64,000 bases of DNA, from NCBI GenBank assembly GCA_032433595.1, contig JASWJB010000018.1, positions 205,426 through 269,425 on the forward strand. Reading direction: 5' to 3'. This stretch comes from Conoideocrella luteorostrata (lineage: Eukaryota; Ascomycota; Sordariomycetes; Hypocreales; Clavicipitaceae). This document shows, piece by piece, positions 1 to 64,000 of this stretch. A program made the translations under genes and the position numbers. The notes beneath the pieces were generated by a model. It did not search any database. It saw only the letters and a list, made by a program, of their open reading frames with translations, and was not told the origin of the DNA. Within the stretch, counting starts at the first letter, position 1; every line of letters starts with the position of its first letter.

Positions 1-1078
1 GTTGAAGGCCTTTTACCGCGAACTAGTGCACGGCGGGGGTCGCGACAGTGTTAATGGCGTCGTATCATCGTCAAGGCTGCTGTTTGCAGCGTTGGGCCAC
101 ATTGAAGAGTCAGGTGGGCACTGGCATCGAAGTGTAGCACATGTAGAGATGAAACTCGAGGAGTGTGATGAGAAGAATGGCTTCAACTCGTTGATATTGT
201 GATGCTAAGCAGCTTGAGTGAGGACTTTGAGCGGGATCGTGTTTATAGAAGAAATCAACGTAACAGGACGATAAAGATTCCCTCCAGTGTCTATGGCACT
301 CAATCATTGAAAGAAGCTGTAGCTCATACATCTTCATGCCATGCAACAGTTCTCTCAAGCCTGCAGTTGGGCTTACTGCAAGAAAGATTTTGAGAGTTTG
401 TCATAATGTGAGCAGCTATGGAAGTGGATATCGTGGGATGGTCCTTGTAATCTTGTTGCGTTATGTGCCTTCATGAGCATGTAAGAGCAATTTGCAACAG
501 TCAGTGATAGCTGAAGTGAATTGATTAAAATGCTTATGATGATTCTTGACTTCCTGAAGAGCTTAAAAGCCACCTCTTTATGTTAATTTTTAGGCCTCGT
601 ATCCTCGTAATCTTGTGATCTTGTGATCTTGTGACCTGACCCTGTGACCTGACCTTGTGATCTGACCTTGTGATATGACCTTGTGACCTTTCTAGCTATT
701 TACAGCACTGATTATCCTGACAAGCACCTCTAGTCTCAACGAATCTAGTTGTTTGAGAAGGAGTTAGACCTCTTCTTATAGGTGATTTCTGGCTGCCGAT
801 TCGAGGCACTTTCAGATGATGAGTTCTATCCTACGATGTTGCACTGCAGAGACGGGTTATTCTTGCCGAATCCTCCGTTAGCCAGCAGGTTCTTCCTGAC
901 AATGTGCCTTGCAAAGGCTTCAGCAGGCTATTATTGGAGACTGAAATAAAAAGTTCCGATCGAAAAGAGTCTATGAAAATCTAAACTGTACAAACACACT
1001 CCTCTAAGCTCGTTACGGTCTGAATCTCCATTTCCCGTGAGGCTTTCTGTATCATTATTGCTACACACAACACATCTT
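1..1078. other. intergenic, left edge, with repeat remnants
   Basis: No protein gene is supported here; the open frames are short and mutually overlapping. Positions about 385-450 and 735-850 resemble a dispersed repeat also seen near 13.8, 20.8-21.2 and 55.0-55.2 kb, recognisable by GTGAGCAGCTA followed by a segment like TGGAATTGTCCTTGTATTCT and then GAATTAGACCTCTTCTTAT. Positions 610-690 form a degenerate minisatellite. The stretch just before 1079 is the 3' flank of the PKS gene. Confidence 0.5.
610..690. repeat. degenerate CTTGTGACCTGA minisatellite
   Basis: Consecutive units alternate between CTTGTGATCT-like and CTTGTGACCTGA-like forms, about 8-12 bp each, across roughly 80 bp. The array is not in a gene. 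Confidence 0.7.
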
Positions 1079-4000
1079 CTACTCACTGCTAGTAATAATC
1101 CCCTGACTGATGCAAACCAGCTCAGCAAACTTGGAGATTGTCAGCGACGGGCTCAGAAGTTGTTGGAACGCAATATCCAGCGCCAGCTCCTTGAAGATCC
1201 AGTTTCGCAGCTCAGAGCCAATCATGCTGTCGATGCCGTAGCTTGCAATCGAGCGCCCAGAGTCATTGTCGTCGAACTCGCCTTCATCAAGAAGCAGCAC
1301 CCGCGCCAGCTTACAGACGAAGTGGTCGCGCACCAGGGACGCCGCTTGCGCTGGCGATTTGGCGGCCGCCATGACCTGTGCTAGAATCGAGCGTATTTCG
1401 CTGCCGCCTTGATTTTCGCCGCCCTGCTGCTTCATGGCATGCGAGAGGGAGCAGAAGCGCGGGTCTGCGGCCCAGAAGGCGTCCACGTCGCCTTCGGCCT
1501 CCTGGCTTGTTTTGTATAGCTTGGCTGGATCCAGGCCGACGACGAGGTGGCTGAAGGTAGCGTCGTCATCCTTCAGATGCTGTTGCTCCAGGATGGCGAC
1601 CTCGAAGGCATCAAGCAGGGCCTCCTCGTCGATGCCGTACATGCCCTTGCGCCTGAGGGAGTCCTCGAGCTCGAGGTTCTGGGCGACGACACCGACGCCG
1701 AGGACCATGGGGAGGATGATGGCGCAGGCGGGCTTGCCCTGCAAACGACGCAGACGGGCGAGCGCGTCCATGTACGAATTTGCCGCGGCGTAGTTGGCCT
1801 GAGCTGGGGTTCCGAGAATTCCGGACACGGAGCTGGTCATGAGGAAGAAGTCCAGGGGCAGTTCGGCAGTTGCTTCGTGGAGGTGTTTGCTGCCAAGGAC
1901 TTTTGGTCGGATGCACGATGTCCAATTGTCATAGGTCATGTTTTGGAATAGACTATCCTGCATTTTCTGTTAGTTTCATCATAAGATGTTTGCTATATGG
2001 CACAAAACCTCCAAGGGTCTCAGGCGACGGTTATATGTCATGGAAACAACTTACACGTAGAACCATGGCCGCGTTGATGATTCCGCGAATGGGCCGATCG
2101 GACGGAATAGAAGCCACGGCTTTTTCAACATCTCCCTTAACAGCAGCGTCACCCCTGAAAACTTGCACCTCAACGCCTCGCGTCTCCAAGTCACTGACAC
2201 AGATGGCAGCCTGCTCAGAGTCTGCGCCTGATCTGGACAGAAATGCAAAATTGCGTGCTCCCCGCTTAATCATCCACGTCGTAAGGCTACGACCAAGGCC
2301 ACCAAGACATCCTACGAGGAGATAAGTAGCGTCCGGGCGCAATTGCAGGCGTGGGTGGGTGAGAGAAATGTCTACTGTGCCACTGCCCTTTTCGTGGACA
2401 AAAATGGTTTCGGTGCTGCCGAGGGAGGAGGAAGAGAAAGAGATACTCTCGTTGATCTCTGCAATATTGCGAACGGTCAGGGGCGGTGCAGGAATCGAGC
2501 CGTTCCTGAAGAGGGTGATAATACGCTCGATCAGTTGGCCGAGAATACGAGGTTTCTTAAAAAGACTAATAACATTGACGGACAGGTACATTGCTCCTCG
2601 AGCTACAGCAACGGCGTCCAGGAACGATGACCCAGGCACGTTGCCGCAGCCCACGAACCGGGAGAAGGCCGGTAGGTTTCTCCATGATTCTTGTGCTATG
2701 GCTGGCTCGACGGAGCTGCCTGAAAACACCACTTCTATCTCAAGTTCATGCAACATTTGAGGCGAATAGTCGAATAATATATGGTTTCTGGGAAGACCAA
2801 AAGTTGCTTCCACGTGTTCGGCTTCAGAGAAGTCACGTACAGCTACATAGGGTAGACACCCGAGTGCCCGTGTCACTCTGATCGCAGCTGCCCCGAGAAG
2901 TCCTGATCCTGGAAGGATAAGAACGGTTTCCTCAGCTTGGAGCCTCGCGAGAGCCTCGAGGCCGTATACGGCAGCCCCATAATACATGGGAAGGCCTGCC
3001 ATGGTCGTGCACTCCTCGGCGGCTTGGAGTTTTTGCACCAGACACTCCTGGACCCGGTGGAAGCTGGGAAGCTTGTCCGAGCTGAAGGCTACAACACGAT
3101 CGCCAATAGATACCTTGGTAACGGCGTCACCAGTCCGGGTGACGATGCCAGAGGCTTCATGGCTAAAGTCGGTTTCGAATGAGGTACCTGATATGATGGC
3201 TCGGTCCTCGTCGGTAAGACCTGTCGCCAATGCTCGGAACTCAACCTCGGTCGACTGCAATGGCTCTGCATCTAGGTGAGCATGAACAAAGACTATTCTC
3301 CCGGCTTCGACTCTGCCCACTAACCTAGCTTCGGGGTCGAAAGGCTGCTGCTGCGTCTCGTCCTCGGCCTGCCCATGCCTCTCATTAATTGTATCAAATG
3401 GGACAAGGCGGTTGATGAGAAGCTGACCGTCCCGTGCAAGGTACTCCGTCTCGAGCTCCCGTTCCTCTCTGAAGAGGGCGGCCGCCAGCCACGCCGTTCT
3501 TGAGCAAAACTCGTCGGAAGCGAGGTCATCTGATAAAAAATCGACAATGGTCGCTTTGAAGGAAGCTCGCTCGGAACGAAACGAACGCAGGAGCCCGCAC
3601 GTCATTGCGTACTCAGGGCGGATGGTATCCTGTAAGATGCCGCCGCAAGACACCCACAGGGTCTTGGAAGCTTTATTGAAAGTATTCTGAATCTGTAGAA
3701 ACTCTGATTCCGACATGCTAGCTATGAAGGGACGCTCGAGGTCGGCCAAGACGATCAAGTTGGCCCCGGATGGGCAAGGATCTCCCAGCTTGATTCGTTC
3801 AGTCTTTATACCCGTCTTCTCGAGTTGGAGCTCTAAGCGATACATGCACTTGGTGGGATTGGTGTGATACAGTAGTTGAACGGGTAATATTGCAGGCTTG
3901 CTGCTCTTGACATTCGACGTAACGAACATGGACTGCCCCAAGAATGACTCCAAGCCCGAGAACCCAGCATCCTTGAGGTTTTGATCGGTTAAAGAGGGAT

Positions 4001-7000
4001 TCTCCCTCAAAACAGCTTGACCACCTTCCACTAAGAGCTCGGAGATGTTCTGGAGTGTATCGGGGAAGGTGCTAGAGGACATGACAATGTCAAAAGACTG
4101 TTTGAGTTTCTCATAAGATTGTGCTGCCAAGCTGGTCGTTGATACGAAGGGTTTCACAGATGTGTTCTTGAACCCGCTTAGCTCTGCCTCAACCCCAGAA
4201 GCATCCGAGCTGTCGGTGGCTACTGTCAGACGAAGCTGCGGAAGTCTAGCCAAAAGAAGTGCTGCAACTTGTGCGTCCGTGGTAAACACTTGCAAAGCCG
4301 GTGTCTTGAACTGGGCGAGCTCGACAAAATCGACAACTTCTAGACGCTTCTGGGTGTCACGGAGGAGTGAAAAGTCCGGCTTGGAGACGATCTGGCTGTA
4401 CGGTTGCGGTTGGATAGCAGCCTCTAAACGCTGCGGGATAGCAGCTTCATAGGCAGTGCAGCGCATGCTTTTAATTTCCATGAGAACCTGTCCGTCGCCT
4501 GCCAGTAGTTGGTTGTGAGCATTGAACCACCTCTGACCTCGCGGGTCGATCCAGGAGAACGCCTTCGCGGCGGCACCGTCATCCAACTGAGCTGCCGTTG
4601 GCTTCCAGATGACAATCTCCTCGGCGCTGACGGGTATGGCGCCAAACTTCATCGCACCGGCGCGACCGGCCCAGATGGCGACAATCATGAGCTGCAGGCA
4701 CGAGTCCAGAATGGCCGGGTGCAGCACATGACGAGACTCGCCCTTCATCACGGCTGTCTTGACCGTGGTCGTGGCCTGCGCGCAGTACGAAGTGCCGTTA
4801 AAGTTGATATTGTCCATGTCTTGGAATGTGGGACCGTAGTTGAAGCCGACTTTCTTGAGAGCCTGATTCCAAAGCTTCCCCGAGGCGCGTTGCGGCAGGT
4901 TGGGCACTGGTCTGGAGACGGCTCTGCGTCTGCTGGTGTTGATGTGGATGCTTCCCGCCATATGGTTCTTAACATGCCCTTCTGACGATACGGACGATGC
5001 ATTGAAATCCCACCATTGCGTGCTGGCGTCGTCAGTGCCGGGGCGCGAGGGGCGCATGTTAAAGAGGATCTCGATGCCATCGTCGTCGTCTGGGGTCACC
5101 AAGGCTTGCTGGATACTGACCTCCCTGAAAACGTATGAGTCAATCTCACATGGAGTCTCTGCCATCTCATTGAGCTGCGTAGCGGCTTCCATGGCCATGG
5201 AAAGATAGCCAGCGGCCGGAAACACAGCCTCCCCTCCTAGGGAGTGGTCTCGGAGCCAAGGGAGGTCTTTGAGGCGGAGGACGTTTCGCCATGTCGGCTC
5301 TGCCTTGGAACCACCGAATGTAAGCTGACCGACGACATCATGGCGTGGGAAGCGTGGGAAGCGGTGCTCCTTACTGTGGCGAGACTCAGCCCAGAACTTC
5401 TTGGTCTTGTCCCACTGGTAGGGGGGCAGATCTACGATGAGGTGGCCGCTCCGTGAGGTGATCTTGCCGGACGGAGATGTCTCCTCAATTGTTGTGATCG
5501 TTGACAAGTTTACGGGGTATTCGCGGAGAAATAATTCACCAGCTAACTTGAGCACCTGTTCAGCACATCGGGAACCCCGTACGAGGGTTGGTAAATACTG
5601 AACCTTATCGGCTTTCAGCTCCGTCTTAATCTGTCGAATGGGCCCTGAGAGAGCCGAATGAGGCGCGACTTCGATCAATGTGTCAATTTTCATGTCTGTG
5701 CTCATAAGGGAAGTCTGCACTGCCTGGTTGAAGAGGACCGGGCTGACGAGGTTGGCGCTCCAGTACTTTTCGTCGAGAAGTGCATCCTCTGACAACACTG
5801 AGTTATTCACCGACGAGACCATCTTGACCTTGTCGAGTGCAAGCCTCGGGAGGCTGGTCTGCCTGGCTTTTCGAAGGAGGGCTTCATATTTGTCTACCGC
5901 TGGGAGCATGTGGTGTGAGTGGTAAGCTTTACCATTGGTCTTGACGAGGCGAGCAAAAATACCCTTTTCTTGAAGGGCTGTCTCGATTACCTTCAAAGCA
6001 TCAACATTGCCGCTTAGAGTGACACTAACTGGTGAGTTGTAACAGGCAATCACCACCTCAGTCTGGTATTCTTCGAGATAAGGCGTCACAGCCTCAGCGC
6101 CGAGACCAACAGCCATCATGGCACCTGCCGAGTCGATGCACTTGACAACTTGCCCGCGGTAGTAGGCCAACAGAATGGCTTCAGCCTCAGACAAATATCC
6201 GGCGGCAAAGGCAGCGGCAATCTCGCCGGACGAGTGCCCCATGGTCACTGAGGGATGAATACCCCAGAGATGGAGGAGCTGAACCAGAGCAACCTGGATA
6301 GCGGTGCACAAGGGCTGGGAGAACTCGGCCTCACTGACACGAGAAGTTGCTGGGTTCTCGAGAAGACTCTCCTCTAGTGTCCACGAGGGGGCGTCTTCGA
6401 GATCCTCAAGCACCAGATCCATGCGACGGATTGCCTTGAGGAACGTCGAGTAGTAGGTCATTAGCTGCGCAGCCATGCCTGCCCACTGCGCTCCTTGGCC
6501 GGTAAAGACGAACCCCAGGGTGCGTGCCGTCTCCTTCTTGTTGGCAGCCACAAAGTCAGGCATCTCGTCGCCAAAAGTCATCTGGAGGGTGGCTTGTGTC
6601 GTGACTACCATGGTCTTGCTCTGGAAGCGAGTGCGATGATTGGCGAGCGTGTGGGACAGGTCAAGAAGGCTGTACCTTTCAGCAACTTTTCCATGAGCCG
6701 CTGCATTGCGCTTCAGAGTTCCCGTATCGTGAGCAGAGAAGACCAGCAGATACGGCCTGTCCCGGTTTATCGCTCCGCACGCAAGCTTGGCCTTAGTGAT
6801 TGACCCAGGCATCAAATACTTGTAGTTCTGCGCCGAGGCGACCAGGGACTTAGAACTCTCAATGATGACATGAGCGTTTGTGCCACCATACCTGCGATAG
6901 TCAGTAATATGCATGGATAGCCTGTAACAGCTCGTACGTACCCGAAAGAGTTAACACTCACTCTCATGACAGGTAAGTGCTTGGGCATCGGAATCGGATC

Positions 7001-8480
7001 GGTAGGCACATGAACCTTCCATCTCTTCCAGTCAATCATGGGGTTCAAATCGGTGACACCACGAGTTGGGGGGATGATGCCCCTTTCCACTATCAAGATA
7101 GCCTTGATGACGGCAGACAGCCCACTGGCCGCCTCACTGTGTCCAATGCTTGCCTTGACAGTGCCAATGCTTAATGGCCCATCTGCCTCTGTCCTTGTTG
7201 CGTTCATTATATCGGATACTGCGTGGACTTCGAGGGGATCACCGATGGCCGTCCCCGTTCCGTGGCATTCAAAGTACCCGGTGAGCATGGGATCTAAGCC
7301 ACCGCGCTGGTACGCGTGTCTCATAACGTTCCTCTGTCCATCGAATCCAGGGTACGTGATGCCTACTGCGGGTGCTTTACCGTTATTGTTCGTCGCGCTT
7401 GACCGAATGACGCCGCGAATAGGGTCACCATCCCTAATTGCGTCGCTTAGACGCTTCAGGTAAATGGCTCCGACACCCTCAGCGCGCCCGTAACCGTTGG
7501 CATAACTGTTGAAGGAGTGGCATGTTGACGTGGGCGACAGCACACCCAGTTTAGCTGTGTTCATGTGTTGGTCAACGGTCAAGATGAGGTTACTGCCACC
7601 GACGACCGCGGCGGAGCACTCGTGGGTCCGGAGTGCGTTGCATGCGTTGTGAAGAGCATAAACGGATGAGGAGCAAGCCGTGTTGACGACAATGCTGGGG
7701 CCTCGGAGATTGAAGACGTGGCTGACTCTGTTGCTCAGAAGACCGGGATCGACACCCGTGGCGGCTAAGCTGTGACGAAACGAAGGCTCCTTGAAGGACA
7801 TCTGCTGGAAGTCGGCGGTAAATGTGGCCATAAAGCAGGCTGTGTCGGAACCGGAGAGTTGTTCCAGCGTCAGACCGGCCGACTCAAAGGCTTCATAGAC
7901 GACTTCGAGGAGTTTTCGCTGCTGTGGATCTAGAACTGTCTCAGTAAGACCTCAACATATTGTGCGCAACTCATTCTCGACGCACCAATGTAACACTCTC
8001 TTCCATGAGGGGAACTTACCCATCCATGTAGCCTCAACTGGTGTGATTCCGAAAAAGGCTGGGTCAAATTCTTGCAGTGTCTCATTGAGAAAATAACCGC
8101 CAAGAACCCCAAAGCTGCCTGGTCGGTCGTTATGCGAATGGTAGTGCGCGTCAATGTTGAACCTGGAAGAAGGCACCTTTGGCGTCTGGCCGCTTTTCTT
8201 CTCCATCATCAAATCCCAGAGGTCGGATGGAGAGCTGACATCGCCCGGGAGACGGCATCCTGTTTTTAAAGCATTAATGAAAGACTGGCCACTAGGTAAT
8301 GTGGCTGATCTCACCCATTCCAACAACTGCGATAGGTTCGAGCTGCTGGCTCAATGGCAGCTCCTGGGGTGAAGAGACTACATACTCGTCATCGCTGACG
8401 ATGCGTTGGTAGGAGTTCTGGAGGTTGAGCTCAGGACCTGCGTCTGAGGAGTTTGACGATGACTCGCGGAGGTGAGGCAT
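1079..8480 (-). CDS. highly reducing type I polyketide synthase (KS-AT-DH-psiMT-ER-KR-ACP)
   Basis: Five exons are read as complement(1079..1957, 2055..6891, 6942..7929, 8020..8259, 8315..8480), giving 2369 residues with no internal stop; all four junctions restore conserved motifs. KS (about 47-475) has the Cys of TACSSS near 221, His of HGTGT near 358 and His of IGHSEA near 399. AT has GQGAQW near 598 and GHSSGE near 683-688. DH has the HxxxGxxxxP motif with His near 1014. A methyltransferase-like remnant lies between DH and ER but shows no SAM-binding glycine motif. The ER (about 1640-1910) is full length, yet its dinucleotide loop reads PGSGLLGAAA rather than the usual GGVGxxA form. KR has GCLGGLG and the Ser/Tyr pair near 2120 and 2133. 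The ACP has GIDSM with the phosphopantetheine Ser near 2320. There is no thioesterase or other release domain. The start is the ATG at 8480; another in-frame ATG lies upstream at 8573. It would build a reduced linear polyketide in the cytosol. Confidence 0.93.
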
Positions 8481-8994
8481 TGTCGTATTGCTGAGTAAAT
8501 GATATATTAGATTTCTTGGTATATAATCAAGAACGGGAAAATGAGAGTCGTGAGGCTTTAAGTATTCCTTCAAGTGTGCTTTGGTCTTTCATATTTCGAT
8601 TCGCGACCTTGGAAATTTTCGTTACCGTCGTGTCGGTGCCATGCTCGCAGGAGATCTTACGCGTCCCGGCAATTCAGCCACGCCGAGACGTCCATACCGC
8701 CTGGGGACGGAGTTTCTCATGGGTGTTCCGCGCGGTATGATCATTCCTGCTGCACCTATGAAGACCGTTGGAGAAAAAACGCGCGACGGCCGATCCGAGG
8801 GCGACGCGGTTCGGATATCCGTAGGGTAAGCGGGGTTGAGCCCGACACGGGCAGGATCGGAGTCGAGCCGAGTAACGATAATAAAGAGAACTCGCAGGAA
8901 TCCGCCAAACAGTTCACCTTCAAGTCTCTCAAATACGCGATTCTTCTTTATTTCATTTTTTTTCCCGGTTCTTTGTGACTTCGTCAAAACAGCG
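8481..8994. promoter_or_regulatory. bidirectional promoter, PKS / FAD monooxygenase
   Basis: The PKS and the flavin monooxygenase are divergent and share these 514 bp, which suggests co-regulation. GC-rich blocks include GGCCGATCCG near 8789 and the palindromic CGGATATCCG near 8812. GCCGATCCG also appears in the other divergent cluster promoter near 16740. These could be binding sites for a Zn2Cys6 regulator, but that is inference. Confidence 0.5.
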
Positions 8995-10919
8995 ATGAGT
9001 CAAACCATGGAGACATTTGACGTTATCGTCGTTGGTGCCGGTAAGACGTCAGTGTACACAGGAAATTGTTGCTCGACTAACAGGATACAACAGGATGGTA
9101 CGGTCTGATTGCTGCCAGAACGTTCCTGGAGCTGGCACCTGAGACCAATCTTCTTATCGTTGATGACGGGAAGACGGTCGGTGGAGTTTGGTCCAAGGAG
9201 CGCATCTACCCAAGTCTCTTCGCTCAGATCAGCCATCCCTTGTTTGAGTATTCTTTTTATCCGATGTCCAAAGACGACATATCACCGGATGGATTTGTTT
9301 CTGGAAAGAATATCCAGAAATATCTTGAAGGTTTTGCCAAAGACCACGACCTGATATCCCGTCTGCGCCTTAAAACCCGAGTAGAAAAGGTGAAGAGATG
9401 GTCGAGTTCGGATGGATGGGTCCTTGATATAAAGGGTGAAAATCCCCTGGCATGCAACAAGCTCATTTACGCCACAGGCGCCAATTCAAGTCCCTTAATC
9501 CCCAAATGGCCGCGCGAAGGCTTTGAAAAGCCTGTCATCCACTCGCTCGATCTCGGGATGCACCAAGACTACATCAAAAACAACATCCAGAGCGCCGTAG
9601 TCGTCGGCCGTTCAAAGTCTTCGTATGATGTTGTCTACCATCTGCTATGTGCAGGGAAAAAAATCAATTGGGTCATGCGCGACGGGCAATCTGGCGCATT
9701 TAGTCTCTACGGTCCAAAGTTCCTGGGGCTGTGGAACATTGCTGACCACATCTCAACCCGCTTTGCCTCGAGCTTCAGCCCGTGCATTATGTCCACGTCT
9801 GGCTTCTGCTACAGTTTCTTACAGCGTACTGCCGCGGGACGTATTTTGACCAATGTGTATTGGCGCATAGCGAACTACATTTCAGTCTCGCACGCAGAGT
9901 ACTGGAAGACACCGAACTCTGAGAAACTGCGACCAAGGCCCTACAGTGATGGGTAAGTCATTTTATTTTGCAGTCTGAATTCTATAGCTGCTCAACTGAC
10001 GTTTATGCCGTCAGAGTGTTCTGGGGAAGCGGTGGCATTGGCATCGCCACAGCCCCTAACTTTTGGAAAACTTTTCACCGTGGTGACATTACTATTCATT
10101 TGACCGAGATTGAGAACCTTTCCCACGAAGACGTCGTGAACTTGAAGAACGGGTACTCTATCGCTACAGACATTGTAATTCACTGCACCGGCTTCGACAA
10201 AGGGTACGGTGCATTCGACCCCAAGTTAAGGGATGAACTTGGCCTGGAGTACAACACAAAGACGTTTTCCCGGTGGACTATGCTCGATGAGAAAGCTGAA
10301 AAGACCGTCGATGAACTTCTGCCGTATCTTCGGGACCCTCCAAGCCCACGTGGCGATTCCAAGGCTAGCAGAAGTGCAGAGCAGGGTCCCAACAGACATT
10401 ACCGCCGTCTAGTCGTGCCTGAGCTGGCGGCAAGAGGTGACCGATCGATTTTGTTTCCCGGGCATATTCATTCCGCATTCACACCACTTGCAGCTGAACT
10501 TCAAGCGCTTTGGGGCGTGTCTTGGATGCTCGGGTGGCGGGATCTCCCGCCAAGGGAGACGATGGAAACTGAGGTAGCGAACTTCAATGCCTGGACGAGA
10601 AAGCGGTACCTTGAACAAGGCAAGAAGCACTCAATCTTTATATACGATTACATTCCGGTGAGTACCTCTGATGTTTCCATGTGACAATGCATGTGCTGAC
10701 GGCCAGAAGTACATCGACACGCTCATGAAAGACCTGGGACTCAATCCATTCCGCAAGAGCAACGTATTTGAAGAATGGTTTGTCAGATACAAGCCAAGCG
10801 ACTATAAGACTATCCTAGATGAACACCGAAGTCTTCGACGTCGTCAATTAGAACTGGATGGTGCGAACGGACAGGTCAAGGTCGACGGTGCAAAAGTGGG
10901 GAACGGCAAAGCTGTGTGA
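8995..10919 (+). CDS. FAD-dependent monooxygenase (flavin-containing monooxygenase type)
   Basis: Four exons, join(8995..9040, 9094..9952, 10015..10657, 10707..10919), give 586 residues. The N-terminal FAD-binding fold is FDVIVVGAGWYGLIAA, with the second half of the GxGxxG motif created by splicing intron 1. A second dinucleotide fold, AVVVGRSKSSYD (about 210-220), is in the place where FMOs bind NADPH. The sequence DIVIHCTGF late in the protein fits the family's second FAD-contact region. No Baeyer-Villiger fingerprint was seen, so hydroxylation, epoxidation or heteroatom oxidation are all possible. An alternative start lies at 9007. It faces the PKS and is likely a tailoring oxidase of the cluster. 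Confidence 0.85.
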
Positions 10920-11576
10920 AGTACGGAGTAAACGGGTTGTCACAAAATACGAGCGATGGTATTGAAGGCAATAACAGAAAGTTTTACCGAGTTTCATACT
11001 CCCATGTAATATTAAATTCATTTGATATTCTAAGAAAATAATGAGACGGATCTACTGCTTGTCTCTGTTAAGCTGACCGGCTAGAAACAAACGGTGCTTG
11101 GTCGATCGACAATTTCCAGCACGAAGTCCTTCGAACCACCAACGCATAGACCCCCTTTAAGCGTCAAAGCCGGTGTAAATTTTCCATCTCTCTATTCAGC
11201 CTGTAAACTTCCCCCGCTGCATGCTTGAACTGCCCCCAACGTGCATACGGCCGTTCTGTCATTCTTTCGCCCCACCAACCCCTCCTTATAAGTCAGTGAA
11301 GCAGTCTGACCAATCAGAAGCCTTCTTCGGTGTCGAGCGGACTAGCGCACAAATGGATCAAGATCTAACCAGCCACAACTCTCCGTCGGTCGAAACGGCC
11401 GCGCTGGTGGGACCACTTCCCATGTCAAACCCCCTGTTCACCTTCTGGACTGGTATAATTTCGCTACAAGCCTTCTAATTCTCAATCTCACCTCCATTCA
11501 AACGACAAACGACAAACGTACACTATAATACCCTCCTGTACTACTACAATATACCCATACCTGAAATTATCTGACC
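10920..11576. other. intergenic between monooxygenase and MFS gene
   Basis: This is 3' flank of the monooxygenase followed by the presumed promoter of the transporter. The sequence near 11340-11410 is rich in CGG/CCG half sites (for example AACGGCCGCG), compatible with a Zn2Cys6 regulator. An 85-codon open frame at 11221-11478 shows no recognisable protein feature and I do not call it. Confidence 0.4.
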
Positions 11577-13683
11577 ATGAGCGATCAAAGTGCCTCGGGC
11601 CCGAACGGGCCGTACACTGAGAAGCCCGCAGTTGCCCCAGACTCAAGGAACCAGAGCCTAACCGGTGAGCTTGCCGGTAGTAGCGATGTATCTGTCAACG
11701 AAACTAGTCCTCGTAACATCCACGGTTGGAGGGTGAGCAGTTCCAAAGCACCTCACTCTCTGCGTAACATTGCTGACATAGTTTTATTTGCGCTCAGTGG
11801 GCTATCGCCTATGCGGCCATGCTCTCCACGACACTTCTCTTCGCCCTCGACAACACCATTGTCGCCAACATCCAGCCTAGTATCATCAACGACTTTGGAC
11901 ATCTCGAGTTGCTGTCATGGGTCGGTACCGGTTTCGCCCTCGGCACCATGTTCATCCTGCTCTGGGGTAAGGTTTATGGCGTCTTCAACATCAAATGGGT
12001 GTACATCTTCAACATTTTTCTATTTGAGGTTGGAAGCGCCATCTGTGGCGCTGCGCCCAACATCGCGGCCCTTATTATCGGCCGTGTTCTTGCCGGCGTG
12101 GGCGGCTCCGGCATGTATTCGGGCACCTTGACATATGTGTCAGTCCTCTCTAACCAGCAGGAGAAGCCCGCGTACCTTGCTGGGAGTACTGTCGTATGGG
12201 GCATCGGCAGTGTTCTCGGTCCTGTGGTAAGAATTTCCTTTTATCTTGTATCGTCTATGGAAGCTGATTATGGTTTCTCAGGTCGGTGGCGCGTTTGCAG
12301 CCAGCAGCGCTACCTGGAGATGGGTATGTACTTTCTGTTCGTTCTTCCACTTGACAAGTACTTATCCAAGAGTTAGGGATTCTATGTCAACCTTCCCATC
12401 GGTGCTGTCTTTGCACCAGCCTACTTTCTTCTATTCCCTAACGTTGATCCCAATCCTACGAAAAGGTTGATAGAGAAGTTTTGTCTCGTCGACTGGGTCA
12501 ACGCTGCCATCTTCCTGGCGGGTTCTGCTTGCCTGACCGTCGCCCTCACGTTTGGCGGTGTCGTCTTCCCATTCCACTCGGGGACCATTATTGCGCTATG
12601 GACTGTCACCGGCGTTCTATTGTTGGCCTTTATCGCCTTACTTAAGTTACATCCCCTAGTAGCTAAGGAGAACCGCTTATACCCTTTGCACTTCTTCAAG
12701 CATTTGACTCTGATCAGCATGCAGCTCCAAGTCTTTCTGTCGTCGGGGATTATTCTAGTAAGCTACTCAACATGAGAAACAAACAGCTAGCTAACCAGCT
12801 CCAGGCCATGACATATTACGTCCCTTTGTACTTTCAATTCATCAAGGTAAAGTTTTCATGTGACTCAGCAATCCCTTTACTGACATTTCCAGGGTGATGG
12901 TGCCCTTGAGGCCGGTGTTCGCTTGCTCCCGTTAATTACATTCATGGTCGCAGTGTCGATGTTGAACGGTTTCCTGATGCCCAGATACGGATTGATTCCC
13001 GTCTGGTATATCGGAGGTAGTGCATTTGCCCTCATTGGCTGCGCTCTAATGTGTAAGTGGTCCCTTGGTGCTTGGCGTCACAATTTTAATAGCTTGCAGA
13101 TACCATTGATGAGAACACATCCAATGCCAAGATATACGGCTACAATATACTCGTCGGAGCAGGGACAGGATGTTACATTGTCGCGGGTTTCGCCATTGTG
13201 CAGTGGCTTGTGCCCGCCGGTGACACTGCCAACGCAGTTGGTGCCATGACCATATGTATGTCCCGCATCTGCAATCACTCTGGGTGAGCTTTTATCTAAT
13301 ATAAGTGTCACTTTTAGCCCAGGATCTCGGTATGGTGCTCTTCCTCGCCATTAGTGGCAGCCTTTTCCACAACGTGGCCGTGGACAAAGTCGGCAGAGCC
13401 CTCCCAAGCGCCTCCGACACTGATATTGGCAACATCATTGCAGGCACCAGCAGCGCCCTTTTCAAGGCCCTTTCCGATGCTGACAAGGCTCTGGTTATTC
13501 CAGAGATTGCAATTGCCATGAAAAGCATCTGGGCCTTCTTCATGGCGGCCGCTGCGCTCAGTTTTGTGTGCTCTTTGCCACTTCTAGTAAGTCTGACATT
13601 CAGCCACCTTGAAGAAAGAATCTGACGTACGCCAGAAAACTAAGCTTGAGGGGCAAAAGATCGAAGCTACTATTATAGCCTAA
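11577..13683 (+). CDS. MFS multidrug-type exporter (DHA2-like, about 14 helices)
   Basis: Nine exons, join(11577..11732, 11798..12226, 12282..12323, 12377..12757, 12805..12846, 12893..13052, 13100..13255, 13318..13586, 13636..13683), give 560 residues with all junctions in phase. Residues 1-50 are a hydrophilic tail. TM1 carries the LDNTIVAN motif typical of drug:H+ antiporters. GRVLAGVGGSGMYSG is followed by SVLGPVVGG (antiporter motif C) and WRWGFYVNLPIGA, so the segment that is missing from the second MFS gene at 31-32.5 kb is present here. Helix-rich sequence continues to the C terminus. It sits in the plasma membrane and probably exports the cluster product or protects the producer. Confidence 0.88.
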
Positions 13684-14770
13684 AGGGCTATGAGATTAAT
13701 TGGGTTTACTGAAGTTAGAAGGACAATAAAGATAATAACTCGATGGCTCAGGTTGATTTGTCTTGGGCGCACCCCGGCTCAGATGTATGTGAACACTGTC
13801 TCGTGTATTAACTAGTGCTATCACAGCGTGAGCAGCTACGGAAGGGATGTCGTAATATCGTGGAATTATCCTTGTATTCTAGCTATTTGACGACGAATTA
13901 GACCTATTCTTATGGATGATTTTTCTACCTACCAAGTTGAGAAATGTATTCAAGCTGCGAGTCCTATCGTAAGATGTTGTGCTGCTAAGCCCGGTCATGC
14001 TAGTGGATTCCTCCGGTGGTGGATTTCTCGGGAGAAGTACGACGGGGGAAGAGGCAAGATGTTAGATAGATAGAACTGCGACGACAGTGGGAGACAACTA
14101 TTGAACCCCTCAACTACTTTGTCGACCCGAAACGCGCATCCACAACACAAGTATACTGGTGTCTGACACACAACCAGCAACTGTGGGTTGCACAGGGTAT
14201 GTGCAGGGTACCGATACCGTTGCGGTCAAAACCCAATGCAATATATTTAATAATCTCTGTCTATCAAGAGAGGGAAAAAAGCCAAGGTGGAAGGCACGAT
14301 ATCGCCGTATAAATATCGTGGCCGAAAGGTGACCATGTGACCTACTCCGAGCTTCCTATTGTGCTTGACGGAGGATTCCAACAGCAAAATAACTTCAATT
14401 CCGTGATAGTCTCTGACGAGACCATGTTCAATTCGTAGAGGCCTTACATAGGATAAGATCAAATAATTCAAGCGCCCATCCAGAAGTTATCAGGATTCTG
14501 CACACTTGCAATCAAGAAAGCTCTGAACAAAGACGCAATTCAAGTGTTAGGGAGAAACTTATTGATATACTTGGACATCCAGGCTAGAACCCTTCTTATA
14601 GCTAATTTATTCAATCAGACTAACCCAGTCAAGTCCAAACCTCATGTGAGGCTGTATGGCCACCCTAGAGGCTCACTTCCACCTCCATACAACCATGAGT
14701 GTTATGTTTCCTCAAAGCCCTCAACGACAATGTCTGATGTACGGAAACTAGCTTACTCGGAGAATCTCTA
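13684..14770. repeat. intergenic with two dispersed repeat fragments
   Basis: Positions about 13818-13985 belong to the dispersed family with GTGAGCAGCTA and GTGGAATTATCCTTGTATTCT. Positions about 14165-14420 are about 80% identical by eye, in inverted orientation, to 55.65-56.26 kb; shared blocks include CAAGGTGGAAGGC and ATTGTGCTT. No gene is supported. It separates the plus-strand MFS gene from the minus-strand epoxidase-like gene. Confidence 0.55.
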
Positions 14771-16512
14771 CTACGAATTATAGACTAAAACAAACTTCGA
14801 TACCTCCCTCCCAAAGCCAGGAACATAACTCCCAGAGAAGCTTAGATGAAAAAGCCATATGGCCAACCACAAGCCCGCCAAAAGCCCAAGTATCTGCGGG
14901 AAAACGGCTTCAAAACCATCTATCCAACCGCTCCACGATAAGTTCTCATTCTCCCTCTCTACCATCTTATCCTGCTGCTCCTTCTCCCTCTCTGCTGCCA
15001 GCGTATCCTGCCATCCCAGAATCCCTCGCTGTTCTTCAAAGTCCACATAGCTCAGCTTCGGCGCCGTAACACACAAACCCGCGATGTTCTTGGCCAGCGT
15101 GTCCAGCCCGATGACGGGCGTCAGCCACCGCTGCACGAGGTATGCCCTCCAGCCGTCGTAGGCCTGCTGTCTTGTCAAGTCGCCTCCGGCCCTGACTATA
15201 GCGCGAGCGCGGTCGACGCGGGTGTCTTGGTATTTTTTACGCATGGCGTCGCACAGCTCGACATCACTTGGTTTCTTGTTCGGGTGCGCGGCGAGGAGAG
15301 AGTGTAGGGTGTTTGCAATTACAACAGCATCTTCCATTGCTGTGTTACCTCCAAGGGCCGAATTAGGGGTGACCTAAAATATGTGAATAATTTTCAATCA
15401 GAATATCACGCTTCTAAACAAGAGGATACCTTGTGAACAGCATCTCCAGCCAATACAATCCTCCCAAAGGTCCAGTGGTCCAGCACTCCTTCTTCAAGTG
15501 AAATCATTTGTGCTTTCAAACGCCGCTTCCATAGCTCCCCGAATACGACTGTATCCGTGACTGGGCATTCGGCAATCCTGCTCACAATCGCTTCCATTTC
15601 AGCCTCAGTGTACCGCCTACGCGTGGGCCAGGTGCACTGCTGATCTTTGGGAAGCTTGCTATGCACGATGATGGAGATCCAGTTTGGCTGGCACAGGAGG
15701 AGGAAGGAGAACTTGTTGTTGGAGGTGATTTGCATATCGTGGGAACTGATGCCGGGGACAGGGGAGGATGCCATTACGATGGCGTTGTACTGGGTTACCA
15801 TAGCTTTGAAACCTGGTCAGTGAGTGGCAAGCGCATCATATACAGGACACATACCTCTTTTTTCTTCGACTGTGATCATGCCGGGAGACGCAGCATTGGC
15901 CTTGTCCCACATGATCTCGCGAACTTTGGAATGGACACCATCGGAGCCAACTACTAAGTCTCCAACAAACTCGCGACCATCTGCTAGGACGACACGCACC
16001 GTCGAGTATCCTTCAACGATCTCCTCAACACGTGCCTTTTCGTAAATCTGGGACTTGTCTGGTAGCAGATTGTAAAGTTCATGCAGAAATACTTGACGTT
16101 CAAGCGTCCTGGTATCATAGCCCGCGCTGTACACCAGTCAGAACAGGAGTCTAACCCAACTTCCTATTGCATCCTGTGAAGATGGAAGACACAAAACCAC
16201 GTACAACTTTCTTACGGCATCGAAAAAGTCGTTGGAGGCAAAGCTCCTGCCAGCAGAATCACGACAATGTGCACCACCCATAACATCACACTTAGCCAGC
16301 ACGGCGTCCAGACAGCCTAGCTGGTGCAGGATTCGACACCCGTGCGGCTGCAGCGTGATCGTAGTCCCGAAGCTCGGCGCCACCACGCCTTTGTCTAAGA
16401 GGACGAAATTAATGCCTGCTTTAGCCAGGCAGTGAGCCAGCGTTAGGCCGGTGACGCCGGCGCCGACGATGATAACTTTGAACTCCGAGCTCTCTTGCAT
16501 TACGGAGAGCAT
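14771..16512 (-). CDS. PaxM-type membrane-anchored FAD monooxygenase (candidate epoxidase)
   Basis: Four exons, complement(14771..15373, 15430..15803, 15855..16126, 16205..16512), give 518 residues (514 if the second ATG at 16500 is used). The N terminus FKVIIVGAGVTGLTLA is the FAD-binding fold of the PF01494 family; GDLVVGSDGVHSKVR (about 165-180) is the DG motif; RIVLAGDAVHKVTPN is the GD motif, split by intron 3. After the flavin domain the chain ends with a hydrophobic segment, QILGLLAGLWLAIWLFHLS, near residue 490, like the C-terminal membrane anchor of PaxM and related fungal epoxidases. Those enzymes epoxidise prenyl or polyene chains. It is divergent from the membrane protein at 16939. 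A salicylate-hydroxylase-like role cannot be excluded. Confidence 0.82.
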
Positions 16513-16938
16513 ACAGGGTCTTGTTAAAGTCTGGAAGATGAGAGGATGCTTGATTGTAAGTTTCCCCTCAATTTAGAGTAATATGTAATCTGTAAATAGA
16601 ACATTGTGTTAATAGACTGACTGGAAGGTTCAAACGAAGGACGGGAGTTTCGGACCCGTCGTGCATCCTGAACGAAAGGCAACGGGCTAATCCTTAGCCA
16701 ACGGAGAAGGAGCGGCCGTTCGACACCGTCCCGGAGCAGCCGATCCGCCGGCCGGCGGGTTTGCATCGGGAACGGCTGTACAGGTTACACTGCGGAGTAC
16801 AGAGAATCTAAGTTGAGAATTATTCTACACGGCTATATGACGAAACGGTCAGTATATAGGTTGTCTATCAAATCTGGTGAACATCACTGATCTGTCATAC
16901 AATATTAACTTTCCCACACCCTGAACTAAACTTACACC
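16513..16938. promoter_or_regulatory. bidirectional promoter, epoxidase-like / membrane protein
   Basis: These 426 bp separate two divergent genes that probably act together. A perfect 14-bp palindrome, CCGCCGGCCGGCGG, lies at 16745-16758 inside a GC-rich block from about 16690, next to GCCGATCCG, which is also present in the PKS promoter. A TATA-like ATATAGG lies near 16855. Confidence 0.5.
16745..16758. promoter_or_regulatory. 14-bp GC palindrome, candidate regulator site
   Basis: CCGCCGGCCGGCGG reads the same on both strands and contains two CGG/CCG pairs. Zn2Cys6 proteins commonly bind such triplets. The link to a regulator is inference. Confidence 0.35.
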
Positions 16939-18033
16939 ATGTTCCAAACCTCGAGAAACCATCTACTGTGCTTGAGTGCGTTGGGCGTATGGGGCCTCTG
17001 GGGCCATGCCTATTTCAACGGTATGTTCAACCGCCTCGACACAATCACACGCACCCTTCGTTTCCCAGACACCAGACCCCTCCGCTCATCTTACACGGGG
17101 CTCGCTCTGCTGGATACTCAGCTCACCCTCCTCTCGGCATTCTACGACGTCCTCACAAACTCCCTCAGTTCCGGCCCGCGCCTACTCTTCTTCGACATCA
17201 ACTATGCCGTCGCGTGCGCAAACTTGTGGACGCTCGTCGAGTCCCGCCGTCGTGGCGTGCGATCCTGGTTCCTCAAGTACCCGGCCTGGGCAATGGTGCT
17301 CTGTAACACCAACGGCGCCGCCATCGTTCTGCCGCTGTACCTGTATTTGGTGTGTCGGAGCAAGGCCCGCCTGCGTGATCCCGCCGTTCCGATGTATGAA
17401 GCTGCAATCCTGCCGGTGACAACGCTAGTGATGCTGCTGCAGCCGCTGCTCATTTTTGCACCAGCGTGGATGGGCTCTAGCGGGAGTGAGGCCCATCATG
17501 GATATATTGCGCTCTTTCAAGTAGCTCCCATCATTATTCTAGGGCTCTACCTCGGCCTCGCATCGATCCTTTCTCGAAAAGCTGCAGCGACATCATCATC
17601 CAAAGAATCCAAGAAATTGATAGTTGCATCTCTCACTCTAGCTGGCACCGTTGCCTCGGCCGTGCATTTCTATACTGTGGTTGGCGCACTGCGAACTCGT
17701 GACAGCGATGCGTCACTAACGAGACTGTTCGTCCCTGCCTGGGGTCTCACTGATCCAATCAAGACGCTTGCGACAACTGGGAGGCAATCCGTTGAGTACG
17801 CCGCCCTACTAGAGAATTTCCACCTATTTTCCCAGTGGGATTGGATCGTGATCTGTTTGGCGAGCATTGTCTTTGCTCACTTGCTTCTCTCGCGTCGAGA
17901 CGGTCTCAAGATGGATAAGTCTACCTCGCTGCACGAGGTTCAGGAATTAATCTATCTAGCTGCAGCCACATTTATTCTGGGGCCAGGAGGTGCGGGGTCG
18001 TTTGCACTAGCAATTCATGAAGAGAGGATATAA
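16939..18033 (+). CDS. polytopic integral membrane protein, candidate epoxide-opening cyclase or hydrolase
   Basis: One uninterrupted frame of 364 residues with about seven to nine hydrophobic helices (for example near 8-28, 70-95, 115-145, 165-185, 200-220, 230-250, 300-320 and 335-355). Charged loops such as VESRRRGVRSWFLKYP separate them. There is no signal peptide apart from the first helix and no motif of a soluble enzyme. The layout resembles the fungal membrane proteins of the PaxA/AtmA, MacJ and AscF kind, some of which cyclise epoxy-prenyl groups, but I cannot verify homology by eye. Its divergent partner is the PaxM-type epoxidase, which supports an epoxidise-then-open role. Function remains inferred. 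Confidence 0.6.
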   Translation: MFQTSRNHLLCLSALGVWGLWGHAYFNGMFNRLDTITRTLRFPDTRPLRSSYTGLALLDTQLTLLSAFYDVLTNSLSSGPRLLFFDINYAVACANLWTLVESRRRGVRSWFLKYPAWAMVLCNTNGAAIVLPLYLYLVCRSKARLRDPAVPMYEAAILPVTTLVMLLQPLLIFAPAWMGSSGSEAHHGYIALFQVAPIIILGLYLGLASILSRKAAATSSSKESKKLIVASLTLAGTVASAVHFYTVVGALRTRDSDASLTRLFVPAWGLTDPIKTLATTGRQSVEYAALLENFHLFSQWDWIVICLASIVFAHLLLSRRDGLKMDKSTSLHEVQELIYLAAATFILGPGGAGSFALAIHEERI

Positions 18034-18960
18034 TTATGTAGGAAGCACAGGGCTTTAGCTAACGGGGGTATCGATACCAGAACGTAAAGCAAAATAATAT
18101 GCAGAATAATTAATTTATTCATAACTAAGTAAGAGAGGAGAATAAGAGTGTAACGGCTATAGTTAGTTCCCAAGGGATAAACCTAGCCGTGTTTTATGTT
18201 AGCAGAATATACAGGACACTGTATCTAAGCAATAGGTAGTATTACATAAGATAATAAACTATAGGTTATAATCTTAATAATAATTTAAGTAAAGAATATA
18301 TTTAAGTAAATAATTATATTAAAAACTAATTATTCAAGATATTTAATAAATAAAATTTAATAATACTTACATAGTAAGTAGTTTACTAATACTTTATAAT
18401 AAACCCTTAGTAATTATTAATATAATTTATTATAAACCTTTATTTTTTTTATTTATAGCTTCGCGGCGTGGATAACTGTCCAGGAGGGCTTGTTCGGGTT
18501 TAAATAGCTATCTCAGCTAAGTCTTCAGCAGCGCAACAAATCGATGGACGATATTGAGCAGTATGATTAGAAATAACAGTGGCGCTATGGGACGGACATG
18601 ACAGACGCATGGATGTGGGTTCGTGTTGCTAAGCATCTTCTTCAAGGCGGGTAGAACGCGTTAACGCTGCGGGTTGAGTTATGATATTGTAATTGCTATC
18701 CTTAATACCCTATCTTCGTAATATAATAAATATTAATACTTTATGAATTTAATTAGGCTCATTGTTGTTGTTTATAGTGTAGTTCTGCCGACGTTATAGT
18801 CTGACTGACACGTAGCGTCACGCTGCCACACGATACACATCCGCAATAAATTTCTCTATGCTGTAACCTAGTATTGTTAGTTAATATTCTCCGGCAGGGT
18901 ACCGCCGGTATTTAATGTGTTTTCTTATTATAAGATAAGTCTATAAAGGAAAATATTTTT
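18034..18960. other. AT-rich transposon-derived spacer
   Basis: Sequence after the membrane-protein gene becomes very AT-rich and contains the LTR relic at 18149-18460. The part from 18460 to 18720 is more GC-balanced and shows no gene. Confidence 0.5.
18149..18460 (+). repeat. RIP-decayed LTR relic of the inner Gypsy family
   Basis: The relic begins TGTAACGGCTATAGTTAGTT and follows the 467-bp LTRs at 45379 and 52839 nearly base for base, through CCCAAGGGATAAACCTA, TTATGTTAGCAGAA and TTTAAGTAAAG. Most differences are G-to-A or C-to-T. It breaks off around 18460, so only the first two thirds remain and no partner LTR or target duplication was found. Confidence 0.75.
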
Positions 18961-21599
18961 TTTTAAAACATATATTAAACTAGTTATAGAGAGGCGCTAA
19001 ATCTTAAAGATGCAAAGCAGGAAGCTACGCTTCTCCCTGCTCTTGCTCTTGCCTTGCTTACCGCAAAGCTTAGGCAAAGCTCCGCTAACCCTTGGTGGTA
19101 TTGTTGTTGTTGTTGTTCTCCAGCTACGGAGTACAGAAAAGGGGTCCTATAAGTCCCACTTGGGGCACTGCTTGTTCCTGGTTTGATGTACACTGCACAT
19201 GCGCAGTGAATATGACTATTCTCGCCGCAACTACATTGCACCATAAGGTGCAATTGCACGAAACGTTTCGTCAAACGTTCACCGGTACCACAAATAAGAC
19301 CAGAACACCTACAGAAAGGAGCCGATGTTCTATTGTAAGTATTAGGGGCAAATGGAGTATTGCGTAGCTATGGAGACAAGACTGGTCAATATACACGTTA
19401 ATATACGAATGTATCGTCCGTTAATCAACCCGTGGGATAAGCAAAGAACGGAAATTAAGCTTTATGCTTCCCCGACGTGGTTATGTGCTCTATTACTACT
19501 AACCGAGGAGGACGAGTTTACTGCCTGTTGGCAGCGAGACTTCAATTGTGGATAAAAATCTAGACCACAGTGGTTTTTCTGCTTCGCTAAAGCTAAAATT
19601 TACTATGTGGAAAGCTATTGGCCTCATTAATCTTAGAACGGTAACTAATTTTTGGTGGTACTGTTGAACTGTCGTGTCAACAATGTACTCCTCCTTTGCT
19701 CTCCACCTCCAGGAGGATCATTTTCAATTCTTATGCGGTTTCGTCAATGGTGCCGCGAAAACAGAGAAGAGCTGCCTCTGTTCTTGCACGCGGGCGAATG
19801 TCCGGGAGATGGGGATGAAACGGACAGCAGCCTGTTTGATGCATTTTGCCGGGCCCCAGGCGGATTGGCCACGGGTTCTCTCTATTTAAGCATCCGGTCT
19901 TAATCGACTTTGGCGAAGGAGAAGAACATTCTAATCGAGTGCTACCCCATTTCGATCTGCAGGGCTCTTTATCTTCACAACAAGGGGTGAAGGCGACCGC
20001 CTGAGGGCTTGAAACGCCGATTTCGTGGCCATCTGTCACTGGATGGTACAAAATTTTAGGTGCAGCCAAGCAGTTAGTCAGGTAGCTTCCTGATTGGCAG
20101 GAACAGGCTGTACTGATGTCATATTCACCAAGTCATAGTAGTCTGTTTCTTAGCAAGTGAGTCAGAATCAGCCTGACCGTAGGTAAATAGGAGTAGGAAA
20201 TGCCGGGGGCTCTTACCAGATGTTTCGATTGGACTAGGCGAAAGGGGGCATGGCGTGTCCTGCAAGACTCGAGCCGCGCCTTTTGTCCGTCCTGGATTCG
20301 CATCACATCCAACTCAGGGAGCAAAGCCGGACGATCAAACGGGAGAGGACATCCTTGTGCCCACTTGGCTAACATGTCTGCGCGACTCGGCACGGTAGAA
20401 TTGGCCAGGCGCTCAGCCCGCGAGGGTGTTCGTCAGCGCCATGTTTGCCAGCCGTTGCGGTAAAGGCTGTGAATGACCAAGAGAAGTGAGAATCGCCCGC
20501 GCGACTCTGAATCCTTGAATACCCCAAGGGAGTAAAAGAAAAAATTTTAAGTTTTTTTTTAAATTGTTTTAGGCGCGCTCTGTATAGTTACTTAAGGGTT
20601 GTTTTCAGTAGCTTAAAGGGCAAAGGTAATATGGTCATCATCACTTTTAATAAGATGGATATACCGGGGAATCGAAGAAATTATCTTTGAAGTTGAGACT
20701 GCGTCTTGGCCAGATAGAGTGCAGCACTCGCGTGTGGAGTTCGGCTCGATTGTGGACTACTTAGCTGTCACGAAGGAATGTTAGTTCTGATAATCTTCGG
20801 AAAACCTCCCATCCCTAAAATTAAGGCCGCAAACGGAAGTCCAAAAAACGAAACCAAGGAATAGCAGATATTTGGTCGAGGTATAAATAGTAATCCAATA
20901 CCCTGTGGAAAAGCTAGAATACAAGGACAATTCCACTATTAGAATGAACGTAGCTGCCTGTCGTGACATTAGTTATTTACCTAAGGAACTTATGCACTAA
21001 TTTTATTTTACTCTAGTAGCAGGTACTTGCTACTCAATCTACGCTAAATACCTATTACAGGTCTGCGGGCCATAACAACTAGATTTCGGGGGGTTTTTGG
21101 TGATAAGCCTCACAGCACGACAAATAACTACATTTGATCTAATTAGTGGAATTGTCCTTGTATTCTAATCAGTTTGAAGGAAAAGTAAACCTCTTACTAT
21201 TAGTTATTCAAGCTATCCTAACTGGCTCGATATCATAGCAGTTTGGTTAGAACGGAATTTTCTCGTTGCAAATAAGACTATTCCGCAACAGTCTAGGCTA
21301 TGCTTAAAAGAAAGACGTTGTATATATGCAAAAAGTGTATGTACGTTTGCGCAGGAAAGTAATAGTGTGGGTTAAGAAACTATTTGCATAAATTATTGTA
21401 ATCCACGAGATTCTCATAACCCTACCTTGCTCTAAATGTTTGCGCGTATATACCACAAAGAATAATATCTAATGCATCTCCTTCACACCTCTATTGTTTG
21501 TCAATTTTCTCAGGGTCTCAGGATCACTGTTAGTAGGGGAATAACCTCAATAGTCCTAGAAAACCCCGAGCCTTTCCAAATCTATTGCCGTTAATCTGT
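18961..21599. other. long gene-poor spacer with repeats
   Basis: No convincing gene. There is a GTT microsatellite near 19102-19117 and a pair of inverted repeat arms at about 20918-20942 and 21147-21171. Open frames such as 19731-20069 and 20133-20393 lack any protein signature. The spacer divides the left half of the cluster from the right half. Confidence 0.5.
20780..21240. repeat. inverted pair of dispersed repeat arms
   Basis: TAGTGGAATTGTCCTTGTAT occurs on the plus strand at about 21147 and on the minus strand ending at about 20942, pointing outward, with about 200 bp between. Each is preceded by a CACGACA..A.CTAC-like block. The arms match the families at about 13.83 and 55.07 kb, so this looks like two fused repeat ends or the terminal inverted repeats of a small non-autonomous element. 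Confidence 0.55.
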
Positions 21600-22163
21600 C
21601 TACTTTTCGGTGCACTTCTCGAACTTTCCATCCTTTCTTCCAGCATGACTCCATACTCCAATGAAGGTGGCCTCGTCAGAGCCGGCATCGTGTTGATAGA
21701 CCACACGGGCATCGCTGGTAGGAGTGCCTCCTGTAAAGACAGTTTTACCGTCATAGTTCATGGGGAAATGATCAATATTTGTTGAGCCCTTATAACCCTC
21801 TAGACCTGGGATACTCTCGGGGTTTGTAAAGAATTCAGGGTACTTGCTATTTCCGGCCTTGTTGTTGCCATTGTCTCGCAGCTCAAGGCCATAGTCGGTG
21901 CTCTTTTTAATGTAATCGGATGTGAAAGTGACAGCTACAGACGAGCAATATTAGATTTTTAACGTGTTACTAGGAAGAGCGATATACATACTTGTAGGTT
22001 TAGTCTGGCTGGTCTTGCATTCCCAGTCCTTGGGAGGGTAGCCGTGAATGGTACTTGGAAGTTTTGTTGGAGGCGAGCGAGGAGCATTCTCCACTGGTGT
22101 AGGAGCAGCGGAGATGACCGTGGCTGCTGCAAGCAGAGAGAGAGTGGCCCTGATCAATTGCAT
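21600..22163 (-). CDS. small secreted protein of the fungal RNase T1 / ribotoxin-like fold
   Basis: Two exons, complement(21600..21934, 21992..22163), give 168 residues. Residues 1-20 form a signal peptide (MQLIRATLSLLAAATVISAA). The C-terminal 100 residues carry landmarks of the T1-type guanyl ribonuclease fold in order: a YP-aromatic-aromatic-TN segment, an FP segment, an ARVVY segment and a final SHAG segment before a C-terminal Cys. Against family knowledge, the Arg and the last catalytic His are kept, but the first catalytic His position reads Glu and the usual catalytic Glu position appears to read His. Only two Cys are in the mature part. It may be an active variant, a binding-only relative, or an effector. 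No functional claim beyond fold is made. Confidence 0.6.
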
Positions 22164-23115
22164 GATGGAAAAGTTTGAAAGTTAGCAATTAAAGGAATTT
22201 GGAGAAACTGTTTGATGGCGGATGGGAGAAAGCAAGATTAATAGTTTAAAGGTAATGGGAATATACTACTTTATATAAGCCCTGAGATGCTGTCAGAGAA
22301 CTTAACTCTATTCTGTGAGGACTATAAAATTATTCGGACTTGACGGTTACCAGCATTTGAATCTCTGTCTCCGTTTATAGGCGCTAGTTAGTTTCTCACA
22401 GGCACCGTGCATACTTCTTTCCGCTGTGATCTGCAAACACAGTCATCTTCTGCTAAAAGATGAAACTCCTTATGGTTAGCTCGCCATCTCATCTAAGTAA
22501 TATCATCATGAATCTGCGTCAATTTATGGGATCTACATGTTATTCGGCTTAGGCCGGAGCTGCTTGCCGAATGCGGTCGCATCCGTCAGTAAGAACAAAC
22601 TTCTCCGGTGGCGATGAGTGGTCAAAAGAGACCGCCGCTTTCACACACAGCCTAGGATAGTCTTGAAGGAATCAGGCTTAGGATTCCGTCATCAGGCTTT
22701 GCAAATCGAGGAATAGCGACATCATCTTGGTTTGTGCTTACGCCAAGCCAGGGCGTGTCAGACGAGGCTGGCCGATCTGCCAACTTTGGTAAACACCGAT
22801 AATTATTTATAAAAGTTTCCACAGTTAAGAGCCCGCAATTTCCTGACATGCATGTAGGCTATGCAAAAAGGCTCTGATTATCTCATGGTGACATCATGGA
22901 TACGCAAGACTAGCCCCCGTCTTACACAACACCGGAAACCCCGCTTTGCTGCGTCAACATCGGTGCATTGCATTGCATTGCACCCAGCTCAGCGATTGCT
23001 ATTGTAATGTAATAAAGACCTCATACAAGACCCTCTAATTGCGTTCTATGACTAAAACTTCTCCCATAAGTCCATAAGTGAACACCAAACTCGGAGTACC
23101 TTTCATAAGTTCATC
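22164..23115. other. intergenic, no gene seen
   Basis: Promoters of the secreted protein (minus) and the DUF3632-like gene (plus). A short CATTG repeat is at about 22972-22982. Nothing else is supported. Confidence 0.45.
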
Positions 23116-24044
23116 ATGGCCGATGAGTATTTTGCCCGAGCAAGCTTTGCTTTTGCAGGGTATTGCATAACGCAAACTCAGATCGAGGCTCTCAAAGCCC
23201 ACATTGACGGCACAAGCACGACTGAAGAAGCTGTCTCACAGTTGGTACTATACCCAGAGGCTTCGTCTAGCCCGGTTGAGATGAAGCAGCGACTAGGCGG
23301 GCTGTGGACTCTGCTTAACGATACTGCAGTACACCTTGAGTCCACCCAGCCGCAAATCATAAATATCCTTAAGCACATCCGGACACTACCACGGAAACCT
23401 GAACCAAAAGGCGAGGGAGAGGAATTCATTGATCTTGACGATGGTTTCTATTGGAGAGAACTCACCGATTGGGGAATCAATTGGGCGGACGCCTTCAACA
23501 GTAAGTTGAAATCATTCGCGTCAAGTCACAATCTTTGGTTAGTTATAAGCCAGAATAAATTGACGGCTGACGTTAAACCTTTCCAGGCTACGGTGCTCAG
23601 CTTTTCAACACAGCCAGCCCGAACCCAGAGGAACGAGCCGTACGGAAAGACCGTTGGAATAGTGCCTGCGGGTATTCGGCGCGTCTAGCTTCTACTGGCG
23701 ACGCAATGCTGTCCTTTGGTGCCAGTCTGGACCTTGCTACAAGGGCAATCTCAGACGGTCTTGAAACAGACCTGACTGAGAAAGATTATGGGAGCATTGA
23801 TGCCGCAGCTCAGGTGTTCAAGCATGCAAGCTCGGAATTGTTGCGTCGATGCAAAGCAAAGCAGGCTACCGGCCTCATGTCAGATTCCAGTGGGCTATGG
23901 AGTGGCCAGGACGGCTATTCCATGGAACGCTGGCAGTTTTGGAAGGATAGATGGAACTCCTTGGCTAAGCAGCAAGCTTCCTCTCCTAATATTCATGACT
24001 CAGCAAGAGAGGCGCTAAGACATATGGACAAGGTAGAACAATAA
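23116..24044 (+). CDS. DUF3632-type fungal protein of unknown function
   Basis: Two exons, join(23116..23500, 23587..24044), give 280 residues. The sequence is helical and soluble with no signal peptide. A FYWRELTDWGINWADAFN segment near residue 110-128 and a WQFWKDRWNSLAKQ segment near 250 fit the pattern of the DUF3632 family, which is common in ascomycetes and often lies near secondary-metabolite or subtelomeric genes. No catalytic motif is visible. It may be unrelated to the cluster chemistry. Confidence 0.7.
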
Positions 24045-24771
24045 GGATCATGTCTCTGCTGCGCGGATATAGCGGTGGTGGACCACCCGTTGCTACTTTT
24101 AGCGGTTAGATAGCAGAGTCTAGTTAGGGGACACTAACTAATTGTTGTAAAGTAAATAGAAAAAAGCTATAATGACTACATCCAACGTTCACCCTAATTT
24201 AAATTTTGAACCATCTTAGTCCTACAGAGCTTTTGAGAGTGAGTTTCCAGCAGTATATTGAATATATAGGTCACGAGCGTGGCTTGTACGCTCTAAACGC
24301 TCATAGCATCAGTGTCTGAGGGAATCGAGCCCACGCTCTCTAGCTCCTGGATGTCACTGTCCGGCTCAGCTTGAAGAGCATCCCGGTGTGGATCATGGCG
24401 CCTTAACAGCGTGAACAGGTAGCAAAGCACATTTGTTCTTTCTTCAACAGCTACAGGTCGAACCATTGTTAACAGCTCATGTATGCAAAGGTGTCTTTGG
24501 TGCTATCGTTAATAAGCTGCTTTTGCTCTTCTACAGTAGTGGCATCAAGGTATTCGTTGTAGTCGGAACCAAATGTGAAATGGATAAAGCTTATGAAGGT
24601 GCTACAGATAGCGATGAGGTAAACACTGGAGCGCGATATCAGCGAATAAGTCGGTGTTATGTTCAGAATATGAAAAATTCAGCTCATTAACCCTCCATGT
24701 AGCAGGTCTTGATTTGCGCGCCAGGTGAGTACGGCTTCGCCGAGATACTACGCAATCACTTCATTCGATAC

Positions 24772-25364
24772 TCACGGACTGCCTTTACCCGAACGAGGAT
24801 CTATTTGAATGCATTTGGACGCACGCTTTCCCTCAAACAAGAATAAGAATGGATGCTCCATTTCCCAGCCGAAAGATTGACGAATGGATCTCCCGATACC
24901 ACCATCGTCCCAGAGTGTGACATTCTTGGCTCCAGCAATGATGGCTTGAGATTGTTTACGATCAATGCGGACGCAACCTTCCACCCCATTATCTGGTTGT
25001 ACTAGACAAAACTGAAGAGCATATTGGAAGAAGCTAATTGCAAGATGGACGGATATGTCCTCTGGAATGCGACCACGATTTTCGTTTTCATCCTCATCAA
25101 CATGCTCCATCTGCATCTCGTATTCTGACGATGATGATGGGTCGGAGAGGAAGAGCCCATAATGGCAGTCGAGGAGTTTACATAATCGGCTCTCTCGATG
25201 GTGCGCCGTTCACGGTTAGGTAACGTCTTTGGAGCAAAGGCAGGATTTGGACGGGTTGCTTGTGCTATGATAAGCAGGGAGCCGGCAGGGCGATGCAGCA
25301 ATTGGCGTTGGGTGGATAATAATAATTCAGAAGTGCTGAGTTCTTTCCGCAAATTTTGGATCAA
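24772..25364 (-). pseudogene. unrecognised gene remnant
   Basis: Two overlapping minus-strand frames (24772-25116 and 25002-25364) look more protein-like than their surroundings, with an acidic HVDEDENENRG stretch followed by an amphipathic segment. No start, intron structure or family could be established. It may be a fragment of a larger lost gene or chance coding capacity. Confidence 0.2.
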
Positions 25365-26334
25365 TTTAGTTCGACTTTTTGTGGAGATTGGCTTTCAGGA
25401 TGACATATTGGACACATAAAAAATAACACATAAGAGGATCCGGGAAGCTTATTAAGGACTTTCTTAACCTGCTATTCTCTAGAGACTTTTAAACCTAGGT
25501 ATTTTTTCACCGAAAGATAAGCGCAAACCAAACCCTAAAGAAAATGATAAGTGGTCGGAAGCCTAACGCATCCAAAACTTCACTGATAAACAATTAAACG
25601 CTTGTACGTTCTTTGGAACGAGTTGATCAAATGGTTTGCACTCTACATTTCTAATTTTGAAGAGCGTTGCGGCGTTGCTGAGGTTTTGTAATGATCGTAA
25701 CGGCCTGGGCGCGGCGGTTTAATTTAGGGAACTGGGCAATTAGCTAGCGATAAATAAAATAAATAGAAATAAACGTATTTAATCAATAAGAGCCTACTAT
25801 TAATATTGCACTCTAACCGAAACTGCAATTTATAGATTAGGCGAAAAACAGGTCTTTAATTCATTACGCTAGCGCGTGTTGTTGTTGGTAAGTCTGTCTG
25901 GCAGACTACAACCTTAAGTACATGCCAAATTCCCAGACTACCCTACATATCACATCTTCTCAACACTGTGTGTTCTTTCGCGCCACACAGTATAGAGCCT
26001 AGATCTAAGCTATATTAAGCTGCTCTATACTAACCTACTTTGCCTATAATATATAAATAAAAAAAATATGTAAGAGAATCCGGGAAGTTCGTTGAGGACT
26101 TTCTCGACCTGTCTTCTGTCGTTCTTGCCGCAGGGCGCCCAACGGAAATACGCGAGCGCAAGACTCCGTTCGCTATCTGGCGTCGATGAGCGACATCTGT
26201 TCAACGTGTCGGTCGTTCCCAAATCGCGCGCCAACATAACTAAACTCCCATAAGAAGGCGAACCCTCTTTGTTTCCCCTTGACTACTTTTTTCTTTTATC
26301 TTGTTTCGGCTCACTACCTTCGACGACCACCTGG

Positions 26335-26392
26335 ATCCAGGTGGCAGAAATCCAGGTGACAGAAATCCAGGTGACCGAAATCCGGGTAGTTA
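26335..26392. repeat. 15-bp tandem repeat upstream of trans-ER
   Basis: ATCCAGGTGGCAGAA, ATCCAGGTGACAGAA and ATCCAGGTGACCGAA follow one another, then a fourth diverged unit. The array ends about 65 bp before the ATG, so it lies in the promoter or 5' leader. Confidence 0.8.
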
Positions 26393-26456
26393 AGACAGCT
26401 GTGTGGGTGGCTTCGGAGCAAGAGCTGAAAGCACTTCCCCCACTTACACCACAATC

Positions 26457-27554
26457 ATGGCCAAACTCCCATCTACACAAATCTCAATCGTTGCAAATGC
26501 CAGCGGCGACCTCATCATAGACCACAATGTGCCGCTCCCAGAGCTGAAGCCCGGCATTATCCTCGTGCGAGCCGTGGTTGTGGCCATCAACCCCTCCGAC
26601 GCAAAGATGACGGGTCCGATGGCATCCGAGGGCTGCACCGCAGGCGGCGACACCGCTGGCATCATGGTAGCTATTGGACCTGGCGTCGCGGCGCGCCGTT
26701 TCGCCATCGGAGACCGCGTGTGCGGCCCCAACATCTTCATGAACCCTTCTGACCCAAGAGACGGCGCGTTCCAACACTACGTCGGGCTCACGGCGGATTT
26801 TACGCTGCGTATCCCGGACAACATGCGCTTTGAAGAGGCGTCGACGCTGGGTATCGGCCTCATCACCATGGGCTATGCACTGTTCCGGTCGCTCGACATC
26901 CCCGGCCACCCTGAAAGACCGGCGCAGAAACAGGCGGCAGGCGAGTATGTCCTGGTTTACGGCGGCAGCTCGGCGTCCGGAACAATGGCTATACAACTTA
27001 TCCGCCGTGCCGGCTGTATTCCCATCACGACTTGTAGTCGTCGCAACTTTGATCTTGTAAAGGCTAGTTGTGCCGAGGTTGCGTTTGACTACAACGAGGC
27101 CGATTGTGCTGATCGGGTCAAGGCTTACACAAAGGATGAACTGGGCTTTGCTTTGGACTGCTCCTGCAGATCCGCCAGCATGGAGTTCTGCTACGAGGTT
27201 ATTGGGCGCTACGGGGGTCGCTATACTACTCTTGAGCCGTATCCGGTCTCCTTGGCCAAGCGCAAGCGCGTCAAGGCCGACTGGCTGCTGGGGCCCGCGC
27301 TCGTGGGCAGGGAGATTGCCTGGAAGGATCCTTACTATATCAAGCCGGACTTGGAGCTGCTGGCTTTTGGACGAGACTGGTTCAAGACGGCGCAAGGCTT
27401 GGTGGACGCCGGACGGGTTACGTCACATCCTATCCGGGTGCTAGACAGGGTTGGTTTCGATGGCGTTCTTGAGGGCATTGAGATTCTCAGACAAGGAAAG
27501 TTGTCGGGAGAAAAACTGGTCTGTCGTATTGCAGACGATTCAAATGACCTATAG
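26457..27554 (+). CDS. trans-acting enoyl reductase (LovC-type, MDR family)
   Basis: A single exon of 365 residues; the ATG at 26457 is chosen because upstream sequence has no ATG in frame and the length then matches LovC-type proteins. It is a zinc-independent medium-chain dehydrogenase. VVVAINPSDAKM near 40-50 is typical of fungal trans-ERs, GGDTAGIMVAIGPGV follows, and VLVYGGSSASGTMAIQL (about 165-180) is the NADPH-binding loop. Such proteins dock on a highly reducing PKS and reduce enoyl intermediates when the built-in ER is inactive. Here the PKS at 1-8.5 kb has a divergent ER loop, so this is its likely partner. The convergent Diels-Alderase-like gene begins 54 bp after the stop. Confidence 0.9.
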   Translation: MAKLPSTQISIVANASGDLIIDHNVPLPELKPGIILVRAVVVAINPSDAKMTGPMASEGCTAGGDTAGIMVAIGPGVAARRFAIGDRVCGPNIFMNPSDPRDGAFQHYVGLTADFTLRIPDNMRFEEASTLGIGLITMGYALFRSLDIPGHPERPAQKQAAGEYVLVYGGSSASGTMAIQLIRRAGCIPITTCSRRNFDLVKASCAEVAFDYNEADCADRVKAYTKDELGFALDCSCRSASMEFCYEVIGRYGGRYTTLEPYPVSLAKRKRVKADWLLGPALVGREIAWKDPYYIKPDLELLAFGRDWFKTAQGLVDAGRVTSHPIRVLDRVGFDGVLEGIEILRQGKLSGEKLVCRIADDSNDL

Positions 27555-27608
27555 TACTATAATAAATGTCAATTACAATACATAATCTAACTTGCTTTAT
27601 GCCCAACA

Positions 27609-28926
27609 CTATTCAACGAAATTATTTGGGAGTAGCCACCAGTCTCCATCCGGGAGCCTCATGATTTCTATAAATGCAGGGCCACTGTCGTGTGTGTTCT
27701 CCTCCTCCCCTTTGCCTACCTTGCCCCCGGTTACTGTGCCAGAGTAGCCTGTGCCACCGCGACCCTCTGTAAGTACATATTCGAAGAGGACCTTGTGAAA
27801 ATGCATAGTAAACTCCCATGCGATAGCCCCATCCTTGCTCTCCAGACGAAGTTCCATACCTGTCGCCTTATCTTTTAGATACTCGGTTGTATTGCCATTA
27901 CCGTCATATAGCTTTCGCAACACAAACTTATCGTTTCCTTGTTGCACCGTCTCAACCTCGGCGCTCGTGTCTCCCTAGTCGTGCCGGAAACCCCAAACAC
28001 CTTCTCTCCGTCCTCAAATATGGCGACGGAAGAAAATGTACGATCTGGCTCTCTGCTTGAGCCAAATTCCCAGAGAGACAAGGAATACGGACCGATGCGG
28101 AGCCGCACAATCTTGAAGCTGCGCAGACACGTTCGCCAATTGAACGCTGACCAGAGACGCTCATGGCCACCAACACCGGAATACTGGTATCGTTTCTCCC
28201 CAATTGAGACATCAGCCTTGGTTTGTGCTGTGGGAATAGGCTCAACCCAGAAGAAGTGCGGAATTACATTTGTGTTGCCCCGTACTCCCTTGGACCAGAG
28301 GCTGTTGTCCGGGTATCTGGGAATGGACAACGAGTTCATTACAACCGCGAGGTTTGCCTCGGCGCTTTGCATTGTCCAACGCGCCTTGGATTTGTCCTCG
28401 GCCACCTCAAAGTGTACACGAAGCCCGGGCCGCGCCAGACGCCGTAAGTCCCGCGACCAGAACAGGTGGTGACGGTTGCTTCCTCGGCGTAGTCCACCAC
28501 GGCAAAGTGAGTTCCGTCCTCCAACACCATCTCCACGTGTGCGCGCAAATTGCCCGTGCCTACAAAGGAATAGTTGGGATCACAATAGACGCCAAATATG
28601 AAGGCTTGGTTACCGCCATCGGATACTCCATCAAATTCCCATTGTTCTCCCGCCGTGGAATTCATTGGAGATATTGCTGGTTGCTCCCAGTCCCAGCTGG
28701 GCGAGGCCGAATTGGCGATTGCTACATCTTTTCTCCCGTAGGCCATATCATGGCGGCTTGCTTTGCTGACCACGCATGAGGAGCTGTCGTCGATGTTGAA
28801 TAGAGGATTCTGGGGCGCCGGCCAACTTTTCAGCCATGGTGAGGAGATGGCCGAAGACAGCGACCAGGCTTTACACAATGCTGCGCCAAAGCAGAGTCCG
28901 ATAAATATCTGCACACAACTGAACAT
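27609..28926 (-). pseudogene. lipocalin/AttH-type Diels-Alderase-like gene with two frameshifts
   Basis: The minus strand encodes a continuous homolog spread over three frames. It begins at ATG 28926 with a signal peptide (MFSCVQIFIGLCFGAALC). Conserved-looking parts include AHVEMVLEDGTHFAVVDYA, IPHFFWVEPIPTAQ, YSGVGGHERLWSAFNW and GPYSLSLWEF, which fit the fungal CghA/Fsa2/MycB-type Diels-Alderases that form decalins from linear polyenes. The frame changes by one missing base near 28415-28421 and again near 27963-27972, with no intron of usable length. All three pieces together would be about 430 residues. Assembly error is possible, but the two neighbours to the right are also broken, so I read it as decayed. 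It is convergent with the trans-ER and divergent from the first P450. Confidence 0.72.
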
Positions 28927-29224
28927 TTTTTTCTTTTGAAAAGTATTTATAATTGAACGTCTAGATCTCATCTGCATCGACAAATTCATCCCTGATACCA
29001 TCAAGTTGTCTGAGTTCCAAATTTCTAAGCTCGCGTCGGAGATCGGGCCAGGCTGACCAATCGGAGCAGGAGAATTAGACGCTCCGTGCCAATGATTGTA
29101 AGTGGTGGTTGATCTCACCTCGTCATGTACAATTCCCATCTGCGATGGAATTACTGCTGTAAAATTTGTTTTCTCTTCTGCAAATGGGATTTTTCCCAAA
29201 TAGAGAACAAATCATTATGCCGCG
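28927..29224. promoter_or_regulatory. bidirectional promoter, Diels-Alderase-like / P450
   Basis: Only 298 bp separate the two divergent genes, which argues for shared control. No clear palindromic site stands out. An open frame continues upstream of ATG 28926 through this region, so the Diels-Alderase-like start is not certain. Confidence 0.4.
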
Positions 29225-30937
29225 ATGCAATCGCTAGAGTTTCTCATTGCCCGAATAAAAGCTGAGTACAAATGTGCTCGCAATGGCATCGGTCCTGTAC
29301 GTCTAACAAAGGAGCAAATGCTCGTGTTATTTATCCAAATGACCTTAATCAATGCCGTCAACGCTTGGAATCACGCATCCATCGCAAGCCGCGTAGGAAG
29401 CTTCATCGTTCTCGTTGCCCTTGTCAAGCTCGTCGCCAATTGTATCCCGACTCGCTTCCTGGGACTCAGGCGCCATGGATTCCCCGAGTTGAAACGACCT
29501 GAGGGCATTGCCCGATGGGACTTGAAAGGCCAAGATGAAAGAAGGAGCACGACAATTTCCAGACTCGCCCTACATTGTTCGCTACAGTGGATTTGAGCAA
29601 ATCGTTTATCCTTCCTCTTGTCTTGACGAAGTCAAGGCGCTGGGGCCGAGCCAAGCATCTCTGATGGAGTACTGCGCACACTGTTTCTTTGAAGGCTGGG
29701 CCTTATTAGGTCGCGAAATTGGTGCGCTCCACGGAATCTTGGGCATTGACCTGGCGCGTTCTCTGCCTGCACGCATCCACGAAAGGCAGACAGTCACCAA
29801 GGCCGCCTTTGACAAAGTCGTCGGCAACTGCGCCGACTGGAAGAGCATCCGCCTATATCCTTCTGTGCAGCGACTGGTGGCAAGCATCAATGGTGCCGGA
29901 CTGCTGGGGCCAGACGTGGGCTCTCGTCCACAGTGGCTCAACACTTTTGACATGTTCATTTATTCGCTCATGTTTGCACTTTTCTCGCTCAACCCGTCCC
30001 CACGCTTCATACGCCCTTTGTTCAAGTATGTGGCCTTTGCGCCAAACTACTTGCTGTATTGGAGGCTGAAGCAGATCGCCAAGCCGGTGGCAGAGCGAGA
30101 TTTGCGTACCTACCACGATGCCGTTGCCGCGGGACAGACCAAACCAAACAACGACAATCCAAGTATCGGAGTCTGGCTTGCAGCCCGCTACAAACCTGCA
30201 GAGCGCACCGTGGGCAAGTTGGCGCACGACTTCATCGTCACCATGTTTGAGTCAATGCCAACCACTTCTTGCACCTTGTATTTCATCCTGTCTGACCTGG
30301 CTCTACGACCGCAAGTGGCGGACGAGCTCCGAACAGAGATCAATGCCAATCTCGTTGACGGTAAGCTACCGATGACGAGTCTGGGAGAGCTACGCAAGAT
30401 GGATTCGTTCATGCGAGAAGTTACATGGACCAAAGTCTTCAGCTACAGTATGTATAGCACGTAGAACTAACTCACTATGGTCACTTGTACGAAATCTAAC
30501 TCTGACTCCTAACAGTGGGCGTATTCCGACGAACTCTCAAACCAATCCAACTGTCCATCGGTCCCCAAGTACCAGCGGGTGCAGTCATCTGCGTCGACTC
30601 CTACAATATTGCAAACTCCAAAGAAAGATGGGGAGACCCAGAAACGTTCAACTCGGAACGATTCCATGCTTTGCGCCAGGAGCCGGGACATGAGTCCCGG
30701 CACCAGTTTGCGAGTCTTGATTCCGACTCGGCGAGTTGGGGAGGTGGTCCTCAAGCATGCCCCGGCCGATTCTTTGCTGAAAACTCCATAAAGATCTTCT
30801 TGACGCATTCGATACTCAACTACGACATTAAATTTCCTGATGGCGTGGGAAAACCTGTTGCCGGGACGATGCCGAATGGGTCTGTGATGCCGGATTTGAT
30901 GGCGAGCATATTGATTCGGGAGCGAAGCAAAACATGA
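29225..30937 (+). pseudogene. cytochrome P450, frameshifted and lacking the ExxR arginine
   Basis: Exons 29225-30447 and 30516-30937 encode a membrane-anchored P450 with one N-terminal hydrophobic segment (SFIVLVALVKLVANCI). The frame shifts near 29530 between ...ARWDLKGQ and MKEGARQF without room for an intron. The heme-binding loop SWGGGPQACPGRF is intact, as is an FNSERF segment. In the K helix the line MDSFMREVTWTK shows Trp where the invariant ExxR arginine should be; the P450 at 33.7 kb has MDSFMKETLRTK at the same place. A single C-to-T change (CGG to TGG) would explain it. The frameshift and the lost Arg make an active enzyme unlikely. By sequence it resembles ent-kaurene-oxidase-like fungal P450s and is a relative of the second P450. 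Confidence 0.8.
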
Positions 30938-31103
30938 AAGTCGTGCTGCGGTGACTATTGAAATATACAAAGCAAAATGAAATTCAATGTACTTGATTAG
31001 TGCAATCAAATAAAACAATTATCAACACTTGTGTGTAAATCTGCCCTGTCGACTGAAAGGAAGAAACCTTGGAGCTTGTAAAAAGTTTTTCAAGTCCAAC
31101 CTC

Positions 31104-32547
31104 TTACGCTTTTTCGGCCTGATTTGTGTCATCTTCCTTCTTATTCTTGTCCTCCATTCCGAAATCCGTCTCAAGCTCTTGACGCAACGGAATCTCCTTC
31201 TCAAATAACGAAAGGAGTAATGGTACACCAGCAAAAACAACTGCGATTTGCCACGTCCGTTGCAATCCTGCAGTATAGACTGCAAAGACCTGATCTTTGG
31301 TAGTGCTCGTGAATTGGTTTGAAAATGCAGCTGACGCAAACTCGTAAGCTTTGCCATTAGCGAGCATGGCCGCGCGGCAGGGTCTTCAATGGTATGCAGA
31401 AGTTGTGAGCAGCGGTTGTTGAAAATAGCAGCTGGGATGGCGAGCCCCCAAATTGAACCAAAGCTGCGAATAAATGCAAAAGTGGCCGTGCTGACCGCTG
31501 TATCCCTGTCTTGAAGCGGTGCTTGGACTGGGGCCAAGAGACAAGCGATTGGGATACCGATACCAAGCGCACCAAAGATCTGAAACACAACCCAAAGAGC
31601 TTTGTGGGAACGCTGATCAAGGATGGAGCAGAGACCAAAGCTGAGGGTACAAAGCCCGAACCCGAGGATATGAAATGGCTTATATCGGCTAGTTTTGGCC
31701 ATTAAGCCGCCGCCCAGCATTGAGCCCAACGGGAAGAATAGGATGAATGGAAGTAGCTGGATGCCAGACTGTTTTGCAGAAACACCGCGCACTGACTGAA
31801 AATACAACGGCAGCATAAATAACGGCCAGTAGATGACGATGCAGTTGCAGAATGCTAAGAAGAAACCGATGGCAGAAGTGCGATTCGCAAACAGTCGTAA
31901 AGGTGCGATGGGGTTCTTGCACTGGGGCATACCTTGCCAGATAACAAAGATGATCAACCCAACATGACCAGTAACAAGACCTGCAATAACACCGCCATCT
32001 GACCAAGGCTTCGTAGCGCCACCGTAGGCAATTGCCCATAGAATGGCAGTAGTCGATGCAATGAGCAGTACTGAGCCAATCCAGTCAATGGTAGCTAGGC
32101 CCTGCACCGTGCTTTTGTGACCACCCTGAACACCACGACCAGCGATAAGCATGGCGCCAGACGAAGCTCCTCCTATGATACCACTGCCGAGGACGAACAG
32201 CGCCACGGTAGCGATGAAAACCCATCGTCTCCCCCATTGGTCTGACACTTGACCCAACAACGGCTGGACGACGGCCGTGGTGAGAAAGTAAATGTTGACG
32301 ACCCAGACGTAGCTGGCTCCAATATTGAAGCTGCGCACTATCGAAGGGAGGGCCGTTGAGACCACGAGCCATCGAGGGCACTGATGACGAACGCCAGCAA
32401 GAGCGCGCCCATTATGGCCCAAAACCGGGCATCGAGTTGGACATGTTTGCCAGTGGTATTTCTGCTGGAGTCGGGTTCATCATCAACCAAGGAGGCTGTT
32501 TTGTTCATCTCCTTATTTTTGACAGTGTGATGCTCTTCGGCTGCCAT
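31104..32547 (-). pseudogene. MFS transporter with internal deletion and two frameshifts
   Basis: A DHA2-type transporter is recognisable from TM1 (FWAIMGALLLAFVISALDG) through GQVSDQWGRRWV (motif A) and later helices to a charged C terminus. One base is missing near 32361-32375, between ALDG and VVSTALPS. At about 32123 the sequence jumps from GRGVQG straight to a TIDWIG segment, so the region that carries motif C (GPxxGG) and the WRWxFxxNxP segment, present in the first MFS gene, is absent; this is about 80 residues or helices 4-6. A second missing base lies near 31361-31380. It cannot make a normal transporter. It shares its upstream region with the second P450. Confidence 0.82.
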
Positions 32548-33708
32548 AAGTAACTGGTTGATGCAGGATGGCTGAGCAGGCTTGGCAGCATCAGCTTTGC
32601 GGACTGGCAATCGCGATGTGGCTTAACTTCAGGACAAGGAAAAAAAAGAATCGAACAGAGATTCGGAAACGAACAGGGCAGGGCAAATTGCCCAGGAGCG
32701 TAGTAGGCGCGCCGCTTAGTTGGTCCGACGAGAGCTACACCGGAGATCTGCCTAGCAGATCGCGGAGCTGGTGAATGGCTCCGATAGGCGGATGGTGAGC
32801 ATGATGAAATACGCTGATACCACAGCGAACCCTTGCTCTATCATAACAGCAGATCAACCAACACGCTGATATCACAGTGAACCTTTGCTATTGTAACTGC
32901 AGGTCAACCAACATTACATGCCTCCGGCCGCGCCTGCGGCGAGCTGCAGTTACAATAGCAAGGGTTCACTGTGACATCAGCGTGTTGGTTGATCTGCAGC
33001 TACACTAGTATAAGGGTTCACTGTGGTACTGCTGGTACGTATGTATGCATCGCAGCGAGGACGCTGACAGCACCCACTAGACATCAGGCTGTGTAGCTTT
33101 GTGTAGCCCCTTCGGGGTGTCGGTGTTGGTTGATGCTCTGTGCGGAGAGGGCTCCACTCCCCATGCACCTATAGGCCAGTCGTTGCCTCCCGCTCAGTGA
33201 TTCCAACTTGCACAGCACGGCGCAGCGACTGGAGCAGGCGGGCGAGCAAGTTTCGCCACTGCCACCAGATGCATGTCGCCAGGAAGTCGGTGCATGCCTG
33301 TAGAGCCAGCCGGACCAATTTTTTTTTACAATCGCCATCTATGCATTATGCAATCAAGTTTCCTATTGTAAAAACACAACTAAGCCAAGTGGCAAGGGCT
33401 TTGCAGAGCAGTGGTTCTCTAGGGTTCGATTGGAACTTGGTCGCAAGATTCTGATGTTGGGTCCAGCCCCCGCAGCGTTTTTTGTGACCAGGCTGTGTGC
33501 GGGGTACTGGCTGCTTGGCTTTGCTCTGTTTACAGCGGACAGCTGCCTGGCGCCTGACAACTGCTCAGAAAAAGGTAGCAGCACAGCCCCCAGCCTGATT
33601 AATCACCTTCTTTCTTCTTCTTCGTTTCTTCTCCTCTACTCTCCATCTCCCTTCTCGAATACAGCGCCCCAAGTCAACAGGAGAAACAAGGGCGCGTACA
33701 ATTCAGCC
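32548..33708. other. intergenic between MFS pseudogene and P450, with fold-back repeat
   Basis: Contains the inverted repeat at 32811-33032 and the presumed P450 promoter, with a pyrimidine-rich leader near 33605-33650 (CTTTCTTCTTCTTCGTTTCT). No gene is supported; the frames at 32977-33454 are shadows on both strands. Confidence 0.5.
32811..33032. repeat. fold-back element: two direct units mirrored by two inverted units
   Basis: On the left, ACGCTGATACCACAGCGAAC and ACGCTGATATCACAGTGAAC start units of about 50 bp, each ending with TCAACCAAC. On the right, after a GC-rich loop (GCCTCCGGCCGCGCCTGCGG), the same units return inverted: CTGCAGTTACAATAGCAAGG, then GTTCACTGTGACATCAGCGT and GTTGGTTGATCTGCAG. 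Transcribed or single-stranded DNA would form a long hairpin. Likely a small MITE-like or fold-back repeat. Confidence 0.8.
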
Positions 33709-35432
33709 ATGGCTACGTTTTCATATATAGCGACTATCGTTGCCGTCGTCGTTTCGACTATCTGGCTCGCCAAGGTCCACTGGCGCAAGGTGTATCCTTC
33801 CAAGACTCTGCCGGGCATTCCGCTTGTCGAATTTGACGGCGATAACTCCAGAGATCGCTACACAAAGGAAGCTGCCAGCCTTCTTGTCAAGGGCTATGAC
33901 AAGGTTAGCACTCATTCATGCTAGTTTTGCCCGCGATTCCTCCAAGATGCCTTTGCTGACTTGTCTTTCCAGCACATCAAACATGGAAAGCCTTTCTGTA
34001 TACGAGATTTTTTAAATCCCAGCAGACCTCGAGTCTTCTTGCCACTCAGGTACATGAACGAGCTCAAAAACGCGTCTCAGCAGAAATTAAGTCTACCCGC
34101 TATTCTAAATGCAAGTCCAGCTTCTCTGCTCTCTGCTCGAGGAATCTAATTAACATGCGTCGCAGTCCTCAACTCTCAGCCAAGTTGGTGGCCCCAGCAT
34201 TACCGATGAGATTCAAACCAGCGCCCGCCTCAACCTCAACCATGCTTTGAACAAGCTTATTGAGCCGATGCAGATATCGTGCTTCCAAGCTGCCGCAGAG
34301 GTCATGCCCGATTGCCCAGACTGGACATCGGTGGTAATGTATCCCAACATTTTGGAGCTCTTCTCCCGCATGTCGGCCTGTGTCATGGTTGGTCCTGAGC
34401 TCAGCGATAAGTGGCCGGCAATTTCGCTCAAGTATATTAATCGAGTACTTGCAGCCCAGGGAGCTATCCGAAAGAAATACTACCCGGCGCTCTACTGGAC
34501 TGCCGCCTACTTCAACCCAGAAGTGGCCGCTGTCAACCAAGCACGTCGGGAGGCCGCTGAGCTCGTGCGCCCTGCCCTAGAGGCCAGACAAGCCGATTAC
34601 GCGGCAAACGGAGGGAATGCAGAGAAACACGACGACTTCATCCAATGGATCATGGAGAATTATCGAGCAAACGGCAAGACAATCACACCTGACGAGACCG
34701 TCCAGAATATTTTCATTGTCATGTTTGCCTCGATGCATGGAACGTCTTTCATTGCTTTACAGTCTCTTTTCAGCTTGCTAGGTACACCGGGAGCTGTAGC
34801 GGAGGTTCGCGAGGAAATTGAGCGTGTGTCCAAGGAAGAGCTCGACGACAGCCATTTGTGGACGCGCCACGCCCTGGGTCAATTACGAACTATGGATTCA
34901 TTCATGAAAGAAACTTTGCGCACGAAGCCATTCCAAGAGGGTAAGCAAATTTGAAGTGGTGTACAAATGCTCAACGCAGAAACAAGAAAAGCTAACGCGC
35001 TTTACAGCGACTGTCCAGCGCGTTTCAATAGTCCCTTATACTTTTAAAGATGGTCTCAATGTCCCTGAAAATACAATCATATCCTTCCCGAACCTTCGAT
35101 TCAACATGGATCCTTCAAGAGATGCTCCGGGGTGCAATGCCGCTACATTTCACGGCACACGCTGGTTGGAGAGCCGGACTGATTTCAACACTAGCAAATA
35201 TCAGTTCGCATCTACAGCCGACGACTCGTTTGACTGGGGAGGTGGCCTACATGCCTGCCCTGGGCGCTTCATGGCCGATTTTACCATAAAGCTCATGCTT
35301 ATATGCTTAATCACGAAATATGATATGAAAGTCGTCGAGGGTGGAGAGGAGCGACCGGCAGAAGGGAGACGATTTCTCGATATGGCGCCAGACACTTCGA
35401 TACCCATCATAGTTCGCGATATCAAGTCATAG
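33709..35432 (+). CDS. cytochrome P450 monooxygenase
   Basis: Four exons, join(33709..33903, 33973..34110, 34166..34940, 35008..35432), give 510 residues. The second intron appears to use a GC donor (AAT|GCAAGT) with a normal CAG acceptor; no in-frame GT alternative keeps the conserved reading. An N-terminal anchor (YIATIVAVVVSTIWLA) precedes the catalytic domain. Conserved points: KETLR (ExxR) near 365, FHGTRW, and the heme loop DWGGGLHACPGRF with the Cys near 448. It resembles the neighbouring broken P450 and ent-kaurene-oxidase-like fungal P450s. As the only intact P450 in the cluster it is the probable hydroxylating enzyme, held on the ER membrane. Confidence 0.88.
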
Positions 35433-35626
35433 ATGACTTAAATATATTCTTTTATTCCCATTTGCTTTAATTCCTTTCTACATACAATCAAGTTAAAAGA
35501 GAAACGAAGATCCATCATGATATATATTGTCCATTACGTGTGAATAAATAGTACATATCTTCGAAAATCTATCATCACATACTTTTTCCATTATATACGA
35601 GTAAATAGTACTTGTCTTGCATATCT
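35433..35626. other. short intergenic with imperfect repeat
   Basis: Two related AT-rich blocks, TCCATTACGTGTGAATAAAT near 35528 and TCCATTATATACGAGTAAAT near 35586, lie between the P450 stop and the next pseudogene. No gene. Confidence 0.4.
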
Positions 35627-36885
35627 TCATTTGAGCCGAATATTTCGCTCATCATCCAATGTTACCAGCATTCCATTAACTTTACACGGCGCTGGCTTTA
35701 CCGGCTCGACAGACTTTCCTAAATATATCAGCGATATTTTGGATGATCCTCGTTGCGAGTCGGATCCCCGACCTTGGCCCATCTCAAGATTCTCATTATA
35801 CGCAGAGTTCGACTCAGAACTCCTACTACTCCTGCGACCAAGCGTGACGAGGTATACAAGAGAATCGTACAGATTTCTCGTAGATTGCATATGAGCAATT
35901 GGTCGTAACACAGGGAGAGTGCCAAGAATGATGACCAGGCCCTGCTCAATGCCAGAACTGATCCAAAGAACTCCGCCAGTGGTCGGGCCATCTACTTTAC
36001 CTATCTCGCCTCGAATTTCCATGGTACTGAAAATAATCTTGGCTAGGGAAGCACTGAAGAGAACAATTGGTATTAGCTATGCATGCACGGCTTCAGAGAC
36101 GTGTGGAAGAAAAGTGTAGCGAAGGAAGGGACTGGTTTTCCGACTCACAGGAAAGCGATTAAAGTACCGCTAAGCAAAAGACTGAGACCGATCTTGCGGT
36201 GCGAAGGCATCTGCAGCTTCCAAACGAAAGCGATGGGAACAACACCACTGATTAAGCCGGAAAGTTAGACTCTGCATCCATCCAAGAACTGGCTGCATTA
36301 TCACACTCACAAGACGAGGTCAGAAATGGCAGCTTGCCATCCAACACCCTCAGCGGTATAGTACTTAATGATAGGGTTGAAGCGGTAAGTCGGCTTGATT
36401 GTGGGATCCCAACGCGCTTCCAGGGGATCGATGTTGACAAAGGTGAGAATGTTGGCCAGGACAGCTCCAATGGCCATGAGCACCACCCAGAAGATGAGAA
36501 AGTACCGGAACCAAGGCCTGGACGTGCTAAAGATGCGGTTAAGGAAGACAGCGATGGACCAGCGGGATATCACAGGCTGCAGGTTGACGAAAAACTGTGC
36601 ATATAGCAGCTAGTACTGCAGGTTCTTGTATTCATGAAGCGTGATGGACTCGAACTTGCGGCCAAGTCCCCAGACCACCAATTCCGTCAACATGGCTTCG
36701 TAAACGACCATGAGCGCGGCAGCCAAGACCATTAACCAGTCGTCAAGACCGTAGCCAGGGAAGCGGCGCAGGCACATGCGTGCCACAATGCAGACAATGG
36801 CGGGGCCGGCGAAGGTCTAGTTGATACCGAGAATGAGCGGCCCAGAGCCTGGGCCGCTATCGATGAGGGGACCGCCTTGGACATT
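35627..36885 (-). pseudogene. PTH11/rhodopsin-domain integral membrane protein, pseudogene
   Basis: The minus strand encodes a fungal rhodopsin-type membrane protein: FAGPAIVCIVARMCLRRFPG, then RYFLIFWVVLMAIGAVLANI, then VVPIAFVWKLQMPSHRKIGL and GLVIILGTLPVLRPIAH, with introns at about 36310 and 36065. Two in-frame TAG codons interrupt it, one before TFAGPA and one after KNLQY, both at places where CAG would fit; no ATG starts the first exon. C-to-T change of CAG gives TAG. It is most likely a dead copy. It is unrelated to the polyketide chemistry so far as can be seen. Confidence 0.7.
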
Positions 36886-37821
36886 GAGTTGTTGCCCATG
36901 GCTGAGGGCATCAAAGGCTTGTAGGTATCACGAATTTTTTAGGCAGCGTGCAGAATGAACAAGATAACAAAGTCTCCATAGATAGGTCAGCACTCTGCCA
37001 TGTGCAGTCCTTCATGCCCGACCATTCAAGTCCAAAACTGCCACAAGTACCTGAACGCGTTTGGGTGTGTTGATCAAGAGAGTTGCCGCCCAAAAATTTC
37101 GGCCCTTTCCTTTTTCGGTGCAGGTTGCAACCATCCCTGTCAGCAATTACTTTCACGAGCCCTGTGCCCGGAATGCTAACAGCTGGTACTAATACGAAGA
37201 AGTGAGCAAAATATAATGCTGTACTTATTTGTCTAAATTCTACAAATGGACTTTTAACATGTTTTGCTCCGCGCTAAGGTTAAACTATTTCCCCGTCGGT
37301 TATCAGCGCCCCCGGAGCGGCCCGTTTGCCATATCAGCTCTAATACGATCCATCGCGTACCCACCTACAGGGATATCGGAGATAAACGTGGCAACCTAAT
37401 TCCTTTAGTAAGTCCGAAGGTGCAGTGGAAGCCATAAGAGACCCATAAAAAGCCCACTTGGCGTGACGCCCGACAACTTAGCAGCACAACTCTATTAGCA
37501 AAATTGAGTGACTCTTGTTCTACCTTTGTCTTATTCCTGTGCTCCACTGCACCTTCGGGTGTAGGCTGTAACCGAACGGCTTACGCCTCCGGCACTCACA
37601 CTTGTCGACCGTCGCCATGCAACAAGTCGACTCCTGCACCGCGAGCAATAGAAAATGAGCTAATGAATGGCCGAGGACGCACGCTCCTCAGGCTTAATGG
37701 CAAGCATGGTGTAAATTCTTCTTCTTGCAGATGACAATACGAGCACATTAATGCATTATGTATGTAAGACGAATAAATTAGAAACAATGGAGAGCTTGAA
37801 GATGTTGACACGTCATTTCAT
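36886..37821. other. intergenic with inverted repeat
   Basis: No gene is supported. A perfect 16-bp inverted repeat, CCGAAGGTGCAGTGGA at 37414-37429 and its reverse complement at 37543-37558, could form a hairpin with a 113-bp loop. Confidence 0.45.
37414..37558. repeat. 16-bp perfect inverted repeat
   Basis: CCGAAGGTGCAGTGGA and TCCACTGCACCTTCGG are exact reverse complements, 113 bp apart. Origin unknown. Confidence 0.7.
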
Positions 37822-38877
37822 TCATTCTGTTCTTGCTCTCTCAGCGCGGAGTGGATGGTGTCTGCTAGGTCGCTTAGCGGTAGCGCATTCAGCCTGTTTG
37901 GTTCCCTGTCCAGCCGAGCCATTTCTTGCGTCAGCAGCAAGTCTCTGGTTGAGACTGCGGCTGAGACTGCGGCTGAGACTGCGGCTGAGCCAGCGATGGC
38001 ACATCTATCCTGCTGTTGCTGACGGCCACCTCTGCAGCGCCAGTTGCGTAACATGAGAATGTAAGCAGTGATAAGCGACGCAGTAAGGACCACACAGCTT
38101 CCTGGTGGTGTGGTGGAGCAACGGTCTGATGATGTAATGGCATTGAGGAGTTCCCCAAAATAGGGCGTGCAATTCAATGCTGCCTGAATTGCAGCCCTGA
38201 TTGTGTTCGAGGTGATGTCACTGAGCGGTTGAACCCTCTGGTTTATTGGAGGACTCCAAGTCTTCAGCGAGCTCTCTGCTCAGCTGTAAGACGCTGCCGA
38301 TGTAACTGTCGTCATGCTCGTGTTGGTTGCGCCCACGTGGCGAGGCAGAGCCCACGCACGTTGGGGAGGCATCCACGGACACGTCAGTCAACGAGCTTGG
38401 CAGCCAGTATTCGCGCCATTGGCACGTAGATTCAACAGGGCTTGGACAGGTTGCAGTTGGTGGGCTACTCAGGAAGTCGGTCAGAAATGAGGCGCCCGAA
38501 GCCGACAAGTCAATCGCCATGGGCTCCATCAAGCACTGCCAGCCGTTTTCGCCCGGCTGCGGTGTGTCATGGCTGAGTCGAGAGAACAGGTATGACAGGT
38601 TAGGCTCAGCCGGAGAAGTGTGTGCGAGGGGCTTGCCACTGGAGTAAGCATGGGTTGTCGCATTATGTACGTTGGGTGCCAAGACTGGAAACATACCGGG
38701 CTGTATGACCGGGAACTTCACGACCAGCTGACCAAGAAAGGCCGCGTGAGCTAGGACGGGAGGACTGCTGCCTAGAGGGGTATAAATGCGTGGAATTTGA
38801 AGGAATTGGAAAGGGAGGAATTCTGCATTAATTATTATCAATTTCAACAGCATCAGAATCATCAGATTTGGCAACAT
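37822..38877 (-). pseudogene. possible C-terminal part of a cluster-type transcription factor, broken
   Basis: Two adjacent minus-strand frames (38218-38877, 219 residues; 37822-38177 and its extension) join near 38220-38230 only with a one-base shift. The first is Ser/Pro-rich with ESTCQWREYWLPSSLTDV and SYIGSVLQLSRELAEDLES; the second has NCTPYFGELLNAITSSDRC and a hydrophobic helix, LTASLITAYILMLRNWRC. This arrangement recalls the C-terminal half of AflR-type regulators, yet no Zn2Cys6 DNA-binding region is seen upstream. An alternative is an unrelated orphan protein. An imperfect 12-bp repeat near 37950-37988 encodes an AAVS run. Confidence 0.3.
37950..37988. repeat. GACTGCGGCTGA tandem repeat
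   Basis: Three to four copies of a 12-bp unit in a row; in the minus strand they encode repeated AAVS. Confidence 0.75.
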
Positions 38878-39025
38878 CTGGCTATCAACTAGTCAATTGA
38901 CTTCAATATAATCCCGTTGAACCCAACAGTCACCCCACCTGCGAAAGCGCTCTCCGTCCAAACTTTAAAGTCATACGTCTCGTATAAATTTAGTTATAAA
39001 TCGCTATTCACTGGTAAGAAGAAGG

Positions 39026-39460
39026 ATGTTATCAGTCCAAGCGTTTAATATAGGGATTATTTGTGCACTGCAGATAGAGTTTGATGCAGTGACCAGCATA
39101 TTTGATTCTCACTACCAAGCTCCCCTTGGACTAACTCCCAGGCACGACATTACTTTTGTCTACGGTCGCGTGTACACTCATAATGTCGTCGCTGTCTGTC
39201 TACCATCAGGGATGACCGGCACCATCTCTGCCGCCTCTGCAATCAATCAGATGATGATCAGTTTCCCAAACATGACAGTTTCATTGATGGTTGGAATCGG
39301 CGGCGGTGTCCCCAGCGAACAAAACGATATTCGGCTGGGTGATATTGCGGTGAGTACGCCGGGCAACCAATTTGGAGGCGTAATACAGTCATATCCAGCG
39401 GGAAAAACTAAAAGCTCCACTTCCTTTCTTGAACGAGATCCTGAGCTCTGGCCGCTTTAA
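39026..39460 (+). pseudogene. truncated nucleoside-phosphorylase domain of a fungal NLR
   Basis: The 144-residue frame begins FNIGIICALQIEFDAVTSIF, which is the start of the PNP_UDP domain used as N-terminal domain in many ascomycete NLRs; VGIGGGVPSEQNDIRLGDIA (about 92-111) is the family's phosphate/nucleoside-binding segment. It stops after DPELWPL, about half way through the domain. No NB-ARC, NACHT or repeat domain follows; instead a GC-rich repeat and then the retroelement block begin. I read it as the remnant of an NLR gene cut by rearrangement. Confidence 0.7.
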
Positions 39461-39794
39461 CCTGCTTAGCCCCTGAGCCGCCCTAAGCAACCCTGAGCCG
39501 CCCTGAGCCGCTCTGAGCAATCCTGAGCAATCCTGAGCTGCTTTGACTTATGCAATTTATGCCAAGTTCTAATAGTACACGTGGCTATTGCTTTGCGGCT
39601 TCGCTGACCCGCTGAAGTTAGATAACGGGATATCGGATCACTAATCACAATCATAGAATAGCGCAATTACGTTAGAGAAATTGTCCTTATCGGCTTTGCG
39701 GCTAGCTGCCTAGATTTAGCTGGGGCGCAGCATAAGGCTTACTTATTTTGGCTTCACGCGCATTATCGAAGAAATTTATAGAAGGCTCTAGATA
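39461..39794. repeat. CCCTGAGCCG tandem repeat and spacer
   Basis: From about 39468 to 39545 the sequence is a run of CCCTGAGCCG / CCTGAGCAAT units, about eight in all. It starts directly after the truncated NLR frame. The remainder to the outer LTR shows nothing recognisable. Confidence 0.7.
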
Positions 39795-39799
39795 CTATA

Positions 39800-40073
39800 T
39801 GTCAGAGATTACTGCTTGTGAGGGCATTCAGAAGCCACGTGATGTCGTGAGTCTAGTGACGCACCTCAGCCTATAGGAGGAGTATAGCATGCAGCTAGCA
39901 AACTCTTCGCTGCGGGGTAACAGCGAAGCATAAGTAGGGAAGGAGGAGACTAGATTGTTAGATAGCCAGAGATTAAGACCGTTCACAATATAGTGCTACC
40001 TTGTTGCTAAGAAGCTACGAATACTTTAGAAGTCTTGTCTATTACTCTGCTTTACTAGTACCTAGTCGTGATA
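39800..40073 (+). repeat. left LTR of outer element
   Basis: 274 bp, beginning TGTCAGAGATTACTGCTTGT and ending CGTGATA. Matches the right LTR over its whole length with transition differences. Confidence 0.9.
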
Positions 40074-43000
40074 ATTTTAATCTCTTTACCCTTAGGGCAG
40101 TAGACTATTAGACAAGACACCTATTGAGATAGCTAACACAAACGCACTAATTAAGTAAGCACCTAGCAGCGATAGCATAGCAATAAGCAATTATCCGCAG
40201 AACACTCCTTCCCCTTAACTAATAAGCTAAACTCTTCGGGAAGGAAACGAAAATACACTAAATAAAGCTATTAAACTAGTAGCTAAGAAGCTATAAATAA
40301 TTAGGAAGCGCTGTAAGCTTACAGAACTTTAAAGGAGTATCTAAGAAGAAGAGACAAGCCTACAGCAGATAGGGCCACTAAAGAAGAGGCCGCTACCCTT
40401 ATCTAGCACTAAGAGCGTAGCGTTTTAGCTATAATATAGCATCGCAAAGGCGTAGCTTAAGACCCTTGTGTACAAGGGTAATACCTACAAGAGCCTATAG
40501 AACTTCCTCTTTAACCTAAATGTGGCCTTTACCATAGATTACTATAACTTTCCTAACAACGCCACTAAGGTTATATATACTAGCAGCTGCCTCGCTAATA
40601 ATGCAAAGTAACAATAGCTACGTTATACCGCTATTAACAGGCTAGTCCTATATTAAGATTACACCTAGGATAGCTTTATAGCATAGCTAAAGAAAGAAAT
40701 AATTAATAAAGAATCACACTGCTTAAAAGTAACTAAGACACTAATAGGGCTAAGGCAAGGAGAGGGTTAATCCTTCTAAGAGTATAAGAAAATCTAGGGA
40801 AAGGCAGAAGTAAAACTCCCTAAGAAAATCAAAGAAAGTATCCTAATTTATATATTTATTAATAGCCTAAATAATACTATAAGGAAGCAAGTACTTAGCT
40901 AAGAGTTCCCAAAGAGTTAGAACTATTTAATAGGTTAAGGCAAGAAAGCAGAAGTCACTATAAACCCACCTAGCTAGGCTAGGGATAAGACCCCTAAAAA
41001 GAATCACTTAAGCTTGCTATCTCTAGCAAATAAGAGACTAAATAATAGCAAGGAAGCAGCGTTTACCTTTAACACTTACTTAGCCTAGCTAAATAAGGCA
41101 ACTTACTATAAATGCTAGAAGACTAGCTATATCTCCCCTAAGTGCATAGAACCTAATTATAATACCTACGGCAGCAACTATCACACCACTGCTACGCATA
41201 GCAAAAGCAGCGACTATACCACTACTAATACAAATAGAACACCTATCGCGGTATCCCGTCAATAGGGGCTTAGGTCTGCCGCAGATAACACTAAAGACCT
41301 ACGCATAAGGATAAAGGTGAAATTACGGCAAGGACATAGCTAGGTAGCTATACTAGTGCTATTTAACCTAGGCGTGACTAACACTATTATTAACCCTAAA
41401 CTATTAAATAATATGGATTAAAGCAATGTACAAAAGGACCCTATATAACTAGAAGGCATAGTAAATACACTGCTAGAGCACCACAGGATCCTTAACCACA
41501 TTATTAAAATCGAAGATAGCACTAGTTATATATAAATATATTAACTTAGCTGCTATATAGCAGAGACTAGAGAGGACTTACTTTTAGGACTTAACTATAC
41601 TACTACTTATAAACTAGTAGTAATATTATAGGAGTTTAAATATTAGAGACACCTTATTACAGCGTTAAGACTCTTGCTAGCCTAGGGTAAGCAATAAGTT
41701 TACTATAAAGCAAAGAAGTTAGCTATTATACTAATTTTATAAGGAGAATTCTAACTTAATTAAGCAATAATACTAGATAAAAACAAAGAGAGTAACAAGA
41801 AAGCTACAAGGGAGTTACCTAAGGCTTACACTAAATATTAGAATATTTTCTTAAGAGAAGCCGCTATAGTGCTACCCTCTCTTAGTAAATAAACACATAT
41901 AATTAAATTAAAGGAAGGCTAAACACCCCTATAAGGACTTATTTATAACCTTGCCGAAAAAGAGCTATAAGTACTCTATAAATACCTAGCTAGCGCCACT
42001 AAGCAAGGATAAATAAGAAGATTAATAAGCCTAGCTAGTGCCTTAATCCTCTTTATACTAAAGAAGGGAGGCTAGCTATACCTATGTGTAGACTATTAAG
42101 GCCTTAATAAGGTCACAAGGAAGAATAAGGCACTCTTGCCTTTAGTAACTAAAATCCTTAATAGGTTAAAGGGCGCAAAAGTATATACTAAGATTAACCT
42201 TAAAGATACATACTATTAGCTATATATTAGCAAGGGTAATAAGTAGAAGACTACCTTTTAATGCTAATATAGCCACTTTAAATATCTTGTGATGCTATTT
42301 AGGCTAGTTAACGCTCTAGCTACCTTCTAAGAATATATTAATAATACCCTAGGGGACCTAATTAACACTATCTGCATTATATACCTTAATAACATATTAA
42401 TATATAGCAGTAACCCCGTAAAACATAAGCAGTATATACAGCAAGTCCTTAAGAAGCTAAGATAAGCTAAATTATATATAAATATTAATAAGTGTAAGTT
42501 TTCTATAACTAGAGTAGGATTCCTAGGATTTATTATAATAAACAAGGGGATTAAAATAGAACCTAAGTGTATTTAAGTTATTATAGACTAGCCACTACCT
42601 AGTAGCGTGTCAGAGATTTAGTCCTTTTTAGGATTTACAGGCTTTTACCAAAGATTTATTAAAGGGTATAGTAAAATAACTATCCTATTAATAAACCTAC
42701 TAAAAGGAGATATAACAGGAAGTATTACACTACTAAGCAGCGCAATAGTAGCCTTTAAAGAGCTAAAGTAGTGCTTCTAGGAAGCACTTATCTTAACGCA
42801 CTTTAACCTAAATACACTATTAAGAATAGAAACTAACGCATTAGGGTTCGTGATTAGCGCAATCTTAGCGCAGTTACAGCTAGATTGCTAGCATTTAATT
42901 ACCTATATATTAAAGAAGTTATCTCCCGCGGAAATTCGCTACGTAATCCCTAATACAAAGCTACTAGCTATCTAAGAGGCATTTAAAACGTAGAGACATT

Positions 43001-45378
43001 ACCTTGCTTATTCTACACACCTAATCCGTATTATTATAGATTATTTAAACTATAAGTACCTAGCATTTAAACTAAAGCTAATAAGTAAGTAGGTTACTGC
43101 TTTAGATAAGCTATACCTATTTAATTTTATTATTAAGTATAGACTAGGCATTGTTAATCTAGCTAATAGTCTATCTAAGCAGTTAGACTATTTTAATAAG
43201 GAGGCAGCAGCGTAGGCAAGGGCCTTGTAGTTACTAACCTTTCTAAAGAGATTCGCAAATAGTAAGCAGCAGGGTAGTAGTTATACTATAGGGTATAATA
43301 AGGCTACCTTATCTAATTAAGTAAAGAGTAAGTAGCGGGGTAGTAGTTATACTATAGGGTATAATAAGGCTACCTTATTTAATTAAGTAGAGAGTAAGAA
43401 GCGGGGTAGCGCTTATACCGTGGGGTATAATAAGGCTACCTTGCTTAATTAAGTAGTTAGTACGCAGTGGGTTAGCGGTAATATTATTAAATGCATTACA
43501 CTAATTTCTAAGATATTACCTACTTTTAATAAGTTAGAGTTATAGCAGAGCCCCTAGCTAGCAAAGTTAAGACTAGCTCTAATATAGCTAGCTAGCTAGA
43601 GTACTATAGCAAGGCTCCTAGCCATTAGGAGAGCCTTTATAGCGGGCTCCCTAGCGGATATATTAGATAAAGGTGGCTATTTATTAGCACCTTTTATTTT
43701 TAAGTTATTATTAAAGACATAGCAAAGGGATACCTTTGTGGTCTAACAAAGAAAGTAGCTTATAAGTAGCTCTAGGGTTATAACCTAAGGGCATAGGCCC
43801 TAGGAAATTAACGAAAAAGGACTCCTCCTATATAAGGAACGTATTTATGTTCTAGGAGGCCTTAGGAAGGAAATAATACTACTAGTTTATAATAACTTAG
43901 TAGTAGGATATTATAGAGTTAGTAAGACACTATAACAACTTACCTCTTAGTATTACTAGCTAGGCATAAAGAAGCATATTAAGGACTATGTTTATGTATG
44001 CTTAAACTACTAAGTTTTAAAGCTAAGGTTACATTATCTATATAGCAAACTAGCAGCGCTACTAGTGCTAGATTACCCCTTTTAAGAGCTATTTATAGAC
44101 TTTATTACTAGGCTGCCCCCTATTAGCGTGTATAGAAATAAGATCTACAATTTAATCCTTGTAATTATAAATAGATTCTCTAAGTATACTATCTATAAGC
44201 TAGTGTTAAAGCAAATAACTAGTGATAGTTTAGCTATAATCTTCTTAGACTAGGTGTTTAAGGACTATAGGATACCTAAGGGCATTATAACTAATTAGGG
44301 CACTACTTTTATAAGTAGTTTTTGGAGAACCTTCTATTACCTTATTGCTACTAAGCAACAACTTAGCACTGCTTTCTATCTATAGATAAACAGCTAAACT
44401 AAGCGGATAAACTAAATCTTAGAGCACTACCTTAGAGCTTTTAGCAGCATAGAGCAAACCAACTAGCTAGATAGATTACTATTAGCCTAGTACACCTATA
44501 ACATAAGCTCTTATACAGCTTATAGCTATGCCCCAGCGGAGGCACTATAAGGTTATACGCCGCGAGGCTTAACACATACTATTAAGCCCTTTAACATTAT
44601 TAACGAACAAGCGGAGAATTAAGCACTAGAGCTCTAGACTAAATATACAGCAATTAAGTAACTACTTAGCAATATATAAGCTAAGTACGCTAAGTACTAT
44701 AACTAAAAAAGGACTATATAGAAGTTTAAAGAGGGAGACTACGTATTATTATCCACGAAGAATATTAATATGCAGTAACCTAGCAAAAAGCTAGCACTAA
44801 AGTATCTTAAACCTTATAAGATTATTAAAGCTATAGGCTACTATAATATAGTGTACTAGTTATAAATACTTAGTAACTCCTAGATACACAATGTATTCTA
44901 TATCTTAAGTCTAAAGCCTTTCCACAGGGACATTAGCTAAGCAATCGCTATAAGTAAGTAGCAAGATAGCGCCTTAGAATTAAAAACTAAGTACTAAGTT
45001 AAACGCATAATTACCTATAAGTATAATAGAAAGCGCTACTAATACCTAGTTAAGTGGGAAGGCTATGGTACCCCTAAGAATTTATAGCTACTATGCTAAG
45101 ATTTTGTGACTAGAGACCTTATTAATACCTATAATTAATAAGTTTATAGCTAAATAGCTGCGATAGTGCTAAGACTACACTATGCGAGTACACTATTACT
45201 TAGGATTTTATATTTAGCTAGTATAAATAAATTTAATTTAACTCTAAGGCTATTAAAACCCTTACCCTACTATTAGGGCAAGATAACTAAATCACTACTA
45301 CCTTACTGCTACCTAACTACTTTTCCTAACTAATAGCGTTCTTTATATCTAATTAATATAAAAGCTCTTTAAGGTTAG

Positions 45379-45845
45379 TGTGACGGCTGTGGTTGGTTCC
45401 CAAGGGATAAACCTAAGTCGTGGTTTATGTTAGCAGAACGTACAGGACGTCGTATCTGAGCAATGGGTGATGTCACGTAGAATAATAGACCGAAGTCGTA
45501 ATTCTAATAATGATTTAAGTGAAGAAGGTATTCAGGTAAATGATCGTGTTGAAGACTGACTATCTAAGATATCTAAAGAGTGTAATTTAGTGGTGTTTAT
45601 ATAGTAGGTGGTTCACTAGTAGCCCGGGTAAACCTTTATAGTGTCGTCGAGTGGTTCACCGTTAGTTCACGGTGAACCTGTAGTGACTCCTTGTATGGTT
45701 CACTGTTGGTTCACGGTAAACCTGTAATGAACTATACTTCTTAGCACGGAATATTCCTAGTTCTGTCCCAGTAGTCACGTGGAGTGGTGGGGTTTTAACG
45801 CCCCGTGGCTAGCCTTCTTGCAGCCCGCTAGCCAGGGTTATAACA
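45379..45845 (-). repeat. inner element LTR (3' in element sense)
   Basis: 467 bp, TGTGACGG...TATAACA. Contains three related copies of a GGTTCACCGTTGGTTCACGG-like block near 45655-45725, a likely transcription-control region. Confidence 0.9.
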
Positions 45846-45974
45846 CAATGTCCCCTCTCTAATAGTCTTGCCCTCGAGACCTAGCATTATTTTATAAATA
45901 GGTTACCACCCGTTAGTTATTGTTTTATAAGTTCCCTTCTTTCTTTATTTTTCTAGAGATATACTGCTTACGCT

Positions 45975-46590
45975 ATGCCTAACCATGTAGAGAAGTCCTA
46001 GGCAAAATCAAAATCTGCCTGTAATTATGCCGCTACTTCTGCATTTATTCGCGAACAAGGTTTTAAAATCCCCCTGTGTTCTTGTTGTGAGAAGAGAGGC
46101 TTCGCTTACATAGCCATAGAGGACATTAATTATTGTTCCCTGTGTTACTCCCTAGGTTATTCCTGCGATAGTAATCCTGTATAGATAGTAAATAGTGTGT
46201 TTCTTTTCTTCTCTATCCTTGTTTATACTTAAGCTAACTATCCTTCTTAGTTTAGCGGGTTAACGAAGAACTCTGTCGCCTTAACCGCGAAGAAGAACTC
46301 GCTAAAGAGTTAATAATTAAGCATTAGTAACGTTAGCATAAACAGGAGAGAATTATGTAGCATACGCAGAGGGATACAGAAGAGGCTTTTAACTATCTTT
46401 TGCAGCTTTGTCGCATAAAGCGCTAGTTACGTGATAAAGGTGTTATAATAGTACAAAAGGAATTAAGTTCCTTAGAGGAGTTAGAGGAAACAGAGAGGCA
46501 GGATAAAGAGGCTTATTAGGCTAAGCTTATAAGAGTGTGGCAGCAAGAGTCTAAGGCTATCCACGATGTGCAAGAATAGGGAGGTGCTAG
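45975..46590 (+). pseudogene. antisense accessory ORF of the inner element (Cys-rich plus coiled coil)
   Basis: Between the integrase end and the 45.4-kb LTR, the plus strand, opposite to gag-pol, encodes a RIP-damaged protein starting MPNHVEKS at 45975. It has a cluster CSCCEKRGF, then YCSLCYSLGYSCD, in a CxCC...CxxC...C spacing that could bind zinc. A probable intron (GTATAGATAG...TTCTTAG, about 46181-46252) is followed by a Glu/Lys/Leu-rich coiled coil (EELCRLNREEELAKEL and EELEETERQDKEAY). TAG codons interrupt it at places where TGG, CAG or CGA could have stood. Its role in the element is unknown. Confidence 0.55.
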
Positions 46591-49500
46591 TGTTCTAGAC
46601 TAAGAGTCTATTTTGCGGGACATAGGCACAGAGATCCCTAATACATTGTTATAGTGCTTGTCCTTAATTAAATCGTTATATTATAGCCTTGTAATTTCCT
46701 AAATTTTAAACTAGTTCCTATGTGTTCTTTTCTAATCTATATCCTTTTTACTTAATAAGGTATTATTATTGTTTCCCTTTTATTTATGTGTCTATTATTT
46801 GTTTTACCTTATATTCTATTTTATTTAAGACTTTAATGTCTTCTTTAGCTAGTGTGTTTTTTAGTGCTGGTTTAAGGAGTGAAATATAGAATATTAGGTG
46901 TATTTGTATTATCGTTAGTAACAAGAGTTTATAGTTATTCTCTGAAATTCACTATTTTACCTTAAAGGGTCTTAGTTTTTTGTGATCTAATTTGTTGCTT
47001 AGTTGCGTTGTTTTAATGTTTTGTTAGAGTAGGTAAACTATATCCCCTTCTAAGAAGATTAGTCCCTTTAATCTTTTTTGATTATAGTATTTTTGCATTT
47101 TAGTGTAGATAAATTTAAGTTCTTTTCTTATTTCTTTGTGTATTTTTTGTATATTTTCTGCGTTTAGTATAGCTTTTTTAGTGTCTGGTCCTTATATAGG
47201 CGTTCTAAAAACTTCTGGATTGTATCTATAGTTTGCGTATACTAGTGATGTCTTTGTAGATTCTGTAACTACGCTGTTGTAGGCTAGTTAGGCTATTAGC
47301 AATTTTTCTACCTAATTGTTTTAATCGTAGTTAATGTAACATTAAAGGTACTGTTTTAACGTTTAGTTTAATCTTTTGGTTTGTCTATTGGTCTATGGGT
47401 AATATGCTATACTAAGCTTGTGTTTTGTTCCTAATTACGCTATTAGGCTTTGCCAGAAGTTAGAGGTAAATGTAGTTCCTTTATCTAAAATAATTTCTTC
47501 TGGTAGTCTATGGTTACTTGTAATTATTTGTAGGAACACATAAGCTAGTTCTTTTGCGTTGCTTGCCTCTTTAAATGGTAAGAAGTAGCTATACTTTGTA
47601 AGTCTATCTGTGACTATAAATATGCTATTATATTTAATGTTTATTAAGGGTTCTTTAGATAGTAGTAACTTAGTGATGTGGTTAAAAGCGATAGATTCCT
47701 AAGGCTTTTGCGGCACCTAAAGTGGTTATAGGTGTCCATAAGGTTTATGCCTAAAAGCTTTACTTTATGCGTATTCTATATATTCTCTAATTACTTCTTG
47801 TATAACTTTCTTAAGTCCCGGGAAGTTATAGCTTTGTTATATTTTATCCATTGTTTTTTGTATTCCCTAATGTCTTAAGACAGGATATATATGTAGGATT
47901 TCTATGTATTCCTTCTGTAGTTCTAGTGGTATTTAGACTTTTCCTTTGTATTGTGGTACATTAGACTATTCTATATCGCATTTAATAGGTACTTCCTGAA
48001 TATACTTAATATATTCTTTTGTTTATTATAGTACTTAATAATATACTAGATTATTTAATACTACCTTAAAGATTACATTTAATTAACGTTATTATAAATT
48101 TCCTTGCGTGTTAAACTCAAGTAACTGTCCTTTAACAACAGGCGTTCCTATGTTATAGTCACTTCGTTGGCTAAGAGCGTCTGCTCTGCTATTTTCTGAT
48201 CCTTTTTGGTGGGTAATTTTATAGTTAAATTCTAAGAGATATTCCGCCCATTGGATTTGTTGTCCATTTAATTATTGTGTAGTGGAGAAGTGTGCAATGT
48301 TTTTGTGGTTAGTGTAGACCTTAGTGTAGTGTTTTAATCCCAATAAGTAGTGTTAGAATTCCTTGAATAAGTTAATAATAGCAAGGAATTCTTTATTATA
48401 GATAGGGTAATTAAGTTCCGCTCTATGTAGCTTCTTTAAATAAAAGGCTATTAGATATGTCTTCCTGTTATTATCCTTTTGTCTGATTTATGCGCCTAGC
48501 GCAAAGTCAGATGCATTAGTTTCTAGATCCACTGGTTTTTCTAGATTAAACGTGATTAAAACTGGTTCTAAGAGTATTAATTTTTTAATGCTATTAAAAG
48601 CTTCTTGTGCTAGGTTACTCTATTCCTATGTTTTATCTTTCTTTGTGAGTTCGTGCAATAGTATTGCGATTTTTCCGAAGTTTTTTATAAATCGTTAGTA
48701 ATAGTTTGCAAATCCTAGGAAACTCTGTACCTCTGTAACATTTCCTGGTGTTAGCTATTCTTTAATAGCTTTAACTTTTGTTTTTTCTATTTATATTTTG
48801 TTAGGTTAAATAGTGTGTCTAAGGAAGTCCACTTCCTACGTGTGGAACTTGCTTTTTTCTGGTTCTACTAATAACTTTGTATTCTAGAGTGTTGCTAGAA
48901 CCTTATGTATGTGTTCCTTATGTTCTTTAAGATTTTTCGAGAAGATTAGGATATTATTAAGATATATAACTATAAAAATATTAAGGTATTCTTGTAGTAT
49001 GTTGTTGATTATTCTTTGGAATATTATAGGTGCATTTATAAGTCTAAATAGCATAACTAAGTATTTAAACAGTCTAAACTTTGTCCTAAAAGCTGTTTTT
49101 TATTTATTGCCTTTTTTAATTTAAATTAGGTTATAAGCTCCTTTGAGATCTAGAGCAGTAAACTAATTTATTCTGTGTAATTAATCTCGTAACTCGGCAA
49201 TAAGTGGTAAGGGTGTTTAATCCTTAATAGTAATATTATTAAGTCGCTAGTAGTCCATAATAAGTTGTAACTTTCTATTTTTCTTTAGTATAAACATAAC
49301 AGGATATCCTGCTTCTAAAGTTAATATTCATATATAGCCTTTAGCTAATATTTCGTTAATGTATTCCCGCAGTGTCTTTAGTTGCTTTCCGTTAAGGCTA
49401 TAGATTTTATTAAATATTATTAATATTCCTTTCTTTAGAATAATTTCATGATCCTATTTACTATGTTCTGGTACTCTGGTATTAAGTTCTTCTTAAAATA

Positions 49501-52500
49501 GTTTAGTATACTTTTAGTATTCCTTTGGGATATTTTTTAGTTATTTTTCCTTTGTTTTAAGACTTTCTTCTGTCTTTATAGGCTTTTCTATTGTGTTGTT
49601 AATATATATAAGGTCCTTCCTTAGAGCGGCAATAACTCTTTGGATCTTATGATTCTTTGATTTTGTTTATTTGTGACATATTCTAGGTTATAATATAGTC
49701 TTTGTTATTATAGGTTTGGCTTCTGCCTTATATGTCTTGCTTATTTCTGTGGTAACTAAGTTATGGCGAAATTTCGCTTCTTCTGAATCGTTCTAATGCT
49801 ATTGGTTTGCGCTGTCGTCCTAACGTAAATGGCTAGTCCTCTAGTTAATTAGTGGGTTGCTCTCCCTTAGCCATAGGTGTCCTAGGACTATATTGTGTTT
49901 TAATATATTTATAATGTTATAGGTAACGGTTTTAAAGTGTCCTTAAATAATAAACGGTAAGTAAGGAGTCTCTATGTTGATTGTCCTGTTATTATAAGAG
50001 AACGTTTCTCCTTTAATATTATAAAGTCAATAGGGTTTCTTTTTTGTGTTCTATGGTAGTTAGTAATAATTAATGACTCTAGGTAAGATATAGTTGCCTA
50101 TCGCGCCACTGTCCATAAGTGCTTTTACGCGATGTCCTAAGATCTTGGCTTTTAATACTAGTTTATGTTGTGTTCTACTATTGTTGGTTTTGCACAGGGT
50201 CATTGGTTTCTTTCCTGTTAAGCTAGTCTATAGCCCTTTTATAGATAGCATACCTTGTTTTTTAAATCTAGAATAGTTTCTTTATTGATTTGTCTTCTGA
50301 TTTCCTTATGCTATTCTATAGCGTCGCTGTTTTTAATAGCTTACTTGAAACCTATTCTTTGTTTGCATAAATATGTAAGTTGTGTATATATTTAGCGTTT
50401 TATTTCTGCGTGTTAATCGCAATAATAGTCCTTATAGTTTACTGCGTATTTCCACTGGTAGTTTTGTATATTATGTTAGCACTATTCGTTGTAGCGATCC
50501 TTGTTTTATTATTATGATTTCTTGGCTTCTGCAGGGTTTTTATGTTTATATAGTTTAAAAGATTGCCTTGCATCTCGGTATACTTTAGGTGTACTAAATT
50601 GCCATTTATGCCATTCCCTTGCCTTATCTACTAGATGTTCTAGGCATTGTGGTAGGTTACATGTATTGTGATTAGTTATTCCGCAGGCTTCTGTTCCTAG
50701 TAACTATTTATATCGTTAAGAGTTAATGTATTCTTCCCCTTAATGCTATTTAATTGCTTTTCCTAGCATATATATTTAGTATATGTTTGTTTTGCATAGC
50801 GGTATTAGTGCTCTTGTATTTTAGCATTGTAGTAGTGTGCTTGCGTTAGGTTTAAGGATAGTAATGTGTTCGTTGTCTCTGAGTATTATTCTCTATTCTC
50901 TGAGTTTGTAGGCTAGGTATAGTTGTGTGATCTTATAACCTGCTATTTATTTCGGGAAGACGTTTAGTCTTGCCTTAGTATAAAAATGCGTTTCGCATCT
51001 AAAGTGTGCACATAATGCCCATGCAATGTGATAATGTTTATTATAGTATGGGTGTATTTATGGGTTATCTCTAAATTCTCCCAATAGTTCCTATAATCCT
51101 ATAGCTGCTGCTGTAAAGTTATCGCTTAGGATTAAGATTACTATGTCTTTTCCTTGTGGTGCAGGTTAGTATTAAGTGAACGTCTGTTTTTGATTAAACG
51201 TGAGAGGTTTAGGTTTGATCTGCGTGAGAATGTTTTAGTATTATGTATTATAGTATTCCTTGTTATATTGTGAGGTAGTTTATCTATCTTTATTGCTTCC
51301 TTTATATGACAATGTTTCGTAGTCCTGGTTAGATTTATTGTCACTACTGCTGTCTTTGGGTGTGTCTTGATCTTAATCTATAGTGTTAAACAAGCTAGTG
51401 TTATTGATACTTAGTGCCCTTCCTTGTAGTTATGTGAGAAGTTGTGTAGCTTCTTCTTCTTATTGTCAAAGGTTGTCTTCTACTGCTTGTTATGCTTTAT
51501 CTATTCCTGCTTGGATTTCTTGGTAGGTTTATTGTCTGATTTGTTATAGTCTAGTTCCTTGTTCCCTATTTAGTAGAGGAATCCTACCAGTTATAGCTAA
51601 GGTTTTCTTAGGCTATTTTAGAAACCATTCACTACCTTGTTTGTCGCTAAGGTGCGTGATGTAGTTATCGTTATAACATCTGGTCTAGTTAAGGTTTCGA
51701 TGTTTAATATCTATGTTAGTATTATTAAGTTGTTTCTTACTGTCTAGAGCTAGTTTCTATTCCTTTTTGGGTTATTTATATTCCTTTAAGAAATATCCCT
51801 TTTTTCCGTAGTTATAGCACTTTACCTTATCCTTATTGAACTTCTTCGTAGCGTCCAAGTCTATTTATCCTAGATTAGTAGTGTGTGCATATACAATAAG
51901 CTTTTATTGTTGTTTGCCTTAGTTACTAAGGTTTCTTTGCATATTATTGTGCTAGTTCTTATTACCTTAATTCTTTTCTTGGCGTTACTTATACTATCTA
52001 TCGTCAATATATACTACAATGCCAATGTAGTTAGCGAGGGTGTTTAGTTAGTCTAGTTTATAGAGTTTATCCTTGACTTCCTCCTTGAGTCCTTTGTAGT
52101 ATATAGACATAAGGTGGGCTTATTCCCATAGAAGTTTAGATATAATCTGCAAGAATATTACAGAGTATTTAGATACTAATCCCTTCTGACATAGGTTTCG
52201 CAATTTACTTTCCGCCTCTCGTTCTTTATCCACAGTTCCGAACGTTTAATAGATAGAGTTCTTGAATTCCTAATAAAACAAGAAGATACAAACTGTGTCT
52301 AGTTTATAGGTTCCTAAAAAAGAGTTTTCCACGTAGTTGCGTAATATAGGTTTAAACTAAGAGAGCGTAGGTCTAGTAAGTCTGCCTGCGGCATACTATA
52401 CCCTAGATACCTTATTCTTGAATTGTACCAGGAAATACATAAAGTAAGCCTAAAGCTAAGTAAGGAATAATTGTAAGGTCCCTGCAGTACCGTTAAATAA

Positions 52501-52838
52501 TCCTAGTGGTGTAGGCTTTAATACTTCTCCTAGGTCCTTGCCTTTTATAGCGGTGGTGGTAAGTCTGTTGAGTTCGTTGATCTAGCCCTGGTATATGTTA
52601 GCTTGTTCTTGTATGCGCTAAGCTATTTCGCCTATGTATTATTCGGCTTGTTTAATCTGACTTTAGAGAAGTCGAATCGCATTGTTGCGTTTGTTGTTAG
52701 AGTTAATGTCTATGGTATCTTGGGGATCCTTCTCCTTTCCTTTAGAGCTTAATCCATGCTTAGAGTCAGGAGCCATGTTGATAGTATAAGGTATTGCTTA
52801 GAGTGACGTAGTGTAAGTCTAAACAAGAGTCTTTAACG

Positions 52839-53305
52839 TGTGATGGCTATGGTTAGTTCCCAAGGGATAAACCTAAGTCGTGGTTTATGTTAGCAGAATG
52901 TACAGGACGTTGTATCTAAGCAATGGGTGATGTCACGTAGAATAATAGACCAAAGTCGTAATTCTAATGATGATTTAAGTGAAGAAGGTATTTAGGTAAA
53001 TAATTGTGTTAAAGACTAACTATTTAAGATATCTAAAGAGTGTAATTTGGTGGTGTTTATATAGTAGGTGGTTCACTGGTAGCCTAGGTGAACCTTTATA
53101 GTGTCGTTGAGTGGTTCACCGTTGGTTCACGGTGAACCTATAGTGACTCCTTGTATGGTTCACCGTTGGTTCACGGTGAACCTGTAGTGAACCATACTTC
53201 TTAGCATGGAACATTCCTAGTTCCGTCCCGGTAGTCACGTGGAGTGGTGGGGTTTTGACGCCCCGTGGCCGGCCTTCTTGCAGCCCGCTAGCCAGGGTCG
53301 TAACA
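52839..53305 (-). repeat. inner element LTR (5' in element sense)
   Basis: 467 bp, TGTGATGG...CGTAACA, flanked on the right by the GTTAG duplication. Confidence 0.9.
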
Positions 53306-54570
53306 GTTAGCAGGAAAGCCCAAGGGGGCCACTTACATAGGAAAGAGCTCCTAATGTTTAGAAAACTAGCTATAAGTTAGCTATAAGTCTACTCCTAAGG
53401 AATAGGGGGGAACTACTTATAAGCTAGCTATTTTTATATATAAAGCGTAAATAGTTCGCAATTTCTAAGGAGGCGCAAGTATAGGTAACGTTATATAGCT
53501 ATAAGATTATAGCGCGTTTACTAAGAGCTGCCTTGTAAGTAGCCATAACCTTAGCCTAAGTACATTAGGCATAACCCTCTTTATCCTTGTTTTTCTCCTT
53601 AGCTAAGCTATAAACTAGCTCCTTATAAGCTTTAACAAAGCTATTAAATTTATAATAGTGCTCCTCCTCTTTAGTTCTAACACTATCCCTCTTAGCTATA
53701 AGAGCCTTATAAGTATAATAAGCACATTAACTAAGCTAGTAATAAGTTAGTAGCGAGATTATAATAACATAAAGCACATAAAAGTATTAGAATATAAGGT
53801 TTATTATTCTTAAAATAATAAGTATATTTAGTAGTATTCACTAGTAAAGGTTAGCAAAGAATAAGTAATAACTTAGTAGCTTACTTATAACCTAATGCTA
53901 AGAGGTAAGCAGCAGGTTCTAGTAGGCCCTTCTCTATATACTCTAGATTAGGCTCTAAGCTATTATTAGCTAGGATAGGCTTAAACTTCTAATTAGCAAA
54001 CCTATATACGCAACGTTAGTAGATTAAATGCTCCTAACTAGCAAAGAGTTAGTAGCAAATAAAGCCTAAAGAAGCAGTATACTAATAAGTAAGTAGCGCG
54101 TTCCTTCACTAGGGTAGCAGGTTAACTACCTTTCCCTTTAGGGATAGTCTTATAAGCTTTAGGCATAATAGCTAGCAATAAGTTAGCTCTATGTGCGCTG
54201 CGTGACACACTAGAATAAGTACTTACTAAAGCAGATTAAAATTATAAGGCACTAATATCTATAGGTAAAGAAGAGCAAGTTAGTATATATATATAGCTAT
54301 ATTACCGCTTATTTATAGGCAATAGGTAACTATATTCTACTTATAAAAAAAGAATAATAATAAGAGAGGAAGAGAAAAAAAAAGGGAAGGAGCAAGGGGA
54401 AGCGCCTACTTATATAGTTAAGTGTGTAAGCTAATAGCTATTAGGGTATAGAGTCGCTAGCTAATCTAGCTATTTACCCCAAAACTCACAAACAAAAAAA
54501 TGCTACTTGCTATAACCTAGCTATTACCTAGTTATAACTAAGCATAGTCACGAGGTAAGAGGGGTGACTC

Positions 54571-54844
54571 TGTTAGAGATTACTGCTTGTAAGGGCATTT
54601 AGAAGCCATGTAATGTCGTGAGTCTAGTGACGCACCTTAGCCTATAGGAGGAGTATAGTATGCAGCTAGCAAACTCTTTGCTATAGGGTAACAGCAAAGC
54701 ATAAGTAGGGAAAGAGGAGACTAGATTGTTAGATAGCCAGAGATTAAGACTGTTCACAATACAGTGTTACCTTATTACTAAGAAGCTACAAATACTTCAG
54801 AAGTCTTGTCTATCACTCTGCTTTACTAGTACCCAGTCGTGACA
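54571..54844 (+). repeat. right LTR of outer element
   Basis: 274 bp, beginning TGTTAGAGATTACTGCTTGT and ending CGTGACA, followed by the CTATA duplication. Confidence 0.9.
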
Positions 54845-54849
54845 CTATA

Positions 54850-57421
54850 ACATCAGGTTTGTGTTATGTTTACCTCTTAAGCGACAGTATATAGAATAAT
54901 AAACTTTATGCATAGTTTAGAAACTTTTACTATAATAAGAATAATTTAAGAGTATAAAGCGCATTGCTATTTAACCCTCTATAGGAATAGATTTAAGTAG
55001 TTAGTGTGTTACGAGTGAATAGCTACAGATGTCTAATAAGTGGAATTATCCTTTATTTCTGTTATAAGTAAGCAGATATGGATGTCTGAATGCAGTGGAA
55101 TTGTCCTTTTATTCTATCTAATTAACGAGGAATTAGACCTCTTTATATATTTGAATTTAATCTAGAAATTCCCACATTTTCTGTAACCAGAAGTTGTCTC
55201 ACAATATCTCCAGGGTTCAGAATCTGTAATTAGCTCACTGTGATCCGTAGCATGCTCTGTTTGGTAGCTTCTATTTAACTTAAAGGAATGTGACAATTAT
55301 TTATGTCTTTTAGGATGCTTCTTCCAGATTTATTTTATTCTATTGCTTCCTGTAAGGTGCTGGCGCGAGCAGCGCGTGTGCCTTATAAATAGATGTAAGG
55401 TATAATAAAAGCAGTCGCTTGTATTAGCAGATATTTTTGGTCCACTGGGGTAATAAGCACACCTTCTTGTTATCTTACACTTTCGGCGATATTGTGTGCT
55501 TCCGGTAGCATTAAACGTTTCTGGCAGCGATATGCATTTCCTCACGATATTCTGTGACATAGTGGCTATAGAACTAAGCAATATAACGGATTATTTAGAT
55601 ATAAATTAGAAGGATAAAATAATCCTAAGCTTTTACACTAAAATATTAATTAATTTATTGGCCTAAAACATATACCTGCGCCACACATGCACTGGTGTTT
55701 AACACATAACTAGTGATAGTAACTTCAATTCTGTAAGAGGCTTTAATTAAGCCTAAATAAATTATAGACCTCTTGTACGTGTCGAGATTAAATGGTCTAT
55801 TAATTAAGTCGTAGAAAAAAGAGCGCGGTTGCACGTCTAATGGAAAGAATAGGCATAATCGCACAAGGACAGCGCTCTTGCCAAGGACACGATTTAATTC
55901 TATGGGAGCAAGCAATTCGATTCGTTAACGATGCCTATGCGTGTGCCTAATAACCATCTAAGCGAGCGGGCAGCGGCTAATCTTAGAGATAATCCAAAAG
56001 ATCTTGACTAAACTAGTCGAGTTTAAACTTCACGTGAGACTGCATCCACCACCGTTGTTGGAATCCTTTCGCTAAGCACAATAAGGAGCACGGAGCGAGT
56101 CACGTGGTCACCTTTTGGCCACGCTATTTATATGGCGATATCGAGCCTTCCACCTTGACTTGCTTTCTTCTTAGATAGATAATTATGAATACATTGTTTT
56201 GCCCTTTTAATGCAGATAATCTAGATCACCTGCATAGCACCCCTGTGTAACCCACAACCATAGAAGATCATTTTCGCCCGCACACTAAGTAAGAGACTAC
56301 TGTTTTGGCATTTTAACTATTTTATTAATAGTCTAATATAAGGATATAATTAAATATTAATGTCGGGTTGCTAACTATTATAACGAATACTAGTCTAGAC
56401 CTTTAGCTAAACTATGCGTTAAAATAATGCTACTATTAACAAATATTATGCTTAAAGTCTATTAAGTATTCTTAAAAAAACACTTATTACTTATAGCAAG
56501 AAATTATTAAAATCTTAACCCTTTCTAATAGCTAGCTAAAATAGTAGTTACTAGACTTTCTCTGCATGTATTAAAATTAATTAAATTTATTAACATTGTG
56601 AGGACTTAGGATCCTCTAGCGTGTGTTTAAGTCCTAAACAGTACCACATAACGGATCGAAACTGTGAATGCTTATGAACAATGAAAGGAGTGCTAGAAAT
56701 AGCATAGTAGCTATTTATTGCTTATCCTCTAGCAAGAGCCTGCCCCACGATAGCCACAAACCGCCGAAAGAGGTAGAAGCGACTTTTGGACACTTGCTCA
56801 ACCTTGTGGATAAACTTCAACATAGTAGTGAGCATTCAACTACTGTAAAAGGCGAAATGGATGTCCATATTTTGTTAAATAAGGATAATAGCGGACAGCC
56901 AAGTTTGGACGTCACTGTGGCTCTGTACAGGCGGGGATGTACCGCTACTGCCTAAACAGATATCAAATCTAGCCTACCCGCAAAAGAACAAAGCGAATGT
57001 CCCCAACTTAGCAAGATAGAAGCTTTCGATGCACTACGTATCCACCAGATTTGTCTCCATACATTTATTTTAGGCTTCTATTCTCCCGAAAAAAACCCCC
57101 GAAAAAAAAAACTTAGTGTTTAGAACCGAGAGTTTTGCATGCCAAACCTCATAAGCCCTGGTCGTCATCCCCATCCTTCAGAGTGTACTAAGTATAGCGT
57201 TCTTCTTACTACTGCCCGCGTGGCTTTCAAATAGTCACATTGTCTTTGCATGGCACATTGTCCCGGGCGCCCGCCTCTATCTCAAAGTGACAAACACCAC
57301 ACTAAACCATTACTTTAGGTTTCTTATTCAAATATACACGTTTGATTTGACCTAAATATGTCCTAAATCGACCAGCACGATAAGCAATCTACCTCCTGAA
57401 CCTTCTAGGACAAAGCCAAGG
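54850..57421. other. intergenic with dispersed repeats
   Basis: Positions about 55010-55200 hold two partial copies of the GTGGAATTGTCC family, and 55.65-56.26 kb holds the inverted match to 14.17-14.42 kb. The region 56290-56640 is strongly AT-rich. A 95-codon open frame at 56668-56955 has no recognisable feature. From 57100 on it is the 3' flank of the NLR gene. No gene is supported. Confidence 0.5.
55650..56260 (-). repeat. inverted copy of the 14.2-kb repeat
   Basis: Read on the minus strand it follows 14165-14420 through GTGGGTTACACAGGG, CAAGGTGGAAGGCTCGATAT, AAAAGGTGACCACGTGAC and ATTGTGCTT. Similarity is about 80% by eye. The two copies are 41 kb apart, on either side of the metabolite cluster and retroelements. 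Confidence 0.6.
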
Positions 57422-60210
57422 TCAAGCTTCCCAGCTAGCTAAAGTCTCAACAGACGACAAGTAATCTGGGTGACTAGTGCCTAGTTTATCTCTCCTTGAT
57501 TGGATGCATTGCCTCATTAACTTAATAGCTTCCTCGTTGCGCCCTAAACTCCAATATGTCCATGCTAGGTTATTCATACTCATTAGCGTAGAGGGATGAT
57601 CTTGCCCTAGTTTCGTCTTGCGAGTCTCCATCACTTGCACATGTAGCTCTTCTGCCGCCTTCCACCGGCCTTGCTTCCTGTATGTCGATGCCAAGTTAGC
57701 CATGCTCGTTAGCGTATCGGGATGATCCTGCCCTAGTTTCGTCTTGCTAGTCTCCATCACTTGCACCTGTAGCTCTTCTGCCGCCTCCCACAGGCCTTGC
57801 TTCCAAAATGTCGATGCCAAGTTAGCCATGCTCGTTAGCGTATCGGGATGATCCTGCCCTAGTTTCGTCTTGCGAGTCTCCATCACTTGCACCTGTAGCT
57901 CTTCTGCCGCCTCCCACAGGCCTTGCTTCCAAAATGTCGATGCTAAGTTAGCCATGCTCGTTAGCGTATCGGGATGATCCTGCCCTAGTTTCGTCTTGCG
58001 AGTCTCCATCACTTGCACCTCTAGCTCTTCTGCCGCCTCCCACCGGCCTTGCTTCCTAAATGTCGATGCCAAGTTGACCATGCTCGTTAGCGTATCAGGA
58101 TGATCCTGCCCTAGTTTCGTCTTGCTAGTCTCCATCACTTGCACCTGTAGCTCTTCTGCCGCCTCCCACCGGCCTTGCTTCCAAAATGTCGATGCCAAGT
58201 TGGCCATGCTCGTTAGCGTAGAGGGATAATGTTGCCCTAGTTTCGTCTTGCGAGTCTCCATCACTTGCACCTCTAGCTCTTCTGCCGCCTTCCACCGACC
58301 TTGCTTCCAAAATGTCGTTGCCAAGTTGGCCATGCTCGTTAGCGTATCGGGATGATCCTGCCCTAGTTTCTTCTTGCGAGTCTCCATCACTTGCACCTCT
58401 AGCTGTTCCGCCTCACTCCATCGGCCTCTTAGGCCATATGCTAACGCTACCATTGCTAACGAATTCACTACATCGTTATGCTGCTTGTCAAATGTCTTCT
58501 TTCTTGCTTTCAAGGCCTTTACCGATAGGTCCTCCGCTTCAATTCCTTTTCCCATTTTAAGGGCATACCATGCCGCCTTGTATAAAACTGTAGCCCACTC
58601 TTTCATTGACTCCTTAGAAACTGGCCGTTGTGCAGCTACTAATTGTGCATGCGGGAACAGTACCTGGCATTCGGTCCAGTTCTCGTATTCCCCCCCTGGA
58701 AGCTCTTCGCAGAGCCTTACAAGAAATCGGTGCCTCCATTCCTCGTATACCTCGTGAGCTCTGAGCCATTCAAGCATAGCCAGCTGAACTAATCTATGCA
58801 TTTCGAAGCTCTTTTTATCGTCATTGGCAATGATGAAGGAGAAGTCCCGCAACATGACGATGTCGCTTTCGAACCGGTCGTTACTACTATAATTGGAATG
58901 CACTTCCGTTGAATCACTGTCGCAACTGCTCTTAGCCTCATCGCTTGTACTTTCACCGTCATCGATGATATTATTGTTTTCATCTTCTTCGGCAGAATAT
59001 GCTCGGTCCTGCGAATCTTTGGTATCATAACCATGCGTGCGTTCGTCCTGGCTGCGCAGCAGCATATCGGGAATGCCTTGTCGATCGCAGAAGCTCATCA
59101 GTGACAGCAAGTCGGCCGCGGATGGTTTGGTCTCGCGGATGTAGTCAAATGATATTTGCCATGTAATGAGTATTGAATTCTTGGCTTCCCGATCTCGAAG
59201 GAGTCCTTCACCGTCGTGGCCTAGTAAGCCAGTTTTTCTCTTATCACTGTGACGAAATTCATCTAAGTACTTCTGCACAGAGGACCGCGGGCGCCTCTGC
59301 TGGATGAAGGCTGCCGCTTGAACTATGGCAAGTGGCATAAACTCAAGCGCTGAAGCAAGCTCTAACATGCAAGCCTTATCATCACTTCGGCCAAGCATAT
59401 TAGAAAACAGCTGCAAAGCCTCTTCCTTACTCATCGGCTTGATCTCAATAATATCGTTGTAATGAACCAGATTCCGCGCCGCACGTCTACTTCGTGACGT
59501 GATTAGAACAGATCCATGCTGGCATGGAGGGATGTACGATTTTAGATGTCTCGAATTTGCAGCCTCTGTTGTCATTACCCCTGCTTCAATGCTAGGGCCG
59601 GGCGACGTTAAGAAATTCGCATTATCTACGTTGTCAAGAATAATAACCCAAGGCCCTTTTCTCTCGTCTCGAAGCCAGTCATGCACAAGCTGGAAGATAT
59701 TGGCTTTCGGGTCTTGCCGCCCAGGAACCTTAATACATTCTGCAATTTCGCGAAAACTCTGCTCAAACCGAGCGGCATTACTTGCGTGGACCCAAAAAAC
59801 CCACTTTGCGGGTGATTGTTCTCGGGCTTGGTATGCGTGTTCGATAGCGAGTTGTGATTTACTAAACGGATTAGCGACTTTTGGAATAATTCTGCCTGTT
59901 ATACAGCTATAAACCCACCCGACACCGCCAAGGCCGACGAGTGCAGTCCACGACCCTGGCTCGCAACAATTATGCTTGATCTGGTGAGATGTTTCTCCTC
60001 GATTCACGAAGTTTCTATCTCGACCGAATGGAATCAGGATCGATGGATGTGGCGGCGTTTCTGGTCGCTCTGTTCGATCATCAGCGACAGAGGCATAGCG
60101 TTTGCGTTATGTGGGAACCTACCTGGAGTGGAGTAGTTGATGCTGAAGGGTCCGTGGTTTATCCCCACTTGAAGCCCAGTGTTAGGACCGTCGAACGTGA
60201 TGGTGTTCAT
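57422..60210 (-). CDS. NLR: N-terminal amyloid motif, NB-ARC, TPR repeats
   Basis: Three exons, complement(57422..59861, 59919..60060, 60123..60210), give 889 residues. Exon 1 starts MNTITFDGPNTGLQVG, a HET-s-related-type amyloid motif. Splicing gives the linker PFGRDRNFV common before fungal NB-ARC domains, and intron 2 splits the P-loop, which becomes GLGGVGKSQLA (about 71-81). Walker B is WVIILDNVD (about 148-156), followed by GSVLITSRS and FMPLAIVQAAAF. An acidic Ser/Asp/Glu insertion (about 355-415) interrupts the winged-helix part. The C-terminal third holds eight TPR units of 42 residues, six nearly identical (MANLASTFWKQGRWEAAEEL type). Such NLRs sense a signal, oligomerise and template the matching motif on a partner effector. 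The effector gene lies 1.05 kb upstream on the same strand. Confidence 0.9.
57560..58440. repeat. 126-bp tandem repeats encoding TPR units
   Basis: Roughly seven consecutive 126-bp units inside the NLR coding region, each containing CCTAGTTTCGTCTTGC and ATCACTTGCAC. Identity between central units is very high, suggesting recent duplication or gene conversion. Confidence 0.9.
60124..60210 (-). other. amyloid signalling motif of the NLR (exon 1)
   Basis: Residues 4-20 read ITFDGPNTGLQVGINHG. Alignment with the effector's C-terminal motif gives 10 identical positions of 17, including the central NxGLQxG core. Confidence 0.8.
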
Positions 60211-61260
60211 GGTGCCTAGAGATAACGTTTGGATAATCGTGAGTTTTTACTCTTAGTTTGAAGTCAAGATGTGTCCGAGGGCTTGAAGATGGAGCAGATG
60301 ATGGCTGCATGTGATTCAGCTGGGCTTGAGTGTCAGCCTGGTTGACCGCCTCACTCTTTTTTCGCCACCTGCCTTATTCTGCCGCGCTGTGTACCCCGGT
60401 CTGATCTGATCCATCTAGCACGCATGTCAGCGGCTCGCGATAGGTCATGCCTTATCCTCCTTTGCTTACCGCAATGATCGAATTTGCCAATCTAATAAGT
60501 CGTGAGGGTCCCCTCGTCGCATTCATCCGCGTTCCGTTTTGCGAGACGGATGCCATACCAATAGCGAAAGTTTCACCCGAACAAGAAGGAACAACAGAGC
60601 ATATGCCATTGGGAAATTAGGCAGCCATACTATTGTCCTTGTGTCGGCTCCTGCGATGGCACAAGGAATGCTGCATTAATGGCTGCCTGCGTTGAGCTTT
60701 GCAATATTGAAGATCCAGATTTAGCCTTTTTTTTCAGTCAGCAGCGGTACTTTAATAACTACAACATTCCTATTACAGTACACTACTGTGCTGTGACTGT
60801 GCTCGACGTTTGGACAAGTACTGTGTGAGGTCCGCTCTCTGCTGCCTGGGCAATGTCCGAATTTGGCTTAGATGTATCGCACTTTCCAGGATCACATTTG
60901 AACAGTGAGATATTGTGTATTGACAACCCTGTTTTTTTACATAGGAAAATACACGGTGAGTGCTCGTTTTTATCTTCGTGAGCGTAGGGTCACGTGTCTT
61001 GTGAGGTCCGAGTATTTAATCCATATGAAACATACATAATACACGCGCATGTCTCTTACTTCTTATGCGCATGGGTTCCTGAATCGCAACAAGATATCTG
61101 TCTTCCGGGAAAGAGGCCCCGGGACAAATCATACATTATTTGACGGACTTGAGTTTTAACTAGTGCTTTCTTTAAGGTCATACATATTCGCTTTGTTTCT
61201 CTGCCCTACATGTGCTTTCTAAGCTAGCCATTATGTACAAATCAGAAATACTAGAAGAGC
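60211..61260. other. intergenic between NLR and effector
   Basis: About 1.05 kb holding the NLR promoter and the effector 3' flank. A poly-T run is near 60729. No gene is seen. Confidence 0.45.
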
Positions 61261-62585
61261 CTAGTTTCTTCCAAATGTCACTCCATGGAGGCCGCCGCTG
61301 ATAGTCCCTGCTTGAAGGCCTGAATTCTGCCCCCTAAACGTTATAATATCTGTGTGTCTTTGGTGACCTTCTGGGTTCGGTGTTGTAGAAATAGACCGGT
61401 TACAGGTAATGCTCTCAACTCCCTTCATAAATTCTTTAAGTGTTGACACCAATCGTTGAAAGCCGTCATTGTCGGGAGAATTGAACTTATGTAGCATATT
61501 GTGCCTAACATCCAAGGGAATTCTTGTAACGCCCTGAAGGCAGGCAGAGTCTTCCATGACAACCTGGATATATTTTAATTAGTTGGAATAAGCTCCAGAC
61601 AACTCCTATATATCGTTGAAGCCCAAACTTACAATTCCATGACCGTTTGCATCGAGTTTTTTAGCATAATCCTTTGGTAATCGTTTTATTTTGGCGGAGA
61701 AATTCGTGTGACGAGTTTCGTAGAAGCATACTACACCGAATTTGGAGTTTTTGTGACGAATCATTTCACAAAACCTTTGAACAAGGCTGTCCAATGGGCC
61801 GGGGCAATCTGGGCTTCCCCTTCTAAGATATTGTATCAGCTCTTGAGTATATTCGCCTTCCGATTCGATCGCAGCGGCAATGCGCATATCTGCAGCGGTA
61901 TATCCGGTCCCCCAGCTGCCTTGGAAAGGTGTACCGAGAAACGTCACGCCAATTGTGCAATCTAATATCGGGCGGTATTTTTCCCTCCCTGGATGAAACT
62001 CATCGGCAGCTCGAAGAAGAGCCTAATCACAAATTACCATAATTAATATTCCATTGTGAAAGATCAGTACAATTGGAAATATGCCGGGCTACAATAGCCA
62101 ACTATACTAAATAGTCACGAGCAAAGAAGAAAGAATAACCATACCTGAGCTAGGAGCAAACCGCTAAAACAAGACGCGATAAATATTATAGGATATTGGA
62201 GCCGTTGCTTCCTCAGAGGTCAGCCACGGTATAGCTATGTAGCACCAGTGAGCCTTACCTTTTGTTCTCGTTCTACATAGAGTCGGTCAAGGAGTGTATC
62301 TGCATATCCGATGAATCTGTCACTAGAAGCGTTCTTATCGTAGCTTGCGTTCCAGTCGTAAGTCAAGATGCGCGAGTTGGGTATGAAGTGAGGCAACATA
62401 TGGTTGTCTCTTAGCCAGTGGACATCTCCAGAATATGGATCATCAGCTTGCTTCCAGGCAATCCATGTAGCTGGTGACTGTGCATCCAGACCGTGCATTA
62501 CTATGATGCTATCATTATAAGCGATTTGAAGAGGAGTCGACGTTTCGAGAGTCTCACTCAACGATTGGATCCGTTGCGCTGACAA
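61261..62585 (-). CDS. SesB-like alpha/beta-hydrolase effector with C-terminal amyloid motif
   Basis: Supported exons are complement(61261..61563, 61633..62022, 62145..62207, 62259..about 62585). The 5' end is unresolved: a second frame (62554-62922) overlaps it, and no ATG is clear in frame, so the start given is only the limit of the supported frame. The domain reads IIVMHGLDAQSPATWIAW, then ILTYDWNA, then IFIASCFSGLLLAQ at the nucleophile elbow, TFLGTPFQGS, CFYETRH and IPLDVRHNML with the likely catalytic His. The nucleophile position reads Cys rather than Ser. The last 29 residues contain ITFRGQNSGLQAGTISG. SesB-type proteins are effectors in fungal cell-death and incompatibility systems, switched on when a partner NLR templates the motif. 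Confidence 0.8.
61264..61350 (-). other. amyloid signalling motif of the effector (C terminus)
   Basis: The final segment contains ITFRGQNSGLQAGTISG and ends VTFGRN. It matches the motif in NLR exon 1, in the reciprocal C-terminal position expected of an effector. Confidence 0.8.
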
Positions 62586-63184
62586 GCTTAGGATCTGGGT
62601 ACATCTGGCTAAGTCCGAGAGATCGGGAATTGCAGGAGACGGGCGGCTTCTCTTCCCCGACGGGTCTACCGGTGAGGTATGAGAGTGCTGAGCCGAAAAG
62701 CTCCATGTTTTTAGATGGGGCTAGAGCGAGTGGCAAGATTGAGTAACAGTTGGCGGGGAAGTTAAATATATAAGGGATTATATATTCCATTTTCATCAGA
62801 ACAGGGCGGTCGTCAGACGGACATGGCTGTGCAAACAACCCCGCTTTAGGCAGCAAAAATTTGTGGTAGTCGATGGAGCCCCTCACTAGTAACTTTATCC
62901 ACTTGTCAATCGGCCATCCCATTCTGCCTTGCTGTGGCTTCCCATTTTATCTGGACTGTAGTTGTCATGAACTTGCAAAGTTCCCCCAAGGTTGCACCAG
63001 AAGAAGGGTGCAGTTTGCACAGCCTAGTGACCTGGCTGTCCCGACTCATGTGTGGTGTTCTTTACAAGGAGCATCCTTGATATATATGCTGAAGAGTCTC
63101 GTGAAACGATAGGCTTCTTTAGATTATCCTCAGATCCGCATTCCACTTGATTTGGCGACTGTAACTTCAGGACTGAACAATAAA
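62586..63184. promoter_or_regulatory. divergent upstream region, effector / HET gene
   Basis: Carries the unresolved 5' end of the effector gene and the promoter of the HET gene. The minus-strand frame 62554-62922 contains GLSQMYPDPKLV, which could be the N-terminal exon of the effector if an intron or a shift joins it. Confidence 0.4.
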
Positions 63185-63871
63185 ATGGATATCCTCCGGC
63201 GTCTTCCGTACGCTCAGTTACTACCAGGCCATATACGTCTTTTTCGTATCGTAGACAACGCATCGGTGGCAGATGAAGGGTCACTAGAAGTCGTGTCACT
63301 GGAAGAAGCTCCTGCCTATTACGCTCTGAGTCACTCTTGGGGAACACAAACCCAAAACGAAACAATTCGTGTCGACGGCTATTTGCTCTACGTCACGTCG
63401 GACCTGGCGGCCGGGATCCGGAGGTTTCGAGAACTTAGTGATAAGAGATGCAGCTTATTAAGTCCGCCAATTAGATACATTTGGATTGATCGCCTCTGCA
63501 TCGACCAAGATGACCCCACGGAGCGGTCATCCCAGGTTGCTCTTATGACAAAGATCTATTCACGTTCGATTAGAACTCTGATTTGGCTCGGGCATGAATA
63601 TTCTTCCAGTGCTGCTGCGTGGCAGCTGGTAGATCATATCTACAACGTCTGCCGATCGCAAAATCCGACAGCGAAAACCTTCGACGATATCAAGGTTAAT
63701 ATCTATTTAGAATCATTCCATAATGCGTCCGGGTTGCCCAATTGGAACCACTACGCCTGGGCACAGCTAAGGAGGTTAATGAATCTTCGCTGGTTCTCCA
63801 GGATTTGGGTTATTCAAGAAGTGGTGCTATCACCACAAGATCCCATTCTTATTCACGGATCATGCCTTTAG
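63185..63871 (+). pseudogene. HET-domain protein, truncated at a telomere-type repeat
   Basis: From ATG 63185 the frame gives 228 residues holding most of a HET (PF06985) domain: YYALSHSWGTQTQNETIRV, then RYIWIDRLCIDQDD, then SRSIRTLIWLGHE and WFSRIWVIQEVVLS. HET proteins mediate heterokaryon incompatibility and cell death and usually continue for several hundred residues more. Here the reading ends at HGSCL with a TAG that lies inside the first TTAGGG unit at 63868. An upstream frame start at 63152 uses no ATG-supported context. It is next to an NLR/effector pair, so this end of the window is an immunity cluster. Confidence 0.82.
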
Positions 63872-63890
63872 GGTTAGGGTTGGGATAGGG
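63867..63890 (+). repeat. interstitial TTAGGG telomere-type repeat
   Basis: The block reads TTTAGGGTTAGGG followed by TTGGGATAGGG, so two perfect and two variant telomere units. It is followed by non-telomeric sequence to the window edge. Confidence 0.8.
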
Positions 63891-64000
63891 TCTATTTTGC
63901 TAAAGAAAGCTAATCTGCTCGCCTAGTCTAATCTAATCCCTTATTTACATAAGCTATCTAGAGAGAGGAGAGGTTCTGTACAAAGGAAAAGAGAGCTAGC
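63891..64000. other. unassigned right edge
   Basis: 110 bp after the telomere-type block, without resemblance to a HET-protein continuation in any frame. Nothing else seen. Confidence 0.4.

Follow-up and report, generated by a model that had tools for sequence, protein, structure and literature searches.

A PP-motif receptor and hydrolase pair beside a broken phosphorylase gene in Conoideocrella luteorostrata

The window analyzed here, a stretch of 64,000 nucleotides of contig JASWJB010000018.1 from Conoideocrella luteorostrata, contains two neighbouring genes on the minus strand separated by 1,050 bp, namely an NLR receptor and a putative SesB-type hydrolase (SBP), and between them the broken start of an older nucleoside phosphorylase (PNP_UDP) gene (Table 1). 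A previous sequence-only reading had described the two genes as adjacent, had assigned them these roles, and had recognized matching motifs at the start of the receptor and at the end of the hydrolase; our gene models and motif positions agree with it on all these points. The range it gave (57422..62585) is too short, as the modelled start of the hydrolase, at 62706, lies beyond it. Rfam yielded 0 matches in the window.

Table 1. Positions of the genes and repeats of the locus within the window
Feature	Position	Strand	Details or basis
NLR exon 1, receptor PP motif	60123..60210	-	29 codons plus 1 base
NLR intron 1	60070..60122	-	53 nt, GT-AG (GTAGGT...CAG), phase 1
NLR exon 2	59919..60069	-	151 nt, same length in 4/4 paralogs
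NLR intron 2	59862..59918	-	57 nt, inside P-loop
NLR exon 3: remaining NB-ARC, DUF7779, TPR repeats, stop	57422..59861	-	Pfam and splice model
TPR array	57550..58427	-	126-bp unit, 7 copies, 92% matches; TPR_10 matched
Broken PNP_UDP start, approximately first 90-100 codons	60450..60748	+	start placed by alignment
SBP exon 1	62670..62706	-	least certain exon; four junctions keep frame
SBP exon 2	62259..62608	-	exon model
SBP exon 3, nucleophile-elbow position FIASCFSG	62145..62207	-	exon model and alignment
SBP exon 4	61633..62022	-	exon model
SBP exon 5, C-terminal PP motif	61261..61563	-	exon model and motif comparison

The splicing of the NLR is modelled on the exon plan common to four paralogous receptors rather than on transcripts. 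Because all four share one exon-intron plan, the small first exon, which had been proposed earlier as a separate motif exon of 29 codons, is supported. Intron 1 is kept at the same place, with a length of 52-53 nt, in three NLR paralogs; the earlier reading was right about its presence and wrong in ending it at 60061, as the real span is 60122-60070. The removal of intron 2, an addition to the earlier reading, restores the P-loop reading GGVGKSQ, and the spliced first 575 residues match NB-ARC with 37.4 bits (cut-off 23.5). The predicted protein follows the PNT1-type order of PP, then NB-ARC, then TPR. That gene callers can miss an N-terminal motif exon is on record for het-eN in the excerpted text of PMC3321046.

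The hydrolase model has five exons. The spliced protein matched no hydrolase family in Pfam or NCBIfam, and a sequence search of the PDB returned nothing for SBP or for the hydrolase profile. Tblastn, on the other hand, detects homology to frames elsewhere in the genome, one of which (L034) passes the threshold of DUF676, a putative serine esterase family (24.4 bits, cut-off 20.3), while in another (C5) the homologous frame is followed by a NACHT frame. The HGL, elbow and TPF columns align. By identity, the closest hydrolase match beyond the window is C15, with 60% and 70% in two pieces; it continues into DUF7069 and lacks a PP tail. In a SesB-type elbow the Ser is expected within GHSxGG. SBP has ASCFSG instead; a Cys elbow, IASCLGG, occurs in four other loci of the genome and a His-Ser form in four, and SBP has SG where the four Cys-elbow relatives have GG.

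The start of the receptor carries ITFDGPNTGLQVGINHG and the end of the hydrolase carries ITFRGQNSGLQAGTISG, both encoded on the minus strand where the sequence-only reading had put them (17-mers at 60201-60151 and 61344-61294). The two 17-mers are identical at 10 of 17 positions, as had been claimed, and their BLOSUM62 score of 47 was never attained when the effector peptide was shuffled 200,000 times. Six-frame translation of the window gives 55,825 stop-free 17-mers; among these, self-matches aside, the two peptides are each other's best match, the next-best scores being 30 for the receptor and 24 for the effector. Both motifs fit the PP consensus FxGx(x)NxGLQLxGxNxGxL, a pseudopalindrome centred on Q, as FDGPNTGLQVGINHGPF and FRGQNSGLQAGTISGGL, with V or A replacing the second L and, in the effector, I replacing the second N. 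The Pfam profile PF17046, named "PP (misnamed SesB)" in PMC12261475, scores the two motifs at 18.1 and 14.2 bits, both below its cut-off of 23.2, which is cleared by the receptor motif of one paralogous locus (C109; 23.4 bits). In a genome search with E up to 10, the SBP tail was not among the matches to PF17046, and the PDB held no sequence match for either motif peptide. In the proposed check against profiles of known fungal amyloid families, the PP profile gave a weak signal for both motifs, and no HET-s or sigma family was among the Pfam matches. Owing to the consensus fit and this weak match, there are good grounds for the earlier interpretation of the genes as an amyloid signalling pair, with the qualification that the profile scores remain below the cut-off.

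As judged from sequence, the receptor and the neighbouring hydrolase are a new instance of the PNT1/SBP-type PP pair, belonging to neither HET-s nor sigma, the two systems to which the earlier reading had compared them and which are motif families other than PP. According to the excerpts of PMC3321046, the sigma motif comprises about 40 residues with A/B sub-motifs repeated three times; a single motif of approximately 20 residues and the absence of the sigma family among the Pfam matches rule out that membership. HET-s/HRAM is likewise rejected, as no HET-s family appears among the Pfam matches and the effector is a hydrolase, not a HeLo or HeLo-like protein. Nor is the suggestion of an undescribed motif subfamily supported, given that the definition of PP, drawn from sesB homologs and STAND proteins, dates from 2012 (consensus in the excerpts of PMC3321046). 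Receptor/effector pairs with a common PP tag are already known: in the available passages of PMC7885112 and PMC5485727, PP is present both on receptors of the NB-ARC-TPR type (PNT1) and on hydrolases of the SesB type (SBP), with PP experiments published for Podospora and Chaetomium (PMC7885112).

The same excerpts allow a comparison by description rather than by sequence with the HELLP-SBP-PNT1 cluster of Chaetomium globosum (PMC7885112, PMC5485727), in which PP is likewise N-terminal on an NB-ARC-TPR receptor and C-terminal on a nearby putative lipase, but which has HELLP, whereas in the window no HELLP was found and a broken PNP_UDP lies between the genes. The HELLP/PNT1 pair of Podospora anserina, as excerpted from PMC7885112, shares the PP motif, the NB-ARC-TPR receptor and the arrangement of two adjacent genes; its effector is a HeLo-like pore-former, unlike the hydrolase of the window. 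The sesA/sesB/het-eN cluster of Nectria haematococca (excerpts of PMC3321046) resembles the locus in its SesB-type effector and in an NLR with a spliced-off N-terminal motif, but has an approximately 40-residue sigma with threefold sub-repeats instead of a single PP. A HeLo-like PP effector elsewhere in the genome is not indicated: PF17111 gave 10 matches, and a search expression found the motif at none of the ten approximately 3 kb loci. All matches of four motif-peptide searches (8, 2, 4 and 4) fell to receptors, tails of the phosphorylase type or SBP.

We consider it probable that the locus encodes an amyloid signalosome that works through PP, like PNT1 with SBP. Binding of a ligand to the near-identical TPR repeats would cause the NB-ARC receptor to oligomerize, the clustered N-terminal PP motifs would adopt a RHIM-like amyloid fold, and this fold would template the C-terminal PP motif of the hydrolase, which may then enter an active assembly whose presumed enzymatic activity would harm or kill the cell. 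Since PP is similar to the RHIM motif that acts in mammalian necroptosis (excerpts of PMC7885112), fungal PP pairs are models for amyloid tags that wire sensors to killers.

What is new is the surroundings of the pair. Three sister NLRs (C109, C251 and C140), 69-75% identical, stand head-to-head with PP-tailed nucleoside phosphorylases, so that with the window the genome has four adjacent pairs with the motif N-terminal on the receptor and C-terminal on the effector. In the excerpted PP descriptions, PP on PNP_UDP effectors was not found named. PNP_UDP effectors with a C-terminal amyloid motif common to NLRs are described in the excerpts of PMC9815663 for PUASM and HRAM/NLR12, but those motifs are not PP, PUASM being FxGxGxQxxGxGxF. 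An analysis of branching order does not separate the window receptor, C109 and the pair formed by C251 and C140; the next closest NLR (C361, 55%) carries a stop, and no PP motif was found in the 431 bases examined there. Homology to the sister loci runs from 60207 across the common upstream region, and the broken PNP_UDP start occupies the same head-to-head place as the intact sister phosphorylases; the locus has therefore lost a phosphorylase effector. Repeat-induced mutation of this remnant is not indicated (TA/AT 0.44 over 60290-60720).

These data suggest that the partner enzyme of the receptor has changed. The locus, now provided with a hydrolase, underwent either a swap or the loss of one of two effectors. 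The latter history, which we regard as plausible though short of an even chance, postulates an ancestor with one PP receptor and two effectors, PNP_UDP and SBP, of which the window lost the phosphorylase and the sisters lost the hydrolase. The broken phosphorylase adjoins an intact hydrolase in the window, and excerpts of the literature describe PP clusters with two effectors, e.g. PNT1 of C. globosum with HELLP and SBP; against this, tblastn with SBP finds motif-level matches only and no hydrolase remnant in the sister stretches covered, which for C140 extend only approximately 0.5 kb beyond the phosphorylase. It is possible, if rather unlikely, that the amyloid channel was kept while the phosphorylase of an NLR/PNP_UDP pair signalling through PP was lost and a phosphorylase-derived PP tail became attached to a hydrolase domain such as precedes NACHT receptors; one sensor would then have exchanged nucleotide cleavage for a lipase-like output. 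Capture of the phosphorylase 3' end as DNA is not counted as evidence: blastn to C140 gave 62 of 84 matches in an alignment that ends 14 nt after the stop, but taken by itself the 3' flank does not clearly exceed shuffles (of 500, the real score was reached by 39 for C140, 491 for C251, 472 for C109 and 20 for C8). Four paralogous PP receptors within a single genome, of which three adjoin a nucleoside phosphorylase and the fourth a hydrolase together with the remnant of a phosphorylase, would allow the study of effector exchange behind a constant amyloid link in one organism.

The four pairs might also form one network rather than four channels, with the window receptor seeding the sister phosphorylase tails and the sister receptors seeding SBP, although we are inclined to doubt it. 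The window receptor scores 47 with the phosphorylase tail of C109 and 44 with its own partner, and SBP likewise scores higher with the receptor of C109 (51) than with that of the window (44), so the score matrix does not support cluster-specific co-evolution or strict pairing either; yet identity is marginally higher to the own partner (10 versus 9 of 22), and GLQ is present in both window partners, as opposed to GFQ or RFQ in the other three receptors and the four phosphorylase tails compared. The natural variants GLQ/GLQ, GFQ/GFQ and GFQAK/GFQAW offer a test of the determinants of seeding specificity. The comparisons give no clear sign of selection on the motif, because the nucleotide identities of exon 1 and intron 1 lie within 3 points of each other in four of six paralog comparisons and dN equals dS (0.42 each, 29 codons) between the window NLR and C251.

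The equality of dN and dS in that one comparison, the broken phosphorylase next door, the repeats near this repeat-rich contig end and the SG of the SBP elbow could all be signs of a decay that has disabled the receptor or the hydrolase; this is improbable, as neither reading frame is interrupted in any modelled exon and the P-loop is intact. Chance or composition, with no amyloid, can hardly explain the match: although both motifs fall below the Pfam cut-off, the shuffles never reach their score, the published consensus is fitted, and the motif stands at the same ends in three further pairs.

The two peptides that the sequence-only reading had singled out are present in the window, FDGPNTGLQVGINHGPF in the receptor (NLR) and FRGQNSGLQAGTISGGL in the putative SesB-type hydrolase (SBP), with 10 of 17 residues identical. 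Their score was reached by none of 200,000 shuffles, and they are reciprocal best matches among the 55,825 six-frame 17-mers of the window. The expected resemblance to a known amyloid family was found for both segments, which match PF17046 (Ses_B), yet below the cut-off; this is the PP profile, called "misnamed SesB" in the accessible text of PMC12261475. The suggestion of an undescribed motif subfamily does not hold, since the PP consensus, FxGx(x)NxGLQLxGxNxGxL, is already set out in the part of PMC3321046 that we consulted, with HeLo, Goodbye-HeLo, sesB and STAND proteins as carriers. In available portions of PMC7885112 and PMC5485727, Chaetomium globosum PNT1 and SBP are the named models for a PP receptor and hydrolase. 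An NLR and an SBP with a common PP are a known arrangement.

The first intron of the NLR is modelled much as proposed, with its end at 60070 and not 60061. The claim of a separate motif exon is supported by comparative rather than transcript evidence: the same plan recurs in the closest paralogs, on contigs C109, C251 and C140, so that in all four NLRs the motif sits in a first exon of 88-100 nt, followed by a phase-1 intron (52-53 nt), a 151-nt exon and a second intron (50-58 nt) within the P-loop (the second acceptor of the C109 gene being set by homology). The long unspliced frame runs through this second intron; without it the protein reads TALVGLGGVGKSQLA and has 892 residues. Splicing raises the NB-ARC score from 20.6 bits on the unspliced frame to 37.4 bits, measured over residues 1-575, and so past the Pfam cut-off of 23.5. 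Strong selection on exon 1 is disfavoured, because its nucleotide identity lies within 3 points of that of intron 1 in four of six NLR comparisons, its dN in the window NLR is 0.33-0.42, where the opening 80 codons of exon 3 give 0.08-0.16, and dN equals dS against C251. According to the text seen of PMC4986451, near-identical repeats are commoner in NLRs with prion-forming domains; the TPR repeats of this NLR are near-identical at the DNA level.

Short GT-AG introns and the presence of NLR and HET genes suggest a filamentous ascomycete; the window occupies C18:205426-269425. Across the genome (46.4 Mb, 620 contigs), the window NB-ARC region has 60 matches, four of them close: the window itself, C140 (75%), C251 (73%) and C109 (69%). 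Beside each of the NLRs of C109, C251 and C140, in head-to-head orientation, lies an open frame (427, 419 and 468 codons, respectively) that terminates in a PP-type tail. All three frames are among the matches of the PF01048 genome search, and that of C109 passed PNP_UDP_1 with 41.2 bits. The PF17046 genome search (E up to 10) gave seven matches, namely the window receptor, both C109 partners, the C251 receptor, the C8 phosphorylase tail, C196 and C169, and did not include the window SBP tail; C196 (a low-complexity frame) and C169 were taken as chance. Reading of the loci added the effector tail of C251 and both partners of C140. C251 and C140 are close sister loci. Both depart from the PP core in a matched way: where GxQxG has its second Gly, the receptor carries Lys and the effector Trp. 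Phosphorylase-type tails occur at six sites: these three, C8 (frame broken), C326 (at a contig edge) and C59 (with an internal stop), the last two seen as motif matches. No NLR was seen within the 18 kb read around the C8 phosphorylase.

Between the window NLR and SBP, tblastn with the phosphorylase starts of C251 (E 6e-8) and C140 (E 9e-9; this match begins upstream of the start codon) gave plus-strand matches that fall in pieces; for C109 the best piece reached E 0.06 only. At the DNA level, an alignment that begins at the NLR start and crosses the common upstream region into the phosphorylase has 374 of 613 columns identical with C140 (score 324, against at most 62.5 in 200 shuffles) and 366 of 630 with C251 (289.5, against 68), with numerous gaps whose lengths disrupt the frame. 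Stops number 5, 7 and 5 in the three plus frames of 60290-60713, a stretch that is partly upstream sequence. The remnant covers about 90-100 phosphorylase codons; homology stops near 60750, and SBP comes next, convergent. The window locus thus once carried a head-to-head phosphorylase like that of its sisters.

Features of the window and of the C8 locus
Feature	Position	Strand	Remarks
Polyketide gene set	1082-34951		highly reducing polyketide synthase, monooxygenase, P450, MFS, dehydrogenase, Diels-Alderase N-terminal domains
PNP_UDP-like fragment	38969-39799	plus	38% to C251 phosphorylase; then 416 bp matching C251:56248-56653 at 93%
Repeated stretch	54863-56842		~2 kb, 90% identity to sequence adjoining C251 cluster
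TPR repeats	57550-58427		126 bp x 7, 92%
NLR	60210-57422	minus	
NLR intron 1	60122-60070	minus	proposed as 60122-60061
DNA alignment	60207-60748		
C140 phosphorylase match	60290-60699	plus	
C251 phosphorylase match	60453-60699	plus	
SBP	62706-61261	minus	
HET-domain frame	63113-64000		PF06985, 98.3 bits; ends at TTAGGGTTAGGG (63868)
C8 phosphorylase	L012:8688-10000		PP-type tail, frame broken

Of the last 84 coding nucleotides of SBP, 59 are common with the C140 tail, 57 with C109, 55 with C251 and 47 with C8, and its terminus VTFGRN may be compared with LTFGRK (C140), LTFGGK (C251 and C109) and LKFGGK (C8). It is possible that the SBP hydrolase was grafted onto a phosphorylase tail; a history in which one ancestral receptor served two effectors would also fit, and the 3' flanks speak neither for nor against the graft. 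A division into separate signalling channels is hinted at by GLQ in both window partners and GFQ or RFQ in the others; it is unsupported by whole-motif scores, because the window receptor scores 47 with the C109 phosphorylase tail versus 44 with SBP, and SBP scores 51 with the C109 receptor.

The gene model of SBP has five exons, which encode 380 residues; exon 1 is its least certain part, since there are four possible junctions that keep the frame. Its nucleophile-elbow position reads FIASCFSG. Among 16 related loci besides its own, IASCLGG is found in four (L026, L028, L029, L036) and a His-Ser form in three by motif expression (L034, L038, L041), with a fourth, L037, seen on further inspection; SG was seen in SBP alone. 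The elbow Cys is thus a trait of a subfamily. The top match by identity outside the window, on C15 (60% and 70% over two pieces), continues into DUF7069, and no PP tail was found on its frame; a 40% relative on C5 is followed by a NACHT frame. Both look like hydrolase domains preceding NACHT receptors.

PNP_UDP proteins act on ATP in immune cell death, as stated in the text seen of PMC12881547. PP on such effectors is not named in the portions consulted of PMC3321046, PMC9815663, PMC5485727, PMC7885112, PMC8086366, PMC12261475, PMC12881547, PMC7889193, PMC4986451 and PMC12258605, nor in any further title or abstract met in literature searches. The combination may nonetheless be in print already, because PMC9815663 describes PP effectors as both pore-forming and enzymatic, the enzyme unnamed, and PMC3321046 names a UDP-phosphorylase with sigma-type motifs.

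Elsewhere in the window, the polyketide gene set is likely a biosynthetic cluster. Shorter copies of the repeated stretch flank the C251 cluster on both sides. The HET-domain frame ends near the contig end, which is also the right end of the window.
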